Shown piece by piece: positions 1-64,000 of a stretch of DNA of 64,000 nucleotides. This DNA comes from Desulfovulcanus ferrireducens (GTDB taxonomy: Bacteria > Desulfobacterota > Desulfovibrionia > Desulfovibrionales > Desulfonatronovibrionaceae). The position numbers and the translations under genes were made by a program. Below the pieces are notes generated by a model. It ran no database searches. It saw nothing but the letters and a program-made list of their open reading frames with translations, and was not told where the DNA came from. Positions within the stretch are counted from its first letter, which is position 1. Each line of letters begins with the position of its first letter. The stretch covers positions 1-64,000 of the forward strand of contig NZ_JAGUQP010000001.1 of assembly GCF_018704065.1 (NCBI RefSeq), read 5' to 3'.

Positions 1-1
1 C

Positions 2-187
2 AATCTAGATCACTTAAATTTGCTTGATAACTCTATCTTATCTGCTCTTTTGGTTAAATTTAAACCGGACACTAGTGAAGTGACGGATAAATATTGGAGT
101 GTTGGAGCTGAATTAAGATGGGATCAAAGAGGTTATTTTGCTTTTCCCGATCGTAAAGTTATGCTTAAGTTGGACAGAAGCCAGTAA
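2..187 (+). CDS. 3' end of an unrecognised protein gene (partial)
   Basis: An open frame runs from the window edge to a TAA at 185-187 and gives the last 61 residues of a protein. The tail is rich in aromatic and charged residues (for example AELRWDQRGYFAFPDRK) and looks like genuine coding sequence. I do not recognise the family. Alternating polar and aromatic residues near the end would suit a beta-rich envelope protein, but that is only a guess. The start lies upstream of the window. A terminator-like hairpin follows at 311-340. Confidence 0.55.
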   Translation, partial: NLDHLNLLDNSILSALLVKFKPDTSEVTDKYWSVGAELRWDQRGYFAFPDRKVMLKLDRSQ

Positions 188-310
188 AAGGATGGGTCAG
201 GGGAAAAAGATTATTCTGGTAGGGATAGATTTTGATAAAGAAAATAGGTAAGTGAAGGAAATGTTAAGTTTTTGCAAATATCCAAACTATATAACTCTTC
301 TCTAATATCA

Positions 311-340
311 AAGGTCTGGCTTTGTTCGGGCCTTTCTTTT
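311..340 (+). terminator. Probable intrinsic terminator before cbpA
   Basis: A short GC-containing stem (AAAGGTC paired with GGCCTTT, one G-U pair) encloses a 12-nt loop and is followed by a run of T. It lies between the partial first gene and the cbpA-cbpM-clpB group. Confidence 0.5.
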
Positions 341-366
341 TTTAAAACAAAAAACATGCCACTTTC

Positions 367-394
367 TTGACTAGCTGTTTTTTGTACTTATTTT
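367..394 (+). promoter_or_regulatory. Candidate promoter of cbpA-cbpM-clpB
   Basis: TTGACT at 367-372 is followed after 16 nt by TATTTT at 389-394, a sigma70-like arrangement about 40 nt upstream of the cbpA start. I saw no CIRCE element and no convincing heat-shock sigma-factor consensus. Confidence 0.35.
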
Positions 395-436
395 TTTAGA
401 GCTTTTAAACAAAATCTCAAAGGAGAGCCGCTGAAA

Positions 437-1402
437 ATGGAATATAAGGACTATTACAAGATTTTAGGTGTAGATAAAAATGCTTCCAAAGAAGAGATCT
501 CAAAGGCCTTTAAAAAGCTGGCCAAAAAATATCATCCGGATTTAAACCCCGATAATCCTGAAGCGGAAAGCAAATTCAAAGAAATCAATGAAGCCTACGA
601 GGTATTGAAGGATCCTGAAAAAAGAAAACTCTATGATTCTTTAGGTCCAAACTGGCAACATGGTCAGAATTTTCAGCCGCCACCAGGCTATGAAAATATT
701 CGTTTTGAGTTTGGCGGACAAGGAGCTGATTTTGATCTGGGAGGATTTAGCGAATTCTTCAAGGCCTTTTTTGGTGGCGCGGGAGCGGATTTTGGAAGTG
801 GTTCCGGGTTCAGGCAAACCTCATTTACAGGTGGTGGATTCGCGGCAAGAGGTCAGGATGCAGAGGCGACCATTGAACTGACACTGGAAGAGGCCTATCG
901 CGGCGGTCAAAAGAGTATTTCCTTGCAGGAGCAGGTTGTGGGACCGGATGGTGTACCAAGACTGCAGAGAAAGACCTTGCAGGTAAATATTCCTGCTGGA
1001 ATAAAAGACGGGAGTAAAATAAGACTGGCTGGTCAGGGTAGTCCAGGACTAGGTGGAGGACCGGCCGGAGATTTATATCTGAAAGTTAAAATTTTGCCCC
1101 ATACTCAGTTCAAGTTAGATGGAAATAATGTTATCTATGATCTGCCCCTTGCCCCGTGGGAGGCTGTTCTGGGAGCCAGAGTCAGGGTCCCGACTCTGGA
1201 GGGGCAAGTAGAGCTGCGTATTCCCCCGGGAATAAGTAGCGGACAGAAACTACGCATCAAGGGGAAAGGATTGGGTCGTGGAGCACGAAAAGGTGATCAA
1301 TTGGTGCGGATAGTGATTAAATCACCAAAAAGTTTGTCGCCCCGAGAAAAAGAGTTGTGGGAGAAGTTGGCCAGGGAGTCGAACTTTAATCCCCGCCAAT
1401 AA
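437..1402 (+). CDS. cbpA: CbpA-type DnaJ co-chaperone
   Basis: Cytoplasmic Hsp40 co-chaperone that stimulates the ATPase of DnaK and delivers unfolded clients. An N-terminal J domain (about residues 4-70) carries the diagnostic HPD at 33-35. A Gly/Phe-rich linker (about 80-135) follows, then the two beta-barrel C-terminal substrate-binding domains (about 140-310). The four CxxCxGxG zinc-finger repeats of true DnaJ are absent, which places it in the CbpA (type II) class. The length of 321 aa is typical. The start is preceded by AAAGGAG. It is followed by a cbpM-like gene and clpB, so the three probably form one chaperone operon. Curved-DNA binding is known for E. coli CbpA but cannot be inferred here. 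Confidence 0.93.
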
Positions 1403-1497
1403 TTTTGAGCAAATCAGGATTCATGTGTAATAAATCGTTTTTACACAGAATCTTGGTTTTTTGGTTAGCCAACTAGAAGGGGAGGTTTTCAAAAAAA

Positions 1498-1812
1498 ATG
1501 ACAAAAATTAAGGTAAAAGAAGAGTCTTCACCGGTTTGCTCGAACCTGATCCATTGGAGTCAATTTGTGCACAAAACCGGAATCAGTCCATATAGACTTG
1601 CTGAACTGGTAGATATGGGGTGGGTGCATTATGTTTGCACACAAAACGATAATTATCTGTTTCCCCACAGTGAAATTTTTCGGGTACAAAAACTGGTGCG
1701 TATTTGTAAAGATTTTGAATTGTCAACCTTAGCCGGAATGATCATAGTAGATTTGGTGGACAGGGTTGAGCAGTTAGAGAAAAAAATCAAACAGTTACAA
1801 GCTCTTACTTAA
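1498..1812 (+). CDS. cbpM: CbpM-like MerR-type chaperone modulator
   Basis: Small cytoplasmic protein (104 aa) with a MerR-like helix-turn-helix region (about residues 20-65, containing ISPYRLAELVDMGW) and a C-terminal coiled coil (about 80-103, VDRVEQLEKKIKQL). In E. coli CbpM binds the J domain of CbpA and inhibits it. Its position directly downstream of a CbpA homologue supports the same role. A good Shine-Dalgarno sequence (AAGGGGAGG) precedes the ATG. Direct DNA binding as a MerR-like regulator is an alternative. Function is inferred from family and synteny. Confidence 0.75.
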   Translation: MTKIKVKEESSPVCSNLIHWSQFVHKTGISPYRLAELVDMGWVHYVCTQNDNYLFPHSEIFRVQKLVRICKDFELSTLAGMIIVDLVDRVEQLEKKIKQLQALT

Positions 1813-1887
1813 TAACTTGCCGCTCGATTCCAGGTAGAGCTTGGGAACGAGCGATTTACGAATCACGAAACAAAGGAGGAATGTTTT

Positions 1888-4494
1888 ATGGATATAAGTA
1901 AATTTACCCAAAAGTCGCAGGAAGCAATCTCTGATGCTCAAAATATAGCTTTAAGACACGGGCATCAGCAGATTGATGCAGAACATTTATTTAAGGCCCT
2001 GGTTGACCAGGAAAACGGTCTGGTTCCCAGGATTCTGGAACGGGCCGGTTACGATATATCAGCTATCAGCCAGGATATTGAGCGCCAGCTTGAGAAATTG
2101 CCCAAGGTAAGTGGGCCCGGTGCGCAGCCCGGCCAGATTTATGTCACCGGAAGGGTGAATAACATCCTGTTGAAGGCCCAGGACTTGGCCAAAAACATGC
2201 AGGATGAATATGTCAGTGTAGAACATATTTTTTTAACTCTTCTGGACGAGTCTCCGTCCACTGGCGTGGGCAAAGTTTGTCAGGCCTTTAAGCTGGATAA
2301 GGATAAGATATTGTCTGTCCTAACAGAAATACGGGGTAATCAGAGAGTGACCTCGGCTAATCCTGAAGATACCTATGATGCCCTGAAGAAGTATGGTCGC
2401 GACCTGGTGGAAGAAGCCAGGCAGGGTAAACTGGACCCGGTAATCGGTCGGGACAGTGAGATTAGGCGGTGTATTCGTATTTTGTCCAGACGGACAAAAA
2501 ATAACCCGGTTTTAATAGGTGAGGCCGGTGTAGGTAAGACCGCCATTGTTGAAGGACTGGCCCAGAGAATTCTGAAACAGGATGTCCCTGAAGGGTTAAA
2601 AGACAAAACCATCTTTGCCCTGGATATGGGGGCTTTGATTGCCGGAGCTAAGTATCGGGGTGAATTTGAAGAGCGCCTTAAAGCCGTTTTAAAAGAGGTT
2701 CAGAAATCGGAAGGCAGAATCATTCTTTTTATCGACGAGATTCACACCATTGTTGGCGCAGGCAAAACCGAAGGGGCTATGGATGCGGGCAATCTGCTCA
2801 AGCCCATGCTGGCCAGGGGAGAGTTGCACTGTATTGGCGCTACAACCATTGATGAATACCGCAAATATATTGAAAAGGATCCGGCCCTGGAAAGACGTTT
2901 TCAGCCGGTTCTGGTGGAAGAACCCAGTGTTGAGGACACTATTTCCATTTTACGCGGCCTTAGAGAGCGCTTTGAAGTGCACCATGGTGTGCGCATAAGC
3001 GACAGTGCCCTGGTTACGGCAGCAATGCTTTCTCATCGTTATATTACGGACAGGCAACTGCCAGATAAGGCTATTGACCTTATTGATGAAGCAGCAGCCA
3101 AGATTCGCACGGAAATCGATTCCATGCCTACAGAGCTGGATGAGATCAACCGCAAGGTCATGCAGTTAGAAATTGAACAGGAGGCTCTCAAGAGAGAAAA
3201 AGATCCGGCATCTAAGGAACGCCTTGAAAAGCTGGCCAAAGAACTGGCTGACCTGAAAGAACAACAGGCAGCGCTCATGGCCCAGTGGGAGAAGGAAAAA
3301 CATGCTATCAATTCCTTGCGCAGCCTAAAAGAGGAGATAGAAAAGACAAGGCTGGAAATTGAGGCTGCTGAAAGGGCCTATGATCTCAACAAGGCTGCAG
3401 AACTACGTTATGGGAAACTGGCGCAGCTTGAGCAGGAACTGACCGAGAAAGAGGCCAAGCTTGTTGAGGCCAGTTCAGGCAAAACCCTGGTCAAGGAAGA
3501 GGTCGGCCCGGATGATGTTGCAGAAATAGTCTCCAAGTGGACTGGCATCCCTGTTGCCAAGCTCATGGAAGGAGAACGTGAAAAGCTGTTAAAACTATCC
3601 GAGGTGTTGCATGAGAGGGTTATTGGTCAGGACGAGGCTGTGGACGCTGTTGCCAATGCAGTCATAAGAGCCAGAGCCGGTCTCAAGGATCCTAACCGGC
3701 CCATTGGCTCCTTTTTGTTCCTTGGTCCAACCGGTGTGGGAAAAACAGAATTATGCAAGACCCTGGCCCGGACCCTTTTTGACACAGAAGAGAACATGAT
3801 CCGCATTGATATGTCTGAATACATGGAAAAGCATACCGTAGCCAGGCTTATTGGTGCTCCTCCGGGATATGTGGGCTATGATGAGGGTGGACAGCTTACC
3901 GAGGCTGTGCGACGCAAACCGTATTCGGTTATCCTCTTTGATGAGGTCGAAAAGGCTCATCCGGATGTGTTCAACATCCTGTTGCAGATTATGGATGATG
4001 GTCGCCTTACAGACAGTCATGGCCGCACTGTTGATTTTAAAAATACCATTATCATTATGACTTCAAACCTCGGTTCACAATATCTGCTTGAAGGGATCAC
4101 AGAAGCAGGCGAGTTAAAGCCTGGTGTGCGTGAACAGGTAATGAGTGTTGTGCGCGGTCATTTCAGGCCGGAGTTCCTGAACCGGATTGACGAGATAGTC
4201 CTGTTTAAACCTCTGCTTCTTGAGGAGATCAAAAAGATTATCGACCTGTTGCTTAATGATTTAAGAAAACGTCTTGAAGAGCGCAAAATCAAACTTGAGT
4301 TAACACCACAGGCCAGGGAATTCATTGCAAGAGAAGCCTATGATCCCGTCTATGGAGCAAGACCTTTGCGCAGGTACCTGCAGCATAACATAGAGACCAG
4401 ACTGGCCAAGGAACTCATTGCCGGACGTTTGAATGACGGCCAGAAAGTGGTTGTGGATGTAGTTGATGGCAGCCTGGGATTTAACATAGATTAA
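1888..4494 (+). CDS. clpB: ClpB disaggregase (Hsp104 family)
   Basis: Hexameric AAA+ disaggregase that works with DnaK/DnaJ to extract polypeptides from aggregates. Domains in order: Clp N-domain (about 1-145); first AAA+ module with Walker A GEAGVGKT at 211-218; coiled-coil middle domain (about 400-520), which is the ClpB hallmark; second AAA+ module with Walker A GPTGVGKT near 613-620; C-terminal D2-small domain. The length of 868 aa is standard. There is no ClpP-binding IGF loop of the ClpA/X type that I can see. An AAAGGAGG Shine-Dalgarno precedes the ATG. A strong terminator follows immediately. As the last gene after cbpA-cbpM it completes a chaperone operon. Confidence 0.97.
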
Positions 4495-4514
4495 GGTATA
4501 GACAAAATAGGCAT

Positions 4515-4544
4515 AAAAAGGGCAGGATTAATCCTGCCCTTTTT
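4515..4544 (+). terminator. Intrinsic terminator of clpB
   Basis: A near-perfect inverted repeat with a 13-14 bp stem (core GGGCAGGAT / ATCCTGCCC) and a 2-nt loop ends in a T run. It lies 20 nt after the clpB stop. Confidence 0.92.
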
Positions 4545-4641
4545 ATATGTAAGGGTAAAAGCTGGATTCGACAAATGTGGCTGGCGGGATAGTGATTTTT
4601 CAAAAGATTAACCGCAAAAAAGGAATTTGAAGGAAACAGCT

Positions 4642-5688
4642 ATGCAAAAAGTGTTATGCCTGGATATAGGCAGTGGTACTCAGGACGTCTTGTATTATAT
4701 TCCTGATCGGGAGATTGAGAACTGCCCGAAATTTATTCTTCCCTCGCCTGCTGTTATTGTTGGTCAGAGGATTGCACAACTGACAAAACAGGGAAAAAAT
4801 ATCTATCTTTATGGTCAAAACATGGGTGGAGGATTCAAGTTTGCTTTGAAAGGCCATTTAAAAAAGGGCCTGGAAGTAGCAGCACATCCACAGGCGGCCC
4901 TGGCCATTTCTGATGATATGCGAAAGGTGAAAGGTATGGGTATTAATATAACTGAAAACTGTCCGCCCGGGTTTTGCCCTGTGTATTTGACTGATTTTGA
5001 TCCGGGGTTCTGGCAGTCTTTTTTAGCCTTGAGCGGGCTTGATTATCCTGATTTTGTCCTGGCCTGTGTCCAGGATCATGGTTTTCACCCAGGAACAAGC
5101 AACCGCCGCGGACGGTTTGAACTTTGGGAAGACTTTTTGCGTAACTCGCAAGGACGCTTAGAAGAGCTTATATTTTCTGAACCACCACAGCAGCTTACTC
5201 GCTTAAAAAGTTTAAAAAATATGATTGGAGCTGGCATGGTCGCAGATACGGGGTCTGCTGCCATACTGGGGGCCTTGTTCGTCCCGGAAGTAGAGGAAAT
5301 GACTTCCTCTCAGGGTATTTGTGTGGTTAATGTCGGTAACAGTCATACCATTGCTTTTTTAGTCTATAAGCAAAAGGTATGGGGGATCTATGAACATCAT
5401 ACCGGGTTATTAGATGGGCAAAAGCTTATGCAGCAACTAGAACGGTTCCGACAGGGCAGCCTGACCAATGACCAGGTTTTTGCAGACAATGGGCATGGCT
5501 GTCTGGTTCTTGACTTGCCGACTGAAGCCAAAGGGTTCGAGCCTATTTTTGTCCTCGGGCCTAAACGGAAAATGCTTAAGGGTTTTGATGTCCATTTTTT
5601 GAGCCCCGGCGGAGATATGATGTTGGCAGGCTGTTTCGGGCTGCTTAAGGGAATGAACTACAGAGCCTGTGGCCAAACCCAATTTTAA
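4642..5688 (+). CDS. DUF1786 family protein (ASKHA-like fold, function unknown)
   Basis: A 348-aa protein that starts with an actin/Hsp70-like phosphate motif (LDIGSGTQD, residues 6-14) and contains a second glycine-rich motif near VVNVGNSHTIAF. This pattern fits DUF1786, a family often labelled as related to pyruvate formate-lyase activation. It has no radical-SAM CxxxCxxC motif, so that label should not be trusted. I chose the ATG at 4642, which has AAGGA 7 nt upstream, over an upstream TTG at 4627. The last few codons (…YRACGQTQF) lie inside the left arm of the interspersed repeat at 5663-5977, so the natural C-terminus may have been replaced. It appears monocistronic. Confidence 0.8.
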   Translation: MQKVLCLDIGSGTQDVLYYIPDREIENCPKFILPSPAVIVGQRIAQLTKQGKNIYLYGQNMGGGFKFALKGHLKKGLEVAAHPQAALAISDDMRKVKGMGINITENCPPGFCPVYLTDFDPGFWQSFLALSGLDYPDFVLACVQDHGFHPGTSNRRGRFELWEDFLRNSQGRLEELIFSEPPQQLTRLKSLKNMIGAGMVADTGSAAILGALFVPEVEEMTSSQGICVVNVGNSHTIAFLVYKQKVWGIYEHHTGLLDGQKLMQQLERFRQGSLTNDQVFADNGHGCLVLDLPTEAKGFEPIFVLGPKRKMLKGFDVHFLSPGGDMMLAGCFGLLKGMNYRACGQTQF

Positions 5689-5977
5689 GCGCTGATTGAA
5701 AGCCTTGGTTTCTGAAATGCATTACAAATGGCTTGGGTAACCCATCTTAGAGAAGCTTGCGGAAAAACAGAGCATCGTGATGGATGGGCTACACATTTTG
5801 CGATGTTGACCATAACTATCGATAATAAAAAGAATGTTTGTTTACCCAAAATATCCCATTATGCTCTGTCCGCAAGCAAGTTTTAGATGTGTCCAAGTCT
5901 TTGTACCAGCATGAAAGAAATCAAGACTGGAATAAACCATGGAAACTATGTCGATAAAAAGGTTTGCCCACAGGCTC
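5663..5977 (+). repeat. Interspersed structured repeat, copy A
   Basis: Imperfect inverted ends: GAGCCTGTGGCCAAACC at 5663-5679 and its near-complement at 5961-5977. Inside lies a second hairpin pairing 5755-5775 with 5861-5877 (GCTTGCGGA…ACAGAGCAT against ATGCTCTGTCCGCAAGC). The motif ACCAGCATGAAAGAAAT at 5905-5921 and the segment around 5710-5745 recur in the copies at 30.4, 44.8 and 54.2 kb. The left arm overlaps the 3' end of the DUF1786 gene. No open frame is conserved, so it is a MITE-like or structured-RNA repeat. It accounts for most of the 405-bp gap before the patatin gene; the rest (5978-6093) shows nothing else. Confidence 0.8.
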
Positions 5978-6093
5978 TATAAATAAGATGAAATGGTGAA
6001 GCTGAGAAATGGGAAAGCGTGAAAGCGGTGATTAGGAGAAATGGGAGAAGAAACCAAGCTAGTGTTTTTGTATGATAGAAGGGAAGTAAAAAT

Positions 6094-7038
6094 ATGTCTC
6101 AAAAAATAGGTTTGGCTTTGGGTAGTGGGTCAGCCAGGGGTTGGGCCCATATTGGAGTTATAGAGGCCTTGCATGAAGATGGTATAGATATTGATGTTGT
6201 GGCTGGCACGAGTATTGGTGCCCTGGTTGGAGCAGTGTTTGCCGCTGGCAAGATCATGGAATTCAAAGAAGTTATCCTGGATTTGGACTGGAAAAAAATA
6301 CTGTCCATGCTCGATGTGGTCTTCCCCAAGACAGGACTTTTAGATGGGAAGAAGGTAGCTGAATTTGTTCAGAACTATGTTCAAGACAGGGAAATAGACG
6401 ATTTTTTATTGCCTTTTTGTGCGGTATGCACTGATTTAAAGACCGGAGAGGAGGTGCGCATTTTTCAGGGTGGAGTGATTGAGGCTGTAAGGGCAAGCAT
6501 TGCTGTGCCGGGAATTTTTACCCCCGTAATGATGGGAAAGAGATGCTTGGTCGATGGGGGGTTGGTTAATCCTGTGCCCGTAAGTGTGGTCAGGAAAATG
6601 GGAGCGGACCTGGTTATTGCCGTGGACTTAAACCATGATATTGTTGGTAGAAATTTAAATATAGGTTCCAAAGAGAGAGATAAATCCTGCCACAAGAAAG
6701 AGAAGCCCAGGAATAAGGTTTCAGTAAAGGACAGGGTCTTTCAGGAGCTAAAGGAAAAGATAAAAAATATAGATGTACCTTTGTTTGACTCCATGAGACA
6801 ATGGATGGTCAGAGAACATATGCCTAATATTTTTGATATTATACTGACATCCATAAACATTATGGAAAACCAGATTACCCAGGCTAACTTGCGACTTGAA
6901 CCGCCAGACATCTTAATTCGGCCCAGCCTAGGCCATATCAAGTTCATGGACTTTCATCGCGCAGAAGAGGCTATTTATGAAGGGTATCAGGCAGCAAAAA
7001 AAGAACTTTCTAACTGGAAAAGGTTGAAAGAAGTGTAA
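6094..7038 (+). CDS. Patatin-like phospholipase (RssA/NTE family)
   Basis: Predicted serine lipid acyl hydrolase of 314 aa. The oxyanion-hole motif GSGSARGW is at 9-16 and the nucleophile elbow GTSIG at 38-42 (Ser40). The catalytic-dyad Asp is in the DGG motif near residue 154. The first 200 residues match the patatin fold. The C-terminal about 110 residues (charged, with KERDKSCHKKEKPRNK) are a linker and a family-specific tail. There is no signal peptide, so it is cytoplasmic or peripherally membrane-bound. The substrate is unknown. It sits alone between repeat copy A and a convergent minus-strand pair. A weak AGGGAAG ribosome site precedes the ATG. Confidence 0.88.
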   Translation: MSQKIGLALGSGSARGWAHIGVIEALHEDGIDIDVVAGTSIGALVGAVFAAGKIMEFKEVILDLDWKKILSMLDVVFPKTGLLDGKKVAEFVQNYVQDREIDDFLLPFCAVCTDLKTGEEVRIFQGGVIEAVRASIAVPGIFTPVMMGKRCLVDGGLVNPVPVSVVRKMGADLVIAVDLNHDIVGRNLNIGSKERDKSCHKKEKPRNKVSVKDRVFQELKEKIKNIDVPLFDSMRQWMVREHMPNIFDIILTSINIMENQITQANLRLEPPDILIRPSLGHIKFMDFHRAEEAIYEGYQAAKKELSNWKRLKEV

Positions 7039-7127
7039 CAGTGTTTGCTGATTTTTTTATGGTTGGTAATAGCTCTTTAATGATGATAATTTTTGTCTAA
7101 GATTTTAGAATGTAGTATAAAAAATAG

Positions 7128-8573
7128 TTAAAATTTTATTTCTCCTTTCAACTCGGTGTTGTCCGGAATTGCCACCTGTTTTTGCTTTTCATTAACCAGA
7201 CTCGTCTCACCTTTGACCACTATGTTTGCCCCAAATTTTATATCGCCCTGAACTTCAAAGAGAAGGCATTCGGACAATTTGGGTGAACCATAGGGAAAGC
7301 GTTCTTCATAATCATCAATTTTTTTATAAAAATTTTCATCGAGATTAACCTGAGGTTGGTGGTTTTTTAGACTCGGGTTGGGAATAATCGTACTTTCATC
7401 ACTGGTAATGAAACAATCAGACTGGACCAGTAATAGATCGTTGGTGGTCTTGACCGGTGCAAAACGCTCTCTGGGCACGATTAGGGCTTCAGCTCTATCA
7501 AACGCTGAAATAGCAGAGCCCATTGCGGTTTCCAACTGGTAAACTTTTGGGGAAGAAGGAACGCGTGGGTCAAGGTGTTTGGGATTGATAATAAGATCCA
7601 GGGGCATCATTTTGTGGCGTAGAAAGACTTTTTCCAATGCCTCAAGGTTTAGCCAGATGGAGTTTGTGTTGAAAAAATTATACTTATTATAATCCATGAA
7701 CTCATTCAGTTCGTTATCAGGGCACTGGGCGATTTCCCGCAAAGCCAGACGATTGTTTTTGAGCAGACGACATAAATGGCCGCCTTTGCGGTCCGACTTG
7801 GTTCTGGGGGTTACTTCCATTAAGAAAGTCAGATTTTTCTTGACCAGGTAGCCCAAGATGCGTTTATCAATTGTTGCCCCTAAATTGTCTGAGTTGGAGA
7901 TAAAACCGTATTTATAACCTTTATCAAGCAATGTTTTTAGAATTCCGGAAGTAATCAGGGCGGTATAAAAGTCTCCATGCCCTGGCGGGTTCCATTCCAA
8001 CTCAGGATTTTGGGGCCATTTGGCAGGACTTAAGTCATTGACCATAACTTTGGGAAATTTGTGTTGCACAAAAGCCAGGGGTATATGATCTGGATTTTCA
8101 AAATCCTGTACATGGAGCATGGTGTCCAAGTGGGTTTTGAAACTGTTCATCAGGACCAGGGGTAAGGGACAATTATATTTTTGGCGCAGCTTAGTGGTTT
8201 GCTCCAAAATCAGGTCTAAAAAGGTCTTATCTTCTTTAATTTTTATTAAAGACTTGGCTTTTTCAAGGCCCATACTTGTGCCCAGACCGCCATTTAATTT
8301 GAAATAAACCAGTTTGGGGATAGCTTTTTGCCCGACCGGAGCAAAGCTAGCCAAATCTTCCAGGCGACGTAGCTCAGATTGATCGACAGGCAAAATTTCC
8401 TTTTTAGACAGTTTACCCTGATTATTATAGACAAGCTGGGAGAAATAACATTTGAATAGGTTTATAATAATAGGAGGCAGTACTTGTTCTTCCATTTTCA
8501 GGGCAAAGGGACGAAACAAGTCGATCAGGTCAGAGTCACTTATTGAAACGCAACTTAAGGATTTAGCTCTCAT
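7128..8573 (-). CDS. UTP--glucose-1-phosphate uridylyltransferase-type UDP-sugar pyrophosphorylase
   Basis: Predicted to make UDP-sugar from UTP and sugar-1-phosphate in the cytoplasm. It belongs to the eukaryote-like UDPGP family, not the GalU family: the nucleotide-binding loop LNGGLGTSMG is at 93-102, followed by the FLD motif typical of that family, with a central GHGD motif and a C-terminal left-handed beta-helix. I chose the ATG at 8573 because GGAGGG lies 8 nt upstream; a longer frame would run into the upstream gene. The 481-aa length is typical. It follows the phosphofructokinase gene by 37 nt, so the two are co-transcribed. Product preference (glucose or N-acetylglucosamine) cannot be told from sequence. 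Confidence 0.85.
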   Translation of the reverse strand: MRAKSLSCVSISDSDLIDLFRPFALKMEEQVLPPIIINLFKCYFSQLVYNNQGKLSKKEILPVDQSELRRLEDLASFAPVGQKAIPKLVYFKLNGGLGTSMGLEKAKSLIKIKEDKTFLDLILEQTTKLRQKYNCPLPLVLMNSFKTHLDTMLHVQDFENPDHIPLAFVQHKFPKVMVNDLSPAKWPQNPELEWNPPGHGDFYTALITSGILKTLLDKGYKYGFISNSDNLGATIDKRILGYLVKKNLTFLMEVTPRTKSDRKGGHLCRLLKNNRLALREIAQCPDNELNEFMDYNKYNFFNTNSIWLNLEALEKVFLRHKMMPLDLIINPKHLDPRVPSSPKVYQLETAMGSAISAFDRAEALIVPRERFAPVKTTNDLLLVQSDCFITSDESTIIPNPSLKNHQPQVNLDENFYKKIDDYEERFPYGSPKLSECLLFEVQGDIKFGANIVVKGETSLVNEKQKQVAIPDNTELKGEIKF

Positions 8574-8610
8574 CTCTTTTTCCCTCCAGCCTTTGAGCTT
8601 GAAGATAGAA

Positions 8611-9897
8611 TTAGATACTTTGCCCGGTTGAGGCCAAAACAGCACACCAATAATTTGATTTAGGATTTAGTTTGCGCCGTTTTTTGGTCACTAGATTTAA
8701 AGGTACATAAACGAATTTGTCCTGTAACATACTGACCAGCATATTTGTTTTACCGGCTATTCCTGCGTGCACTGCATGCTGTCCCAGAAATCCGCAATAG
8801 ACTCGGTCGTTGGCATTGGCCGGTATGGAGCGGATAATATAGCTGGGGTCAATGAATTTCATGGTATATGGAAAATTTTTGGCCTGAAAATATTTTTTTA
8901 TTTCCTCGCGCAGAACCCCACAAATATCACCCAGGATTTTATTTCCTGAAGCGTCTGTTCCCTGGTGGTCAAAAAGTTCTTGTCCGGCACCTTCGGCGAC
9001 AACAATGACAGCATGTCCGCGCTTTCGCAGTCTATTTTCCAAATGAACAAGAAGTCCGTTTTCGCCGTGCAGTTTAAAGGGAACTTCTGGAATGAGTAGA
9101 AAATTGACTTCCTTAAGGGCTAGAGTGGCCTGAGCAGCAATAAAACCTGACTCGCGGCCCATAAGCTTGACCATGCCAATGCCGTTGGGAGCCCCGATGG
9201 CTTCTGTATGCGCACAACGGATGGCTTCCGTAGCCTTTTCAACAGCCGTATCAAAGCCAAAAGTCTTGGAGATCAGATAGATGTCGTTATCAATAGTTTT
9301 TGGTATGCCAATCACACTGATTTTAAGTCCGCGTTTAGTTATCTCTTGACCAATGGCCTGGGCCGCTTTCATTGTACCGTCGCCGCCAATCATAAATAAG
9401 ATGTTCACATTTAGTCTTTCCAGCGCGTCAACGAGCTCATCGGGTGGTTGTGGGCCGCGTGACGAGCCCAGGATAGTCCCTCCGAATTCGTAAATATTAC
9501 TCACTTTTGCCGGGGTTAATTCCCATATCTCGTGGCCATACTTGGGGATAAGCCCTTGTAAACCATAGCGGATACCAATGACTGAGGAGATATGGTAGTT
9601 ATGATAGGCTTCCATAACAATAGATCGGATGACATCGTTAATACCAGGACAGAGGCCTCCACAGGTCACGATGGCGCACTTGGTTTTGGGAGGATCAAAA
9701 TAGATATTTTTTCGCGGTCCTGCTTCTTCAAAGTCCAGATAAAAGGGATGTTGTGCTTCATCTTCTAACAATATTTCCGGCGAGATATGTAAGTGTAATC
9801 GCTCTTGTTCATTAATAAAACGGCAAAGGTTTAAAGGCGACTTGATTTTGGCTGGCCCAAGGGTTTGGATTTTAGTATCAATGTCCAACGCGGGCAT
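8611..9897 (-). CDS. ATP-dependent 6-phosphofructokinase (PFK-A superfamily)
   Basis: Phosphorylates fructose-6-phosphate to fructose-1,6-bisphosphate in glycolysis. Visible motifs: GGLCPGIN (80-87), GGDGT (171-175), PKTIDND (199-205) and GRESGF in the substrate region. Gly, not Asp, after GGD favours ATP over pyrophosphate as phosphoryl donor. The N-terminal extension of about 70 residues resembles the longer plant/spirochaete-type PFK subgroup. Length 428 aa. The ATG follows GGAGG. First gene of a two-gene operon with the UDP-sugar pyrophosphorylase, which links hexose phosphate to glycolysis and to polysaccharide or glycogen metabolism. Confidence 0.9.
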   Translation of the reverse strand: MPALDIDTKIQTLGPAKIKSPLNLCRFINEQERLHLHISPEILLEDEAQHPFYLDFEEAGPRKNIYFDPPKTKCAIVTCGGLCPGINDVIRSIVMEAYHNYHISSVIGIRYGLQGLIPKYGHEIWELTPAKVSNIYEFGGTILGSSRGPQPPDELVDALERLNVNILFMIGGDGTMKAAQAIGQEITKRGLKISVIGIPKTIDNDIYLISKTFGFDTAVEKATEAIRCAHTEAIGAPNGIGMVKLMGRESGFIAAQATLALKEVNFLLIPEVPFKLHGENGLLVHLENRLRKRGHAVIVVAEGAGQELFDHQGTDASGNKILGDICGVLREEIKKYFQAKNFPYTMKFIDPSYIIRSIPANANDRVYCGFLGQHAVHAGIAGKTNMLVSMLQDKFVYVPLNLVTKKRRKLNPKSNYWCAVLASTGQSI

Positions 9898-9969
9898 GAG
9901 TCCTCCATTTGGTGGGGAATTTTGGATTATAAAAGAATGTTAGGTTATTTTGCTTGTTGGCTTAGTGTT

Positions 9970-9998
9970 GATAAAAGTTAATTTGCTTTTGCAGTCAA
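9970..9998 (-). promoter_or_regulatory. Candidate promoter of the pfk operon
   Basis: On the minus strand TTGACT (9998-9993) is followed after 17 nt by TTTATC (9975-9970), about 70 nt upstream of the pfk start. Confidence 0.35.
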
Positions 9999-10072
9999 TT
10001 TTTATACACTTAGCTTATTATACAATTTAATGCAAGAATTTGATGGAACTTTTGGGGCTAGTTGATTAGCAG

Positions 10073-10101
10073 TTGACTTGATGCAACTTATGGTTATTAG
10101 T
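10073..10101 (+). promoter_or_regulatory. Candidate promoter of hsp20
   Basis: TTGACT at 10073-10078, a 17-nt spacer, and ATTAGT at 10096-10101, 34 nt upstream of the hsp20 ATG. Sigma70-like; no clear heat-shock sigma-factor consensus. Confidence 0.35.
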
Positions 10102-10135
10102 TAAACGCAAATTTATAAAGTAAAAGGAGAAGAGA

Positions 10136-10585
10136 ATGGGCAAGTATTCCATTAACCCCTGGTTAGAGATTCAGAATATGCGCGAGGAAATTAGCAAAAT
10201 GATGGACGAGGCTCTGAACTGGGGACAGGGGAAGTTGAAGCAGAATGAGAGAGTGGCCTTGTGGCAACCATTGGCTGACGTTTATGAAACCCAAGAGCAA
10301 TTTGTCATAGAGATAGAACTGCCTGGGATCGATAGGGACAAGGTTAACCTGGAAATTAAGGGCCATCAGCTTTTGGTATATGGAGAGCGAAGACTGGAAA
10401 AGGATGCAACAGGAAGCGTGTATCAGATGTTGGAACGCTCTTACGGACCTTTTGCCAGGAATTTTTTTCTGCCCGAAAACGTGGATACTTCTGGTATCAG
10501 AGCCATGTTTAAAAATGGGGTATTGACGATTACTATCCCGAAAAAGAGGGTCCAGTCATCAGGAGTGCGTATAGAAATTAGTTAA
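10136..10585 (+). CDS. Hsp20 / alpha-crystallin small heat-shock protein
   Basis: ATP-independent holdase that keeps unfolding proteins soluble for refolding by DnaK/ClpB. The 149-aa chain has a short variable N-terminus (1-45), an alpha-crystallin domain (about 46-138, including the A-x-x-x-n-GVL signature as AMFKNGVLTITIP) and a short tail with the I-x-I-like end RIEIS. The ATG follows AAAGGAG. It is a single gene next to htpX and htrA, which are other protein-stress genes. Confidence 0.93.
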   Translation: MGKYSINPWLEIQNMREEISKMMDEALNWGQGKLKQNERVALWQPLADVYETQEQFVIEIELPGIDRDKVNLEIKGHQLLVYGERRLEKDATGSVYQMLERSYGPFARNFFLPENVDTSGIRAMFKNGVLTITIPKKRVQSSGVRIEIS

Positions 10586-10911
10586 TGGGAGTTTTTGACT
10601 TATTGCCTGCGTATTTATATGTCCTTAATTTTTGATCTCGGTAGTATTGTACTTGTTGATGTTTTTTTTCGATCTAGGCAGAAAGTTCTTCCTAAAAATT
10701 TCCTGCCGTTGGTGGCCAGATCGGTTAATAGAAGGTTGAATTTTTGGAAAAAATCAGTTATTTTAATTGGTTGCAATGATAACAATTTAATGTGCCGTTA
10801 ACTGGGAAAGTTGAGTAAGACACTATATACTTACTCAACATGATGTTAAATAAATTTAACAATTGATATCCAGTATTCAAAATTTTATTCGAAAAGAAGG
10901 AGTCAAAAGTT
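10586..10911. other. Intergenic region hsp20-htpX
   Basis: This 326-bp gap has no convincing gene. A 68-codon frame at 10595-10801 lacks a ribosome site and has an implausible composition. The right part holds two inverted repeats listed separately. Confidence 0.5.
10810..10861 (+). promoter_or_regulatory. Two palindromes upstream of htpX
   Basis: GTTGAGTAAG (10810-10819) and CTTACTCAAC (10830-10839) form a perfect 10-bp inverted repeat around a 10-nt AT-rich centre. Just after it, TGTTAAATAAATTTAACA (10844-10861) is an 8-bp inverted repeat. The first could be an operator or a weak terminator hairpin; the second looks more like a protein-binding site. Both lie 50-100 nt before htpX. Confidence 0.45.
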
Positions 10912-11772
10912 ATGAGCAGTCAAATCAAGACTGGTCTTTTACTAGGACTTTTAACCGTAATAATTCTTTTATTTGGACGTATGATAGGCGGTCATAGCGG
11001 GCTGGTGGTAGCTTTTGTCCTGGCTCTGGTTATGAATGTGGGCAGCTATTGGTTTTCTGATCGTATTATTTTGGCCATGTACAGGGCCCAGGAGATAAGC
11101 CCTGACGATGCCCCTTATTTGCATGGTATCGTTTCTGAGTTGGCCAGGAAAGCCAACATACCCAAACCAAGGATATATCTTATCCCTCAGGATACTCCAA
11201 ATGCCTTTGCCACGGGTCGAAATCCCAATCATGGTGTCGTGGCTGTGACTCACGGCATTTTAAATCTGCTTTCACCTGAAGAGTTAAAAGGAGTTTTGGC
11301 TCATGAAATAGGCCATATCCGCAATCGTGACATACTAATCCAGACTGTGGCTGCAACTCTGGCAGGAGCCATAATGTTTGTAGCCGATATGGTTAAGTGG
11401 ACGGCTATTTTTGGTTTAGGTCGGAGCGATGATGAAGAGGGTGGAAATCCCATTGTGGCCTTGGTCATGGCTATTGTTGCTCCTATTGCGGCTATGCTTA
11501 TTCAAATGGCCATTTCTCGCTCCAGAGAGTATCTGGCTGATGAAACCGGAGCTTATCTGGCAGGCAATCCTGAATTTTTGGCCAGTGCTTTAGAAAAGCT
11601 AGAGGCTTATGCCCGCAGCATGCCCATTTATGGAGCGAATCCTGCCACAGCCCACATGTTTATTGTTAACCCCTTGACAGGAGAGTCTCTACTTAGCTTA
11701 TTTAGCACGCATCCGCCTACTTCTGAGAGGGTGCGGCGGCTTAGAGAAATGGCTTACACTATACGCTCTTGA
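10912..11772 (+). CDS. htpX: HtpX membrane zinc metalloprotease (M48)
   Basis: Inner-membrane endopeptidase for quality control of membrane proteins. The zinc site HEIGH lies at 131-135, with the downstream Glu ligand in the SRSREYLAD motif (Glu206). Two hydrophobic segments precede the protease domain (about 8-24 and 31-45) and one or two follow HEIGH (about 143-160 and 180-200), as expected for HtpX. The 286-aa length is typical. The ATG follows GAAGGAG. Neighbours hsp20 and htrA suggest an envelope and protein stress theme. Confidence 0.95.
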
Positions 11773-11946
11773 TGCTTGAGTATTGCTAAAATTAACGCTA
11801 GAAATTCAGGTGACAATTAGAGAGTAGTAGAATAATAGCGCCAAAGGCGTCGAAGCTTAATGTTCACAGCAACTATCTTTAGCCACTGGACTTTCATTAC
11901 CTTTCAGCTCTGAGCTGACTAACTTAAAACTTAAGATGTAATAAAA

Positions 11947-13293
11947 ATGAGATTATCGAGAGCCTTACTTCTTCTTTGTTTTTTTTGTTGCCCTCATTTG
12001 CTCTGGGCTGGTGGTACGGACAATGCTTTGCGTTACACACCTGTTGTTCGAGCTGTGCAAAAAGTAGCTCCTGCTGTAGTCAATATTCACACCAAAAGGA
12101 TAGTAGAGCAGAAAGTTAATCCTTTTCGTTCTTTTTTTGGCGAAAGTTTTCCATTATGGGAGGAATTTTTGGGACCTGGATTTACCAGGCGTTATGTACA
12201 GAAAAGCTTGGGGTCAGGAGTCATAATTGACCATAAAGAGCGTCTTATTTTAACCAATGCGCATGTTATAGAGGGAGCGTCAAGCATAACGGCTCGCCTT
12301 CTGGATGGGAGGGAGTTCAAGGCCGAACTTGTAGGCTCTGACCCGGATTTTGACTTGGCTATCTTGCGTCTGGACGGCAAATCAGACTTACCCCAGGTGG
12401 AAATGGGTAACTCAGATGGTCTCATGATAGGTGAAACCGTCATTGCCATAGGCAATCCTTTCGGCTTCAGCCATACCGTAACCACGGGAGTTATCTCTGC
12501 CCTACATAGAAGTATTAAGACCAAACATGGTTTGTTTACCGACTTCATCCAAACCGACGCAGCTATTAATCCCGGCAATAGCGGGGGGCCATTGTTAAAT
12601 ATTCTTGGTCAATTAATTGGGCTGAATACAGCTATCTATGCCGAGGCCCAGGGCATTGGTTTTGCCATCCCCATAAACAAGGCCAAAAGGGTTAAAGATG
12701 AGTTGATCCACTTTGGGCGCATTCAACCCGTCTGGTTGGGTCTGTGTGCTCAAAGTATGGACCAGCAAATGGCCAGTTATTTTGGACTGGATCGGATCCA
12801 TGGGTTGGTCATAACTGAAGTTTTTGCCAACACTCCTGCACAGGAGGCAGGGTTAAAGCCAGGCGATGTGTTGCTTAAATTGGATGAGTATCCGGTTGAG
12901 GATAAGGATCAATATTTACAACTGCTCAAAAATTATACTCAGGGTCAAAAGATCGCTTTGACAATTTTGCGTCAGGGCAAGGAACTGATTGTCTCGGTTA
13001 AAACGAGCAGGTTTTTGGATAAACAGGCACTTGAGCTGGCTTACTTGCGTTGGGGTATAAAGGGCGTAAAAGATTATTCCGGCCATGGAATCAGAGTGCA
13101 AGAAATTCGACCCAGAAGTCCTGCAGCCAAACTAGGGTTGGCTCCTGGAGATATTCTGGTCAAGATTGGGGGGGTGGCCGTGAAAAATGTTCAAGACTTG
13201 GCTAGAGCTTTCAAGCGTTATCGTCTAAAAAATACAATTTTGCTTTTAGTTATAAGAGCAGGGCAAGGATATTATGTCCGTTTGCGCGTTTAA
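11947..13293 (+). CDS. HtrA/DegP-like periplasmic serine protease
   Basis: Periplasmic protease/chaperone for misfolded envelope proteins. A signal peptide covers about 1-22. The trypsin-like domain has its catalytic triad at His106 (TNAHVIEG), Asp136 (DLAILRL) and Ser212 (NPGNSGGP). Two PDZ domains follow (about 255-345 and 360-445). Length 448 aa, typical of the Do family. The second PDZ is somewhat divergent. No strong ribosome site is visible before the ATG; the upstream TCAGCTC/GAGCTGA palindrome near 11907-11921 may be regulatory. The gene ends in an AT-rich gap before the dsr region. Confidence 0.92.
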   Translation: MRLSRALLLLCFFCCPHLLWAGGTDNALRYTPVVRAVQKVAPAVVNIHTKRIVEQKVNPFRSFFGESFPLWEEFLGPGFTRRYVQKSLGSGVIIDHKERLILTNAHVIEGASSITARLLDGREFKAELVGSDPDFDLAILRLDGKSDLPQVEMGNSDGLMIGETVIAIGNPFGFSHTVTTGVISALHRSIKTKHGLFTDFIQTDAAINPGNSGGPLLNILGQLIGLNTAIYAEAQGIGFAIPINKAKRVKDELIHFGRIQPVWLGLCAQSMDQQMASYFGLDRIHGLVITEVFANTPAQEAGLKPGDVLLKLDEYPVEDKDQYLQLLKNYTQGQKIALTILRQGKELIVSVKTSRFLDKQALELAYLRWGIKGVKDYSGHGIRVQEIRPRSPAAKLGLAPGDILVKIGGVAVKNVQDLARAFKRYRLKNTILLLVIRAGQGYYVRLRV

Positions 13294-13503
13294 TTTATTA
13301 TTGTTTACTGTAATAGAAGATTGAGATTTGCAATGTTGACATAATATTATTTTATTCAATCGACTTAAAAAATCAGAATTAAAATCTCCAGTATCTCTTT
13401 TTAGCGGTATTGTAGCCGCGCTCTTTTGTCTTTTCTCAACCCTAATCGCCTTTTTCCTATTCATTACTCATTTATGCTGTTGTTAAGTTTTTCTTAAATT
13501 ATC

Positions 13504-13532
13504 TTGACGATAAATTTATGCTAGTTTAATAA
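13504..13532 (+). promoter_or_regulatory. Candidate promoter of the rsbRD-like/dsrMKJOP operon
   Basis: TTGACG at 13504-13509, a 17-nt spacer and TAATAA at 13527-13532, 59 nt upstream of the first gene of the cluster. Confidence 0.55.
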
Positions 13533-13591
13533 GGCTCAAATTCAAGTGGCCATAATTTACGTCAACTAACAGCTAACTTTTTGGGTTTATT

Positions 13592-14104
13592 ATGTCTTTA
13601 GAACAATTACTTAGGGAAAAAAGGACTCAGATCATCAATGCTTGGTTCAATAAACTATTAGATACCTATCCGGAGCAGTCAGCCAAATTTTTCGGCCAGA
13701 AAAAAAATCAATTCTCCAACCCCGTAGGTCATACCTTTAGAACCAATTTGGAGAAGATTTTTGATGAAATTTTAAAGGAGAAGTGCTCTGAGGATATCAA
13801 GGACTATGTTGATGCCATTACCAGGATCAGGGCTGTCCAGGGTTTTCTGCCATCAGAGGCAGTGGCTTATGTGTATCTCTTAAAGGACTCAATTTTGGAA
13901 GTCTTAAACAAGGAGATAAATGAAAGGGGATTGTACCAGAAATTGGCTCAATTTCAGTATAAATTGGATCAGCTTACCGCTTTGACCTTTGATATTTATA
14001 TGCAATGCCGTGAGCAACTCTGGGAGCAGCGGGCAAATTTTTTAAATTCTAGGACCCACAAGCTCTTAGAAAGGGCTAATCTTATTAAAGAGGTGGAGGA
14101 GTAA
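13592..14104 (+). CDS. RsbRD N-terminal-domain-like protein preceding dsrM
   Basis: An all-helical 170-aa protein that resembles the RsbRD_N (globin-like, RsbT co-antagonist) domain: an N-terminal helix with LLREKRTQIINAWFNKLLDTYP, conserved TRIRAVQGFLPSEAVAYVYLLK in the middle, then a final long helix. It is soluble and carries no STAS domain. It sits 37 nt before dsrM, behind the only good promoter, so it is probably co-transcribed with dsrMKJOP. I recall similar genes heading this operon in Desulfovibrio, but this is from memory. A role as sensor or assembly/regulatory factor for the Dsr complex is inference. Confidence 0.65.
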   Translation: MSLEQLLREKRTQIINAWFNKLLDTYPEQSAKFFGQKKNQFSNPVGHTFRTNLEKIFDEILKEKCSEDIKDYVDAITRIRAVQGFLPSEAVAYVYLLKDSILEVLNKEINERGLYQKLAQFQYKLDQLTALTFDIYMQCREQLWEQRANFLNSRTHKLLERANLIKEVEE

Positions 14105-14141
14105 TTTTTTAAAAGTTCAAGTTTAAGTGAGGTAACGGTAC

Positions 14142-15161
14142 ATGAAAGCGATTTACTCTCTTTTTCTGGTCTTTGCCTTGGTTCTGGTCGCCTTGCTAGG
14201 AGCAGGCGCGGGAGGGATGCATTACCTTTTTGGGGTAATCATTCCTTATGTGGCAGTGGTTTTATTTGTGGTCGGTTTTGTCTTACGGGTCATCAGGTGG
14301 GGGAAATCCCCTGTACCATTTAGGATTCCGACAACTTGTGGTCAGGAATTCTCCCTGCCCTGGATCAAGCAGAACAAAATCGATAACCCTTCAACAACAT
14401 GGGGTGTTATCTTACGCATGTTCTTCGAAGTGGTGTTGTTTCGTTCTCTTTTTCGAAACACCAAGGTGGAACTGCACGATGGCCCCAAACTGGCTTATGC
14501 ATCCAACAAGTGGTTATGGCTCTTTGCCTTGCTCTTCCATTACTCTTTTTTGACTATCTTTTTGAGACATATGCGTTTTTTTACTGAGCCTGTCCCGGGA
14601 TTTTTTCAGATGTTGGACAGTATTGATGGCATGTTGCAAATTGGAGCACCTACCCTATATCTGACCGATGTCGTTATCGTGGTTGCGGTAACTTATCTGT
14701 TCATGAGAAGAGTTGTTAACCCTCAGGTCAGGTACGTTTCCCTGCCTGCTGATTATTTCCCCTTGTTCCTGATTTTAGGTATAGTTCTTTCTGGAATTTT
14801 CATGCGCTATTTTATCAAAACAGATATAGTTGCTGTAAAAGAATTGACCATGGGCCTGGTTACCTTCAATCCCAAGGTACCTGAAGGTGTGGGAACTATT
14901 TTTTACATCCATGTCTTTTTAGTTTCTGTGCTCCTCATTTACTTCCCTCTGAGTAAGCTTATGCACATGGGGGGAGTATTTTTAAGTCCAACCAGAAATC
15001 TAGCTAATAATAGCAGGATGAAAACACATGTTAATCCGTGGAATTATCCTGTAAAGATTCATACTTACGAGGCCTATGAGGATGAGTTTAGAGAAAGAAT
15101 GGTAGAGGCAGGATTACCAGTGGAAAAGCCTTTAGAACAGCCAGTTGAGAATAAGGAGTAG
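14142..15161 (+). CDS. dsrM: DsrM, cytochrome b subunit of the DsrMKJOP complex
   Basis: Membrane diheme cytochrome b of the NarI type that passes electrons between the menaquinone pool and DsrK. About six hydrophobic segments are visible (residues 3-22, 28-48, 120-142, 178-196, 205-224, 265-285) with intervening His residues suited to haem b ligation. Length 339 aa. It is separated from dsrK by 5 nt and has a GAGGTAACGGT-type ribosome site. Together with dsrK it resembles the HdrE-HdrD pair of methanogens. Its place in the order M-K-J-O-P is canonical. Confidence 0.95.
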   Translation: MKAIYSLFLVFALVLVALLGAGAGGMHYLFGVIIPYVAVVLFVVGFVLRVIRWGKSPVPFRIPTTCGQEFSLPWIKQNKIDNPSTTWGVILRMFFEVVLFRSLFRNTKVELHDGPKLAYASNKWLWLFALLFHYSFLTIFLRHMRFFTEPVPGFFQMLDSIDGMLQIGAPTLYLTDVVIVVAVTYLFMRRVVNPQVRYVSLPADYFPLFLILGIVLSGIFMRYFIKTDIVAVKELTMGLVTFNPKVPEGVGTIFYIHVFLVSVLLIYFPLSKLMHMGGVFLSPTRNLANNSRMKTHVNPWNYPVKIHTYEAYEDEFRERMVEAGLPVEKPLEQPVENKE

Positions 15162-15166
15162 AGAGT

Positions 15167-16798
15167 ATGGCTACACCAAAACCACAAGAATTATTCGCAA
15201 GTATAAACCACAGGCCGCCCAAAAAGGACTGGATGGATGTGCCTGTGGAGATTAAGCCTGGTAGGTACTGTTATGCCGCCAACCCCAAGAGCCTGGAGGC
15301 GGTTGGTATGCCACATGCCAGGCAGTGGAATCCTTTAGATGATGACTGGAAGCTTCCTGAAAATTGGAAGGAAATTATAATCCAGGGAATCAGAGAGCGG
15401 CTTGAGAAGTTTAGGTCATTTAAAGTTTTCATGGACATTTGCGTACGTTGTGGCGCGTGTGCTGATAAATGTCATTATTTCATTGGTTCTGGTGACCCAA
15501 AGAATATGCCTGTTTTACGCGCTGAATTATTACGCTCCATTTATCGTGGTGAGTTTACCAAAGCAGGCAAGATTCTGGGCAGGTTTGCTGGTGCTCGCAA
15601 GCTTACTCCCGAAGTAATCAAAGAATGGTGGTATTACTTTTTTCAATGTTCTGAGTGTCGCCGTTGCTCTGTCTTCTGTCCTTACGGTATTGATACGGCT
15701 GAAATAACAATTTTAGGCCGCGAGTTGCTTAACCTTTTAGGCCTAAATATCGACTGGATTGCAACTCCTGTGGCCAATTGTTACAGGACAGGTAACCACC
15801 TGGGTATTCAGCCACACGCCTTTAAAGACATGATAGATTTTTTCTGTGATGACATTGAAGAAATCACAGGTATCCGTCCAGAGCCTTCCTTCAATAAGAA
15901 GGGAGCAGATATTTTGTTTATCACGCCTTCTGGTGATGTCTTTGCCGATCCAGGTACATACACCTGTATGGGTTACCTGATGCTTTTCCATTATTTGAAG
16001 GAAGAGTATGGGTTAGAAGTTACCTGGAGCACCTATGCTTCTGAGGGAGGTAACTTTGGCTTCTTTACATCCCATGAAATGATGAAAAGGCTTAATGCCA
16101 AGATGTATTTAGAGGCCAAGAGGTTGGGCGTGAAATGGATCCTTGGTGGTGAGTGCGGCCATATGTGGCGTGTCATTCATCAGTACATGGCTACCATGCA
16201 ACAGGATATGGTGGGCGATCTAGATTTTCTAGAAGAGCCCGTATCTCCTATCACTGGCACCAAGTTTGAGAATGCCAAAGCAACCAAGATGGTCCATATT
16301 GTTGAGTTTACAGCTGATCTTATCAAGCACGGCAAACTTAAATTGGATAAGAGCCGCAATGACAATCTGATCATGACCTTTCATGATTCCTGTAATCCTT
16401 CTCGCGGGATGGGTTTTCATGAAGAGCCAAGATATATCATAAAAAATACCTGTAACCACTTCTATGACATGCCCGAAAATACAATTCGCGAGCAGACTTT
16501 CTGCTGTGGTGGCGGAGCAGGTCTCAATGCGGGTGAAAATGAAGAATTGAGGATGATGGGAGGACTGCCAAGGGCGAACGCAGTCAAGTATGTCCATGAG
16601 AAGTACGGTGTGAATATGCTTGGATGTATTTGCGCTATTGATAGGGCCGTACTTCCTAACTCGATGAATTACTGGGTTCCTGGTGTGCAGGTAACCGGTC
16701 TTCATGAATTAGTTGGTAATGCCCTTGTCTTGCCTGGGGAACAGGAGAGGGAGACCAACTTGCGCGGTGAACCCTTACCAGGAAAGGAGGATATATAA
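15167..16798 (+). CDS. dsrK: DsrK, HdrD-like iron-sulfur subunit
   Basis: Cytoplasm-facing iron-sulfur protein (543 aa) related to heterodisulfide reductase HdrD and thought to reduce the DsrC trisulfide formed by DsrAB. Two [4Fe-4S] motifs are visible: Cys92/95/98/102 and Cys161/164/167/171 (the latter followed by Pro). The C-terminal half carries CCG-domain cysteines, including SCNPSRG near 412 and FCCGGGAG near 445, which would hold the special catalytic [4Fe-4S] cluster. It abuts dsrM (5 nt) and dsrJ (the stop is directly followed by the dsrJ ATG), so it is translationally coupled. AGAGAGT precedes the start. Confidence 0.96.
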   Translation: MATPKPQELFASINHRPPKKDWMDVPVEIKPGRYCYAANPKSLEAVGMPHARQWNPLDDDWKLPENWKEIIIQGIRERLEKFRSFKVFMDICVRCGACADKCHYFIGSGDPKNMPVLRAELLRSIYRGEFTKAGKILGRFAGARKLTPEVIKEWWYYFFQCSECRRCSVFCPYGIDTAEITILGRELLNLLGLNIDWIATPVANCYRTGNHLGIQPHAFKDMIDFFCDDIEEITGIRPEPSFNKKGADILFITPSGDVFADPGTYTCMGYLMLFHYLKEEYGLEVTWSTYASEGGNFGFFTSHEMMKRLNAKMYLEAKRLGVKWILGGECGHMWRVIHQYMATMQQDMVGDLDFLEEPVSPITGTKFENAKATKMVHIVEFTADLIKHGKLKLDKSRNDNLIMTFHDSCNPSRGMGFHEEPRYIIKNTCNHFYDMPENTIREQTFCCGGGAGLNAGENEELRMMGGLPRANAVKYVHEKYGVNMLGCICAIDRAVLPNSMNYWVPGVQVTGLHELVGNALVLPGEQERETNLRGEPLPGKEDI

Positions 16799-17182
16799 AT
16801 GTACGATGGCGGTAAGATCATTGCAGGGCTGGCCGTGTTTGTGCTCCTGTTTACCTTTCCATTTTGGTATAATATAGGAAATGCTGCTTATACCAGGCCA
16901 AAATTGGAACTGCCCAAGGAAGCTAAAGAGTGTGTGGAAAAGACTGAATGGATGCGGGCTGAGCATATGCAGCTCTTAAATCACTGGCGAGATGAAGTGG
17001 TACGTGAAGGGCATCGGGAATACAAAAGTATGGTCGCTGGGAAGACTTTTAATAAGAGCCTGACCAAGACCTGCATGAAGTGTCACGACAATAAGGAGAA
17101 GTTTTGCGATAGGTGTCATAACTCATTGGCAGTTAAACCCTATTGTTGGGACTGCCATGTGGCTCCAAAGGGGGAAAAGTAA
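16799..17182 (+). CDS. dsrJ: DsrJ, triheme cytochrome c
   Basis: Periplasmic triheme cytochrome c anchored by an uncleaved N-terminal segment (about 7-25). Three CxxCH sites bind haem c: Cys92-His96, Cys103-His107 and Cys116-His120. Cys45, in the conserved block ECVEKTEWMRAEHM, matches the Cys that in characterised DsrJ gives one haem an unusual His/Cys ligation. Length 127 aa, as expected. The ATG directly follows the dsrK stop and AAAGGAGG precedes it. The stop overlaps the dsrO start by one base (TAATG). Confidence 0.96.
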   Translation: MYDGGKIIAGLAVFVLLFTFPFWYNIGNAAYTRPKLELPKEAKECVEKTEWMRAEHMQLLNHWRDEVVREGHREYKSMVAGKTFNKSLTKTCMKCHDNKEKFCDRCHNSLAVKPYCWDCHVAPKGEK

Positions 17183-17931
17183 TGAAAAGCAGTAGAAGAA
17201 AATTTTTACAGATAGCTGGCCTTTCTGCCCTGGGTTGGAGCATATGTCCTTCACTTTTACAGGCATCCGGCCATGGAGGCGGAGAAGGAGGGAATGGTCA
17301 AGGTGTTCGCTGGGCAATGGCTATTGATACTCGTAAGTTGGATGACAAATTGATGGAAGAGTGTGTCCATGCCTGTCATAGCATTCACAACGTGCCCAAG
17401 ATAAATTCCAAACAGAACATAAAATGGATTTGGAGTGCTCCATTTGAAAAACTGTTTCCGGGTCAGATGCACAAGTTTTTGAAAGAAGTCCCTGAGGAAC
17501 ATACCCTTGCATTATGTAACCATTGTGGGAACCCATCATGCGTGCGCGTATGTCCTACCAAGGCCACATTTAAGCGTCCTGATGGAATTGTAATGATGGA
17601 TTTCCATAGGTGTATAGGTTGCCGTTACTGCATGGCAGCATGTCCATACGGGTCCAGGAGTTTTAACTTTGCTGACCCCAGAAGGTTCTTAAAAGAACAG
17701 AATCCAGACTTTCCTACCCGCACCAAGGGTGTGGTTGAAAAGTGTACCTTCTGTGCAGAAAGGTTGGACGAGGGTAAAAGACCTGCATGTGTAGAGGCGG
17801 CTAAGGGAGCAATTTACTTTGGGGATCTTAATGATCCACATTCCGAGGTAAGGCAGGTCTTGAAAGAAAGGTATTCGATCCGCCGTAAACCTGGCCTGGG
17901 AACTGATCCCAGCGTGTATTACTTAATCTAA
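17182..17931 (+). CDS. dsrO: DsrO, periplasmic iron-sulfur subunit
   Basis: Periplasmic ferredoxin-like subunit (249 aa) exported by the Tat pathway: the N-terminus holds SRRKFLQ followed by a hydrophobic stretch. Several [4Fe-4S] Cys groups follow: LCNHCGNPSCVRVCP, then HRCIGCRYCMAACPYG, plus CTFCAERLDEGKRPACVEA, the HybA/NrfC pattern. I chose the ATG at 17182, which overlaps the dsrJ stop and has GGGG upstream. An in-frame start within dsrJ (17143) would put extra residues before the Tat motif. It works with DsrP and DsrJ as the periplasmic arm of the complex. Confidence 0.95.
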   Translation: MKSSRRKFLQIAGLSALGWSICPSLLQASGHGGGEGGNGQGVRWAMAIDTRKLDDKLMEECVHACHSIHNVPKINSKQNIKWIWSAPFEKLFPGQMHKFLKEVPEEHTLALCNHCGNPSCVRVCPTKATFKRPDGIVMMDFHRCIGCRYCMAACPYGSRSFNFADPRRFLKEQNPDFPTRTKGVVEKCTFCAERLDEGKRPACVEAAKGAIYFGDLNDPHSEVRQVLKERYSIRRKPGLGTDPSVYYLI

Positions 17932-17941
17932 GGGGTGGAAA

Positions 17942-19099
17942 ATGCTGGAAAAGGCAATAAAAGGAAGCAAGATATATTGGGGATGGCTGGGCCTTCTCCT
18001 AGCCATAATAGGTGTTGGCTTTGGAGCGTATATGGTCCAGCTCAATCAAGGTCTGAGCATCACCGGCATGAGTCGTGATGTCTCTTGGGGATTTTATATC
18101 GCCCAGTTTACTTTTTTAGTCGGTGTGGCAGCATCTGCTGTAATGATGGTTATTCCTAAATACCTACATCATTACCAGGCCTTTGGCAGAGTCTTGATTC
18201 TGGGTGAATTTTTGGCAGTTGCGGCAGTCTCTATGTGCCTGCTTTTTATCGTGGTTGATTTGGGCCAGCCGCAAAGACTTTTTAATGTTCTTTTACACCC
18301 AACTCCGAATTCAATCCTCTTCTGGGATATGGTGGTCCTAAATGGTTATTTGTTTTTAAATATTTTAATAGGGTGGGTTACACTTCAAGCAGAGCGCAAA
18401 CAGGTTCCCCCACCAAGCTGGATTAAGCCTTTTATTTACCTGTCTATTCCATGGGCAGTGAGTATTCACACTGTTACAGCCTTTCTTTATTGTGGCCTGC
18501 CAGGTCGCGGTTTCTGGTTGACAGCTATCTTGGCACCAAGATTTCTGGCCTCAGCCTTTGCATCAGGGCCTGCTTTTCTTATCCTGTTATGTTATATTGT
18601 AAAAATATTCACCAAATGGGATCCAGGCAAAGAGGCCATTCAGAGTTTGGCCAAGATCGTTACCTACGCCATTATCACCAACCTATTTTTCCTAGGATTG
18701 GAAGTCTTTACTGTTGGCTATAGCCAGATACCAGATCATTTGTTGCACTTTAAATACCTCTTTTTTGGCTTACACGGCTATAGTACTTATGTTCCCTGGA
18801 TGTGGGCTTCTGTTATAGCTGGACTTGCTGCCGTGGCTATCCTTTTAAATCCGAAAAACAGGCAAGCGGACAATGTCCTGGCTTTTGCCTGTGTGTTGGT
18901 ATTTTTGAGTTGTTGGATTGACAAGGGCCTGGGTATGATTTCAGGTGGTTTTGTCCCCAATCCTTTAGAGGAAATTACTGAATATATACCAACAAAACTT
19001 GAGTTGATGGTAACACTTGGAGTCTATGCAGCTGGATTCTTTATTTTAACTATCCTATACAAAGTTGCTGTTGGTGTTAAAAAAGAGGTGGATGCCTAA
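17942..19099 (+). CDS. dsrP: DsrP, NrfD-like membrane subunit
   Basis: Integral membrane protein (385 aa) of the NrfD/PsrC family, with nine to ten hydrophobic segments spread over the full length. It is the quinone-interacting partner of DsrO. A GGGGTGG ribosome site lies just before the ATG, 10 nt after dsrO. It is the last gene of the operon: a strong terminator begins 6 nt after its stop. No haem-binding motif is evident. Confidence 0.95.
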   Translation: MLEKAIKGSKIYWGWLGLLLAIIGVGFGAYMVQLNQGLSITGMSRDVSWGFYIAQFTFLVGVAASAVMMVIPKYLHHYQAFGRVLILGEFLAVAAVSMCLLFIVVDLGQPQRLFNVLLHPTPNSILFWDMVVLNGYLFLNILIGWVTLQAERKQVPPPSWIKPFIYLSIPWAVSIHTVTAFLYCGLPGRGFWLTAILAPRFLASAFASGPAFLILLCYIVKIFTKWDPGKEAIQSLAKIVTYAIITNLFFLGLEVFTVGYSQIPDHLLHFKYLFFGLHGYSTYVPWMWASVIAGLAAVAILLNPKNRQADNVLAFACVLVFLSCWIDKGLGMISGGFVPNPLEEITEYIPTKLELMVTLGVYAAGFFILTILYKVAVGVKKEVDA

Positions 19100-19104
19100 T
19101 GAAC

Positions 19105-19133
19105 AAAAGCCTCGTCTACTGGCGAGGCTTTTT
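19105..19133 (+). terminator. Terminator of dsrMKJOP
   Basis: AAAAGCCTCG (19105-19114) pairs with CGAGGCTTTT (19123-19132) around an 8-nt loop and ends in T residues, directly after the dsrP stop. Confidence 0.9.
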
Positions 19134-19412
19134 ATATTGTTTTTGCGAAATTTTTTTTTAAAAGACTAGATCTTTCAAGAAATGTTATTTTATATTAAAC
19201 TGACTGATTATTCTATCTGTATTGTAAAATTTAATAATTTTAATAGGTTACAAATTAGACCTGTTGTTTAAAGTCTCAATTTTTTTGTCTCGTATCTTGA
19301 CAATGATTACTTATTATGACTAATGCGCTTAACACAAATTATTTTTAGGCAAAAACTGACCAAGTTTTTGTAACTAAATTTTTTAACCTATTAATTTTTT
19401 TGGAGGTTTGCT
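19134..19412 (+). promoter_or_regulatory. AT-rich region with the ferredoxin promoter
   Basis: A stretch of about 280 bp rich in A and T with no frame. TTGACA at 19297-19302 with a -10-like CTAATG 17 nt later (19320-19325) is the likely promoter of the ferredoxin gene, which would leave a leader of about 80 nt. Confidence 0.4.
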
Positions 19413-19601
19413 ATGGCTTATAAAATTACAGTTGATGTGGATAAGTGTACAGGTGATGGTGAGTGCGTAGATGTTTGCCCTGTCGAAGTTTATGAACTTC
19501 AAGATGGCAAAGCCGTACCTGTTAATGAAGAAGAATGCCTTGGTTGTGAGTCCTGTATTGAAGTTTGCGAACAGGATGCCATCACTTTAGAAGAGATTTA
19601 G
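19413..19601 (+). CDS. Two-cluster ferredoxin with a CxxDxxCxxxCP first site
   Basis: Small cytoplasmic electron carrier of 62 aa. The second site is canonical: Cys42, Cys45, Cys48, Cys52. In the first site the second Cys is replaced by Asp: Cys12, Asp15, Cys18, Cys22-Pro. This is the pattern of Desulfovibrio africanus ferredoxin III, whose [3Fe-4S] cluster can take up a fourth metal through the Asp. The protein therefore probably carries one [3Fe-4S]/[4Fe-4S] interconvertible cluster and one stable [4Fe-4S]. TTGGAGGTTTG precedes the ATG. It lies between the dsrMKJOP and dsrABD groups and could serve sulfite reduction or pyruvate oxidation. Confidence 0.93.
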   Translation: MAYKITVDVDKCTGDGECVDVCPVEVYELQDGKAVPVNEEECLGCESCIEVCEQDAITLEEI

Positions 19602-19607
19602 CTTAAA

Positions 19608-19637
19608 ATAAGGGGGGCAATAACCTTGCCCCCTTAT
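19608..19637 (+). terminator. Probable terminator of the ferredoxin gene
   Basis: TAAGGGGGGCAA pairs with TTGCCCCCTTA around a 5-nt loop (one extra G), just after the ferredoxin stop. The T run after it is weak. Confidence 0.65.
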
Positions 19638-19698
19638 CACTTTGTACCCCCATCTTACAATCCTCTCAATAAACTTTATCCAAAATAGTTTTGGTAAA

Positions 19699-19740
19699 AT
19701 GATCTATATTCTAAGGTATTAATCTTAGAATATGGATCAT
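19699..19740 (+). promoter_or_regulatory. Long inverted repeat upstream of the Cys-cluster gene
   Basis: Arms 19699-19715 and 19724-19740 (core ATATTCTAAG / CTTAGAATAT with outer ATGATC / GATCAT) are complementary over 17 bp with one mismatch and an 8-nt loop. It ends 25 nt before the next start codon. With no T run after it, an operator or a leader hairpin is likelier than a terminator. Confidence 0.5.
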
Positions 19741-19765
19741 AGTGCCAAATAAAAGGAGTTAATGA

Positions 19766-20476
19766 ATGGATTTAGATTTTAGCTATTATTTTAAACAATA
19801 CGAACAGCTTTTAAAAAATGTAGACAATATATTTTCAAAGGTTAAAGAAGAGTATCCTGATAGGGTCAAATGTACCCTTGGTTGCAGCGATTGCTGTTAT
19901 GCACTATTTGATTTGCCCCTCATTGAGGCTCTGTACTTAAATCATCATTTTAAAGAATTAGATAAAGAAAGGCGCAATGAAATCCTGGTTCGTGCTGATA
20001 AAGCAGATCGACAAATATATAAGATTAAGAGACAAGCTTTCAAGGCACAACAAAAAGGTGAGGAAGAAGAAAAAATTTTAGCTGAAATAGCCAAAAAAAG
20101 AGTCCGTTGTCCTTTACTTGGAGAAGATAATAAATGTGAGTTGTATGATGTTAGGCCCGTTACATGCCGTTTATATGGTGTGCCTATGGCTATTCATCAA
20201 AAGAGCCGTTCTTGTGGCCTGTCTGGGTTTGAGCCTGGTCGCTCTTATCCTACTGTAAATATGGATAAGATTTATGAGAAGTTATTTTTGATAAGCTATG
20301 ATCTGGTCCAGAGTTTAAATACTAAATATGTTCAACTACATACAGTTTTGGTGCCGGTCTCAATGGCTTTGCTTACAGAATATGATCATGAATATCTTGG
20401 CATAAGAGAGAATCTGCCTGTGTCTGATGAAGAAAAAAAAGTTACGAATGAATGGGTGTTAGGTGAGGGGGACTAA
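19766..20476 (+). CDS. YkgJ-family cysteine-cluster protein
   Basis: A 236-aa soluble protein with the Cys cluster of the YkgJ/UPF0153 family: CTLGCSDCC near residues 33-41 and a downstream group CPLLGEDNKCELYDVRPVTC (about 115-134) with a later Cys near 147. These may bind zinc or an iron-sulfur cluster. The biochemical role is unknown; some relatives are labelled Fe-S oxidoreductases without proof. AAAGGAG precedes the ATG. It overlaps the next gene closely (adjacent stop and ATG), so the two are coupled. Its position between the two dsr groups suggests a link to Fe-S or sulfur metabolism. Confidence 0.78.
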   Translation: MDLDFSYYFKQYEQLLKNVDNIFSKVKEEYPDRVKCTLGCSDCCYALFDLPLIEALYLNHHFKELDKERRNEILVRADKADRQIYKIKRQAFKAQQKGEEEEKILAEIAKKRVRCPLLGEDNKCELYDVRPVTCRLYGVPMAIHQKSRSCGLSGFEPGRSYPTVNMDKIYEKLFLISYDLVQSLNTKYVQLHTVLVPVSMALLTEYDHEYLGIRENLPVSDEEKKVTNEWVLGEGD

Positions 20477-20836
20477 ATGAAAATTCTCCTTGATGAACAG
20501 GAAAGGCAAAAAAGAGCGATTTATGACTCTCTGTCTCCAAGACGGAAGAAGTTTATTGACCGCATAGGTTATGAAAAATGGGATCCTTTTCAAGAGCCTA
20601 ATGATCCTCGCAAGATAAAAACTGATACAACAAACCGAACAACAAAGCAGTTAGTGAGGGATTTTTTATCTGAGTGTCAGCCAGAAGATTATAGTAATGC
20701 CTATGGACAGGGAGTGTTAGAGATTTGCTTAGGGATTGTTAATGGCGATGATCGGTATCGGGCCATGTATGAGTTTTCATTATGGTATCATGAGTTATTA
20801 AAAAGAGAAAATAAAGAGTTTAAAAAAAGTTTATAA
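20477..20836 (+). CDS. Small conserved-looking protein of unknown function
   Basis: 119 aa, soluble, charged and mostly helical, with no recognised motif. It begins with a heptad-like charged helix (MKILLDEQERQKRAIYD) followed by SPRRKKFIDRIGYEKWDPF. The ATG starts directly after the stop of the Cys-cluster gene, and the preceding gene's GGTGAGGGGGAC end supplies the ribosome site, so the pair is almost certainly co-translated and may work together. I do not recognise the family. Confidence 0.65.
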   Translation: MKILLDEQERQKRAIYDSLSPRRKKFIDRIGYEKWDPFQEPNDPRKIKTDTTNRTTKQLVRDFLSECQPEDYSNAYGQGVLEICLGIVNGDDRYRAMYEFSLWYHELLKRENKEFKKSL

Positions 20837-20992
20837 GTAAGGCAACAGAAGTTTTTAATAGGGTGATCATATCAGTGCTAAGGATTGCAAAAAAATAATT
20901 TATGAAAGACTTTTAATTTTATATAATTTTATACTTTAACCATCTATCCTATTATTAACGCTTTAAACTCTAAACATAGAGAAGGAAGGAAT

Positions 20993-21622
20993 ATGACCCA
21001 AGAACAGCAAAAAAAGACTATTGATGAACAAATTGAAGAGTTAAAGTCCAAATTAGCAGCAAATCCTGAATGCGGAATAACTCAATATAACTTGGGAGTT
21101 GCTTATCTGGCTAAACGGGAATTTGAAAAGGCAAAAGATGCCTTCAAAAAAGCAGTGCAATGCTCTCCTGATCTTGCTGAAGCCTATGTCCAACTGGGTG
21201 GAATAGCTATGTACGAAGGAGATATAGATGCCTGCTTCAGCTATAATCAGATGGCCTCCAAAATACGGCCTCGTTTTGCAGTGCCTCATGGGAATATGGG
21301 GTTTGTTTATTTACAGAAAAATGAAGTAGATAAAGCCATTGCAAGTTTAAGAAGGGCCATTTCTTTTGATCCAAAGTTTGTTCAAGCTCATGCTACCTTA
21401 GGTAGTGCCTATCTTATGGAAGGAGATTTAGATGGGTGCATTGAGCAATCAAAGAAAGCCATTGAACTGGAACCCAAATTTGGACCAGCTTATAATAACA
21501 TGGGCTTAGCTTACTTAGAAAAGGGAGAGTATAAGAAGGCGGTTGAGTGCTTTGATAAAGCAATAGAAACTGGGTATGAGGTTGCCCCGGAGATACTTCA
21601 GGAAATTGAAAAATATCGCTAA
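20993..21622 (+). CDS. Tetratricopeptide-repeat protein
   Basis: 209 aa made almost entirely of about five TPR units (for example NLGVAYLAKREFEKAKDAFKK, and repeats beginning near residues 26, 60, 94, 128 and 162). There is no signal peptide or membrane segment, so it is a cytoplasmic protein-interaction scaffold. GAAGGAAGG precedes the ATG. It lies 375 bp before dsrA in the same direction but is separated from it by dsrA's own promoter. A role in assembling Dsr or Fe-S proteins is possible but is only inference from position. Confidence 0.85.
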   Translation: MTQEQQKKTIDEQIEELKSKLAANPECGITQYNLGVAYLAKREFEKAKDAFKKAVQCSPDLAEAYVQLGGIAMYEGDIDACFSYNQMASKIRPRFAVPHGNMGFVYLQKNEVDKAIASLRRAISFDPKFVQAHATLGSAYLMEGDLDGCIEQSKKAIELEPKFGPAYNNMGLAYLEKGEYKKAVECFDKAIETGYEVAPEILQEIEKYR

Positions 21623-21847
21623 TCATCATTTGTATCTTGATACATATCCAGCTGACTGATTGATCGGATGAATATGAGTAATGGCACCTCCTTTCCGTGG
21701 CCAGTCTGCTATAGAGAATTAAGAGGAGTAAAAGCTATTTGAGTTCTCTATTCATAACAGAACTTCTCTGATCCTCTAGCCATCAAAAGCAAATCATGGG
21801 CCATGGGTTTTGGTTAAGAAAGAGAGATGTAAAAATTTAATTTTCGG

Positions 21848-21882
21848 TTGACAAGAACTTTTTGTTGTGTGAAAATTCACAA
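21848..21882 (+). promoter_or_regulatory. dsrA promoter with overlapping Rex-like operator
   Basis: TTGACA (21848-21853) and GAAAAT (21871-21876) are separated by 17 nt. The 18-bp near-palindrome TTGTGTGAAAATTCACAA (21865-21882) covers the -10. Its right half TTCACAA is a perfect Rex half-site; the left half matches 5 of 7. Rex is the NADH-responsive repressor known to control sulfate-reduction genes in Desulfovibrio. Binding here is inference. Confidence 0.55.
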
Positions 21883-21913
21883 AAGAAGCTAACATGCGGT
21901 AAATTTGTGGTTT

Positions 21914-21958
21914 AAACCGTTTGCCTACTTGTATGGTTTTGGGTAGGACGGTTTTTTT
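21914..21958 (+). terminator. Terminator-like hairpin in the dsrA leader
   Basis: AAACCG (21914-21919) and CCTAC (21924-21928) pair with GTAGG (21943-21947) and CGGTTT (21949-21954), followed by eight T. It lies downstream of the dsrA promoter and 40 nt before the dsrA start, so it is an attenuator or a 5' stabilising stem, not the end of an upstream gene. Confidence 0.6.
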
Positions 21959-21997
21959 TAAAATAAGGGCGTAACTATTATTTAAGGAGGAATTGCA

Positions 21998-23311
21998 ATG
22001 CCTAAACATGAAACCCCTTTGTTGGACCAGCTTGAAAGTGGTCCATGGCCAAGTTTCGTGTCTGAGATTAAGAGGCAGTCTGAGGCCAGGCATCAAAAGC
22101 AGAATGAAGTGGAATATCAAATTCCTGTTGATGTCTGTGATGACGTGTTGGGAGTCTTGGAGATGTCCTACAATGATGGCACATGTCATTGGAAGCACGG
22201 TGGGATAGTTGGAGTTTTCGGTTATGGTGGTGGTGTAATTGGTCGTTATTGTGACCAGCCAGATAAATTTCCTGGCGTTGCTCATTTTCACACCGTTCGC
22301 GTTAACCAGCCTGCTGGTAAGTACTATACTACTGAATATCTGCGCCAACTTTGCGATCTTTGGGATTTTCGCGGTTCTGGTTTAACCAATATGCATGGGT
22401 CTACTGGAGATATCGTACTTTTGGGTACCAGGACCGAGCAGTTGGAAGAAATTTTCGGCGTATTGACCCATGAAATGAATCAGGACTTGGGTGGTTCTGG
22501 CTCCAACCTGCGTACACCTGCCTGTTGCTTGGGTGAATCTCGCTGTGAGTTTGCCTGTTATGACACTCAAGAGCTTTGCTACCAATTGACCATGGAATAC
22601 CAGGATGAGTTGCACAGGCCAGCCTTCCCCTATAAATTTAAATTTAAATTTGACGGTTGTCCGAATGGCTGCGTAGCATCAATAGCCCGTTCTGATATGT
22701 CTTTTATCGGAACCTGGCGTGATGAGATCCGCATTGATCAGGAAGCAGTTGCTGCCTATATTGGTGGAGAACTGAAACCGAATGCTGGCGCTCACGCTGA
22801 TGGTGAATGGGGCCCATTCGATATCCAGAAAGAAGTTATTGATCTTTGTCCTTCACAGTGCATGAGCTTGGAGGATGGAAAGTTAGTTATTGATAATAAA
22901 GAGTGTGTACGCTGTATGCATTGTATCAATACAATGCCAAGGGCTTTGCGTATTGGTAATGATCGTGGTTTGTCCATTCTGGTTGGCGCTAAGGCCCCAA
23001 TCCTTGACGGTGCTCAGATGAGTTCTCTGCTTGTACCTTTCATTAAGGTTGAGCCTCCTTATGATGAAATTAAGGAAGTTATTGAAAATGTTTGGGATTG
23101 GTGGATGGAAGAAGGTAAAAACCGTGAGCGTTTGGGTGAGACAATCAAGCGCTTGAGTTTTCAGAAGCTTTTGGAAGTTACTGGCATCAAGCCAATGCCT
23201 CAGCATGTACAGGAACCAAGACACAATCCTTATATTTTCTGGAAAGAGGAAGAGGTTCCTGGCGGATGGCAGCGTGATATTAAAGAATTCAGAAAACTCC
23301 ATCAGAGATAG
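21998..23311 (+). CDS. dsrA: Dissimilatory sulfite reductase alpha subunit
   Basis: Cytoplasmic catalytic subunit of DsrA2B2, which reduces sulfite with DsrC as co-substrate. Siroheme-[4Fe-4S] cysteines are visible as ACCLGESRCEFACYDT near 174-189 and DGCPNGCVAS near 218-226. An inserted ferredoxin domain carries CPSQC near 285 and ECVRCMHCINTMPRAL near 302-317. The length of 437 aa is standard. A perfect AAGGAGG ribosome site precedes the ATG. It is followed by dsrB after 12 nt. Transcription is likely driven by the promoter at 21848, with possible control by a Rex-type repressor and a leader hairpin. Confidence 0.98.
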   Translation: MPKHETPLLDQLESGPWPSFVSEIKRQSEARHQKQNEVEYQIPVDVCDDVLGVLEMSYNDGTCHWKHGGIVGVFGYGGGVIGRYCDQPDKFPGVAHFHTVRVNQPAGKYYTTEYLRQLCDLWDFRGSGLTNMHGSTGDIVLLGTRTEQLEEIFGVLTHEMNQDLGGSGSNLRTPACCLGESRCEFACYDTQELCYQLTMEYQDELHRPAFPYKFKFKFDGCPNGCVASIARSDMSFIGTWRDEIRIDQEAVAAYIGGELKPNAGAHADGEWGPFDIQKEVIDLCPSQCMSLEDGKLVIDNKECVRCMHCINTMPRALRIGNDRGLSILVGAKAPILDGAQMSSLLVPFIKVEPPYDEIKEVIENVWDWWMEEGKNRERLGETIKRLSFQKLLEVTGIKPMPQHVQEPRHNPYIFWKEEEVPGGWQRDIKEFRKLHQR

Positions 23312-23323
23312 GGGAGGTAAAAA

Positions 23324-24487
23324 ATGGCTTTTATTCCTTCTGGATATTACAATCCTGACAAACCAATGGAAAACAGGATTACTGATATTGGCCCTAGGTA
23401 TTATGAAGAATTTCTTCCACCTGTTATTAAGAATAACAAAGGTAAGTGGCTCTGGCATGAAATTTTGGACCCAGGCGTATTAATGCACAAGGCTGAGAGC
23501 GGCGACGAAGTTTACACTGTACGTTGCGGTTCTCCAAGGCTCTTGAGTGTTGAGACCATTCGTGAGATCTGCGAAATTGCCGATAAGCATTGCGATGGTT
23601 ACGTCCGTTTTACCACCAGAAATAACATTGAGTTCATGGTGGATAGCAAAGACAAGTTGGATGCTCTGAAAGAAGACCTGTCCAGCCGCAAGCATCCTGG
23701 CGGAAGTTACAAGTTCCCCATCGGTGGAACTGGTGCAGGTATAACCAACATAGTTCATACTCAGGGTTGGATCCACTGTCACACTCCTGCATCTGATGCT
23801 TCTGGTACTGTTAAGGTCGTTATGGATGAGCTTTTTGAAGAGTTCCAGCAGATGAAGATGCCTGCCAAGTTAAGAATCGCAATGGCATGCTGCTTGAACA
23901 TGTGCGGTGCTGTACATTGTTCTGATATTGCTATCCTTGGTTATCACCGCAAGCCTCCAATTATTGACCATGAATGGCTGGAAAACTTGTGTGAAATTCC
24001 ATTGGCTGTAGCAGCTTGTCCTACAGGCGCTATTCGTCCGACTAAGACAAAGATTACCACCGAGTCTGGAGAGGAAAAAGAGGTAAAGACTGTGGCCATC
24101 AAGCAGGAAAGGTGTATGTTCTGCGGTAACTGTTACACCATGTGTCCTGCATTGCCCTTGGCAGATAAAGAAGGTGATGGCTTGGTAATTATGGCCGGTG
24201 GTAAGATTTCAAACCGTATTAGCCAGCCTAAGTTCTCCAAAGTAGTAGTTGCCTTTATTCCTAATGAGCCTCCACGTTGGCCAACACTGGCTAAAGTAAT
24301 GCGTAAAATCGTTGAGGCTTACGCTAAAAACGCACGTAAATACGAACGTCTTGGCGATTGGGCAGAGCGTATTGGCTGGGAGCGCTTCTTTGAGATTTGT
24401 GACCTCGAATTCACCCACCACCTCATCGATGACTTCCGTGATCCTGCTTACTACACATGGAGACAAACCACACAATTTAAGTTTTAG
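23324..24487 (+). CDS. dsrB: Dissimilatory sulfite reductase beta subunit
   Basis: Partner of DsrA that holds the catalytically active siroheme in known structures. Siroheme-cluster cysteines: [14 protein letters not shown] near 188-201. The ferredoxin domain has [10 protein letters not shown] near 229-238 and [14 protein letters not shown] near 263-276. The length of 387 aa is normal. GGGGAGG precedes the ATG 12 nt after dsrA. The reading frame is intact, and the gene ends 68 nt before dsrD with a hairpin in between. Confidence 0.98.
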
Positions 24488-24505
24488 GATTAAACAATAG
24501 AAATA

Positions 24506-24532
24506 GAGGGCGCATGAACTTCTTGCGCCCTC
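24506..24532 (+). terminator. Hairpin between dsrB and dsrD
   Basis: GAGGGCGCA (24506-24514) pairs perfectly with TGCGCCCTC (24524-24532) around a 9-nt loop, followed by a weak T run. It probably acts as a partial terminator or 3' stabiliser that sets the dsrAB to dsrD ratio. An upstream in-frame ATG for dsrD falls inside this stem and is therefore an unlikely start. Confidence 0.65.
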
Positions 24533-24555
24533 AAACTTTTAGAGAGGTTTTAGAC

Positions 24556-24798
24556 ATGGATAAAGAAGCTGCAAAACAAGCAATTATTGACTTTATCAAC
24601 TCAAAATCAAAGAGCAAAAGTAAATTTTATTTCAATGATTTCACTAAGCTTTTGCCAGATATGAAAACCAGAGAAGTTAAGAAACTTTTGACTCAGCTGA
24701 TTAACGAAGGCGTGTTGGAGTTCTGGTCCAGCGGTAGCACCACCATGTATGGTTTGGCTGGAGCTGGAAAGCAGCATGCCACTGAGGGTGAGGAGTAA
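24556..24798 (+). CDS. dsrD: DsrD, allosteric activator of sulfite reductase
   Basis: A small winged-helix protein (80 aa) found downstream of dsrAB in sulfate reducers and reported to stimulate DsrAB turnover. The sequence is basic and helical at the start (MDKEAAKQAIIDFINSKSKS), with a winged-helix core (YFNDFTKLL … REVKKLLTQLINEGVLEFW). I chose the ATG at 24556, with AGAGAGG 9 nt upstream and the length usual for DsrD; an upstream in-frame ATG at 24514 lies in a hairpin. Its presence is a marker for reductive, not oxidative, sulfite metabolism. Confidence 0.94.
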   Translation: MDKEAAKQAIIDFINSKSKSKSKFYFNDFTKLLPDMKTREVKKLLTQLINEGVLEFWSSGSTTMYGLAGAGKQHATEGEE

Positions 24799-24810
24799 TT
24801 TGATGATTGT

Positions 24811-24938
24811 GCCTAAAGTGCACTAAAGTTGAAAGAGCCTAAAGTTTCTTGACAAATGAGAGAAGAAAGTTTTTTTTAGCCTTTCGGCCTTTTTGAACCT
24901 TAGACACTTTAGTGCATTTTAAATAAAGCACTTTAGGC
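24811..24938 (+). repeat. 128-bp element with complementary ends between dsrD and cbiA
   Basis: GCCTAAAGTGCACTAAAGT (24811-24829) is complementary to ACTTTAGTGC (24906-24915) plus GCACTTTAGGC (24928-24938), with a 12-nt AT-rich insertion in the right arm. Between the arms are a TTGACA (24850-24855), a T run and a small GCC/GGC hairpin. It could be a mobile palindromic element or a transcribed regulatory stem before cbiA. Confidence 0.5.
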
Positions 24939-24949
24939 GCTATCTCATA

Positions 24950-26386
24950 GTGGTTAGAAACCAAAAATTTTCCTTTCCTCGAGTTATTCTTGCCGGCCTC
25001 AAAGGAGGCTCAGGCAAGACTTTAGTTAGTTTAGGCCTGACTAGGGCTTATAGAGATCAAGAACTCAAAATCAAGCCTTTCAAAAAGGGCCCAGATTATA
25101 TAGATGCCAAATGGCTGAGCCTGGCCGCGGGTCAGGCGGCATCAAATCTGGACCCTTTTATTTTTCCCTCATCTAAAGTTCAGTCACTTTTCTGGTCTTA
25201 TTCTTCCGACTTTGATTTGGCTTTGATAGAAGGTAATCGTGGCCTATTTGACGGCAAAGATGTTGCCGGCTCATATTCTACGGCTGAGCTTGCACGCTTG
25301 TTAGAAGCGCCCATTATACTGGTAGCAGATTGCACTAAAGTGACCAGAACCATGGCGGCCATTGTCATGGGGTGCAAACTGTTTGAGCCGGATTTGAATT
25401 TGGCTGGAATTATCTTAAATCAGACCGCTGGAGATAGGCACCGCAAAATTTTATGCCAGTCGATTGAAAAGTATACTGACATTCCCGTTCTTGGGGCTTT
25501 GCCAAGGATGCGTCAGAATCCTATCCCTGAGCGACACATGGGGCTGATTTCTGACCAAGAGTATCAAGATTTAGATACAATATTAAATAGGCTAGCCAAG
25601 ATAGTAAAAGATTATGTTGATATAGATAAAATATTAAAAATTGCTCGTGATGCAAAAGAAGTAGAGATATCATCATTTGATCCAGTCTGGCCAGAAACGA
25701 GCTCTAGTGATGTTGTTATTGGGGTAGTTAGGGATGCCTCCCTTTGGTTTTATTATGAAGAAAATATCAAGGCCTTGGAGGTACAAGGAGCGAAGGTTGT
25801 AAGCTTGAGTATTTTAGATGATTCTGATTGGCCAGAAATACATGCTCTGTATCTTGGAGGTGGCTTCCCGGAGACCATGGCCGGGCAGCTTGAAGCTAAC
25901 ACTAGAAAGAGAGCCTTGGTCAAGAATCTGGCAGAAAAGGGTATGCCCATTTATGCAGAATGTGGTGGCTTCATGTATCTATGCCAAAATTTATTTTATG
26001 ATGGGCTGAATTACACCATGACCGGTGTTTTGCCTGTTCAGACCAAGGTCCATAAAAAACCTCAAGGTCATGGATATGTACAGGCAGAAATTATTTTGCC
26101 CAATCCGTTTTATAAAAAAGGTCAAAAGATAGTTGGTCATGAGTTTCATTACTCAGATTGTCCGAACATTAACAAGGACTTGGACTTTGCTTTGCATTTA
26201 AATCGTGGTGTTGGTATGTGTGATGGTATGGATGGACTACTCCATAAAAATGTTTTGGCCAGTTATGCGCATATTCATGCACTAGGAACGCCTGATTGGG
26301 CTAAAAATTTTGTCTTGGCTGCGGAAAAATTTAAACAGGCCATGGACTCAGGTTTTAAAGAATGTCCCAGGATTGTTGTTGAATAG
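24950..26386 (+). CDS. cbiA: CobB/CbiA-type amidotransferase (probable siroheme amidase, DsrN-like)
   Basis: ATP- and glutamine-dependent amidase of 478 aa. The N-terminal dethiobiotin-synthetase-like domain has P-loop GGSGKT at 19-24. The C-terminal class-I glutamine amidotransferase domain has GGGFPE (about 302-307), a nucleophile Cys in AECGGFMYL (about 337) and catalytic HGYVQAE/GHEF-type residues. In vitamin B12 synthesis this family amidates cobyrinate at the a and c positions. Next to dsrABD it is thought to amidate siroheme, as the homologous DsrN does in sulfur oxidisers; that assignment rests on context. The start is GTG (24950) with no clear ribosome site. An element with complementary ends lies just before it. 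Confidence 0.88.
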   Translation: MVRNQKFSFPRVILAGLKGGSGKTLVSLGLTRAYRDQELKIKPFKKGPDYIDAKWLSLAAGQAASNLDPFIFPSSKVQSLFWSYSSDFDLALIEGNRGLFDGKDVAGSYSTAELARLLEAPIILVADCTKVTRTMAAIVMGCKLFEPDLNLAGIILNQTAGDRHRKILCQSIEKYTDIPVLGALPRMRQNPIPERHMGLISDQEYQDLDTILNRLAKIVKDYVDIDKILKIARDAKEVEISSFDPVWPETSSSDVVIGVVRDASLWFYYEENIKALEVQGAKVVSLSILDDSDWPEIHALYLGGGFPETMAGQLEANTRKRALVKNLAEKGMPIYAECGGFMYLCQNLFYDGLNYTMTGVLPVQTKVHKKPQGHGYVQAEIILPNPFYKKGQKIVGHEFHYSDCPNINKDLDFALHLNRGVGMCDGMDGLLHKNVLASYAHIHALGTPDWAKNFVLAAEKFKQAMDSGFKECPRIVVE

Positions 26387-26451
26387 CTTTTTTGGTGATC
26401 ACTCGCCATTTTCGTGCCTGTTTGCTATCCTGTGACTGGATACTTTGAACA

Positions 26452-28413
26452 GTGAACAGAAAAAAATGTCGAATTTCGAACCTCGAACTTCGAACTAAAA
26501 AAGATAGTTTAATTCAATTAACCTGGCCAGGTAAAAAAACTCATACAGCTAGCCAAGATCAAAATGAATCTTTTGACTCATCCTGGCAGGTGCGAGAACG
26601 TTTTTATCCTGCCCAAAGTTTTCCTTCCTGTGTTAGCTTAACTACTAAACCATCCATCAAAGAATCTTCCAACACCAATTGGTTTAATAAACTTTTTTGG
26701 GGAGAAAATCTTCTGCTCCTACATGCTCTGGCGGACAAATTCGCTGGAAAAATTGATTTCATTTACATTGATCCCCCCTTTGCTACCGGCTCTAACTTTT
26801 CCTTTCAAAGACCAATCGGAGAAAAGACTTATCGGGATAAACATTACCAAATCGTCGATACAGCCTATCGAGATTCCTGGGACAAGGGACTTCCTTCTTA
26901 TTTGAGTATGATCCAGGAACGCTTAAGACTAATGTACAAGCTTTTAAGTGATAGAGGGAGTCTCTATGTGCATGTAGATTATCGTGTAAGTGCTTATTTG
27001 CGCCTCATTCTGGATGAAATCTTTGGACCTGAGAATTTTGTCAATGAGGTTATCTGGTTTTATAAGACCGGTGGCATGCCTGAAAAGCTAGGCTTTGGCC
27101 GCAAGCATGACAATATTTTATTTTATGTTAAAGATAAAGCCAAGGCCACTTGGAATCCGCAGAAGGAAAAGTCTTATCTCATGCACAAATATGGTTTTGC
27201 AAATATAAAGGTTTTTAAAGATGAGCGAGGGAAATATACTCTCGTCAATTGCCGGGATGTATTTGATATTTCTGCCTTGAGAGGCAATCAGCCTGAAAGA
27301 GTTGATTATCCTACCCAGAAGCCAGAAGCCTTGTTGGAAAGAATTATAAAGGCGTCGACTAATCCAGGAGATCTGGTAGCTGATTTTTTCTGTGGATCCG
27401 GGACAACACTTTGTGTGGCGGAAAAGTTAGGACGGCGCTGGCTTGGCAGTGACCTTGGGCGATGGGCCGTTCATGTAACAAAAAAAAGGTTACTTCAGAT
27501 AGAGGGGTGTGCTCCTTTTGAGGTCTTGAGTTTTGGAAGCTTAGAGAGAAGTTTTTGGCAAAAGAACAAGTTAGCAGAAACAGAAGGGAAGAAAAAAAAC
27601 GTCGTTAATGCTCGAAAGGCAAGAGTCGATAGTCAAAGGTCAGTGAATTTTGTATCTTCAGATCTACGACAAATTTTAGATTGTCTTGGTATAGAAGAAT
27701 TTCAAGATATCTCCCAGGTAATTTCTTCATTACCATTAAGTGGAAGTTTAATGTTAGTCCCGGAAAAATATTTTGAACACTCTAAGAGCTCCTTGGAACA
27801 AGTCCGAAAAGCTTTAATATATGTGTCTGCGATCCATGAAGTAATATCTTTTAATGAGGTTAAATTACTTATAGATATCTGTAGAAGGGTCGGGGAAAGG
27901 GTTTTGCATGTTCTGGCCTGGGAGTGGACTAACGATGTTTTTTTATCCAGAGATTGCGCCGTGAAGAAGAAAGTGGAACTCTATTTAAGAACCATTCCCA
28001 GGGAAATCATGGAAAATGCGGCTTTGAAAAATAAGGATATCCATTTTTATGAGTTGCCAGTTGTTGATGTTCGGGTGGTTAAGAAAAGCGATATGAGTAT
28101 TGAACTTGAATTAAAAAATTTCTTTTATCCGCATCCAGAATTAATTCCTGAAGCTATAAAAACGAAAATAGAAAAATGGTCTGATTATATAGATTATTGG
28201 GCAGTGAGCCTGGATTATAAGCAGGAGACATTTTTTCCCTTCTGGGCAGGGTTTAGGACCCGGAATGAGCGTAGGTTACCTTTGATTACTCAGCCGTGTA
28301 CACTTAAGGACGCCCATGCCTATAATGTTCGAGTGAAGGTGGTGGATATTTTTGGTCAGGAAACAGAGTTTTTTTGCCCGAACCCCGATGTCCACCCTGT
28401 TGAAAACTGCTAG
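26452..28413 (+). CDS. Site-specific DNA methyltransferase (beta class), apparently orphan
   Basis: A 653-aa protein with the amino-methyltransferase motif DPPF (107-110), in IDFIYIDPPFATGSNF, placed before the AdoMet motif DFFCGSGT (about 311-318). That order defines the beta class of N4-cytosine/N6-adenine methylases, as in type III Mod. The C-terminal half (about 370-653) is unlike the core and may recognise DNA or oligomerise. No restriction gene is adjacent: the next gene is rtcA on the other strand. The start is uncertain: GTG at 26452 lacks a ribosome site and the first about 20 codons (repetitive TTCGAAC) may be non-coding; conserved sequence begins near LTWPGKK (23-29). Confidence 0.82.
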   Translation: MNRKKCRISNLELRTKKDSLIQLTWPGKKTHTASQDQNESFDSSWQVRERFYPAQSFPSCVSLTTKPSIKESSNTNWFNKLFWGENLLLLHALADKFAGKIDFIYIDPPFATGSNFSFQRPIGEKTYRDKHYQIVDTAYRDSWDKGLPSYLSMIQERLRLMYKLLSDRGSLYVHVDYRVSAYLRLILDEIFGPENFVNEVIWFYKTGGMPEKLGFGRKHDNILFYVKDKAKATWNPQKEKSYLMHKYGFANIKVFKDERGKYTLVNCRDVFDISALRGNQPERVDYPTQKPEALLERIIKASTNPGDLVADFFCGSGTTLCVAEKLGRRWLGSDLGRWAVHVTKKRLLQIEGCAPFEVLSFGSLERSFWQKNKLAETEGKKKNVVNARKARVDSQRSVNFVSSDLRQILDCLGIEEFQDISQVISSLPLSGSLMLVPEKYFEHSKSSLEQVRKALIYVSAIHEVISFNEVKLLIDICRRVGERVLHVLAWEWTNDVFLSRDCAVKKKVELYLRTIPREIMENAALKNKDIHFYELPVVDVRVVKKSDMSIELELKNFFYPHPELIPEAIKTKIEKWSDYIDYWAVSLDYKQETFFPFWAGFRTRNERRLPLITQPCTLKDAHAYNVRVKVVDIFGQETEFFCPNPDVHPVENC

Positions 28414-28443
28414 GGGCAGCACTACAATGCGGGATTCAACAGG
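28396..28443 (+). repeat. Inverted repeat at the methyltransferase/rtcA junction
   Basis: CCTGTTGAA (28396-28404) is repeated inverted as TTCAACAGG (28435-28443). It straddles the end of the methyltransferase gene and the convergent end of rtcA. It may be a bidirectional terminator or a junction mark. Confidence 0.4.
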
Positions 28444-28451
28444 CCAGAGTG

Positions 28452-29513
28452 TTATGTTGCTATTAATGTGATTTGCTGACCGTGGCCGATACCCTGCACA
28501 CTGACTTCGCCTGTGTTCGAGTCAAGGTGAAAATGCACGGGTAAAAACTGCTCAACGACCCGGATATTGGTCTCCAGGTGGCTGGTGAACTTTTCAGTAA
28601 TAATACATGAGTTTCCCTTGGCCAAGGCCATATAGGGGATAAGTTGGTCGGCAAGATGCGAATCAACAGTAGCTGGACTTGACTTAAAATCAAACCAGTC
28701 TTGACAGACCTCATCGGCTACCTGTTCGACCGGTTTACCCCTGCGTCCCAGAGCGCTGAAACCGGCAATGGTTCGCTCAAAAATAGCGTATAAGAACACT
28801 ATTACACCGGGACCGGTTGATTGCGCTGTCACGATCCGGGTTTCAACCTTGCAGTCCTCGCCCGACAGTCTTTCAGCGACATGCGTTGCCGCTCTTTCGG
28901 CAATATGCATCGGTAGTTCTGTCAAGCCCACCGTCAAATGCAGTCCCAATAATCGGCCTCGCCGGCGTAACTCAACAGGGTGCAAGCAGGCGCAGGGGTC
29001 GATTTTGGCTGTGATCTCTCCGCATCCTTTCGGGTACCAGCCCCAGCGAAGCAAAGAGAGCTCCACATGGCCTTCCATCTTTTTTAGAGCAGGCAGGAAA
29101 ACACTTTCCAGGTAATGGAACGGTGGGCTGAAAGGAACATGTGTGCCGCCGGTAATGTTCACTTCTGAGGGCGTGGAGGCAAAGAGTAAGGGTAGCAAGA
29201 CAGCGGCCAGCACCAGCCCGGTGGAGCCGGCCGTTCTTATCTTGAAACGGTAGTTTCCGCCTTTTATGGTCTGCGGCGCAAAATACAGGCGGGTTGAATT
29301 TTCATGGGCATCCCTTAGCTCGCCCCCGGTGATGGCGGTTAGGGCCTGTACCGCCACCAAGTGCTGAGGGCGTAGCCCTGGTTTTCTTCGATTCGCCCGT
29401 ATATTATAGATTTCTACCGGTTGCCGCAGCAAGGCGGCTAAGGCAAGGGATGTACGCAGGATCTGGCCGCCTCCTTCGCCCCGGCTTCCGTCTATGCGGA
29501 GAGTCTTGACCAT
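28452..29513 (-). CDS. rtcA: RNA 3'-terminal phosphate cyclase
   Basis: Converts RNA 3'-phosphate to a 2',3'-cyclic phosphate through an adenylylated enzyme, for RNA repair or decay. The signature RGEGGGQILRTSLALA starts at residue 11. The catalytic His equivalent is His312 in the SHLETNI motif. The length of 353 aa is normal. The ATG follows no strong ribosome site. No rtcB or rtcR gene is nearby. The GC content of rtcA and the next gene is visibly higher than that of flanking genes, which suggests recent acquisition. Confidence 0.95.
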   Translation of the reverse strand: MVKTLRIDGSRGEGGGQILRTSLALAALLRQPVEIYNIRANRRKPGLRPQHLVAVQALTAITGGELRDAHENSTRLYFAPQTIKGGNYRFKIRTAGSTGLVLAAVLLPLLFASTPSEVNITGGTHVPFSPPFHYLESVFLPALKKMEGHVELSLLRWGWYPKGCGEITAKIDPCACLHPVELRRRGRLLGLHLTVGLTELPMHIAERAATHVAERLSGEDCKVETRIVTAQSTGPGVIVFLYAIFERTIAGFSALGRRGKPVEQVADEVCQDWFDFKSSPATVDSHLADQLIPYMALAKGNSCIITEKFTSHLETNIRVVEQFLPVHFHLDSNTGEVSVQGIGHGQQITLIAT

Positions 29514-29547
29514 ATTTTGTTATTTATGCCCGGACCCTACCTTCAGG

Positions 29548-29997
29548 CTAGGCTCTGGCCTCTCGTTCCCGCTTTTGGCCGCGAAGGTGTACCATGCAGA
29601 GCGAGCTTAGTTCCTCGGACAGCAATTCAAGTAAATCATCTGCTGTTATGATGCCTTCCAGACCGCCTTCTTCATTGACTATCGGCATCCGGCGGACTCC
29701 TTTGGCGCGCATGCGCTGCAACATCGTCCATATGCCATCTTGCTCTTTGGCCACCAGTAGTTCGCGAGACATTATGTCGTCCGCTGTGATGGAGTCGACC
29801 TGCTTTCCCTTGGCAATAACCTCCATCACGATGTCGCGGTCAGTGACGATACCGATCGGTTCCGAAAATCCGTTCTTTGATTCGACGATCACGACGTCAC
29901 CTACGTGGTATTGCCGCATGAGTTGCGCCAGTCCAGTAATGCTGGTTTCTTTGTTTGCGATCACTACTTCACGGTTGCAGAATTCTTTGACAGCCAT
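29548..29997 (-). CDS. CBS-domain-pair protein
   Basis: Two tandem CBS domains in 149 aa (about 12-65 and 75-130) that probably sense adenine nucleotides. Recognisable blocks are VGDVVIVE…GIVTDRDIVMEV and GVRRMPIVNEEGGLEGIITADDLLELL. I chose the ATG at 29997 because AGGAGG lies 5 nt upstream and CBS sequence begins right there; an upstream extension to 30168 adds 57 residues without CBS character. It is followed 34 nt later by rtcA on the same strand, so the two probably form an operon. High GC like rtcA. Function of this stand-alone protein is unknown. Confidence 0.85.
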   Translation of the reverse strand: MAVKEFCNREVVIANKETSITGLAQLMRQYHVGDVVIVESKNGFSEPIGIVTDRDIVMEVIAKGKQVDSITADDIMSRELLVAKEQDGIWTMLQRMRAKGVRRMPIVNEEGGLEGIITADDLLELLSEELSSLCMVHLRGQKREREARA

Positions 29998-30285
29998 AAG
30001 AACCTCCTGTTTGTTGTCTTCTCTGTTGGAAAATGGAAAATGCGCGGCAATACGTTCTTTTCCTTCTTCTCCAATTTCATGTTGATCATGCCTCAGAATT
30101 AGTGTTCTAACCTTGTTTTCATGGAGTTTGGAAGTTTTTTGGGAAAGACAAGAATTTAATGCGCCCACGGCAAATTCGGAATTTAACTCATGTTTTTTTC
30201 ACGAAGTTTTCATGGTTTTCCCGTTTATTTCAATCAACATAAAAATCCTCCAGTTTATTAAATATAGTCATCATTGCGTTAGGGT
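29998..30285. other. Intergenic region upstream of the CBS gene
   Basis: About 290 bp, AT-rich. The minus strand remains open up to 30168 in the CBS frame but lacks domain similarity. No RNA gene or repeat was found here. Confidence 0.4.
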
Positions 30286-30404
30286 TCAAGGCCTGGAAAT
30301 AAAATACTTTACGCCTTTTTCAAATTTCTTCATAATGTTTTTTAGATTTCTGATCTCTAAAGTATGTTTACCCAAACGATAGAGTTGCAGATAATTTGAA
30401 TAAC
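30286..30404 (-). pseudogene. Possible remnant coding segment
   Basis: Read on the minus strand from about 30404 down to a TGA at 30286-30288, about 38 codons give protein-like sequence (YSNYLQLYRLGKHTLEIRN, then LKNIMKKFEKGVKYFISRP). It has no start codon and is cut at its upstream side by repeat copy B. The family is not recognised. It may be the 3' end of a gene disrupted by the repeat, or chance. Confidence 0.3.
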
Positions 30405-30704
30405 TCAACTTCTGAGTTAATTTGCGAGCGCATTTTCTTCAATGCTAACAAAGAGTTGGACACATCTAAGGCTTGCTTGCGGGCTGTGCATAATGGGGTT
30501 AGTCAATAGAATGTTACTTAATGCCTTTTCTGTTGTTATGATGGGTTTCGAAAGTTCGATGGAATAACCTCCCTATGCACAGCACTTCCGCAATCTTCGC
30601 CAAGATGTGTTTGTTACCCAACCCGTTTGTAATGCATTTCAGAAAATGCACTCTTCAATTGTGTAGTAATTTGAGGATGTTAATCATGTCAGAAAGTTGA
30701 GTTA
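30401..30704 (-). repeat. Interspersed structured repeat, copy B
   Basis: In reverse orientation to copy A. Its ends are TAACTCAACTTCTGA (30401-30415) and TCAGAAAGTTGAGTTA (30689-30704), which are complementary but different in sequence from copy A ends. The core matches copy A: TTTCTGAAATGCATTACAAA and GGTTGGGTAAC on the minus strand, and TTAGATGTGTCCAA. The inner stem pairs 30475-30491 with 30575-30595, again with different bases from copy A but conserved pairing. It lies between the CBS/rtcA pair and copA. Confidence 0.75.
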
Positions 30705-30765
30705 AATAAGATTCTTTAAGGAACGACAACTAAATGAACACTTTCATAATACTCAGGATGATGTC

Positions 30766-33234
30766 ATGGCAAATGTAAAAAAGGTTTTTCAGGTTAAAGG
30801 GATGAGCTGTGCGGCATGTGTAGCTCGGGTGGAAAGGGCTGTGCGCAATCTGGATGGGGTTGAAGATGTCAGTGTCAACCTGGCTACTGGTAAGATGTAT
30901 GTTGAGCTTGTCGATGAAGGGGCAGGGCAAAAAATTAAAGAGGTCGTGCGGAAAGCCGGATTTGACTTGGAGGAAGCTAGCTTACAAAAGGTTCGTTTAC
31001 GAATCAAAGGTATGACCTGTGCTGCCTGTGTAGGCCGGGTGGAAAGGGCTTTACAAAAAGTTGAGGGTGTCAAGGCCGCGAATGTAAATTTAGCTTCGGA
31101 ACTAGCGCACATTGAGTATGATCCTGAGCTTGTTAATGTTGTAGATTTAATCAAGAACGTAGAAAATGCAGGTTATGCCGCAGAACTTTATTCACCTGAA
31201 AAAAGACAAGATGTTGATGCAGAAAAGAGCAAATTGATCCGGATGCGCAAGAAGGTAATCGTGGCTATTTGTTTTGCCCTGCCACTGCTTGTTATTTCTA
31301 TGGGCGAAATGGTGGGACTCACTTTACCTTCTTTTTTAAGCCCTGATCAAAATCCACTAAACTTTGCCTTGGTCCAATTTTTCTTGACTCTACCTATACT
31401 CTGGTCCGGAAGAAATTTTTACCTGCATGGTTTCCCCAATTTATACCGTCTGGCTCCTAATATGGACTCGTTGATTGCCGTGGGTACTGGCGCTGCTTTT
31501 CTCTATAGTACATGGAATTTATTGGAAATCATGTTTGGCCATTCTCCGTATATTAAAGCTAAGGATCTTTATTTCGAGTCTGCAGCAGTGATAATTGCTC
31601 TGGTTTCTTTAGGGAAATTTTTGGAAGCCAGGGCTAAGGTCAAAACATCAGATGCCATCCGCCAGCTGATAAAACTTCGTCCGGACAAAACCACTTTGGT
31701 AAAAGGAGATGAGTTTACAGAAGTCCCGGTGGACATGGTTCAAAAAGGGGATGTTTTGCTGGTTAGACCGGGCGAAAGAATACCGGTCGATGGCATAGTC
31801 ATCAAAGGCGAATCTTTCGTGGATGAATCAATGCTCACAGGCGAGAGTCTGCCGAGGGCCAAGAATATCGGGGATAAAGTTTTTGCCGGTACTCTAAATA
31901 CAACTGGCTCGATTCAGTTTAGGGCTGAAAACGTGGGCAAGGATACTGCTTTGGCGAGGATCATTACCCTGATTGAAGAGGCGCAAGGATCAAAAGCTCC
32001 CATCGCTAATCTGGCCGACAGTGTAAGTCGTTATTTTGTGCCGGTGGTCATGGGAATTGCTCTTGTCTCTGGTGTGAGCTGGTATTTAGCCGGGGCTGAG
32101 TTTAGTTTTGCACTGAGAATTTTTGTTGCTGTTATGGTCATCGCCTGCCCTTGTGCTCTTGGTCTGGCTACGCCCACGGCTATAATGGTCGCTACGGGGC
32201 GTGGTGCAAGGTTGGGAGTACTCATTAAAGGGGGTGAAACCCTTGAAAAGGCCAAGGATGTCCAAGTTATTGTCTTTGATAAAACAGGGACACTAACAAA
32301 AGGTAAACCCGAGCTGACAGATCTGCATATTCTTGACCAGGAAATGGACCGGGAGAACACTCTGTCCCTTTTGGGCGGGGTGGAAAACGAGTCCGAGCAT
32401 CCCTTGGCCAAGGCTGTTGTCAATGGCTTAAAAACGCAAGTTGATGAGTTTATTTATCCTGATGAATTTAAATCCATACCAGGCAAGGGTATTTGGGCTA
32501 AAAAAGATGCTGGTATTATTTTAGTGGGCTCACTTTCCTTAATGCAGGAGAATTTGGTTTCAGGGCTGGATGAACCTCAGATAAAATTACTAATAGACAA
32601 GTTAAGTGGGCAAGGAAAGAGCTTACTGTTTATGGCCGTAGACGGGAAAGCAGTTCTGGTCATGGGATTGGCTGACAAATTAAAGCCAGAAGCGCCTGAA
32701 GTTGTGCGCAAACTTAAATCCATGGGCATTAAAATAATTATGATTACAGGAGATAACTGGAACACGGCCAAGGCTATTGCCGGTCAGGCCGGAATTGAAG
32801 AAATAATGGCCCAGGTTTTGCCAGAGTACAAAGCTTTAAAAATCGAAGAACTACAAAGACAGGGTTTTCAGGTGGCTATGGTTGGTGACGGTATAAATGA
32901 TGCCCCGGCCTTAGCCAAGGCGGATATTGGCATATCTATGGGTACGGGTATTGATGTGGCTGTAGAGTCAGCAGATATAGTACTCATGCATGGACATTTG
33001 AGAGGAGTGGTTACCGCTATTGAGCTGAGCAGGGCTACGGTTAAAAATATAAAACAGAATTTGTTCTGGGCCTTTTTTTACAATGTCTTGGGTATTCCTA
33101 TAGCAGCAGGTTTACTCAAGGTTTTTGGTGGCCCGGTTTTAAATCCCATGATAGCCGGAGCGGCCATGGCCATGAGCTCGGTTTCTGTTGTTTCCAATGC
33201 TTTAAGGCTTAAGCGTTTCAAGCCAAGGATATGA
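30766..33234 (+). CDS. copA: Copper-translocating P-type ATPase (CopA)
   Basis: Inner-membrane P1B ATPase that exports Cu(I). Two N-terminal HMA metal-binding domains carry [11 protein letters not shown] (Cys15/18) and [11 protein letters not shown] (Cys85/88). The transmembrane metal site CPC is near 461-463 ([13 protein letters not shown]). The phosphorylation site is DKTGT at 505-509, with the hinge [10 protein letters not shown] near 707. About eight membrane segments. 822 aa is typical. The ATG lacks a strong ribosome site. It lies alone; a hairpin between it and convergent uppP probably terminates both. Confidence 0.95.
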
Positions 33235-33311
33235 GATTGAGAGAAGCTGGTTGGGAAGATGGTAAAGGTGAGACGAGCGAGACGGATTGTAATATGCTGT
33301 AAATGTTCTGG

Positions 33312-33339
33312 TAGGGGCGAACCTTTGTGTTCGCCCCGG
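33312..33339. repeat. Palindromic GGGGCGAA repeat (terminator-like)
   Basis: GGGGCGAA (33314-33321) and TTCGCCCC (33330-33337) with an 8-nt loop, between convergent copA and uppP. Related hairpins starting with AGGGGC occur at 47468 and 62288. Confidence 0.6.
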
Positions 33340-33392
33340 AAATTAATGGCCGGATGAAAAGGAGCTTAAGGAAGGTGTGAAGATGGGAAAAA

Positions 33393-34190
33393 TTAATGAC
33401 TCCAAAAAAGCAGAATCAGTGGAGCCAGGCACAAGCGGTAATATGCAAAAGGTTTTAGGGTAACTTTACCTAAAAGGTGAATAAAAAATTTTACTGCTGC
33501 CCAGGCAGACAAAAAAGAAACTACAAAACCTACTGCCAGAATCTGAATATCTGAGCTGTTTAAATTGTCCCAGCTTTTTAACAGGTCAAAGCCGGTGGCC
33601 GCGAACATAATGGGCACCGCGGCAATAAATGAGTATTCAGCAGCAAGCTTGCGTTTTGCGCCTAAAATCATTCCTCCCATAATTGTTGAGGCGGACCTGG
33701 AAAATCCAGGCCACAGGGCCAGGCATTGAAACAGGCCAATGCCCAAGGCAGTCATCGGAGTCAACTCATCAAGATGAAAGTATTTTTTTCTCCTGTTGAA
33801 TTTTTCTACTAAAATAATGGCTACAGCCCCGATCCCTAAAGCCCAAGCCACAGTAATGGGATTGAACAAATAGGTCTTGATTTGTTTATGGACCAGAAGC
33901 CCAAGGATTGAGGCTGGAAGAGATGTGAGAAATAAAAGCCACAGGCCATAAATGCCGGTAAATTTTTTCTGTTTGTCTGGCTTAACCAATCCCCAAAAGA
34001 TTGGCCAGTAAAGGACCACTACGGCCAAAATTGCTCCCAGTTGAATGACAACTTCAAACGTTTCAGCCTTTTCACCGGTAAAAGAGAGTAAATGGCCGGT
34101 AATAATCAAGTGGCCGGTCGATGAGACTGGAAGGAATTCGGTTAGGCCTTCAACAACACCTAAGATAATAGCTGTTATGATTTCATGCAT
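33393..34190 (-). CDS. uppP: Undecaprenyl-diphosphatase (UppP/BacA)
   Basis: Integral membrane enzyme that dephosphorylates undecaprenyl pyrophosphate so that the lipid carrier for peptidoglycan is recycled. Signature blocks: VEGLTEFLPVSSTGHLII near the N-terminus and FQCLALWPGFSRSASTI in the middle, both typical of the active site. Seven to eight membrane segments in 265 aa. I chose the ATG at 34190, since an upstream TTG at 34208 would overlap the end of the ABC ATPase gene and adds unrelated residues. It is 14 nt downstream of that gene, so it may be transcribed from the ABC operon. Confidence 0.95.
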   Translation of the reverse strand: MHEIITAIILGVVEGLTEFLPVSSTGHLIITGHLLSFTGEKAETFEVVIQLGAILAVVVLYWPIFWGLVKPDKQKKFTGIYGLWLLFLTSLPASILGLLVHKQIKTYLFNPITVAWALGIGAVAIILVEKFNRRKKYFHLDELTPMTALGIGLFQCLALWPGFSRSASTIMGGMILGAKRKLAAEYSFIAAVPIMFAATGFDLLKSWDNLNSSDIQILAVGFVVSFLSAWAAVKFFIHLLGKVTLKPFAYYRLCLAPLILLFWSH

Positions 34191-34204
34191 GACAAAGTTA
34201 AACC

Positions 34205-34972
34205 TCAATCAAGAATTTTTTCCAAAAAAGAGCGGATACGTTCGTTATTTAGTTGATCCAGGAAGAATTCGTCTGCTGTACCCTGAGCAATAAATTCACC
34301 GTGCTCCATAAATATAACTCGGTCGGCCATTTCTCGGGCAAAGCCCATTTGATGGGTAACAATGATCATGGTCATTCCGTCTTTGGCCAATGAACGGATG
34401 GCCTCGAAGACTTCGCCGACCAATTCTGGATCCAAGGCCGAAGTTGGTTCATCAAAAAGCATGAGTTTGGGACGCATGGCCAAAGCCCTGGCAATGGCAA
34501 CCCTCTGTTTTTGTCCACCGGAAAGGCGGGCCGGATAAACATCTTTTTTATCAATAAGCCCGACTTTCTGGAGCATGTCCATGGCGATTTCCCTGGCCTC
34601 AGATTTAGTCTTTTTCTGAACGGTAAATGGGCCTTCCATGACATTTTCTAGTACAGTCATATGTGGGAAAAGATGGAAATGTTGAAAAACCATGCCGATT
34701 TCTGAACGCAGGGCACAGATATTTTTGGGTTTGTCTAGAACCCGTCGTCCCCTTTTGTATACATAGCCAACTTCCTTGCCTTCAAAAAATATTTGCCCTT
34801 CGTCTATCTCTTCCAAAAAATTAATGGCTCTAAGTAAAGTTGACTTGCCTGATCCAGAGGGACCAATAATGGCAACTTTTTCCCCTTTGCGGATTGTTAA
34901 ACTCACATTATTTATGGCTACAAGTTTGCCGTAAGTTTTACGAATATTTTTTAACTCAATTAGATGGTGCAT
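34205..34972 (-). CDS. Polar amino-acid ABC transporter ATPase (GlnQ/HisP type)
   Basis: Cytoplasmic ATP-binding subunit, 255 aa. Walker [10 protein letters not shown] (about 37-45), Q-loop VFQHFHLFPHMTV, signature LSGGQKQR, Walker [14 protein letters not shown] and switch His in IVTHQMGFARE. These features and length fit the PAAT (polar amino acid) family. Gene order on the minus strand is binding protein, permease, ATPase, uppP. It follows the permease by 2 nt. The substrate is a polar or basic amino acid but cannot be fixed. Confidence 0.92.
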   Translation of the reverse strand: MHHLIELKNIRKTYGKLVAINNVSLTIRKGEKVAIIGPSGSGKSTLLRAINFLEEIDEGQIFFEGKEVGYVYKRGRRVLDKPKNICALRSEIGMVFQHFHLFPHMTVLENVMEGPFTVQKKTKSEAREIAMDMLQKVGLIDKKDVYPARLSGGQKQRVAIARALAMRPKLMLFDEPTSALDPELVGEVFEAIRSLAKDGMTMIIVTHQMGFAREMADRVIFMEHGEFIAQGTADEFFLDQLNNERIRSFLEKILD

Positions 34973-34974
34973 AG

Positions 34975-36018
34975 CTATCTATTCTCATATGCTCCGACTT
35001 TTTTCTCAATTTTTTCAAAGGTTATTGTGAAAATAGAGGTAAGGAAGAGATAAATAATCGCTGCAAGAATAAGGACACTCACATTGAAATAGGTATTGAA
35101 TAATTGGTCCGCAGCCCGCATGAGTTCCACCATGGCAATTGTTGAGACTAGTGCTGTATCCTTGATCAAGGCGATAAACTCATTGCCGATTGGGGGCATA
35201 AGCCTTTTGTAAGTTTGAGGGATGATGACCCTGCGCATGGCTTGAGCATAGGTCATCCCCAGAGCTTTAGCGGCTTCCATTTGTCCGGGCTCGATACTTT
35301 GGATTCCTCCGCGGATAATTTCAGCAAGATAAGCAGAATAATTTAAGCCGAGACCTAAAAAGGCAGCGGTGATTGGTTTGAAGGTGATGCCCAATGCTGG
35401 TAACCCGTAATAGATAAAAAATAGTTGTAATAGCAATGGCGTGCCTCTAAATATCCAGATGAAAAACCAGCACAGGGCCGAGATGGGTAAAAACCGACTT
35501 ATCCTGCCCAGTGCGACAATTAATCCGCCAAGAGGAGAGACAAGCATGGTAAATATGACCAGGGTCAAAGTCATTAAGCATCCTTTAAGCAGGGCGGGCA
35601 AAAAACGAACGCAGTCAGTAAGAAATTGGACGTAGGCTGGTTTTTGCAACCTTTTTATGGAGTCAAGAAAGTTTTGCGCTTCTGTATTTTGTGGATAAAT
35701 GCGCAAGATTTCCTCGCACATTTTTTGGGCCTGGTCATACTTTTTTTGCCCATAATATAAGCGAGCCAAAGTCATTCTACTTTTAACGAATGTGCCGTCG
35801 TCTTTGGAAATATTTTCAGGTTCTGGAATGGCGAGGAAAAGCTCTTCAGCCTTTTTTAAGTCTCCCAGGGCCAAGGCGTTTTGGGCCTGAGTAAATAACT
35901 GGCTGTTAGTCGCGGCAAAGACAAGGTTGATTTTGAGAAAAAATAAGCAAAGCAGGGCTAAAACCAGGGCCCTGCTTTGCAATTTATGAGTTTTTTTGTT
36001 CGACAAACTATAATCCAT
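34975..36018 (-). CDS. Amino-acid ABC permease with an N-terminal TPR-like domain
   Basis: 347 aa. A signal/anchor segment (about 17-35) precedes about 85 residues with helical TPR character (ALALGDLKKAEELFLAIPEP … ARLYYGQKKYDQAQKMCEEI). A HisM/GlnP-type permease domain then starts near 130, with about five membrane segments and the EAA loop (EAAKALGMTYAQAMRRVIIPQ). The TPR region should lie in the periplasm. Such an N-terminal addition is unusual, because HisM-type permeases usually start with the membrane domain. I chose the ATG at 36018, which overlaps the binding-protein stop; an ATG two codons upstream (36024) is equally possible. Confidence 0.88.
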   Translation of the reverse strand: MDYSLSNKKTHKLQSRALVLALLCLFFLKINLVFAATNSQLFTQAQNALALGDLKKAEELFLAIPEPENISKDDGTFVKSRMTLARLYYGQKKYDQAQKMCEEILRIYPQNTEAQNFLDSIKRLQKPAYVQFLTDCVRFLPALLKGCLMTLTLVIFTMLVSPLGGLIVALGRISRFLPISALCWFFIWIFRGTPLLLQLFFIYYGLPALGITFKPITAAFLGLGLNYSAYLAEIIRGGIQSIEPGQMEAAKALGMTYAQAMRRVIIPQTYKRLMPPIGNEFIALIKDTALVSTIAMVELMRAADQLFNTYFNVSVLILAAIIYLFLTSIFTITFEKIEKKVGAYENR

Positions 36019-36815
36019 TACCATTTATTTGGATCGGTGATATCTTCACCAAACCATTTTTTAGAAATTTCACCCAAAGTTCCATCAGCAACCATCAAGT
36101 CGATACCTTTTTGGATAACCTCCAATAATTTTTTATCTTCTTTACGAAAAGCTACCCCAAATGGTTCTTTAGTGATGAATCCGGGCAAGATTTTATACTT
36201 TCCGGGCCGAACTGAAATATAATAGCGTCCTGAAACGTTATCGACAACCATGGCATCAAGTCTGCCAGCCTCCAGATCCAAGAAGGCTTTGGGGTTGTTC
36301 TCATATTCTTTAACTAAGCCTGGCTTTACTGGTAGCTTTTTAACAGCTTCAAGGGCGGAAGAGCCTTTTTGTACCCCGATGGTTTTCCCTTTTAGATCTT
36401 TAAAAGTTTTGATTTTATCTTCATTGATACGGACTACAACAACCTGACCGTCCATAATATATGGTTTAGTGAAGTTAACTTTTTTGGCCCGCTCGGTTGT
36501 GATTGTCATTCCATTCCAGATGCAGTCAAACTTTTTGGCGTACAGGGAGTGAATAACTCCGTCCCAGGCAGTGGGCTGCCACACAATTTTGATGCCCAGC
36601 CTACGCCCAAGTTCCTCTGCCGCATCAATGTCGAAACCAGTCAGCGTGCCATCATCTTTGCGAAATCCCATAGGGGGAAACGCATCATCTAAACCGATTA
36701 CCAACTTTCCTTTGGTTTTGACCCGTTGCCATGAATTGTCTTCAGCAAAAGCTGAACTAGCCATGCCCAAAATCAAGATCATGGCCAAGAATTTAAAGAG
36801 ACTTTTCACGAACAT
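36018..36815 (-). CDS. Periplasmic amino-acid-binding protein (SBP family 3)
   Basis: Substrate-binding subunit of the ABC transporter, 265 aa. A signal peptide covers about 1-24 (ending SSAFA). The mature protein has the family-3 pattern: KGKLVIGLDDAFPPMGF at the start, then GFDIDAAEELGRRLG and a lobe with GKTIGVQKGSSALEAV. The ATG follows AGGAGG. Its stop overlaps the permease start, so the genes are translationally coupled. Substrate unknown; a polar amino acid is likely. Confidence 0.93.
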   Translation of the reverse strand: MFVKSLFKFLAMILILGMASSAFAEDNSWQRVKTKGKLVIGLDDAFPPMGFRKDDGTLTGFDIDAAEELGRRLGIKIVWQPTAWDGVIHSLYAKKFDCIWNGMTITTERAKKVNFTKPYIMDGQVVVVRINEDKIKTFKDLKGKTIGVQKGSSALEAVKKLPVKPGLVKEYENNPKAFLDLEAGRLDAMVVDNVSGRYYISVRPGKYKILPGFITKEPFGVAFRKEDKKLLEVIQKGIDLMVADGTLGEISKKWFGEDITDPNKW

Positions 36816-37005
36816 AACCTCCTAAAGTTACATGCTTTAATGTTAGAAAACTAAACAAAAGAAGTTTTTTAGTCCAACCCAGCTTAAGTTGCAAGTGTGA
36901 AATGGATGGTGTAACATTTTTTTGAACGAGAGCGGGGAAGAGTAAGAAGAGTAAAAGGAACGTTGACTATATTTAAACTTTACACTTTAATCTAAAGAGG
37001 GAGAT

Positions 37006-37188
37006 ATGACTACAATTATTCCGGATAAGAAGAAAGTAGAGCGAGCCATTAAATGGATAGACAGTGGCCTAAAAGAAGGAAAAGACATAGAACAGTTGTT
37101 GAGAGAGGTGGGTATGCATTTTAATTTGGGGCCAAAAGACGAGCAGTTTCTGTATGATTTTTATAAAAAAGAGAACAAAAGTAGATAA
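37006..37188 (+). CDS. Small basic helical protein of unknown function
   Basis: 60 aa, rich in Lys/Glu, no membrane segment and no recognised domain. GAGGGAGAT precedes the ATG, which argues that it is real. It lies 5 nt before lptF, so it probably heads the lptF transcript. I do not recognise it. Confidence 0.6.
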   Translation: MTTIIPDKKKVERAIKWIDSGLKEGKDIEQLLREVGMHFNLGPKDEQFLYDFYKKENKSR

Positions 37189-37193
37189 ATCTT

Positions 37194-38339
37194 ATGAAAA
37201 TCTTGATAAGAGAAAATACAAAAGAAATTTTTGTTATCTTTTGTATCTGTATCTTTTCCATTTTGTCTCTTCTGCTCATAGGCAGGATTTTACAGCTCAA
37301 AGATCTTTTTATTGGTCAGAGCGTAACGATCTTTGATTTGCTAAAAATATTTATTTTCTTGAGCCCGGCTTTTTTGATTTTACTTATTCCCATTTCCTGC
37401 ATGTTGAGCATTTTTCTCTGTTATTTACGCATGGCCACAGACAGAGAACTTATTGCCCTCCAGAGTGCAGGCCTTTCAATAAAAGAGTTTATATTGTCTC
37501 CGTTATGCTTTTCGGTTTTTTGTGCCGGTTTAACGGCCTTTGTCTCGTTTTATGCCCTGCCAACTGGAATGGATAAGTTCCGCCAGGTAACCATGGAGAT
37601 TATTAGAACCAAAACTCAGCTTGTTCTAAAGCCCGGGGTTTTTAACAGGGATTTCCCCGGGCTCACTTTTTTTGCCCAAAAGGTTGATCCTAGGCAGGGA
37701 AAACTAACAAATGTTTTTGTAGAAGATGCCACTAAAAAAGAGGCTGTTGTCAATATCTTGGCCCCAGAAGGAAGCTTGGTTACTGACTCTCAAAAAGGAG
37801 AAATGTATTTTACTCTATACAACGGACAAATCTACCAGCAAACCAGAGAGGATTTTTCAGTAATTAGTTTTTCCAAATATAATCTCCGTCTTAATCTGTC
37901 TAAGATTTTGGGGGGCTTTAAGCTTGATGATAAAAGGCCTGGGGAGATGTCTTGGCAAGAACTAAAACAGGCCCGGAAAAAATTTGCCCATAAAAAAAAG
38001 GATTATCGAAGAATTATAATGGAAATGCATAAGAGATTTGTCTTACCATTAGCCTGCCTTGTTTTAGGTCTGTTTGCCCTGCCACTTGGTATGTCTCTGG
38101 AAGGAGTTGGGCGTCAATATGGGGTTGTACTGGCTTTGGTTTTTTTTCTGGTTTATTATGCTATGTTTTCCATTGCTTTTAGTTTAGGGGAGACAGGAAA
38201 ACTTCCTGCCCAGATCTGTCTCTGGATTCCCAATTTCATTTTTACCTTTTTTGCTATCCTTGGATATTATCTTTGTTGCAAGGGGCGGGAGATGGCACTT
38301 TTGCAAAAATTTCGTTTTTGTATAAAGCTTAAAATATAG
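37194..38339 (+). CDS. lptF: LptF, lipopolysaccharide export permease
   Basis: Inner-membrane subunit of the LptB2FG ABC transporter that extracts LPS from the membrane and passes it to LptC/A. 381 aa with three N-terminal membrane segments (about 8-28, 44-66, 95-118), a large periplasmic beta-jellyroll domain (about 130-265) and three C-terminal membrane segments, the YjgP/YjgQ layout. It contains the DRELIALQSAGLS motif typical of this family. It starts 5 nt after the small upstream gene. lptG follows in the same direction, but 234 bp away because a repeat lies between them. Confidence 0.93.
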   Translation: MKILIRENTKEIFVIFCICIFSILSLLLIGRILQLKDLFIGQSVTIFDLLKIFIFLSPAFLILLIPISCMLSIFLCYLRMATDRELIALQSAGLSIKEFILSPLCFSVFCAGLTAFVSFYALPTGMDKFRQVTMEIIRTKTQLVLKPGVFNRDFPGLTFFAQKVDPRQGKLTNVFVEDATKKEAVVNILAPEGSLVTDSQKGEMYFTLYNGQIYQQTREDFSVISFSKYNLRLNLSKILGGFKLDDKRPGEMSWQELKQARKKFAHKKKDYRRIIMEMHKRFVLPLACLVLGLFALPLGMSLEGVGRQYGVVLALVFFLVYYAMFSIAFSLGETGKLPAQICLWIPNFIFTFFAILGYYLCCKGREMALLQKFRFCIKLKI

Positions 38340-38410
38340 AGTATTGTCTTGCAGTAAAATTAGAAGAGTGGATGATTAGATTTTGAACCAGCGATTTTCA
38401 CCCAAAGGGC

Positions 38411-38499
38411 GAGATTGCCACGAGCAGCCTCACTGCCTTCGCAATGACAATCCTGCCCCTGTCATTGCGACCTTAAGCTTTGCGGAACGAAGCAATCTC
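38411..38499. repeat. Intergenic palindromic repeat between lptF and lptG
   Basis: Nested inverted repeats: outer GAGATTGC (38411-38418) / GCAATCTC (38492-38499) and inner TCGCAATGACA (38439-38449) / TGTCATTGCGA (38460-38470). This is a widespread repeat type of deltaproteobacterial and other genomes. Confidence 0.8.
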
Positions 38500-38573
38500 A
38501 AAGTTTAAGCTGCAAAAAAATCGCTCAATTTAGGCTTCAAAAAGTAAACCGGACTTTTTACATAGGCATTTCT

Positions 38574-39641
38574 ATGGTTAAGACTTTACATAAATACCTT
38601 TTTCGCCAAAATATTTATTATAACTTTGTTATTTTATTTTCCGGTATTTCTATTTATCTTTTAATTGATGTCCTGGATAGGATTGATGATTTTATTGATG
38701 CCAAGGTAGGCTTCGGTGTTGTTTTAAAATACTATATTTTAAAACTTCCACTGATTATTTCTCAGATTCTGCCAGCTGTGTTTTTGTTAGCCTTGCTACT
38801 ACAACTGGCTCTTATGCATCGAAATAGAGAGATCCTGGCCCTGGAAGCATGTTCTATTTCTTTGAAAGAACTATTAGTTTTTTTTCTCGCCTACGCTTTG
38901 ATTGTGTGCTTTTTTCAACTTTTTTTTGCTGAAGGAGTGGGGGTCAAAGGTCTTAGATCTACAAGTCTAATATGGAAAGAACAGGTACGTAAAAAACAGA
39001 TAGCCAAAAGAAGTCTAAATGATTTATGGTTTAAAGATGGAGCCTATTTTATTCATGCGGGCAAATCCTGGCCAGCTCAAGGAAGAGGTGAGCACGTTAA
39101 AATATATGAAGTGGATCTTGAAGCGAATAAAATAAAATCAATAATCAAGGCCAAGACCTTCACTGTTCAAAACGGACAATGGGTGCTGGAGGATGTAGAG
39201 TTAATAAAACCGGAAACATTTACCAGAGCAAAAAAAGAGCGATTACAACTTGCTATTAAAGCGGATATGAAAGCCTTTTTGGCTACCAGTACAGGTCTGC
39301 CACCCGAATCCCTATCCTTGTGGGAATTGAAGGCCTTGATAAACAAGCTTAAACAAAGTGGTTCCAATGTTGAAGTTTTGCAGACAACACTCTACAGTAA
39401 ATGGTCGTATGCCTTTTCTATTTTGGTCATGACCATTTTAGCTTTGGCCCTGTCCACATTTATCAAAAATATTTATTTGTTAATTCTTTCAGGACTCGTC
39501 ATAACTTTTTTTTACTATGCGCTATTTGTTCTGGGAATAAGCCTTGCTCAAAAGGGGATATTACCCCCATTCGCAGGTGCTTGGTTGGGTAATATCCTTT
39601 TTATTTTTCTTGGGTCTTTAAAGATTGTTTGGCGAAAGTGA
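38574..39641 (+). CDS. lptG: LptG, lipopolysaccharide export permease
   Basis: Second membrane subunit of LptB2FG, 355 aa, same layout as LptF: three N-terminal membrane segments, a periplasmic domain (about 130-260) and three C-terminal segments. It contains HRNREILALEACSIS, the equivalent of the LptF coupling region. No strong ribosome site precedes the ATG. Order lptF-lptG is standard; the intervening repeat is the unusual element. The lptB gene is not in the window. Confidence 0.92.
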   Translation: MVKTLHKYLFRQNIYYNFVILFSGISIYLLIDVLDRIDDFIDAKVGFGVVLKYYILKLPLIISQILPAVFLLALLLQLALMHRNREILALEACSISLKELLVFFLAYALIVCFFQLFFAEGVGVKGLRSTSLIWKEQVRKKQIAKRSLNDLWFKDGAYFIHAGKSWPAQGRGEHVKIYEVDLEANKIKSIIKAKTFTVQNGQWVLEDVELIKPETFTRAKKERLQLAIKADMKAFLATSTGLPPESLSLWELKALINKLKQSGSNVEVLQTTLYSKWSYAFSILVMTILALALSTFIKNIYLLILSGLVITFFYYALFVLGISLAQKGILPPFAGAWLGNILFIFLGSLKIVWRK

Positions 39642-39712
39642 GGCCTGAGTTTAGGATTGAACGGAGAGAGTTCTGTCTGCTTTAGCAGAATTTGTTTTGG
39701 GTTCAGAGAATC

Positions 39713-40300
39713 CTATAAGCGTTGCAGGGCAGTAGATTTTAAGGTTTGCCACAATTTGTTTTTGCCTTGCCCGGTTTTGCTGGAAAAGAGTAAAGGAGGA
39801 TCTGCCAGGCCAAGTAATTCCTGCCAGGTTTTCTGGATGCTGTTTTTTTGTTTTTGTTTGCACTTATCAGCCTTGGTTAAAACAGGGATAAGTTTAAAGC
39901 CTATATTTTGAACATAAGAGGCAAGTTCCATGTCCATGGCTTGTGGACTAAGCCTGGCATCAATAATAATTACAACAGCCTTAAGCCACTCATTATTTTT
40001 GAAGTATTGCTCAATTAATCTGGCCCATTTTTCTCGCTCTTTTTTTGAGCAGCGAGCGTAACCATATCCAGGTAAATCTACTAGATAGAACTCTTCGGGT
40101 TGGACCAGATAAAAATTTAAACTGCGCGTTTTCCCCGGGGTGGAGCTGGTTTTGGCCAATCCTTTTCTGCCAGCGAGGCAATTGATTAAGGATGATTTGC
40201 CCACGTTAGACCTTCCAGCCAGGGCAATTTGGGGCTTAGGCATGACTTCAAGCTGATCAAGAGTATAAATGGTTTTTATGAGACTAAGTTGACTGTGCAT
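39713..40300 (-). CDS. engB: Ribosome-biogenesis GTPase EngB (YihA/YsxC)
   Basis: GTPase that helps assemble the 50S subunit, 195 aa. G1 motif GRSNVGKS (29-36), G3 DLPGYGYA (about 76-83) and G4 TKAD (about 141-144) are visible, with the family-specific GKTRSLNFY block. Cytoplasmic. The gene is convergent with lptG and divergent from the lipoprotein gene at 40508. Confidence 0.95.
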   Translation of the reverse strand: MHSQLSLIKTIYTLDQLEVMPKPQIALAGRSNVGKSSLINCLAGRKGLAKTSSTPGKTRSLNFYLVQPEEFYLVDLPGYGYARCSKKEREKWARLIEQYFKNNEWLKAVVIIIDARLSPQAMDMELASYVQNIGFKLIPVLTKADKCKQKQKNSIQKTWQELLGLADPPLLFSSKTGQGKNKLWQTLKSTALQRL

Positions 40301-40507
40301 TGTTTTGAGTTTTAAGTGTTGTAAGTTATTGTAAAAAAAATGTCTCTTGCTTTCTTGAGATGATTGAGGTTTGAGTTTATATGTGTAAATACAAAGTGTA
40401 AAGTGTAAGCGAGTGGACCCGCCCAGAAAAATGTACTTTCTGTTTTTTGGTTTGCAGCGATACTTTGCGCTATAATTTAAACCTTTAATTTTTAAACGGA
40501 GAGGGCC

Positions 40508-41326
40508 ATGTTTAGGTATTTATGTGTATCAACATGTCTTTTTTTTCTTATTTCCTGTATTCAGGTCAAGCCTGTTGGTAATTTTTTTGATCCAAACCTT
40601 GGATCTAATCCTATAATTGAGAAGGTTAATTTCGAAGTCACTCTTACAGAGCAGGAAATTGCCACTTACGAGGATGTGAAAACTGCTTTTTGGGATAAAG
40701 CCACTCACAAAGGCATCGAATTGCTTATGCGTAAGCTTATACAAAAACATATCCTGGTCAAAGGGTCAATCGGACAGGTGCCCCCTCCGGAGGATATTCA
40801 TTTTTTTCAGAAAATAGGACAGGTTTCTCCTTCCAAGCTGCCTGTAACAAACGATTTAGTCCAAAACTTTAGCTTTGAGCTTTCTTTTATTCCTGACTGG
40901 AAATTGGGCGGTCAGATCAAGAAAATAGAAGAAGATAGATATATTGCCGGAAGTTCGGACAGAGTTTTGGTGGTTTTGTTTGACTATTATCCTTTAAAAA
41001 CCCCGGCCTATTTTTTAATTGGTAAGAGGGTTGAAGAAGAGAATAACCATTTGGTCAGCATTATTGGGACGGGCAAACTGATTCAGGCCTTGGGGCCTGT
41101 GGCCAGAGCCAAAATAGATGATAAACATAGTGGAACTTTGGCCCAGGGGAAAATCTTGGAGACAACTCAAGAAGTTTTACCGGGGGATTTGATATTTTTA
41201 GTTACGGTCAAGGCTTGGGCTAAACCTGAACCTCAGACAAAAAAACAGATAAAAAGTGATACTAATGAGGTTGTGGTTGAGCCTAAGTTCATTGAAGAGG
41301 AACCTCTGCCACTTGAGAGTAAGTAG
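40508..41326 (+). CDS. Putative outer-membrane lipoprotein, unknown function
   Basis: 272 aa. A type-II signal peptide with lipobox LISC places the lipidated Cys at residue 17. The mature protein is mixed alpha/beta, with no recognised domain; the C-terminal tail (KPEPQTKKQIKSD …) is disordered and acidic. CGGAGAGGGCC precedes the ATG. It is 29 nt upstream of aroQ in the same direction, but functional linkage is unclear. I do not recognise the family. Confidence 0.7.
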   Translation: MFRYLCVSTCLFFLISCIQVKPVGNFFDPNLGSNPIIEKVNFEVTLTEQEIATYEDVKTAFWDKATHKGIELLMRKLIQKHILVKGSIGQVPPPEDIHFFQKIGQVSPSKLPVTNDLVQNFSFELSFIPDWKLGGQIKKIEEDRYIAGSSDRVLVVLFDYYPLKTPAYFLIGKRVEEENNHLVSIIGTGKLIQALGPVARAKIDDKHSGTLAQGKILETTQEVLPGDLIFLVTVKAWAKPEPQTKKQIKSDTNEVVVEPKFIEEEPLPLESK

Positions 41327-41355
41327 CTTGAAATCGTATACTATAAGGAGAGGTT

Positions 41356-41811
41356 ATGCCCGAATTTAAATTTTTGATCGTCAACGGCCCAAATCTTGGT
41401 TACCTGGGGCAAAGACAACCTGAGATCTATGGGTCTCAAGGCATGTCTTCATTGGAAGCGATGCTTGAGGAAAAACACCCGGACTTTAAACAGTTGGTTG
41501 AGTTAAGCATATTTCAGGCTAATGGCGAAGGACAGATTATTGACCGCCTGGAACAGGCATGGAAAGATAAGGTGGACGGGTTGGTGGTCAATGCCGGGGC
41601 CTATACACATACCAGCCTGGCCATTGCTGATTGTCTGGCCTGGATCAAAATTCCTTACGTGGAGGTGCATTTAAGTAATATTCTGGCTCGCGAGAGTTTT
41701 AGACATCAGAGTTTACTCGCCCAGAACAGTCTTGGGGTTATTGCTGGTTTTGGACTTATGAGCTATGTTCTTGCCATTGAGGCTTTGTTGGATCATTTAC
41801 AAAAAAAATAG
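41356..41811 (+). CDS. aroQ: Type II 3-dehydroquinate dehydratase
   Basis: Third step of the shikimate pathway: 3-dehydroquinate to 3-dehydroshikimate. 151 aa dodecameric type. N-terminal NGPNLGYLG (10-18; the usual form is NGPNLNLLG), catalytic Tyr25 in EIYGS, catalytic His in EVHLSNI near 105, and the Arg-containing lid. AAGGAGAGG precedes the ATG. It may share a transcript with efp, 134 nt downstream. Confidence 0.95.
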   Translation: MPEFKFLIVNGPNLGYLGQRQPEIYGSQGMSSLEAMLEEKHPDFKQLVELSIFQANGEGQIIDRLEQAWKDKVDGLVVNAGAYTHTSLAIADCLAWIKIPYVEVHLSNILARESFRHQSLLAQNSLGVIAGFGLMSYVLAIEALLDHLQKK

Positions 41812-41945
41812 ATGGTTGTGTAAAAAAACAGAATTTGCAATTTTCTCGATGAGGTATTTGGTCCAATTTGTTGAAATAAGATTTAAAACTGAAAACGTCT
41901 TGTAATCTCGCCCGAGCGTGATTCCAAGGCTATAAGGGAGGTTAG

Positions 41946-42506
41946 ATGCTTTCCACAACAGATTTTCGTCGAGGATTAAAAATTGAAATTGATGGTACCC
42001 CTTATGAAATTGTTGATTTTCTCCACGTCAAACCCGGTAAAGGTGGTGCGTTTGTTCGTACCAAGCTTAAAAATTTGCTTACCGGGGGAGTAGTTGACCA
42101 GACATTTCGCTCCGGAGAAAAAGTAGGCAAGCCAGATTTGGAAACCAGAGAAATGCAGTATCTTTATCATGATGGTTCTGGTTATGTGTTTATGGATCTT
42201 ACTACCTATGAGCAAATAAATGTTCCTGATGAAACCTTAAAGGAGAAAGGTGGATTTTTAAAGGATGGTCAGGAAGTAAGAGTCCTGGTTTATAATGGTC
42301 AACCCATTGATATGGATTTGCCGGCAGCGGTTATCTTGGAGGTAACAGAGACCGAACCAGGATTAAAAGGCGATACAGTGTCAGGAGCGACTAAGCCGGC
42401 TACCCTTGAGACAGGTCTTGTGGTCAATGTGCCACTTTTTATAAATACTGGTGATAAAATAAAGGTAGACACACGAACTAAAGAATATCTTGGAAGAGAG
42501 AGCTAG
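41946..42506 (+). CDS. efp: Translation elongation factor P
   Basis: Relieves ribosome stalling at polyproline stretches. 186 aa with KOW-like, OB and C-terminal domains. The conserved loop [10 protein letters not shown] has Lys32 at the tip, which is the residue that is modified in other bacteria. No modification gene is nearby. GGGAGG precedes the ATG. It lies between aroQ and ftsK. Confidence 0.96.
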
Positions 42507-42586
42507 GTTGAAAGAAGATTGGAAGACAAGAAAATAAGAGGATAAGAAGAGAAGCAGAAAACATTGAACATTTTACGAGATATAAA

Positions 42587-44749
42587 TTGAACGGTAACAA
42601 ATTATTCCGAGAAATCCTGGCCTTTTTTTTTCTGTTTCTTACCCTCCTTTTAAGTATCAGTCTGTTTACTTTTTGGCCCAGTGATCCAGGGTTTAACAGC
42701 TTTCCTGGTCCTGGGGCAGAGGTCCATAACCAGGCTGGCCTGATCGGAGCTTATCTGGCCGGCCTCTTTGTGGACCTTTTTGGTTTGGGCGCCTTTTTAT
42801 GGATTTTTCTTTTTTTATATCTGGCTCTTATCTTGTTCAGGTCAAGGCCCAAGCTTAAGTGGTGGAACTGGCTGGGAATAATTTTACTCTATCTTTCTCT
42901 TCTGACCTGGCTGGAGTTTCCCTGGTTTAAGCAGGTTAGTTTTTTAAAAGTTTCTGGGGGTGGATTTCTAGGAAAAACAATATTTAATTTAACCTATAAA
43001 TATCTGCGTTTATGGGGAACAATCCTGGTCACCCTTTTTACCTCTTTACTCAGTTTTCAGTTGATTTTTGCCTTTTCTTGGGAAGCTGTGGGCCAAAAAT
43101 TGCTTTTTAAGTGCGCAGATTTTTGGACCAAGATTAAAGAAAGACGGCCTAGAAAAAAGAAAATCAAATCGGTTTTTCGAAAACGTAAAGTGGATAAAGA
43201 ACAAAATGACTCCTCTGCGGTGGAAGTGAAAGAAAAAGAGACTAGAGCAAAGGTTAAGCAAAAAAAAGTCTATTCAAGCAAAAAATCTTCATCTAAATCA
43301 AAAGATTTTAAAGGTCACTACTTGCCTCCTGTTGATCTGCTCAGTTTACCTGAGGAGCAAGAAATCAAGGTTGATGAGTCTTATCTGAAAGAACTCGCAG
43401 AGAAGGTTCAGTCCTGCTTAGCTGACTTCTCTATCCAGGGAGAGGTGCAAAAAGTTCAACCCGGGCCCGTGATTACCATGCTCGAGTTTAAACCGGCTCC
43501 CGGGATAAAAATAAGTAGAATTGCCAGCCTAAATGACGATTTGGCTCTGGCCCTTAAGGCATCATCGGTCCGTATTGTTGCTCCTTTGCCGGGTAGAGAT
43601 ACTGTGGGAATAGAAATCCCCAATGTTCATCGTCAAACTGTTTTTTTACGCGAAATCATTGAGTCAAAGGTTTATACCCAGGGCAGAGCCAAGCTCCCTC
43701 TGGCTCTTGGTAAGGATATTCAGGGACAGCCCAGGGTTGCGGATCTGGCCAAGATGCCCCACCTTTTAGTTGCCGGTGCAACCGGGGCTGGAAAAAGCGT
43801 TTGCCTGAACAGCCTGATTTTAAGCCTGCTATTTAAATATGCTCCTGACGAAGTCCAATTATTGTTGGTTGATCCTAAACGGATAGAGCTATCAGTGTAT
43901 AATGATCTGCCTCACCTGGTGCACCCTGTGGTCACAGACATGAGTTTGGCCAAAACCGCTCTGGACTGGGCTGTATATGAAATGGAGAGGCGTTATGAGG
44001 CCATGGCTACTTTAGGAGTGCGTAATATCGAAGGATATAACCAGAAGCTGGCTTCATTTGGGCAAGATCTGCCCGAGCAATTCAAGGATCTTAAACCAAT
44101 ACCGTACCTGGTAGTAATTATTGATGAACTGGCTGATCTGATGCTTACCGCAGCCAAAGAGGTAGAAGTAAGTATTGTTCGTCTGGCCCAGTTGGCCAGA
44201 GCTGCTGGCGTTCATCTTATTTTAGCTACTCAAAGACCTTCCGTGGATGTGGTTACAGGCATTATTAAAGCTAACTTTCCTTCCAGGATAGCTTTTCAGG
44301 TTAGTTCCAAACACGATTCCCGGACTATTCTGGATGCGATAGGAGCAGAGTATCTCCTGGGCCAGGGCGACATGCTTTTTAAAGCCAGCGGAGGTCAGCT
44401 AATGCGCATACACGGTGCGTATGTTGGTGACCAGGAGATATCGGATGTAGTTGAATTTTGGAAATCCAGATCAACTCCCAGCTTTGAACTGGATTTTTCC
44501 GAGTGGAAATCACAGAAAGAAAAAAGTTCAGGCCCTGGAAACGGGGATGATCCAATTATCGATGACCCCAAATATGCTCAGGCAGTTGAATTTGTCCTTG
44601 AACAAGGCAAAGCTTCTATTTCCATGATCCAGCGCAGATTCCGTATTGGTTATAACAAAGCGGCCTTGTTTGTTGAACAGATGGAGCGCGATGGGATTTT
44701 GGGGCCGGCAGAGGGCAGCAAGCCAAGGCGGGTCTTAAGAAAGGGGTAG
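42587..44749 (+). CDS. ftsK: FtsK/SpoIIIE DNA translocase
   Basis: Septal DNA pump that clears chromosome DNA during division. 720 aa: four N-terminal membrane segments (about 6-26, 50-85, 90-112, 140-165), a basic linker (about 185-245), an alpha/beta motor with Walker A GATGAGKS near 397-404 and Walker B VVIIDELADLM near 510-520, and a C-terminal winged-helix gamma domain (about 650-715) that reads KOPS-like orientation sites. The start is TTG at 42587 with only a weak ribosome site. The short linker is typical for non-enteric bacteria. Confidence 0.94.
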   Translation: MNGNKLFREILAFFFLFLTLLLSISLFTFWPSDPGFNSFPGPGAEVHNQAGLIGAYLAGLFVDLFGLGAFLWIFLFLYLALILFRSRPKLKWWNWLGIILLYLSLLTWLEFPWFKQVSFLKVSGGGFLGKTIFNLTYKYLRLWGTILVTLFTSLLSFQLIFAFSWEAVGQKLLFKCADFWTKIKERRPRKKKIKSVFRKRKVDKEQNDSSAVEVKEKETRAKVKQKKVYSSKKSSSKSKDFKGHYLPPVDLLSLPEEQEIKVDESYLKELAEKVQSCLADFSIQGEVQKVQPGPVITMLEFKPAPGIKISRIASLNDDLALALKASSVRIVAPLPGRDTVGIEIPNVHRQTVFLREIIESKVYTQGRAKLPLALGKDIQGQPRVADLAKMPHLLVAGATGAGKSVCLNSLILSLLFKYAPDEVQLLLVDPKRIELSVYNDLPHLVHPVVTDMSLAKTALDWAVYEMERRYEAMATLGVRNIEGYNQKLASFGQDLPEQFKDLKPIPYLVVIIDELADLMLTAAKEVEVSIVRLAQLARAAGVHLILATQRPSVDVVTGIIKANFPSRIAFQVSSKHDSRTILDAIGAEYLLGQGDMLFKASGGQLMRIHGAYVGDQEISDVVEFWKSRSTPSFELDFSEWKSQKEKSSGPGNGDDPIIDDPKYAQAVEFVLEQGKASISMIQRRFRIGYNKAALFVEQMERDGILGPAEGSKPRRVLRKG

Positions 44750-44766
44750 AAGGTAAAGAGGTAAAA

Positions 44767-44930
44767 GAGTCTGTGGCCAAACCCTTACTTAAGTAGACAA
44801 TTTTTCATAATTTTTTCCAAGCCTGATTTCTTTCATGCTGGTGCAAATGCCTGGACCCAGCCCTTTGCAAGGCATTCAAGAAACCAGAATCTTTAATCTG
44901 GTGGTCAAAATGGGGTTTGGCCACAGACTC
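44767..44930 (-). repeat. Interspersed structured repeat, copy C (short form)
   Basis: Perfect 18-bp terminal inverted repeat GAGTCTGTGGCCAAACCC at 44767-44784 and 44913-44930. On the minus strand it carries GCATTTGCACCAGCATGAAA (within 44830-44850), shared with copies A and D. It lacks the inner stem module of about 150 bp that copies A and B contain. It lies between ftsK and comEC. Confidence 0.85.
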
Positions 44931-45034
44931 AAAAAGGCTAAAAGGATTAACTGGTTTTTATCTCTTTACAACCTTCTTAAAATTTTTGCCTTTTAATCTG
45001 TTTTAGCTCAAACCCTAAATCTTAAACAAGATGT

Positions 45035-47443
45035 GTGAAACAGGAAACACCACTTTTATTCTGGCAAAGATGCCTTCTGGCCCTTGTTCTGGGACTATGG
45101 TCTTATAAATTTTTTGTTCCCGGCCTGAGTACTTTTTGCCTCGCATTTATCTTTTTAGCCCCCAGAAAGTTATTTAACAGCTTTCTTTTAATATTATTTT
45201 TTCTCTCAGGACTCGGTATCGGGTCTATTTTTACTCCCCATCTATCTCCTTCAAAAGTTCCCCGGCCTGTTTCACATGCGCACAAGGTCGATTTTCACGG
45301 AAAAATTGAGAAGATAAGAACTGCTCCTGATCATAAACTAAAATTGTTTATTGAAAATGTTCAGATTGAGGATAAAGGCAGGACCTGGACTTTGCCCGGG
45401 TATCTGCTCTTGACCTGGGAGAATCCCCCGGCCATACCTTGGCCCGAGCAGCACATTAAAGGCAAATTAAGAATTAAACCCGTGCACGGGACAGTTAATG
45501 AGGGGGGCTGGGATAGCGAGTTTTACTGGCATAGGCAAAAAGTGTTTTTTCGTGCCTATGCTCGGGGCAGGCAGTTAACCATGGACCCTTACCCACGGAA
45601 TTTTCTGGTTCATCTACGTCTTAACTTGCGGCAGAAAGTTATCCAGGTTCTGGACAAATATTTTGTAGATGAGCCCCGGATTAAAGGGCTTGGCCTGGCC
45701 CTGCTCATGAATGACAGGTATTTTTTAAACAGCGAATTTGTAGATAAAATTCGGTTAAGTTCCTTGGGACATACCCTTGCCCTTTCTGGTTTGCATCTTG
45801 GTCTGGTTGTTTTTTTGGGTTGGGTTTTGAGTTATGCGGCAGGTTTTGTCTGTCCCAATATTTATCTTTATATTCCTCGGCCAAAGCTAAGTATAATTTT
45901 ATCTATACCTCTGGTCATCATCTATCTTTGGCTTGGTCAGGCTCCGGTCTCGCTCGTGCGAGCCTCCATAATGTTTTTTTGTTGGGCCTTTCTATACCTA
46001 AAGAATAGAAGCCGCTTCATTATTGATGGCCTTTTTTACGCCTTGTTGGTTATCCTCCTTGTAGACCCACTATCCATATTCGATCTAAGCTTGCAGCTTT
46101 CTTTTTTAGCTGTCCTAGGCCTTGGCCTGACATATCCTTATTTAAAAACTATTTTTGAGAGACCTTCTCTATCTACAGGCAGGATGAAAATAGTTAAATA
46201 TTTTCTAATGTTAACCGCAGTAACCTTGATAGCCAATCTAACCTTGCTCCCAGCGCAAACTTGGGCCTTTGGTTATCTTACCCCGCATATTTATCTGAAT
46301 TTGCTCTGGTTGCCTGTCTTAGGCTTTTTAGTTTTGCCTTTGGGGTTTGTTGGAGTTTTATTTTTATTCTTTCCCTTGCTGGAAAACTTGGGACCATATT
46401 TATTTTATTTAATGGGCCTTGTTTTAAAAGGGCTGATTGTTGTCTTGGATTTTCTTGATGCTCACGATTTACTCCATCCAATAGTTACTTTCAGGCCTGG
46501 ATGGGAGCATATGCTCACCTACTGGTTTGTTTTTCTGGCTTTTATTTACTGGACTAAGCTTTGGCAGCGCAGGATGAATCTTTACCTGGGGCTGGCTTTA
46601 ATTTTCACCATCAATTTTTCCCCTGTGACCTTTAATAATTTTAACGGGGTAAAGTTGAGGTTGCTGGATGTGGGCCAGGGACAGAGCATACTGTGTGAAT
46701 TGCCCGGGGGTAAGCGTGTTTTGATTGATGGGGGAGGATCGTGGAGTCTCAGGTTTGATCTGGGAAAATATATCACTTCTCCGGCCATAACCTGGAAAGC
46801 ATGGCCGCAGATCGACAAGGTATTTCTGACCCATTCGGATGCAGATCATTTGCGTGGCCTTTATTATCCGCTTAGCAATTTAAAGGTGGGTGAGTTTATT
46901 TTTAACGGCGTATGGCCTGGAGGGCAGGATAAAGAGCTTTTGACTAGGGCTTTAGACCTTGGAGGAGAAAAGGTTAGGGTGACAGCCCGTGGTGATGTCT
47001 GGGATTTGGGCCGTGATATAAAATTACATATCTTGCATCCGACTGAAGGTTTTGTTGACTCCAAAAACAATAATCGTTCTTTGGTTTTGCTTCTAACCTG
47101 GAAAAATAGGAGGTTGGCCTTGATTCCGGGAGATATTGAGCGGAAAGGCATTAAGCACCTGTTACGCTATAATGACGCATTACGGTCAGAGGTGCTGATT
47201 TGGCCTCATCATGGCAGCCGAGCCAGTTTTTCAGCGGAATTTTACAGGCGGGTCAATCCTGAGATTGTCCTGGTTTCGGCTGGTTTTTTGAATAGGTTTC
47301 ACCTGCCGCATAAAAAGGTGGTCAACTATTTAAAAAGAATGGGTTGCCGCGTTTTGAATACGGCAACGCATGGTGAAATCCAGATTTCATGGTCAGGCTG
47401 GAATAAACCGGCGCAAGTCTCCTGGTTGCGTTTGGCTAAATAG
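45035..47443 (+). CDS. comEC: ComEC/Rec2 DNA-uptake channel
   Basis: Membrane channel for uptake of single-stranded DNA in transformation. 802 aa: N-terminal membrane segments plus an OB-like domain (about 60-170), the Competence membrane domain (about 215-500) with about eight segments (LALSGLHLGLVVF is diagnostic), and a C-terminal metallo-beta-lactamase-like domain (about 540-800) with DVGQGQSILCELPGG, THSDADHLRGL and PHHGSR. The full three-domain form is intact. The start is GTG at 45035. Other competence genes are not in the window. Confidence 0.93.
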   Translation: MKQETPLLFWQRCLLALVLGLWSYKFFVPGLSTFCLAFIFLAPRKLFNSFLLILFFLSGLGIGSIFTPHLSPSKVPRPVSHAHKVDFHGKIEKIRTAPDHKLKLFIENVQIEDKGRTWTLPGYLLLTWENPPAIPWPEQHIKGKLRIKPVHGTVNEGGWDSEFYWHRQKVFFRAYARGRQLTMDPYPRNFLVHLRLNLRQKVIQVLDKYFVDEPRIKGLGLALLMNDRYFLNSEFVDKIRLSSLGHTLALSGLHLGLVVFLGWVLSYAAGFVCPNIYLYIPRPKLSIILSIPLVIIYLWLGQAPVSLVRASIMFFCWAFLYLKNRSRFIIDGLFYALLVILLVDPLSIFDLSLQLSFLAVLGLGLTYPYLKTIFERPSLSTGRMKIVKYFLMLTAVTLIANLTLLPAQTWAFGYLTPHIYLNLLWLPVLGFLVLPLGFVGVLFLFFPLLENLGPYLFYLMGLVLKGLIVVLDFLDAHDLLHPIVTFRPGWEHMLTYWFVFLAFIYWTKLWQRRMNLYLGLALIFTINFSPVTFNNFNGVKLRLLDVGQGQSILCELPGGKRVLIDGGGSWSLRFDLGKYITSPAITWKAWPQIDKVFLTHSDADHLRGLYYPLSNLKVGEFIFNGVWPGGQDKELLTRALDLGGEKVRVTARGDVWDLGRDIKLHILHPTEGFVDSKNNNRSLVLLLTWKNRRLALIPGDIERKGIKHLLRYNDALRSEVLIWPHHGSRASFSAEFYRRVNPEIVLVSAGFLNRFHLPHKKVVNYLKRMGCRVLNTATHGEIQISWSGWNKPAQVSWLRLAK

Positions 47444-47467
47444 TTAAATGGTTGATTGGTAAAGACC

Positions 47468-47495
47468 GTAGGGGCACGATGCATCGTGCCCCTAC
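47468..47495. repeat. Perfect palindrome after comEC
   Basis: A 28-bp palindrome with arms GTAGGGGCACGATG / CATCGTGCCCCTAC and no loop. It resembles the AGGGGCGAA hairpins at 33312 and 62288 and may end comEC transcription. Confidence 0.7.
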
Positions 47496-47525
47496 AATGC
47501 TGGATATAACAAAAAAGAGGAATTG

Positions 47526-48197
47526 ATGTCTATCCACATCACAAAAATAATCCGTAGCCGACGAAAAACCATTGCCCTGCAAGTAACAGAGGATGCAACT
47601 CTGATAGTGAGGGCTCCTTATAGAGTAGGGGGAGAGGTACTCCAAAAGGTAGTAGAAAAGCATAAAAAATGGATTGAGAAGAAGAAAAAAGAAATTCAGG
47701 CCAGGAATCTTAAGTTCACTCCCAAAGAATTTGTCGACGGGGAGGAATTCTTCTATCTGGGGCGATCTTATAAATTAACGATAGTTGATGAACCCTATCC
47801 TCCGCTCGTGTTCAAAAGCGGATTTTTTCTGTCCGGAAAGTACCTGCCAGTTGCCAGAAAGGTATTTATCGACTGGTATAAACAGCAAGCATATCAGAAA
47901 ATCAGTGAACGAGTTGAATGGTATGCTCCAAAGCAAGGGTTCAAATATAATAAAGTAAACATCACCAATGCTCAACAAAGGTGGGGGTCATGTAGTTCTA
48001 TAGGGAATTTAAATTTTTCATGGCGGTTGGTCATGGCTCCGCTTCCTGTTATTGATTATGTAGTGGTGCATGAGTTGGTTCATTTGGAGGAGAGAAATCA
48101 TTCAAAGAAATTTTGGGATAAAGTAAAAGTTATCATGCCAGGTTATGAGAAATATAAAGACTGGCTAAAGAAAAATTCTTATCTTTTGAGGTTGTGA
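47526..48197 (+). CDS. YgjP-type zinc metallopeptidase-like protein (DUF45)
   Basis: 223 aa, cytoplasmic. The HExxH-like zinc motif VVHELVHLEERNHSKKFW is near residues 177-194, preceded by the WGSC block (QRWGSCS) typical of the YgjP/WLM-related family. The role in the cell is unproven; some members resemble SprT. I chose the ATG at 47526, with AGAGG 6 nt upstream, over the adjacent TTG. Confidence 0.88.
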   Translation: MSIHITKIIRSRRKTIALQVTEDATLIVRAPYRVGGEVLQKVVEKHKKWIEKKKKEIQARNLKFTPKEFVDGEEFFYLGRSYKLTIVDEPYPPLVFKSGFFLSGKYLPVARKVFIDWYKQQAYQKISERVEWYAPKQGFKYNKVNITNAQQRWGSCSSIGNLNFSWRLVMAPLPVIDYVVVHELVHLEERNHSKKFWDKVKVIMPGYEKYKDWLKKNSYLLRL

Positions 48198-48520
48198 CTG
48201 TTTTGACTTTTGAGCATACAAATTTAGGTACAGAGATTGTTCAGATGGCTTTTTTATTATATCTTGCCCGTTTGCCACGACACCAGAGGTGCAGAGAAAT
48301 CTTTTTTCTGCCAACGAGTTCCTGGCAGGTAAAATCCTTAGACCTTATGGGCTAGTTCAAATAAAAAATTTATATTTCCCTGAGCGAAGCGAAGGGATGA
48401 ATATTTGTCCCAGGCCCGAGTCGGGACCGGGAAAATACCTTCTCCGTGCCTCTGTGGCTCAAGCGACCAGCGGGAGCGGGCGAGAGTTTAAAAACAGAAT
48501 AACTATCAGATACATCCCCA
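48198..48520. other. Repeat-rich intergenic region
   Basis: It holds fragments of dispersed repeats (CCCTGAGCGAAGCGAAGGG near 48379-48397 and CTCCGTGCCTCTGTGGCTC near 48441-48459). An 85-codon frame across this region is built from these repeats and is not credited as a gene. Confidence 0.5.
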
Positions 48521-48555
48521 GGACAGGCTCTAAACCGTCCGTTTAGAGCCTGTCC
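48521..48555. terminator. Long perfect hairpin downstream of trpS
   Basis: GGACAGGCTCTAAAC (48521-48535) and GTTTAGAGCCTGTCC (48541-48555), a perfect 15-bp stem with a 5-nt loop. It lies between convergent genes and could terminate either, although neither side has a T run. Confidence 0.55.
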
Positions 48556-48617
48556 ATTGATACGGAGCTTAATTTTCAGAGCGGGTGAAATTGCTGTTAA
48601 GAAAAAAGATGAGCGGG

Positions 48618-49607
48618 TTAATAATTGAGGTTTAATTTTTCTCGAATAAGGCCTATATTTTCCTGAGCGGCCATTTTAGCCTGGGCATAGCCCTTGTCTA
48701 AAATTTCAGTGACCATTTCCGGGTTTTTATCCAGTTCCTGTCTGCGTTTTTGAATGGGTTCCAGAAACTCATGCAGATATTTTAAAAGAACCTTTTTACA
48801 GTCGACACAACCCCACAAGGCTTTGGAGCAATTTTCCTTGATTTCCGCACGTGTATCTTCCGGTGTCATTAATCGGTGGTAAGGATAGAGGTTGCATACA
48901 TTAGGATCGCCGGGATCTTTTTTGCGCTTGCGGTTGGTGTCTGTAAGCATGGACATGACTTTTTTGGTGATAGAGTCCATATCTTCACTTAAATAGATAG
49001 AATTCCCATAACTTTTACTCATCTTGCGACCGTCTAGTCCTGGCAGTTTGGCAGCTTCGGTCAATTTGGCCTGGGGTTCGGGGAAAAAGTCACCGTAGAG
49101 AAAATTGAACCTGCGGGCAATTTCCCTTGTTAACTCCAGGTGTGGTAGCTGATCTTGACCGACAGGGACAAAATGTGGTCTGTACATGAGTATGTCTGCG
49201 GCCATGAGAACAGGATAACCTAAGAACCCATAGGTATTTAGATCCTTACTAATCAATTCTTGTTTTACTTCTTTATAAGTGGGGTTTCTCTCAAGCCAGC
49301 CCAGGGGAGTGATCATGGAGAGGATCAGGTGCAGCTCGGCATGCTCTTTGACTTGAGACTGAAGAAATATGGTACATTTATCAGGATCGAGTCCGGAAGC
49401 AAACCAGTCTTTGATTAATTCCGGGACAAATCCTTTAATTTTTTTCGGATCAGCATATTCGCTGGTCAGGGCATGCCAGTCGGCTACGAAAAAGTAACAA
49501 TGAAACTCTTCTTGCAACTTGACCCAATTTTTGAGCACCCCAAAATAATGTCCCAGGTGTAAAGGCCCTGTGGGTCGCATTCCTGAAACTATTCTTTTCT
49601 TTTCCAT
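48618..49607 (-). CDS. trpS: Tryptophanyl-tRNA synthetase
   Basis: Class I aminoacyl-tRNA synthetase that charges tRNA-Trp. 329 aa. Class-I signatures HLGHYFG (18-24, the HIGH motif) and KMSKSYGN (about 193-200, the KMSKS loop). Length and domains are standard. It lies downstream of the site-2 protease gene on the same strand. Confidence 0.97.
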   Translation of the reverse strand: MEKKRIVSGMRPTGPLHLGHYFGVLKNWVKLQEEFHCYFFVADWHALTSEYADPKKIKGFVPELIKDWFASGLDPDKCTIFLQSQVKEHAELHLILSMITPLGWLERNPTYKEVKQELISKDLNTYGFLGYPVLMAADILMYRPHFVPVGQDQLPHLELTREIARRFNFLYGDFFPEPQAKLTEAAKLPGLDGRKMSKSYGNSIYLSEDMDSITKKVMSMLTDTNRKRKKDPGDPNVCNLYPYHRLMTPEDTRAEIKENCSKALWGCVDCKKVLLKYLHEFLEPIQKRRQELDKNPEMVTEILDKGYAQAKMAAQENIGLIREKLNLNY

Positions 49608-49702
49608 AGTACTTTGTCCTTACCTTGTTTGAGTGGCTCAGAAGTAAATGGTTGAATAGGCTGTTTCAACCGATCACAGCTCATAACTCAAAGAATCAAA
49701 CT

Positions 49703-50344
49703 TTATGAAAAAATCAGGTTGTAAACGAAGGTGACGATTACACTGAACATTTTTTGGAAAACACCTGTGAAAACCAGGATAATTAAAATGAGAAAACCAA
49801 ATTTTTCCAAACTCATATATTTATCTGCAAAGGATGAGGGAAGAAATGAAGCTATAATTTTACTTCCATCTAACGGAGGAATAGGAATAAGATTAAAGAC
49901 GGCCAGGATAACATTTACCAGAGTACCAGCGCTGAAAATAAATCCCATGGGAGCAAATACAACTTGATTAAGCTGTGTAGAAAAGAATGGGGACAGAAAG
50001 TTGACCAGTTTGAATAAAAGAAAAAATATTAGGGCTAAAACAAGGTTGGCCGCCGGTCCGGCCAGGGAGACTAAAAGAATATCCCGTCGAAGATTTTTGA
50101 AGTAAGCAGGATTTATAGGCACTGGCTTGGCCCAACCGATTCTTCTGGTCAAAATCAAAACTAGTGTCCCAATGGGGTCCAGATGCTTTAAGGGATTGAG
50201 AGTGAGCCTTCCGGCATTTTTAGCTGTAGGGTCACCTAGTAGATAAGCCACGTACCCATGAGCCACTTCATGGCACGTTATCCCCAAAAGCAATGGGACA
50301 GAGAAAATCGCTAATTCTTTAATTATAATAGATATATCAAACAT
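49703..50344 (-). CDS. Site-2 protease family membrane metalloprotease (M50)
   Basis: Integral membrane zinc protease-like protein, 213 aa. HExxH as CHEVAHGYVAYLLGD near residues 23-37, and the downstream NPxxDG-type motif as IPPLDGSKI near 153-161. Five to six membrane segments. It belongs to the compact family of uncharacterised bacterial members without a PDZ domain. It lies 110 nt downstream of the candidate selenoprotein gene and upstream of trpS on the same strand. Confidence 0.9.
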   Translation of the reverse strand: MFDISIIIKELAIFSVPLLLGITCHEVAHGYVAYLLGDPTAKNAGRLTLNPLKHLDPIGTLVLILTRRIGWAKPVPINPAYFKNLRRDILLVSLAGPAANLVLALIFFLLFKLVNFLSPFFSTQLNQVVFAPMGFIFSAGTLVNVILAVFNLIPIPPLDGSKIIASFLPSSFADKYMSLEKFGFLILIILVFTGVFQKMFSVIVTFVYNLIFS

Positions 50345-50453
50345 GATTTACGGAGCTATCATCATCCTTTGATTTGGGCAAGAAAATTTGTTGACTTTTA
50401 ATTTTTATGCGTCCATCCTTGTTCAAGCTGAGGCAACTTTGGATACCAAAAGA

Positions 50454-50657
50454 CTAAATCCTGTTGCAGGGGATATTGGCCAGATATTCTTCAAAAAAAT
50501 CATCCAGTTCATCACTGTACTCCTGGAGGGAAAATTTTTTATTGCATGACCTGCAATAGAGAATTATTTCCTGTCAGGTATGGTGGACGATTAGGGGCTG
50601 CTGACAGGCTTTACATTTTATCTTTGTTTGTGGACTTAAAAAAGATGACTTAAACAT
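50454..50657 (-). CDS. Candidate small selenoprotein with two CxxC motifs (in-frame UGA)
   Basis: An ATG at 50657 opens a 67-codon frame ending in TAG at 50454-50456, interrupted only by a TGA at codon 28 (50574-50576). Read with Sec (U), the protein has Cys15-x2-Cys18, then HHTUQE, then Cys35-x2-Cys38, an acidic tail and Cys64. Both CxxC pairs lie on either side of the TGA in one frame, so the coding potential continues past it. Directly after the TGA is a hairpin with a GGTCA loop (see the SECIS entry). I recall an NCBI family of small dual-CxxC (seleno)proteins in sulfate reducers that this fits. Alternative: a pseudogene with a CGA-to-TGA change. The frame is open upstream to a TAA at 50781-50783, so a TTG start at 50726 (23 more residues) is possible. 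The ribosome site is weak. Confidence 0.7.
50535..50576 (-). promoter_or_regulatory. Candidate bacterial SECIS element
   Basis: Starting at the TGA (50576), a hairpin with a perfect 7-bp upper stem (TATTGCA / TGCAATA) and loop GGTCA spans 50540-50558; a lower stem GGAAA / TTTCC can also pair. The TTGCAGGTC part is identical to the apical part of the E. coli fdhF SECIS. The distance from TGA to the loop (22 nt) is within the range known for bacterial SECIS. Confidence 0.7.
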
Positions 50658-50882
50658 TGGCTTGTACTTCAAAATTTTATGTCGTTTAGTATTCTGGTTG
50701 TGACTGGCAAGAAGTTTTTGGGCCAATTTTTCTTTAAAGATTGTGTGCTGGATATCACGGCACTTGGCTTGTCCCCTGACTTATTTTTACTTATTTTTGT
50801 AGATACACTTGCTCAGGCAATGTCATTAACAAAGAACACGTGTCAAACATGAATAGCCTTAATTTTCAACCCCTGTAATTTT

Positions 50883-51656
50883 ATGAAAAAAATCAGTCGG
50901 TTAGCAGACGAACTTATTGAAGATACCTTAAAGGAAGCCGCAGATACCTTTTTTGGGCGTAGAAAAGGTATAGAGCATGAGATCAGTCTATTTGAACAAA
51001 AGGTCCGTGAGCTAAGGCCGTTGGCTCAAAGAATTGAGCAGGCAGCCAAGAGTTTAAACTTCCTTCTTTTAAAAGGAAAAGAAGTAGAAAATTTTTGGAG
51101 GTATTTAAACGTTGAATTCCCTTTGGACTTTGACCCGGACTGGCGACTAGGGATTACCATTCCTGCCGGTCTGACCATCAAGTCCAGATATGCAAAACTT
51201 TTGGTGTACGTGTACCAAACTTTGGCGAAGGCGATTGAAGAGTACACATATGGAAAGCATGTGGAAGATACAGTTATTAAAGGCCGAAAATTGGTGACCG
51301 TCAATTATAATTTTTTACAAAGATGGGCCAGTGAAATAAATGAAAAGATAGAGAAAATTAATTATTATCAAAAGCCCAGTGATGTGTTGCAATTTGTCAA
51401 GAGAATGAATGTAGAGGAAATAGAAAAGGAAAGGATTGCCGGGGCCCCAATGAAATACAGTCTTGATAAAGACCTGCTCTTAGACAAACTGATTTTTTCA
51501 GATTATAAACTAAAAAGATATCCGGATCTCGCACGTGATGATAAAACTATTAAGCTGGTAAAGAGATTTGCCCGTGGTCTGGTTAAAAGGAATAAACAGG
51601 AAATAAAGAGGATATTAGAAGAAATAAGCAAATATGCCAGAGAGTTTTCAAAATAA
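50883..51656 (+). CDS. Unknown cytoplasmic protein overlapping uvrC
   Basis: 257 aa, highly charged and helical, no signal peptide. The N-terminal 60 residues are predicted to form a coiled coil (ADELIEDTLKEAADTFFG, then EQKVRELRPLAQRIEQA). A mid-region DPDWRLGITIPAGLTIKS looks compact. The last helix is basic. I do not recognise a family. It overlaps the uvrC start by 23 nt, so the two are translationally coupled and may share a DNA-repair role, which is inference from position only. Confidence 0.7.
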   Translation: MKKISRLADELIEDTLKEAADTFFGRRKGIEHEISLFEQKVRELRPLAQRIEQAAKSLNFLLLKGKEVENFWRYLNVEFPLDFDPDWRLGITIPAGLTIKSRYAKLLVYVYQTLAKAIEEYTYGKHVEDTVIKGRKLVTVNYNFLQRWASEINEKIEKINYYQKPSDVLQFVKRMNVEEIEKERIAGAPMKYSLDKDLLLDKLIFSDYKLKRYPDLARDDKTIKLVKRFARGLVKRNKQEIKRILEEISKYAREFSK

Positions 51657-53442
51657 AGATTTTCCCACCTGTCCGGGTGTCTATTTTATGAAGGATGCCC
51701 GGAACAAAATTATCTATGTAGGCAAGGCCAAAAATATACGTAAAAGATTGAGTTCATATTTTAGAGACCCTGAGCAATTGCCTATTAAGACCAGGGTCAT
51801 GATGACCAAGGTCAAAGACATTGATTTTTTATGTACCAATACGGAAAAGGAGGCCCTGCTGCTTGAGGCAAGCCTTATCAAAAAGCATCGGCCTCGGTAC
51901 AATATTGTTTTACGTGACGACAAGCAATATATCCTCTTTAAACTGGATAAAGAACACGCTTTTCCCACCCTCAGGTTGACGCGCAAGGTGGGCCGGGATG
52001 GTGCAACATACTTTGGTCCGTTTACTTCAGCCCGTTCAGCCCGCCAGACCCTAAATGTTATCAATAAATTGTTTAAGCTGCGCAAATGCGCGGACAGGAC
52101 ATTCAAAAACAGGGTTAGACCTTGTCTGCAATATCACATCAGCCGTTGTTTGGCCCCTTGTTGTTTGCCAGTATCTCCTGAAAAATATGCCCGGGCTGTT
52201 CGTCAGGTAGAACTATTTTTATTTGGAAAGTCACATGACTTACTTAAGAATCTGGAATCGGAGATGCACAAGGCGGCTGAAGAGTTAAATTTTGAGAAGG
52301 CAGCTGAGCTTCGAGACCAGATTCGCGCTGTTCAGAAGACTATTGAGCAGCAGGCGGTCGTTCTGCCCGAGGGAGGAGATTTTGATGTTTTTGCCTTGGT
52401 CCCTCATGAAACAGGCCTGGGGATAGGCGTGCTGTTTGTTCGTCAGGGCCGGGTTTTGGACAGCAGAAGTTTTTATTGGCCGGATTTTCAGTTTGAGCAG
52501 GAGGAAACAGAGGCCGTTTTGACTAGTTTTTTAATCCAGTTTTACGGGCCCACAAGGTTTATTCCCGATAAAATTGTTTTGCCTGTAGTAGCTAAGGATA
52601 AATCCATAAAAAAACTGTTGACTGAACTTAAAGGGAAAGAAGTACGCCTAGTAAGTGCTAAAGATAAAAAGCTTAAACAACTTATAAACATGGCCAGGCA
52701 GAATTGTATCGAGGCCGTGGAGAGGAAAAAAGCAGCTGACTTATCTCTTCGGCTGGCCGAAATATTTGGGTTAAGATTTGAGCCTGAACGTATAGAATGC
52801 ATTGATGCATCTCATCTATCCGGGCAGGGCATGCGCGTCGGTATGGTTGTCTTTGAATATGGTCGCCCCAAAAGAGATGAATACCTAGTATACAAATTTA
52901 CGGAACTGGAAGGGACCAGTGATGACTATCTCGCCCTGGCCAAATTTATTGAGCGAAGAGTAAGATCCGGACCTCCCTGGCCTGATCTTTTGCTTATTGA
53001 TGGGGGGAAAGGACAATTAAATGCAGTGCTTACAGCCTTGAAAAGACATGACTGTGATGGATTGTTTATTGTTGCTGCTATTGCCAAAGGACCGACCCGA
53101 AGAGCAGGGGAACTCTTTGACCAGGTTTTTGTTCCTGGTCGAAAAAATCCTTTGGCTCTTTCTCCGGGAAGTAGAGAGCTGTTGTTTTTACAACAAATCA
53201 GAGATGAAGCACACCGTTTTGTTTTGTTCAGCTTACGGCGGGCGGGTAAAAAAAATATGCTTAAAAGCGAGCTGGAAAATTTGCCAGGTATTGGCCCTAA
53301 AACAGCTAAACTGTTATGGACCCATTTTCAGAGTCTGGAGGCTATTTATGCAGCCAGTGAGGATGAGCTAGCCAAGTTGCCTGGGTTTGGTCCAAAAAAG
53401 GCCCGGAAAATATTTTCAGCACTTCAGAGTCATGTTTCGTGA
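51634..53442 (+). CDS. uvrC: UvrC, excinuclease ABC subunit C
   Basis: Makes both incisions in nucleotide-excision repair. 602 aa: N-terminal GIY-YIG nuclease (CPGVYFMKDARNKIIYVGKA), UVR motif near 205-235 (NFEKAAELRDQI), RNase-H-like second nuclease (ECIDASHLSGQGMRVGM…DLLLIDGGKGQL) and tandem helix-hairpin-helix motifs at the end (LPGIGPKTAKLL, LPGFGPKKARKI). All key parts are intact. The start ATG lies within the end of the upstream gene; no separate promoter is seen. Confidence 0.97.
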   Translation: MPESFQNKDFPTCPGVYFMKDARNKIIYVGKAKNIRKRLSSYFRDPEQLPIKTRVMMTKVKDIDFLCTNTEKEALLLEASLIKKHRPRYNIVLRDDKQYILFKLDKEHAFPTLRLTRKVGRDGATYFGPFTSARSARQTLNVINKLFKLRKCADRTFKNRVRPCLQYHISRCLAPCCLPVSPEKYARAVRQVELFLFGKSHDLLKNLESEMHKAAEELNFEKAAELRDQIRAVQKTIEQQAVVLPEGGDFDVFALVPHETGLGIGVLFVRQGRVLDSRSFYWPDFQFEQEETEAVLTSFLIQFYGPTRFIPDKIVLPVVAKDKSIKKLLTELKGKEVRLVSAKDKKLKQLINMARQNCIEAVERKKAADLSLRLAEIFGLRFEPERIECIDASHLSGQGMRVGMVVFEYGRPKRDEYLVYKFTELEGTSDDYLALAKFIERRVRSGPPWPDLLLIDGGKGQLNAVLTALKRHDCDGLFIVAAIAKGPTRRAGELFDQVFVPGRKNPLALSPGSRELLFLQQIRDEAHRFVLFSLRRAGKKNMLKSELENLPGIGPKTAKLLWTHFQSLEAIYAASEDELAKLPGFGPKKARKIFSALQSHVS

Positions 53443-53773
53443 ATTTAAGATTCGTGTAAAATGAGTTTTTAGATTTATCAGACCTCCTTATCCTTAGCTT
53501 CTTCAAGCCCTGTATCCTGTTATATTTTAAAAAAAATCGTCTATACGTCGAAATTTTTTTTCTGAAGCAAGTATGGAATGCACCCCGCCAGTTATTCTAA
53601 TTAGGGTGCACTCGCAGTCTGCACCGCCACCAAATTTTCTCCCACATGAGCCTTATTATTTTTTGATAGATGAGCCCGGATTACCTTTTTATGCTAAAAT
53701 TTTATCATATTATTTCACAATTTTTCCACATTTGACGTGGTTGGTGCAGCTAGCGAATGCGCCCCTCTAATTA
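53443..53773. other. Intergenic region after uvrC
   Basis: AT-rich sequence with a short inverted motif (GGGTGCACTCGCAGTCTGCACC near 53606-53627) and a 65-codon frame lacking a ribosome site. No gene supported. Confidence 0.4.
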
Positions 53774-53850
53774 CGTCATTCTGAGCGAAGCGAAGAATCT
53801 GGTTCGCTACGTTGGAGATTCTTCGGTCGTTTCGCTCCCTCAGAATGACG
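53774..53850. repeat. Dispersed palindromic repeat
   Basis: CGTCATTCTGAG (53774-53785) pairs with CTCAGAATGACG (53839-53850); inside are GCGAAGCGAAGAATC and GATTCTTCGGTCG. This repeat type occurs widely in bacterial genomes; a partial copy lies at 48379-48397. Confidence 0.8.
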
Positions 53851-53985
53851 AGTAGTGAAAAATATTTTTGGATCGGAGTATTTAGCAGAAAAAAATCTCC
53901 CAGGTTTTCAATAAATATGAACAAGGGGCTCATCCGCTATTTGTACTGATTTTTGAGAAGCCTAAATTTTGGCATTGTATCTGCT

Positions 53986-54141
53986 TTATTTTTTGTTCAT
54001 ATTTAGCACTGTCGTAATTAAGCAATCAAACCTGTGCAGCTCCTCTTTGCTGTGGTAATAATCAAGAATCTGGCGGTAATCAGAGGAAAATTCTACTGCG
54101 GAATTCCATATCCACTGAGCTTCCTGCCTAGTCAACCTCTC
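53986..54141 (-). pseudogene. Remnant of a transposase (UPF0236/ISKra4-like)
   Basis: On the minus strand a frame ending in TAA at 53986-53988 contains AQWIWNSAVEFSSDYRQILD followed by YYHSKEELHRF. This closely resembles the conserved WIWN…QI(L/V)D(F/W)YH…EHL block of UPF0236/ISKra4/ISLre2-type transposases. There is no start codon and stops occur just upstream, so only about 45 codons of the gene remain. It abuts the truncated repeat copy D. Family assignment is from motif memory. Confidence 0.6.
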
Positions 54142-54188
54142 AATTGCTCAACAACTCAACCCAAGTGCAGCCATCGGATGCACCACCA

Positions 54189-54271
54189 GGCATTTGCACC
54201 AGCATGAAAGAAATTAGGGTTGAAAAAAATTATTAAAATTTGTCCTCAGAGTAAGGTTCAGCCACAGACTC
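54189..54271 (+). repeat. Interspersed structured repeat, copy D (truncated)
   Basis: GCATTTGCACCAGCATGAAA (54190-54209), then GAAATTAGGGTTG, and the terminal arm GGTTCAGCCACAGACTC at 54255-54271, all matching copy C. The left half is missing; the transposase remnant lies there instead. Confidence 0.75.
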
Positions 54272-54811
54272 TAGTATATAAAGTTAGTACATACCCTTCC
54301 CTTTTTAAGGTAACCGTTTGAAATTTTAGGCTTTTTTACCTTAAAATACTTCAAATGAGTATAGGTAATTTATTTTTAATGCATAGTAAAATATTTTTAA
54401 ATTTAATTCTTGCATAAAAGTCGATATAGTAATTTATTTTTAAATAAAAAGTTTTAAACAATACTCTTAAATTAACAATATCTAATACATTTATTGCATA
54501 AAATGAAGGCGACTTGACAATGTTTATTGTTTGTGGAATATAGTTTCCCTCCTCAAAAAGAGAAAGATGCTGATTTTTTAAAAAAAAATCAAAAAAATAA
54601 GACTATATAAACTGATAATGAAATTTAGATTGTACTTTTTATTATCTAAAATATTTTTTGTTTTGTGATTTTTATATTAAGAATATTAATATTTTAAGGT
54701 TAGATAGAAAATGCCGTTAATAGCTTTGGTTTTGCTTTTTTGTTTTTAAAGATATTAGTTTGAGTTTAGTTTTGCTTTTGGGTGAATATTTTAAAGTAGT
54801 GTTGTCTGTGT
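54272..54811 (+). promoter_or_regulatory. Very AT-rich region with a promoter-like site
   Basis: About 540 bp, strongly AT-rich, with no gene. TTGACA at 54514-54519 and AATATA at 54537-54542 (17-nt spacer) is the best promoter candidate for the downstream ABC/abl genes, and would give a leader of about 590 nt. Confidence 0.35.
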
Positions 54812-54814
54812 TTG

Positions 54815-55015
54815 ATGGCGTGGAAGCTAATATTTGTCCTAAAAAACAATAAGTTGACTCTGATTTTTTACAGGCATGACCTTTCTCAGGTCGTCAAGCT
54901 AAATGAGCGTCCTTGTAAGGCAGGCAGTAAAAATATTATAGTTGCTTGCTGTTATCTTTATAATAATGTGTTTGTTCCTGTAAAAAGGGAGGTGATACCT
55001 ATTGGAGTGGTGTAA
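54815..55015 (+). CDS. Possible small ORF upstream of the abl-linked ABC genes
   Basis: A 66-67 codon frame (ATG 54815; TTG one codon earlier) whose C-terminal part looks protein-like (YRHDLSQVVKLNERPCKAGS, then VFVPVKREVIPIGVV). No good ribosome site precedes it and no family is recognised. It may be a genuine small gene, a remnant, or part of a structured leader RNA (short hairpins GACCT/AGGTC and GGTG/CACC-like pairs occur inside). Low confidence. Confidence 0.35.
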   Translation: MAWKLIFVLKNNKLTLIFYRHDLSQVVKLNERPCKAGSKNIIVACCYLYNNVFVPVKREVIPIGVV

Positions 55016-55133
55016 ACCAAAACCATGAAGTTTTTTTGTGGATGCTGACATGATATAGTCGTGATTTATTTTTTGAATAGAGATAGTAAAATTATTTATT
55101 TTAAATAAATTTGAAATAGAAAAAGGATGTACT

Positions 55134-55934
55134 ATGAATAAAATTATTCAGAATAAATTGGTTTATTTGTTGCTAGCTTCATTTCTTGTTTCGATTTTCT
55201 TTTTTTATGGTTGTGCAGAAAAGAAGCAGGAAAACTCGCTAAGTCGTGTTAAGGAAAAAGGAGAAATTAGTTTTGCAATGAGTGGCGGATATCCACCATT
55301 TAATTTTTTTAACGATAAAGACGAGCTGGTTGGTTTTGATGTTGATGTAGCTAGAGAAGTTGCTAACCGTTTAGGAGTAAAGTTAAAGCCAGTCACTACT
55401 GACTGGAGCGGAATTATAGAAGGTCTTCGTGCTGGTGCTTTTGATGGTATTCTTGGAAGTATGGCTGTTACAGAGGAACGTTTAAAAGTAGTAAATTTTT
55501 CAACTCCATATTATTATTCCGGAGCACAGCTTTTGGTAAGAAAAGAATCTCCGTATACTTCTCCGCAGGAATTGAAAGGGAAGATTATAGGAGTGGTCAC
55601 CGGGACTACATTCGAGAACGATGCCAAAAAGTTAGGAGCTAAAGATATCAAGCTTTACAAGGATGACACTCAGACACTGTTAGAGTTGAATAACGGTGTT
55701 ATCGATGCAGTTATAACTGACAGAGTTGTTGGGGTTACGGCCATGAATAGTGGAAAATTCAATATTAGGCTTTTGGGAAGTCCATTGCGCAGCGAAGATA
55801 TTGCGGTAGCTTTTCGTAAAGATGATAAAGCGCTCCTGTCGGCCGTTGATGAAATTATTTCAGAAATGCATAAAGATGGTACATTGTCCAAAATAAGTAA
55901 AAAATGGCTTAATGTTGATGTTACTACCAAGTAA
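55134..55934 (+). CDS. Amino-acid-binding lipoprotein (SBP family 3), abl-linked ABC transporter
   Basis: 266 aa. A type-II signal peptide with lipobox YGC lipidates Cys27. The mature part shows the family-3 pattern (GEISFAMSGGYPPFNFF, GFDVDVAREVANRLGVK, GKIIGVVTGTTFEND). AAAAAGGATG precedes the ATG. It heads a permease-ATPase-ablA-ablB group, which makes lysine the likeliest ligand (inference). A hairpin lies between it and the permease gene. Confidence 0.93.
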   Translation: MNKIIQNKLVYLLLASFLVSIFFFYGCAEKKQENSLSRVKEKGEISFAMSGGYPPFNFFNDKDELVGFDVDVAREVANRLGVKLKPVTTDWSGIIEGLRAGAFDGILGSMAVTEERLKVVNFSTPYYYSGAQLLVRKESPYTSPQELKGKIIGVVTGTTFENDAKKLGAKDIKLYKDDTQTLLELNNGVIDAVITDRVVGVTAMNSGKFNIRLLGSPLRSEDIAVAFRKDDKALLSAVDEIISEMHKDGTLSKISKKWLNVDVTTK

Positions 55935-55944
55935 AGTTTTTGAG

Positions 55945-55973
55945 CTGACCATGTCGCCCAGCGGCATGGTCAG
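55945..55973 (+). terminator. Hairpin between the binding-protein and permease genes
   Basis: CTGACCATG (55945-55953) pairs with CATGGTCAG (55965-55973) around an 11-nt loop. No T run follows. It probably stabilises the binding-protein mRNA or reduces read-through so that the binding protein is made in excess. A second small CCCCGAAGGGG hairpin lies near 56078-56088. Confidence 0.55.
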
Positions 55974-56193
55974 GTAACAGCTAGTAATGAAAACCGAGTT
56001 TGTTCGGCATACACGCCGCTATAGGCCCCTTCAGGGCCCTCTAAAGCCTTCGCCTCAATGCGAGGTTCCCCCCATACCCCGAAGGGGTCTCATCTTGGCG
56101 TATTTTTTAAGCCAAACCGCTTGTCCATCCTTGTAAGAATATATTTATTCGTCTTTCAATCTGTAAAAATTATCAAAATAAAGGCTAGTCATT

Positions 56194-56847
56194 ATGTATT
56201 TTGACTTTTCAGTATTCTTTAAATACTTTCCTTATTTTTTACCTGCAGCACTAATGACTCTTGAAGTGACTGTACTAGGTATTTTACTTGGTTTAATTCT
56301 TGGACTTGGTACTGCATTTGCCCGTATATCAAAGAGCATAATTTTCAGCATGCCCGCCAAAGCATACATTTACCTTATTCGAGGTACTCCTCTTTTACTT
56401 CAATTATTGTTTATATATTATGGAATGAGAAGAGTACTTGGTCTTGAAGCGATTACTTCTGCAGTTCTCGCTTTAGGTGTTCACAACGGGGCTTATATTG
56501 CAGAGATTTTTCGGGGTGCCATCCTATCCATTTCAAATGGACAAATGGAAGCAGCTCGTTCTTTAGGTATGACTCACGCCAGGGCGATGGTGCGTATAAT
56601 TTTACCTCAAGCCTTTAAAAGGGCCGTACCTCCGCTTGGAAATCAATTCATTATCGCTTTGAAAGATTCCTCTTTGGCCAGTACAATCACCATCAATGAA
56701 CTTTTGCTCAAATCACAGCAGTTGGCATCATCGAATTTCATGATGATGGAAATGTTGTCCATAGCTGCATTCTTTTATCTCTTGTACACTGGACTTTTTT
56801 CTTGGCTTTTTCACAAGATAGAAACTCGTCTGAACGTAAGTAACTAA
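56194..56847 (+). CDS. Amino-acid ABC permease (HisM/GlnP type)
   Basis: 217 aa with five membrane segments and the EAA loop (EAARSLGMTHARAMVRIILPQ). It resembles the permease at 34975 but lacks any N-terminal TPR domain. The ribosome site is weak (AAAGG). Its companion genes are the binding lipoprotein upstream and the ATPase 180 bp downstream. Confidence 0.92.
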   Translation: MYFDFSVFFKYFPYFLPAALMTLEVTVLGILLGLILGLGTAFARISKSIIFSMPAKAYIYLIRGTPLLLQLLFIYYGMRRVLGLEAITSAVLALGVHNGAYIAEIFRGAILSISNGQMEAARSLGMTHARAMVRIILPQAFKRAVPPLGNQFIIALKDSSLASTITINELLLKSQQLASSNFMMMEMLSIAAFFYLLYTGLFSWLFHKIETRLNVSN

Positions 56848-57026
56848 ATCATGATGACTATGCAAAAAGTAATTTTTTTATGAATAGACGCTCCTATTAT
56901 TACATGCTTTGAGACCCATCTTAGTTGGGACTCGTTATGTCATCTTTAGTGAAAATCCAGGAAATAATATAGTCAGAAAGTTAGAATGCGATTTTTTACG
57001 TTCGCATCAAGTCTAGGAGGAAGAAA

Positions 57027-57749
57027 ATGATTAGGGTACAAAATTTACATAAATGGTTTGGAAAACACCATGTATTAAAAGGCTTAGACCTGGAGGTCGA
57101 GAAGTCTGATGTTGTGGTTATAATCGGTCCTAGTGGCTCTGGAAAAAGCACTTTTTTGCGTTGCATTAATTTTTTGGAGCCTTTCCAAAAAGGTATAGTT
57201 GAAATAAATGGTCAGGTCATCGAGAATGATGAGAAAATGATTAATGCCATGCGTACAAAAGTCGGAATGGTTTTTCAGCATTTTAATCTTTTCCCTCACA
57301 TGACCGTAATTGGTAATGTTATAGAAGGGCCTACGCAAGTGAAGAAAATACCTAAGGCCCAGGCCATAGAGTTAGGGAGGTATTATTTAGATAAAGTTGG
57401 CCTGAGCGAGAAGGAAAATGTATATCCAAGTAGGCTTTCTGGCGGACAGAAGCAGCGAGTAGCCATAGCAAGATCCTTAGCCATGGAGCCTGATGTCATG
57501 CTTTTTGATGAACCCACATCCGCTTTGGACCCGGAACTTGTGGGCGAGGTGTTGAAGGTTATGCGTGATCTTGCTGATGAGGGAATGACAATGGTCGTGG
57601 TAACACATGAAATGGGTTTTGCTCGGGAAGTAGCTGATACAGTGATCTTTATCGACGAAGGTGAAATTGTGGAGCAGGCCCCCCCTTCTGAAATATTTGA
57701 ATCACCCAAGGAAAAACGCACTCGGGAGTTTTTAAGTCAAATCTTATAA
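57027..57749 (+). CDS. Amino-acid ABC transporter ATPase
   Basis: 240 aa, PAAT-family ATP-binding subunit. Walker [10 protein letters not shown] (about 34-42), [21 protein letters not shown], Walker [35 protein letters not shown] precedes the ATG. 26 nt after its stop comes ablA, so transport and beta-lysine synthesis are probably co-expressed. Confidence 0.94.
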
Positions 57750-57775
57750 TAACTATAAGCAATGGAGAAATAAAA

Positions 57776-59095
57776 ATGAGAAAGATATATACAGATCAAC
57801 AGCAAAAAATTGCAGAGAAAATTAATAAGGAAAGCGATAAATCTAATTGGACAGATTGGAAATGGCATCTGACCCATTCAATCAAAGATGTTGATACTGT
57901 CGAAAAGCTCTTGGACATTTCCTTTGGCGAAGATGAAAAGAAACAATACGAAAAGACAGTTGAGAAATTCCCTCTTTCGATCACTCCTTATTACCTTTCT
58001 CTTATCGATGTGGAGGACTATGCTAATGACCCTATTTTTAGACAGGCTTTTCCATCACCACGGGAGTTGGAAATTGGAAAATATGACATGGCCGACCCTT
58101 TGCACGAGGATAAGGATAGCCCGGTGCAAGGAATTACCCACCGCTATCCGGACAGGGTACTTTTTCATGTAAGCAATACCTGTGCTATGTATTGCCGTCA
58201 TTGTACCAGAAAACGCAAGGTGGGAGATAGCGATTACGTGCCCGGGCGAAAAGAATTGCAGAAGGGGATAGATTATATTGCAAATACACCAGAGGTAAGG
58301 GACGTGCTTCTCTCCGGTGGAGATCCGTTGATGCTTCCCGATAAGCAGATAGATTGGCTTCTGACAGAGATCCAGCGAATTCCACATGTGGAAGTTGTTC
58401 GAATTGGGACCAGGATACCTGTTGTATTACCATATAGGATTACGGACGATTTGGTGGATATATTAAAAAAACACACCCCGGTGTGGATTAATACTCACTT
58501 TAACCACCCACGAGAAATTACCCAATCATCCAGGCGGGCCCTGGCAAAACTTGCTGACGCAGGTATACCGCTAGGTAATCAGAGCGTACTTTTGGCAGGT
58601 GTAAACGATTGCCCTCGATTGATAAAGAAACTCGTTCATAAGTTGGTTCAAAATCGAGTAAGGCCTTACTATATGTATCAATGCGACCTGTCTGAAGGTC
58701 TTTCCCATTTTCGTACTCCCGTGGGCAAAGGAATAGAAATTATTGAGAGTCTTGTGGGGCATACCAGCGGTTTTGCAGTGCCAACCTATGTTATTGATGC
58801 ACCAGGTGGCGGAGGTAAAATTCCGATCATGCCCAACTACATTATTTCCTGGGGGATCAATACGGTGGTCTTACGTAATTATGAAGGCGTTATTACTACC
58901 TACACGGAACCAAAACATTTCAAAACAACAGATTGCAACCTGGATTGTGAAAGCTGTAATCTGCAGCTTAAGTTTGAAGACGCTAAGGAACATAAGGCTA
59001 TTGGGATTGAAAAGCTTATCTCTGATTGGGATGAGACATGTAGCCTCATTCCGGAAAATAATGAAAGAATAATGCGGAGAAGCCATGACGCTTGA
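57776..59095 (+). CDS. ablA: Lysine 2,3-aminomutase
   Basis: Radical-SAM, PLP-dependent enzyme that converts L-alpha-lysine to L-beta-lysine. 439 aa. The cluster motif CAMYCRHC (about 136-143) has the CxxxCxxC spacing. A typical [12 protein letters not shown] block follows, and a Cys-rich C-terminal region ([11 protein letters not shown]) fits the zinc site of this family. GGAG precedes the ATG. It overlaps ablB by 11 nt. Pairing with ablB identifies the pathway as N-epsilon-acetyl-beta-lysine synthesis, not lysine fermentation: no kamD/E or kdd genes are present. Confidence 0.95.
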
Positions 59096-59930
59096 TCAAA
59101 TATCTACTATTGGAAAGTCACTTGTTCACCATGGTCCTTTGAGCAACCGAGTATATCTTATCAAGCTAACTCAAGAGGATTTTCCATGGATAGTTGATGA
59201 GATAGACAGGTTTGCCAAGAAGAGAGGATACACAAAAATTATTGCCAAAGTACCAGATTATGCCAAGGATACTTTTTTAGAATTTGGCTTTCAAGCGGAG
59301 GCTTTTGTACCACGTTTTTATTGTGGCCAGAATGACTTTTACTTTATGGGTAAGTATTTTGCCAAACATAGAAAAATACCACGGGATGAGGAAAGGATAA
59401 ACGAAGTTTTGAAAGCGGCACAGGCTAGATCAAGAGATGCAGATAGTAAACCTATTCCCTCTAAATTCTACTGTTCTTTGATGCGAGAAAAAGATGCTGA
59501 GGAGATGTCCGAGCTGTACAAACAAGTCTTTGCTACATATCCATTTCCCATTTTTGACCCAAGTTATATTCGGGAGACAATGTACAGCAACGTGCGTTAT
59601 TATGGGATAAGAGACGGCCAGAAGCTTGTTGCACTATCCTCTGCTGAAATGGATATGTCTGGTAAAAATGCTGAGATGACGGATTTTGCTACACTTCCAC
59701 AATATCGGGGCAAGGGATTGGCCGGCTTTCTCCTTCAATATATGGAAAGAGAAATTCACAAGTTTGATATAAAGACAGCATTTACTATTGCCAGGTCTGT
59801 GTCCTTTGGGATGAATATAGCCTTTGCCAAATCAGGTTATGATTTTGGGGGTACATTGGTGAACAATACTAATATTGCCGGGACCCTGGAGAGCATGAAT
59901 GTGTGGTATAAACATCTTGCATCAGTATGA
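59085..59930 (+). CDS. ablB: Beta-lysine N6-acetyltransferase
   Basis: Acetylates beta-lysine at the epsilon amino group to give the compatible solute N-epsilon-acetyl-beta-lysine. 281 aa. The C-terminal GNAT domain (about 140-281) shows the acetyl-CoA loop ([18 protein letters not shown]). The start lies within the end of ablA, so the two are translationally coupled. The product is an osmolyte known from methanogens and some salt-tolerant bacteria. Confidence 0.93.
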
Positions 59931-60133
59931 AATTATTTAATTACACTCCTTCCTTTGCTGAAAACAAGAATATTGGACTTTATATTTGGAGAGAAAATTT
60001 CAATAGGCGATGAAGGTTATGTGAAATAAATAACTAAAGATTTGGGGTTGATTTTTTGTGAAAGAGGTTTATTATGAAAATACACACTCAAGGTTAAGAG
60101 TAAATTTTAAGTGAAGTGCGGAGGGAGGGTAAA

Positions 60134-60301
60134 ATGGAAATAGGATTATTTTTCACAGGACTTATTTTAGCTTCTTGTTTCTTTAGTATAGTTACAAGGT
60201 CCTGGAAGTTTATTCAAAAACGTCTTGCTGCATATAATCAAGAATACAAGGATGATTGGTATTACTTCTTCAAAAGATCAGCTCTGACCGGAAAAGACTA
60301 A
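60134..60301 (+). CDS. Small single-span membrane protein downstream of ablB
   Basis: 55 aa: a hydrophobic segment (about 3-21, GLFFTGLILASCFFSIV) followed by a charged, aromatic tail (YNQEYKDDWYYFFKRSA). I chose the ATG at 60134, which has a strong GGAGGG 7 nt upstream; an upstream start at 60116 is less likely. It lies 200 bp after ablB in the same direction. Unrecognised; possibly a regulator or accessory of the transporter. Confidence 0.55.
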   Translation: MEIGLFFTGLILASCFFSIVTRSWKFIQKRLAAYNQEYKDDWYYFFKRSALTGKD

Positions 60302-60544
60302 ACAATTAGGAAATGCTTTTTGAATTTTTGGAGCAAATAGGATTGACGTTATTAAAGTAGCCGATTTATTTCGAAGTTATAGTATGTACACTATTATGCT
60401 GCTCTAATGCTTAAAGTCGCTCTGACATTTTCTGTAAGTCTTTAGTTATCTGCCTATTAGTAAATTCTTCAATTTTCCAAATAGACGTGTAATTGTTTTG
60501 TAACTTAGTAGAGAGTCTATTGTGTGGAAGTGTCTTTATTGGAA

Positions 60545-61339
60545 CTAAACCAGTAGCATCTTGTCCGAAGAGAATTCTTCACCCCTTAGATCATAGAACC
60601 TTGCTAAAAGATCGTTCACCTTGAGATTTTGTTTCTCTTCTCCCTGAATATCCAGGATGATTTCTCCTCTGTGGAGCATGATCAGGCGGTTTCCTAGGCG
60701 TAAGGCCTGGTTCATATTGTGGGTGACCATCAGGGTCGTCAGGTGCTGAGTGTTAACAATTTCTTCTGTCAGTTCCAGGATCTGTTGTGCGGTTTTCGGA
60801 TCCAGGGCCGCTGTATGCTCGTCCAGGAGAAGTAACTCAGGCCTGACCATGGTGGCCATGAGCATGGTCAGTGCCTGCCGTTGGCCGCCTGACAGTAGCC
60901 CAACTTTGTCCTGCAATCTTTCTTCCAGACCGAGTCCAATTTTCTTCAGTTGTTCCCGGAACAGTTCTCTGTCTCTATCCTTTACCCCAAGGCTTAGTGT
61001 ACGTGGCTTGCCCCTTCTAAGGGCAAGGGCCATGTTTTGTTCAATACTCATGGATGCACAGGTCCCGAGCAGGGGATCTTGAAAGACACGACCAATAAAT
61101 TTGGCTCTCTTGTATTCTGGCCATTGGGTAATGTCTTGATTATTGAGAACTATCTTCCCATGGTCTGGAAAGAAACTTCCTGCTAGACAGTTGAGCAAGG
61201 TGGATTTCCCAGCCCCATTGGAGCCGATAATAGTGATAAAATCCCCTTTGTTTATCCGCAGGTCTATGTTGTTCAGGGCCAGGACTTGATTGATGCTTCC
61301 TCGATGAAAGTATTTGGTGATATTTTTAAGGACTATCAT
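60545..61339 (-). CDS. ABC transporter ATPase (TrpZ-like)
   Basis: 264 aa cytoplasmic subunit. Walker A GSNGAGKST (about 38-46), signature LSGGQRQAL, Walker B LLLDEHTAALDP (His in place of the usual Pro) and switch His MVTHNMNQAL. It belongs to the group found with ABC_sub_bind proteins (TrpXYZ or aromatic/purine-like importers). It overlaps the permease gene by 4 nt (translational coupling). Last gene of the transporter. Confidence 0.9.
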   Translation of the reverse strand: MIVLKNITKYFHRGSINQVLALNNIDLRINKGDFITIIGSNGAGKSTLLNCLAGSFFPDHGKIVLNNQDITQWPEYKRAKFIGRVFQDPLLGTCASMSIEQNMALALRRGKPRTLSLGVKDRDRELFREQLKKIGLGLEERLQDKVGLLSGGQRQALTMLMATMVRPELLLLDEHTAALDPKTAQQILELTEEIVNTQHLTTLMVTHNMNQALRLGNRLIMLHRGEIILDIQGEEKQNLKVNDLLARFYDLRGEEFSSDKMLLV

Positions 61340-62223
61340 TTTTTGATTAATCTTTTTTTGAGCTGTGGGGTGGTCAGAGACAGGACGACTAAGATAGCTG
61401 TGATCAGGTTGAGATCACTTGGGGCAAATGAAAAATTGCCCAATTTAAGTCCCAAGGCAAGGGCAATGGCCAAACGGTAGATAATTGAACCGATCAGAGC
61501 CGCAAAACAGGCTCGTGGAATGGATTTGCTTCCAAACACGGTTTCCCCGACTATGACTGAGGCAAGACCAGCTACAATAGTGCCAACCCCCATATTTACA
61601 TCCGCAGCACCCTGATTTTGGGCTATGAGAGCCCCGCTTAGAGCAACAAGGGCGTTGGAAAGTCCTACACCTAGGATTATGATCGAATGAGTGTTCACTC
61701 CCTGGCTGGTGATCATCTTCGGGTTGTCTCCGGTAGCGAGCATGGTTTGGCCGAGTTCGGTATACATGAATAGGATGATAAGCAGAGTGATTGAGATGGA
61801 AATTACCCCAAAGATTATGGGGGCGGCCAGATACCCGGGGATGCCCATGGAGATAAACGGATCCAGGATAGTGTTTACTCCCAGTAGGGAAACATTAGGA
61901 CCATCCATAATACGGATATTTATGGAATAAAGGGAAATCATTGTCAGGATAGATGCCAAAAGGTGCAAAATTTTCAGCTTGGTGTTCAGGATGGCTGTGA
62001 CCATTCCGGCGAGAAACCCTGCACCCATAGCCAGAGCCAGGGACAAAAAAGGGTTTACTCCATGGGTAATAGCAACAGCAGAGATCGAAGCTCCCAGGGG
62101 GAGACTACCGTCAACTGTCAGATCCGGAAAATCCAGAATCCTAAAGGTCAGGTAGACCCCCAGGACCATTATTCCATAAACAAAGCCTTGTTCAATGGCT
62201 CCGATAAATGCGTACCAGGTCAT
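61336..62223 (-). CDS. ABC transporter permease (TrpY-like, BPD_transp_2)
   Basis: 295 aa, eight to nine membrane segments, of the LivH-like BPD_transp_2 fold. Blocks such as FRILDFPDLTVDGSLPLGAS and VNPFLSLALAMGAGFLAGM are typical. It follows the binding-protein gene with a hairpin in between and overlaps the ATPase gene. Confidence 0.9.
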   Translation of the reverse strand: MTWYAFIGAIEQGFVYGIMVLGVYLTFRILDFPDLTVDGSLPLGASISAVAITHGVNPFLSLALAMGAGFLAGMVTAILNTKLKILHLLASILTMISLYSINIRIMDGPNVSLLGVNTILDPFISMGIPGYLAAPIIFGVISISITLLIILFMYTELGQTMLATGDNPKMITSQGVNTHSIIILGVGLSNALVALSGALIAQNQGAADVNMGVGTIVAGLASVIVGETVFGSKSIPRACFAALIGSIIYRLAIALALGLKLGNFSFAPSDLNLITAILVVLSLTTPQLKKRLIKK

Positions 62224-62287
62224 ATTAAGTTAGTGTTGGGTGGTTGTGGTTAATGTTAGGTTTCCTAAATTATGGTAAAATTTATAA

Positions 62288-62311
62288 AGGGGCGAAGTGC
62301 TGTTCGCCCCT
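62288..62311 (-). terminator. Hairpin between binding-protein and permease genes (aromatic-type transporter)
   Basis: AGGGGCGAA (62288-62296) and TTCGCCCCT (62303-62311) around a 6-nt loop. It belongs to the same GGGGCGAA hairpin type as 33312 and 47468. As in the other transporter it lies just after the binding-protein gene. Confidence 0.6.
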
Positions 62312-62332
62312 AGTGTTTTTTTACGGACTCTC

Positions 62333-63298
62333 TTACTCGTAAATCTTATCAGCTGCTTTCAAGATTTCCTCAGGCACTTTTACGTTCATTTTTTTAGCAG
62401 CTTTTAGGTTTAAATGAAGCTTGAGATCCTTTTGGGTTTCAACAGGTGTTTCACCTGGGACAGCCCCCATAAAGATACGCTTGGCCATGGCACCGGTCTG
62501 GCGACCATGTTGGTAATAATCAAAACCCATAGCTGCAACAGCTCCCCGGGCTACGGAATCCACGTCACCGGCAAATAGAGGGATTTTGTTCTGGATGCAG
62601 ACTTTGACAACTGATTCTATTGCGGAGATAACTGTATTGTCTGTGGGGATATAAATAGCATCTACGCGACCAACAAGCCCTTTGGCTGCCTGGTAGACCT
62701 CGCTGGTTTTAGAAGCAGTGGCTTCCTCTACCTTAAAACCCATTTTTTTGGCCTGTTCGTGGATGAGACGAACGAGGGTTTTGGAGTTGGCTTCACCGGA
62801 ATTATAAATTACCCCGAGTCGCTTAAGATTAGGGTAGAATATCTTAACCATTTTCAGGTGTTGGTCTATAGGTAATAGATCAGAAACACCGGTGATGTTT
62901 TTGCCTGGCCGGTTCAGGTCTTTTACCAGTCCTGCTCCTACCGGATCTGTTATGGCCGAAAACAACAGGGGGGTGTTTTGCAGTTTGGGAGATTTTTTGA
63001 TGGCTTGTGCACAGGCCTGGGCAGACGGAGTGGCAATGGCCAAAACCAAATCCGGATCTTCATCTGCAATCTGCTGAGCGATCTGATTGGCTGTCGCCAT
63101 GTTGCCCTGGGCATTATGGATATGATATTTTACCTTGATATTTTGTTCCTTGAGGTAGTCTTGAAACCCTTTGAGAACGGCATCCAGGGCAGGGTGCTCC
63201 ACAAACTGGTTAACCGAAATAGTGTACGTTTTGGCCTGGGCCATGGTTAGTGACGCAAGAGTTAAGATTACAGTGAGTAATGACAGTATTTTTTTCAT
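62333..63298 (-). CDS. ABC transporter substrate-binding protein (TrpX-like)
   Basis: 321 aa, signal peptide about 1-22 (ending MAQA). It belongs to the ABC_sub_bind family (SVNQFVEHPALDAVLKGF; ADEDPDLVLAIATPSAQA; TNITGVSDLLP-like). Characterised members bind tryptophan, tyrosine or related compounds. AGGAGAT precedes the ATG. The ligand cannot be decided from sequence. Confidence 0.92.
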   Translation of the reverse strand: MKKILSLLTVILTLASLTMAQAKTYTISVNQFVEHPALDAVLKGFQDYLKEQNIKVKYHIHNAQGNMATANQIAQQIADEDPDLVLAIATPSAQACAQAIKKSPKLQNTPLLFSAITDPVGAGLVKDLNRPGKNITGVSDLLPIDQHLKMVKIFYPNLKRLGVIYNSGEANSKTLVRLIHEQAKKMGFKVEEATASKTSEVYQAAKGLVGRVDAIYIPTDNTVISAIESVVKVCIQNKIPLFAGDVDSVARGAVAAMGFDYYQHGRQTGAMAKRIFMGAVPGETPVETQKDLKLHLNLKAAKKMNVKVPEEILKAADKIYE

Positions 63299-63928
63299 AT
63301 CTATCTCCTACTATAAATTAAGTTATTAGAACGCTTCCCAAGCAAGCGAACCAGTATTCTCTACAACAGATTTTTAAAAGCGTAAACCTGTTCAATATAG
63401 CCCGTCATGTCTTCCTTTTCGACCGACACGTGAAGAATAATGGCCAAGCCTTTTCAGGCAAGCCTCATCGACTTGTCAAAATTTTTGTTTTTGATGTTTC
63501 TTGCATAGTCAGATTGAGGTGCTAAGCTAATTGTTAATGGCATAGATAATATTATTTATTTTTTACCAAATATTGATTTTATATTTTTATTGATATATTG
63601 TTAATAGAATTATGTTGTAAGTTTCAAATATAGTTAACTATTTTTGATTGTAACAATAAATGTCCACTTTTTTAATCGTAAATAGTTAGCATTTTGTAAA
63701 AATTGTAAATAATATTGTTTCATAGCTGAAAATGTGGGATAGAAAAAAAGTCATGTCTTTAAGAAATTTTGATAACACATGCTTAAGAGATGGCTAAGAA
63801 TATTGAAGTTAGATGATTTTTTGAGCGCTAGCATATTTCCCTTGATGTTTTTGAATTGAAGAAGTTAGCTATTATATCTGCTGCAAACTAATTAAGTATA
63901 TATAAACAATGGGAGGAATATTTAAAGT
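63299..63928. other. AT-rich intergenic region
   Basis: About 630 bp between divergent genes. A minus-strand TTGACA (near 63472-63477, in GGCTTGCCTG-rich surroundings) might be the promoter for the TrpX-like operon. Otherwise only low-complexity AT sequence; no gene, RNA or repeat was found. Confidence 0.4.
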
Positions 63929-64000
63929 ATGAAAACAATATTTTTTACATTAGTATTGTTTTTAGTCATATCATCTCTAGATACTTTTGCTAGAACAAAT
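63929..64000 (+). CDS. 5' start of a secreted protein (partial)
   Basis: An ATG preceded by GGGAGG opens a frame that runs off the window. The first 24 residues are a clear signal peptide (MKTIFFTLVLFLVISSLDTF, with cleavage likely after FARA-like residues). The family cannot be told. Confidence 0.6.
   Translation, partial: MKTIFFTLVLFLVISSLDTFARTN

Follow-up and report, generated by a model that had tools for sequence, protein, structure and literature searches.

Does an in-frame TGA in a short reading frame of Desulfovulcanus ferrireducens specify selenocysteine (Sec) or mark a broken gene, and, if the former, what might the product do? The question is raised by positions 50657-50454 of the minus strand of the window, by which we mean the whole stretch of 64,000 nucleotides that was analysed (positions 1 to 64,000 of contig NZ_JAGUQP010000001.1, assembly GCF_018704065.1). 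The host is a dsrA-bearing Desulfovibrionales bacterium and, presumably, a sulfate reducer.

A 67-codon frame interrupted by TGA

A sequence-only reading had described this locus as a hidden small selenoprotein gene, a 67-codon frame with a TGA (50574-50576, minus) between two CxxC pairs and a SECIS hairpin behind it. Re-reading the frame bore this out: 67 codons are followed by TAG, the only internal stop is the TGA at 50576-50574, between CKAC and CRSC, and the translation of minus 50657-50454 is MFKSSFLSPQTKIKCKACQQPLIVHHTUQEIILYCRSCNKKFSLQEYSDELDDFFEEYLANIPCNRI*. The features on which the analysis turns are as follows.

50454..50657, minus: very probable selenoprotein gene of the OS_HP3 family (NF041197), 67 residues, ATG start at 50657-50655, TAG stop at 50456-50454
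50604..50615, minus: CKAC, first CxxC (residues 15-18), putative zinc knuckle
50574..50576, minus: in-frame TGA, predicted to be read as Sec, residue 28; of the homologous loci, 74 have TGA here and 45 a Cys codon
50544..50555, minus: CRSC, second CxxC (residues 35-38), putative zinc knuckle, whose codons contribute to the SECIS stem and loop
50540..50558, minus: predicted apical hairpin of a bacterial SECIS, 7-bp stem, GGTCA loop, 22 nt past the TGA, outer pairs covarying in Sec but not Cys forms

Standard ORF calling does miss the gene, as had been stated, because the ORF list holds only a shortened piece (50574-50726) that ends at the TGA. The gene is hidden in that sense, but the family to which it belongs is not new and stands in a published catalogue.

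All of the machinery for which the earlier reading had suggested a search is present in the genome, that is selA, selB, selD and a tRNA-Sec with a UCA anticodon (selC). The selD match (L180, G000:C5:70624-71550) itself contains one in-frame TGA, and SelD is probably a selenoprotein; therefore, TGA is probably read as Sec elsewhere in this genome too. A HesB-like match with one in-frame TGA lies on the same contig past the window (G000:C1:105737-105931); it scores below the TIGR01911 cut-off and is probably another selenoprotein.

The Sec/Cys column and the hairpin

With Sec read as Cys, the product scored 81.8 bits against NF041197 (cut-off 40) over profile positions 1-53 of 53. This family, named 'dual CXXC motif small (seleno)protein', is the one to which the sequence-only reading referred as dual-CxxC small (seleno)proteins in this lineage, and it is real. 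A 2026 review lists OS_HP3 under NF041197 with the motif RxU, the Olavius algarvensis Delta 1 symbiont and Zhang and Gladyshev 2007 (PMC13188914). The family is already catalogued, without an assigned function, and was first described in 2007; a new selenoprotein family was considered and ruled out because the gene belongs to NF041197. In its size class, the position of Sec between the two CxxC pairs, its C-terminal NR/DR motif and a score far above the cut-off, the gene resembles OS_HP3, whereas the second residue ahead of its Sec is His (HTU), where Arg is usual (RxU); otherwise it is an ordinary member.

Relatives matched the family or its sister clade (see below) in 135 of 150 cases. At the column of the TGA, the 119 canonical loci carry TGA in 74, a Cys codon in 45 and any other codon in none. 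Cys does, as was to be checked, replace the TGA in some homologues, and Arg (CGA), which together with an unconserved hairpin had been named as the sign of a nonsense mutation, occurs at 0 of the 119 loci while the hairpin covaries in the Sec forms. Sec or Cys is strictly kept at this column, most other positions are variable, and most homologues remain coding downstream of the TGA as far as a DR or NR motif at the C-terminus. About six changes between Sec and Cys are needed on a tree of 147 sequences, at least three of them forced by well-supported branches; because this tree rests on just 53 columns, its deeper branching is unsure. One genome (G032) has a Cys form while its relatives in the same genus have Sec forms. 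In one Cys-form branch (L150, L151, L152, L153, L154, L157 and L158) the C-terminus IIYD replaces the DR motif, and upstream of the genes of this branch sits one that, judged by eye, resembles orotate phosphoribosyltransferase.

A bacterial SECIS is a hairpin just past the UGA with a guanine at the start of the loop, which lies ~16 to 37 nt from the UGA. The hairpin reported here fits this description: the arms TATTGCA (50558-50552) and TGCAATA (50546-50540) form seven perfect pairs around GGTCA, as the sequence-only reading had it, and the spacing of 22 nt falls within the range generally accepted. The claimed identity with the apical part of the Escherichia coli fdhF SECIS was checked against the K-12 record, which reads TGACACGGCCCATCGGTTGCAGGTCTGCACC; nine bases, TTGCAGGTC, are common to both, with GGTC in the loop, whereas the remainder of the stem is unlike and the distance from UGA to GGTC is 22 nt here and 18 nt in fdhF.

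Folding of this gene alone gave a mixed picture. A 61-nt stretch had a folding z of -3.5 and none of 200 dinucleotide shuffles folded as well, while a 51-nt stretch had a z of -2.1 and 9 of 200 shuffles folded as well. Against synonymous-codon shuffles the folding energy was weak (p about 0.10) because the two TGC codons of the CxxC already fix two of the seven stem pairs, and we therefore relied on a comparative test, which is the strong evidence for the predicted hairpin. We compared 71 distinct Sec forms with 44 Cys forms, taking the T of TGA as base 0; no gaps are needed to align the codons, since Sec and the second CxxC are always the same distance apart. Among the Sec forms, bases 20 and 34 are CG in 47 and TA in 15 and are paired in 66 of 71 (maximum of 500 shuffles, 62), and bases 19 and 35 are GC in 45, AT in 14, CG in two and TA in two and are paired in 65 of 71 (maximum of 500 shuffles, 56), with the proviso that the counts are drawn from related sequences and that the shuffle comparison is therefore not a probability. 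In the Cys forms the same pairs are formed in 19 and 13 of 44, respectively, no better than in shuffled sequences. All five informative pairs are formed in 38 of the 71 Sec forms versus one of the 44 Cys forms, and base 24 is mostly A in Sec forms (e.g. in AGG or AAG codons) and mostly C in Cys forms. The comparison indicates that the predicted hairpin is under selection, with covariation restricted to the Sec forms.

These data bear directly on the alternative that a once-open gene was broken by the TGA and that the hairpin is a by-product of the CxxC codons. Such a nonsense mutation would account for the unexceptional folding of the single gene under synonymous shuffling (p about 0.10) and for the two stem pairs that derive from Cys codons. 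It would leave unexplained a TGA in the same column at 74 loci in many genera, with Cys elsewhere and never Arg or Trp, a coding sequence that in most members stays conserved beyond the TGA as far as the DR motif at the C-terminus, and hairpin covariation confined to Sec forms. We consider it refuted by the conserved TGA column, its remaining likelihood being negligible. On the complete Sec machinery, the Sec/Cys-only column and the hairpin that covaries in Sec forms only, the selenoprotein reading stands, and we conclude with near certainty, from comparison of sequences, that minus 50657-50454 is a genuine selenoprotein gene of family NF041197 (OS_HP3). In the cell, SelB carrying Sec-tRNA would bind the hairpin just past the UGA, Sec would be inserted, and the ribosome would continue to the TAG at 50456.

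Predicted fold and the sister clade

AlphaFold2, run with family alignments, gave zinc-ribbon-like models with a mean pLDDT of 72 (canonical protein) and 84 (sister). Both models place Sec between the two short strands that link the CxxC knuckles, at the hairpin turn and outside the four knuckle Cys. Foldseek found no match at E <= 0.001, and the best structural matches, with zinc ribbons such as that of RNA polymerase chain 'I', were weak (Z 3 to 4). The model resembles these RPB9/C11-type ribbons in having two CxxC knuckles on beta-hairpins, but with a Z of just 3 to 4 common descent is not claimed, and we know of no counterpart of the tip Sec in them. The product is probably a zinc ribbon with Sec at its tip, judging from these models of modest confidence, and a redox or metal-binding function, as suggested in the sequence-only reading, is plausible.

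The genome contains a second TGA-bearing copy (L048:4001-4138, corresponding to G000:C3:56800-56937, minus). It belongs to a clade that is separate from the canonical clade (support 100/99), has the motif GxU and the CxxC-Sec-CxxC layout, lacks the DR terminus and retains Sec in 31 of 32 members; scores of the clade straddle the NF041197 cut-off. A 'hypothetical protein DW' was described in a 2025 deep-Sep paper (PMC12013277) and is placed under NF041197 with the motif GxU in the 2026 review (PMC13188914). Because motif, family and lineage agree, and not on the basis of a deposited sequence, the sister clade is apparently DW, and a novel sister family is thereby ruled out. The canonical gene studied here differs from the DW type in its clade, its terminus and its clear match to the family. 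In one genome (G370) the canonical and sister genes lie 4 kb apart on one contig (L144:985-1143 and 5062-5238), and yedF (selenium metabolism, TIGR03527) is just downstream of the canonical gene.

Association with dsrA and a possible role

We used dsrA as a marker in a sample of 297 Desulfobacterota genomes and counted the family including its sister; one canonical locus, G055:C150, which is grouped as sister in the neighbour listing, lies outside this sample and outside the counts by GTDB family. dsrA was present in 78 of 81 genomes with the family or sister versus 66 of 216 without, counting as positive a genome (G050) that has two dsrA fragments with scores just under the cut-off. The exceptions are two incomplete genomes (G190, 67% complete; G259, 76% complete) and G193, whose match comprises 30 residues with two stops. 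By GTDB family, and with the doubtful G193 match excluded, dsrA was found in 33 of 33 with a match to the selenoprotein family or its sister versus 18 of 63 without. As a control, the HesB-like selenoprotein family in the same genomes coincided with dsrA in 85 of 153, and nearly all of the sampled genomes have selA; therefore, the restriction to dsrA is not general to selenoproteins. The reverse does not hold: 15 Desulfovibrionales genomes lack the family, and 11 of them have dsrA. A limited search of the literature found no mention of a function or a dsr link for the family. We take the near-confinement to dsrA-bearing genomes as a lead, it being a correlation within one phylum that is not cleanly separable from lineage or from the physiology of sulfate reducers.

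Gene neighbourhoods differ between the two clades. In 5 of the 18 GTDB families that have both, the sister gene and dsrA are no more than about 6 kb apart, for which random placement gives a chance of about 7e-8 (a rough figure). G325 carries the sister gene 0.2 kb upstream of dsrA and dsrB, all on one strand; G410 and others have it on the opposite strand, flanked by dsrMKJOP and a TPR gene (neighbours in G410 were named by profiles, DsrK on the strength of a 300-residue piece that scored slightly under the cut-off). Near the sister and dsr genes (L138, L145, L143, L131 and relatives), a conserved set recurs in several families, comprising a TPR protein, a ~570-residue protein that begins with what resembles a zinc knuckle, and Cys-rich proteins. 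The canonical gene is without dsr neighbours, the dsrA of the window being 27 kb off at 22022-23287, and its neighbours, which change between lineages, are mostly housekeeping genes, e.g. uvrC, trpS and a CCA-enzyme-like gene (named by eye). Looking to its conserved neighbours for hints of function yielded nothing beyond single lineages. One such neighbour, a divergent plus-strand gene at window positions 50883-51656, encodes a 257-residue protein without an NCBIfam match and has stayed next to the selenoprotein gene across 14 genomes from the same GTDB family.

Because the family is nearly confined to dsrA genomes and the sister clade lies beside dsr genes, we infer that the protein works in connection with dissimilatory sulfite metabolism, a reading whose chances we put at even. 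In the mechanism that we have in mind, the two CxxC pairs would bind one metal ion and form a small zinc ribbon, and Sec would be exposed at the tip of the beta-hairpin between the knuckles, as in the AlphaFold2 models. We propose tentatively, as a possibility somewhat short of likely, that the tip Sec acts as a nucleophile that swaps electrons or sulfane sulfur with a thiol, either of a protein or of a small molecule. The protein would serve either dissimilatory sulfite reduction itself or the handling of the sulfide and polysulfide that arise from it. More speculative is the suggestion, which we regard as doubtful in this specific form, that OS_HP3 and DW are an ancient paralogous pair of zinc-ribbon selenoproteins serving dissimilatory sulfite reduction, e.g. 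by Sec-tipped thiol or persulfide transfer to DsrC or DsrMKJOP.

Two other readings accept the selenoprotein and differ on its role. The protein may have nothing to do with sulfite reduction and serve, for instance, general thiol repair or metal handling in strict anaerobes, the dsr correlation then reflecting shared ancestry and habitat; the housekeeping neighbours of the canonical gene (uvrC, trpS, CCA-enzyme-like), the sampling of one phylum and the existence of other dsrA-bearing genomes without the family are in keeping with this, and we hold it to be a real possibility, a little under even. Against it, the dsrA restriction persists by GTDB family (33/33), the HesB-like selenoprotein family in the same sample shows no such restriction, and the sister clade lies beside dsr genes in five families. 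Alternatively, the product may be a regulator or adaptor whose zinc ribbon binds nucleic acid or protein without any catalysis, Sec then sensing redox state or being purely structural, an idea to which the weak structural likeness to zinc ribbons of the transcription and translation machinery lends itself. Sec is seldom retained in proteins without a chemical role, and in a family that is variable at most other positions this column admits nothing but Sec or Cys; we consider a regulator or adaptor of this kind unlikely.

The gene adds another genome to a widespread selenoprotein family, catalogued but nameless, and what is new here is the dsr association and the Sec-tip model, both offered as testable functional leads. 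If the dsr link is causal, the family would be an overlooked selenium-dependent component of sulfate respiration, a globally important process. If the paralogue-pair reading is true, OS_HP3 and DW would be small accessory factors of sulfate respiration that had previously gone unassigned.
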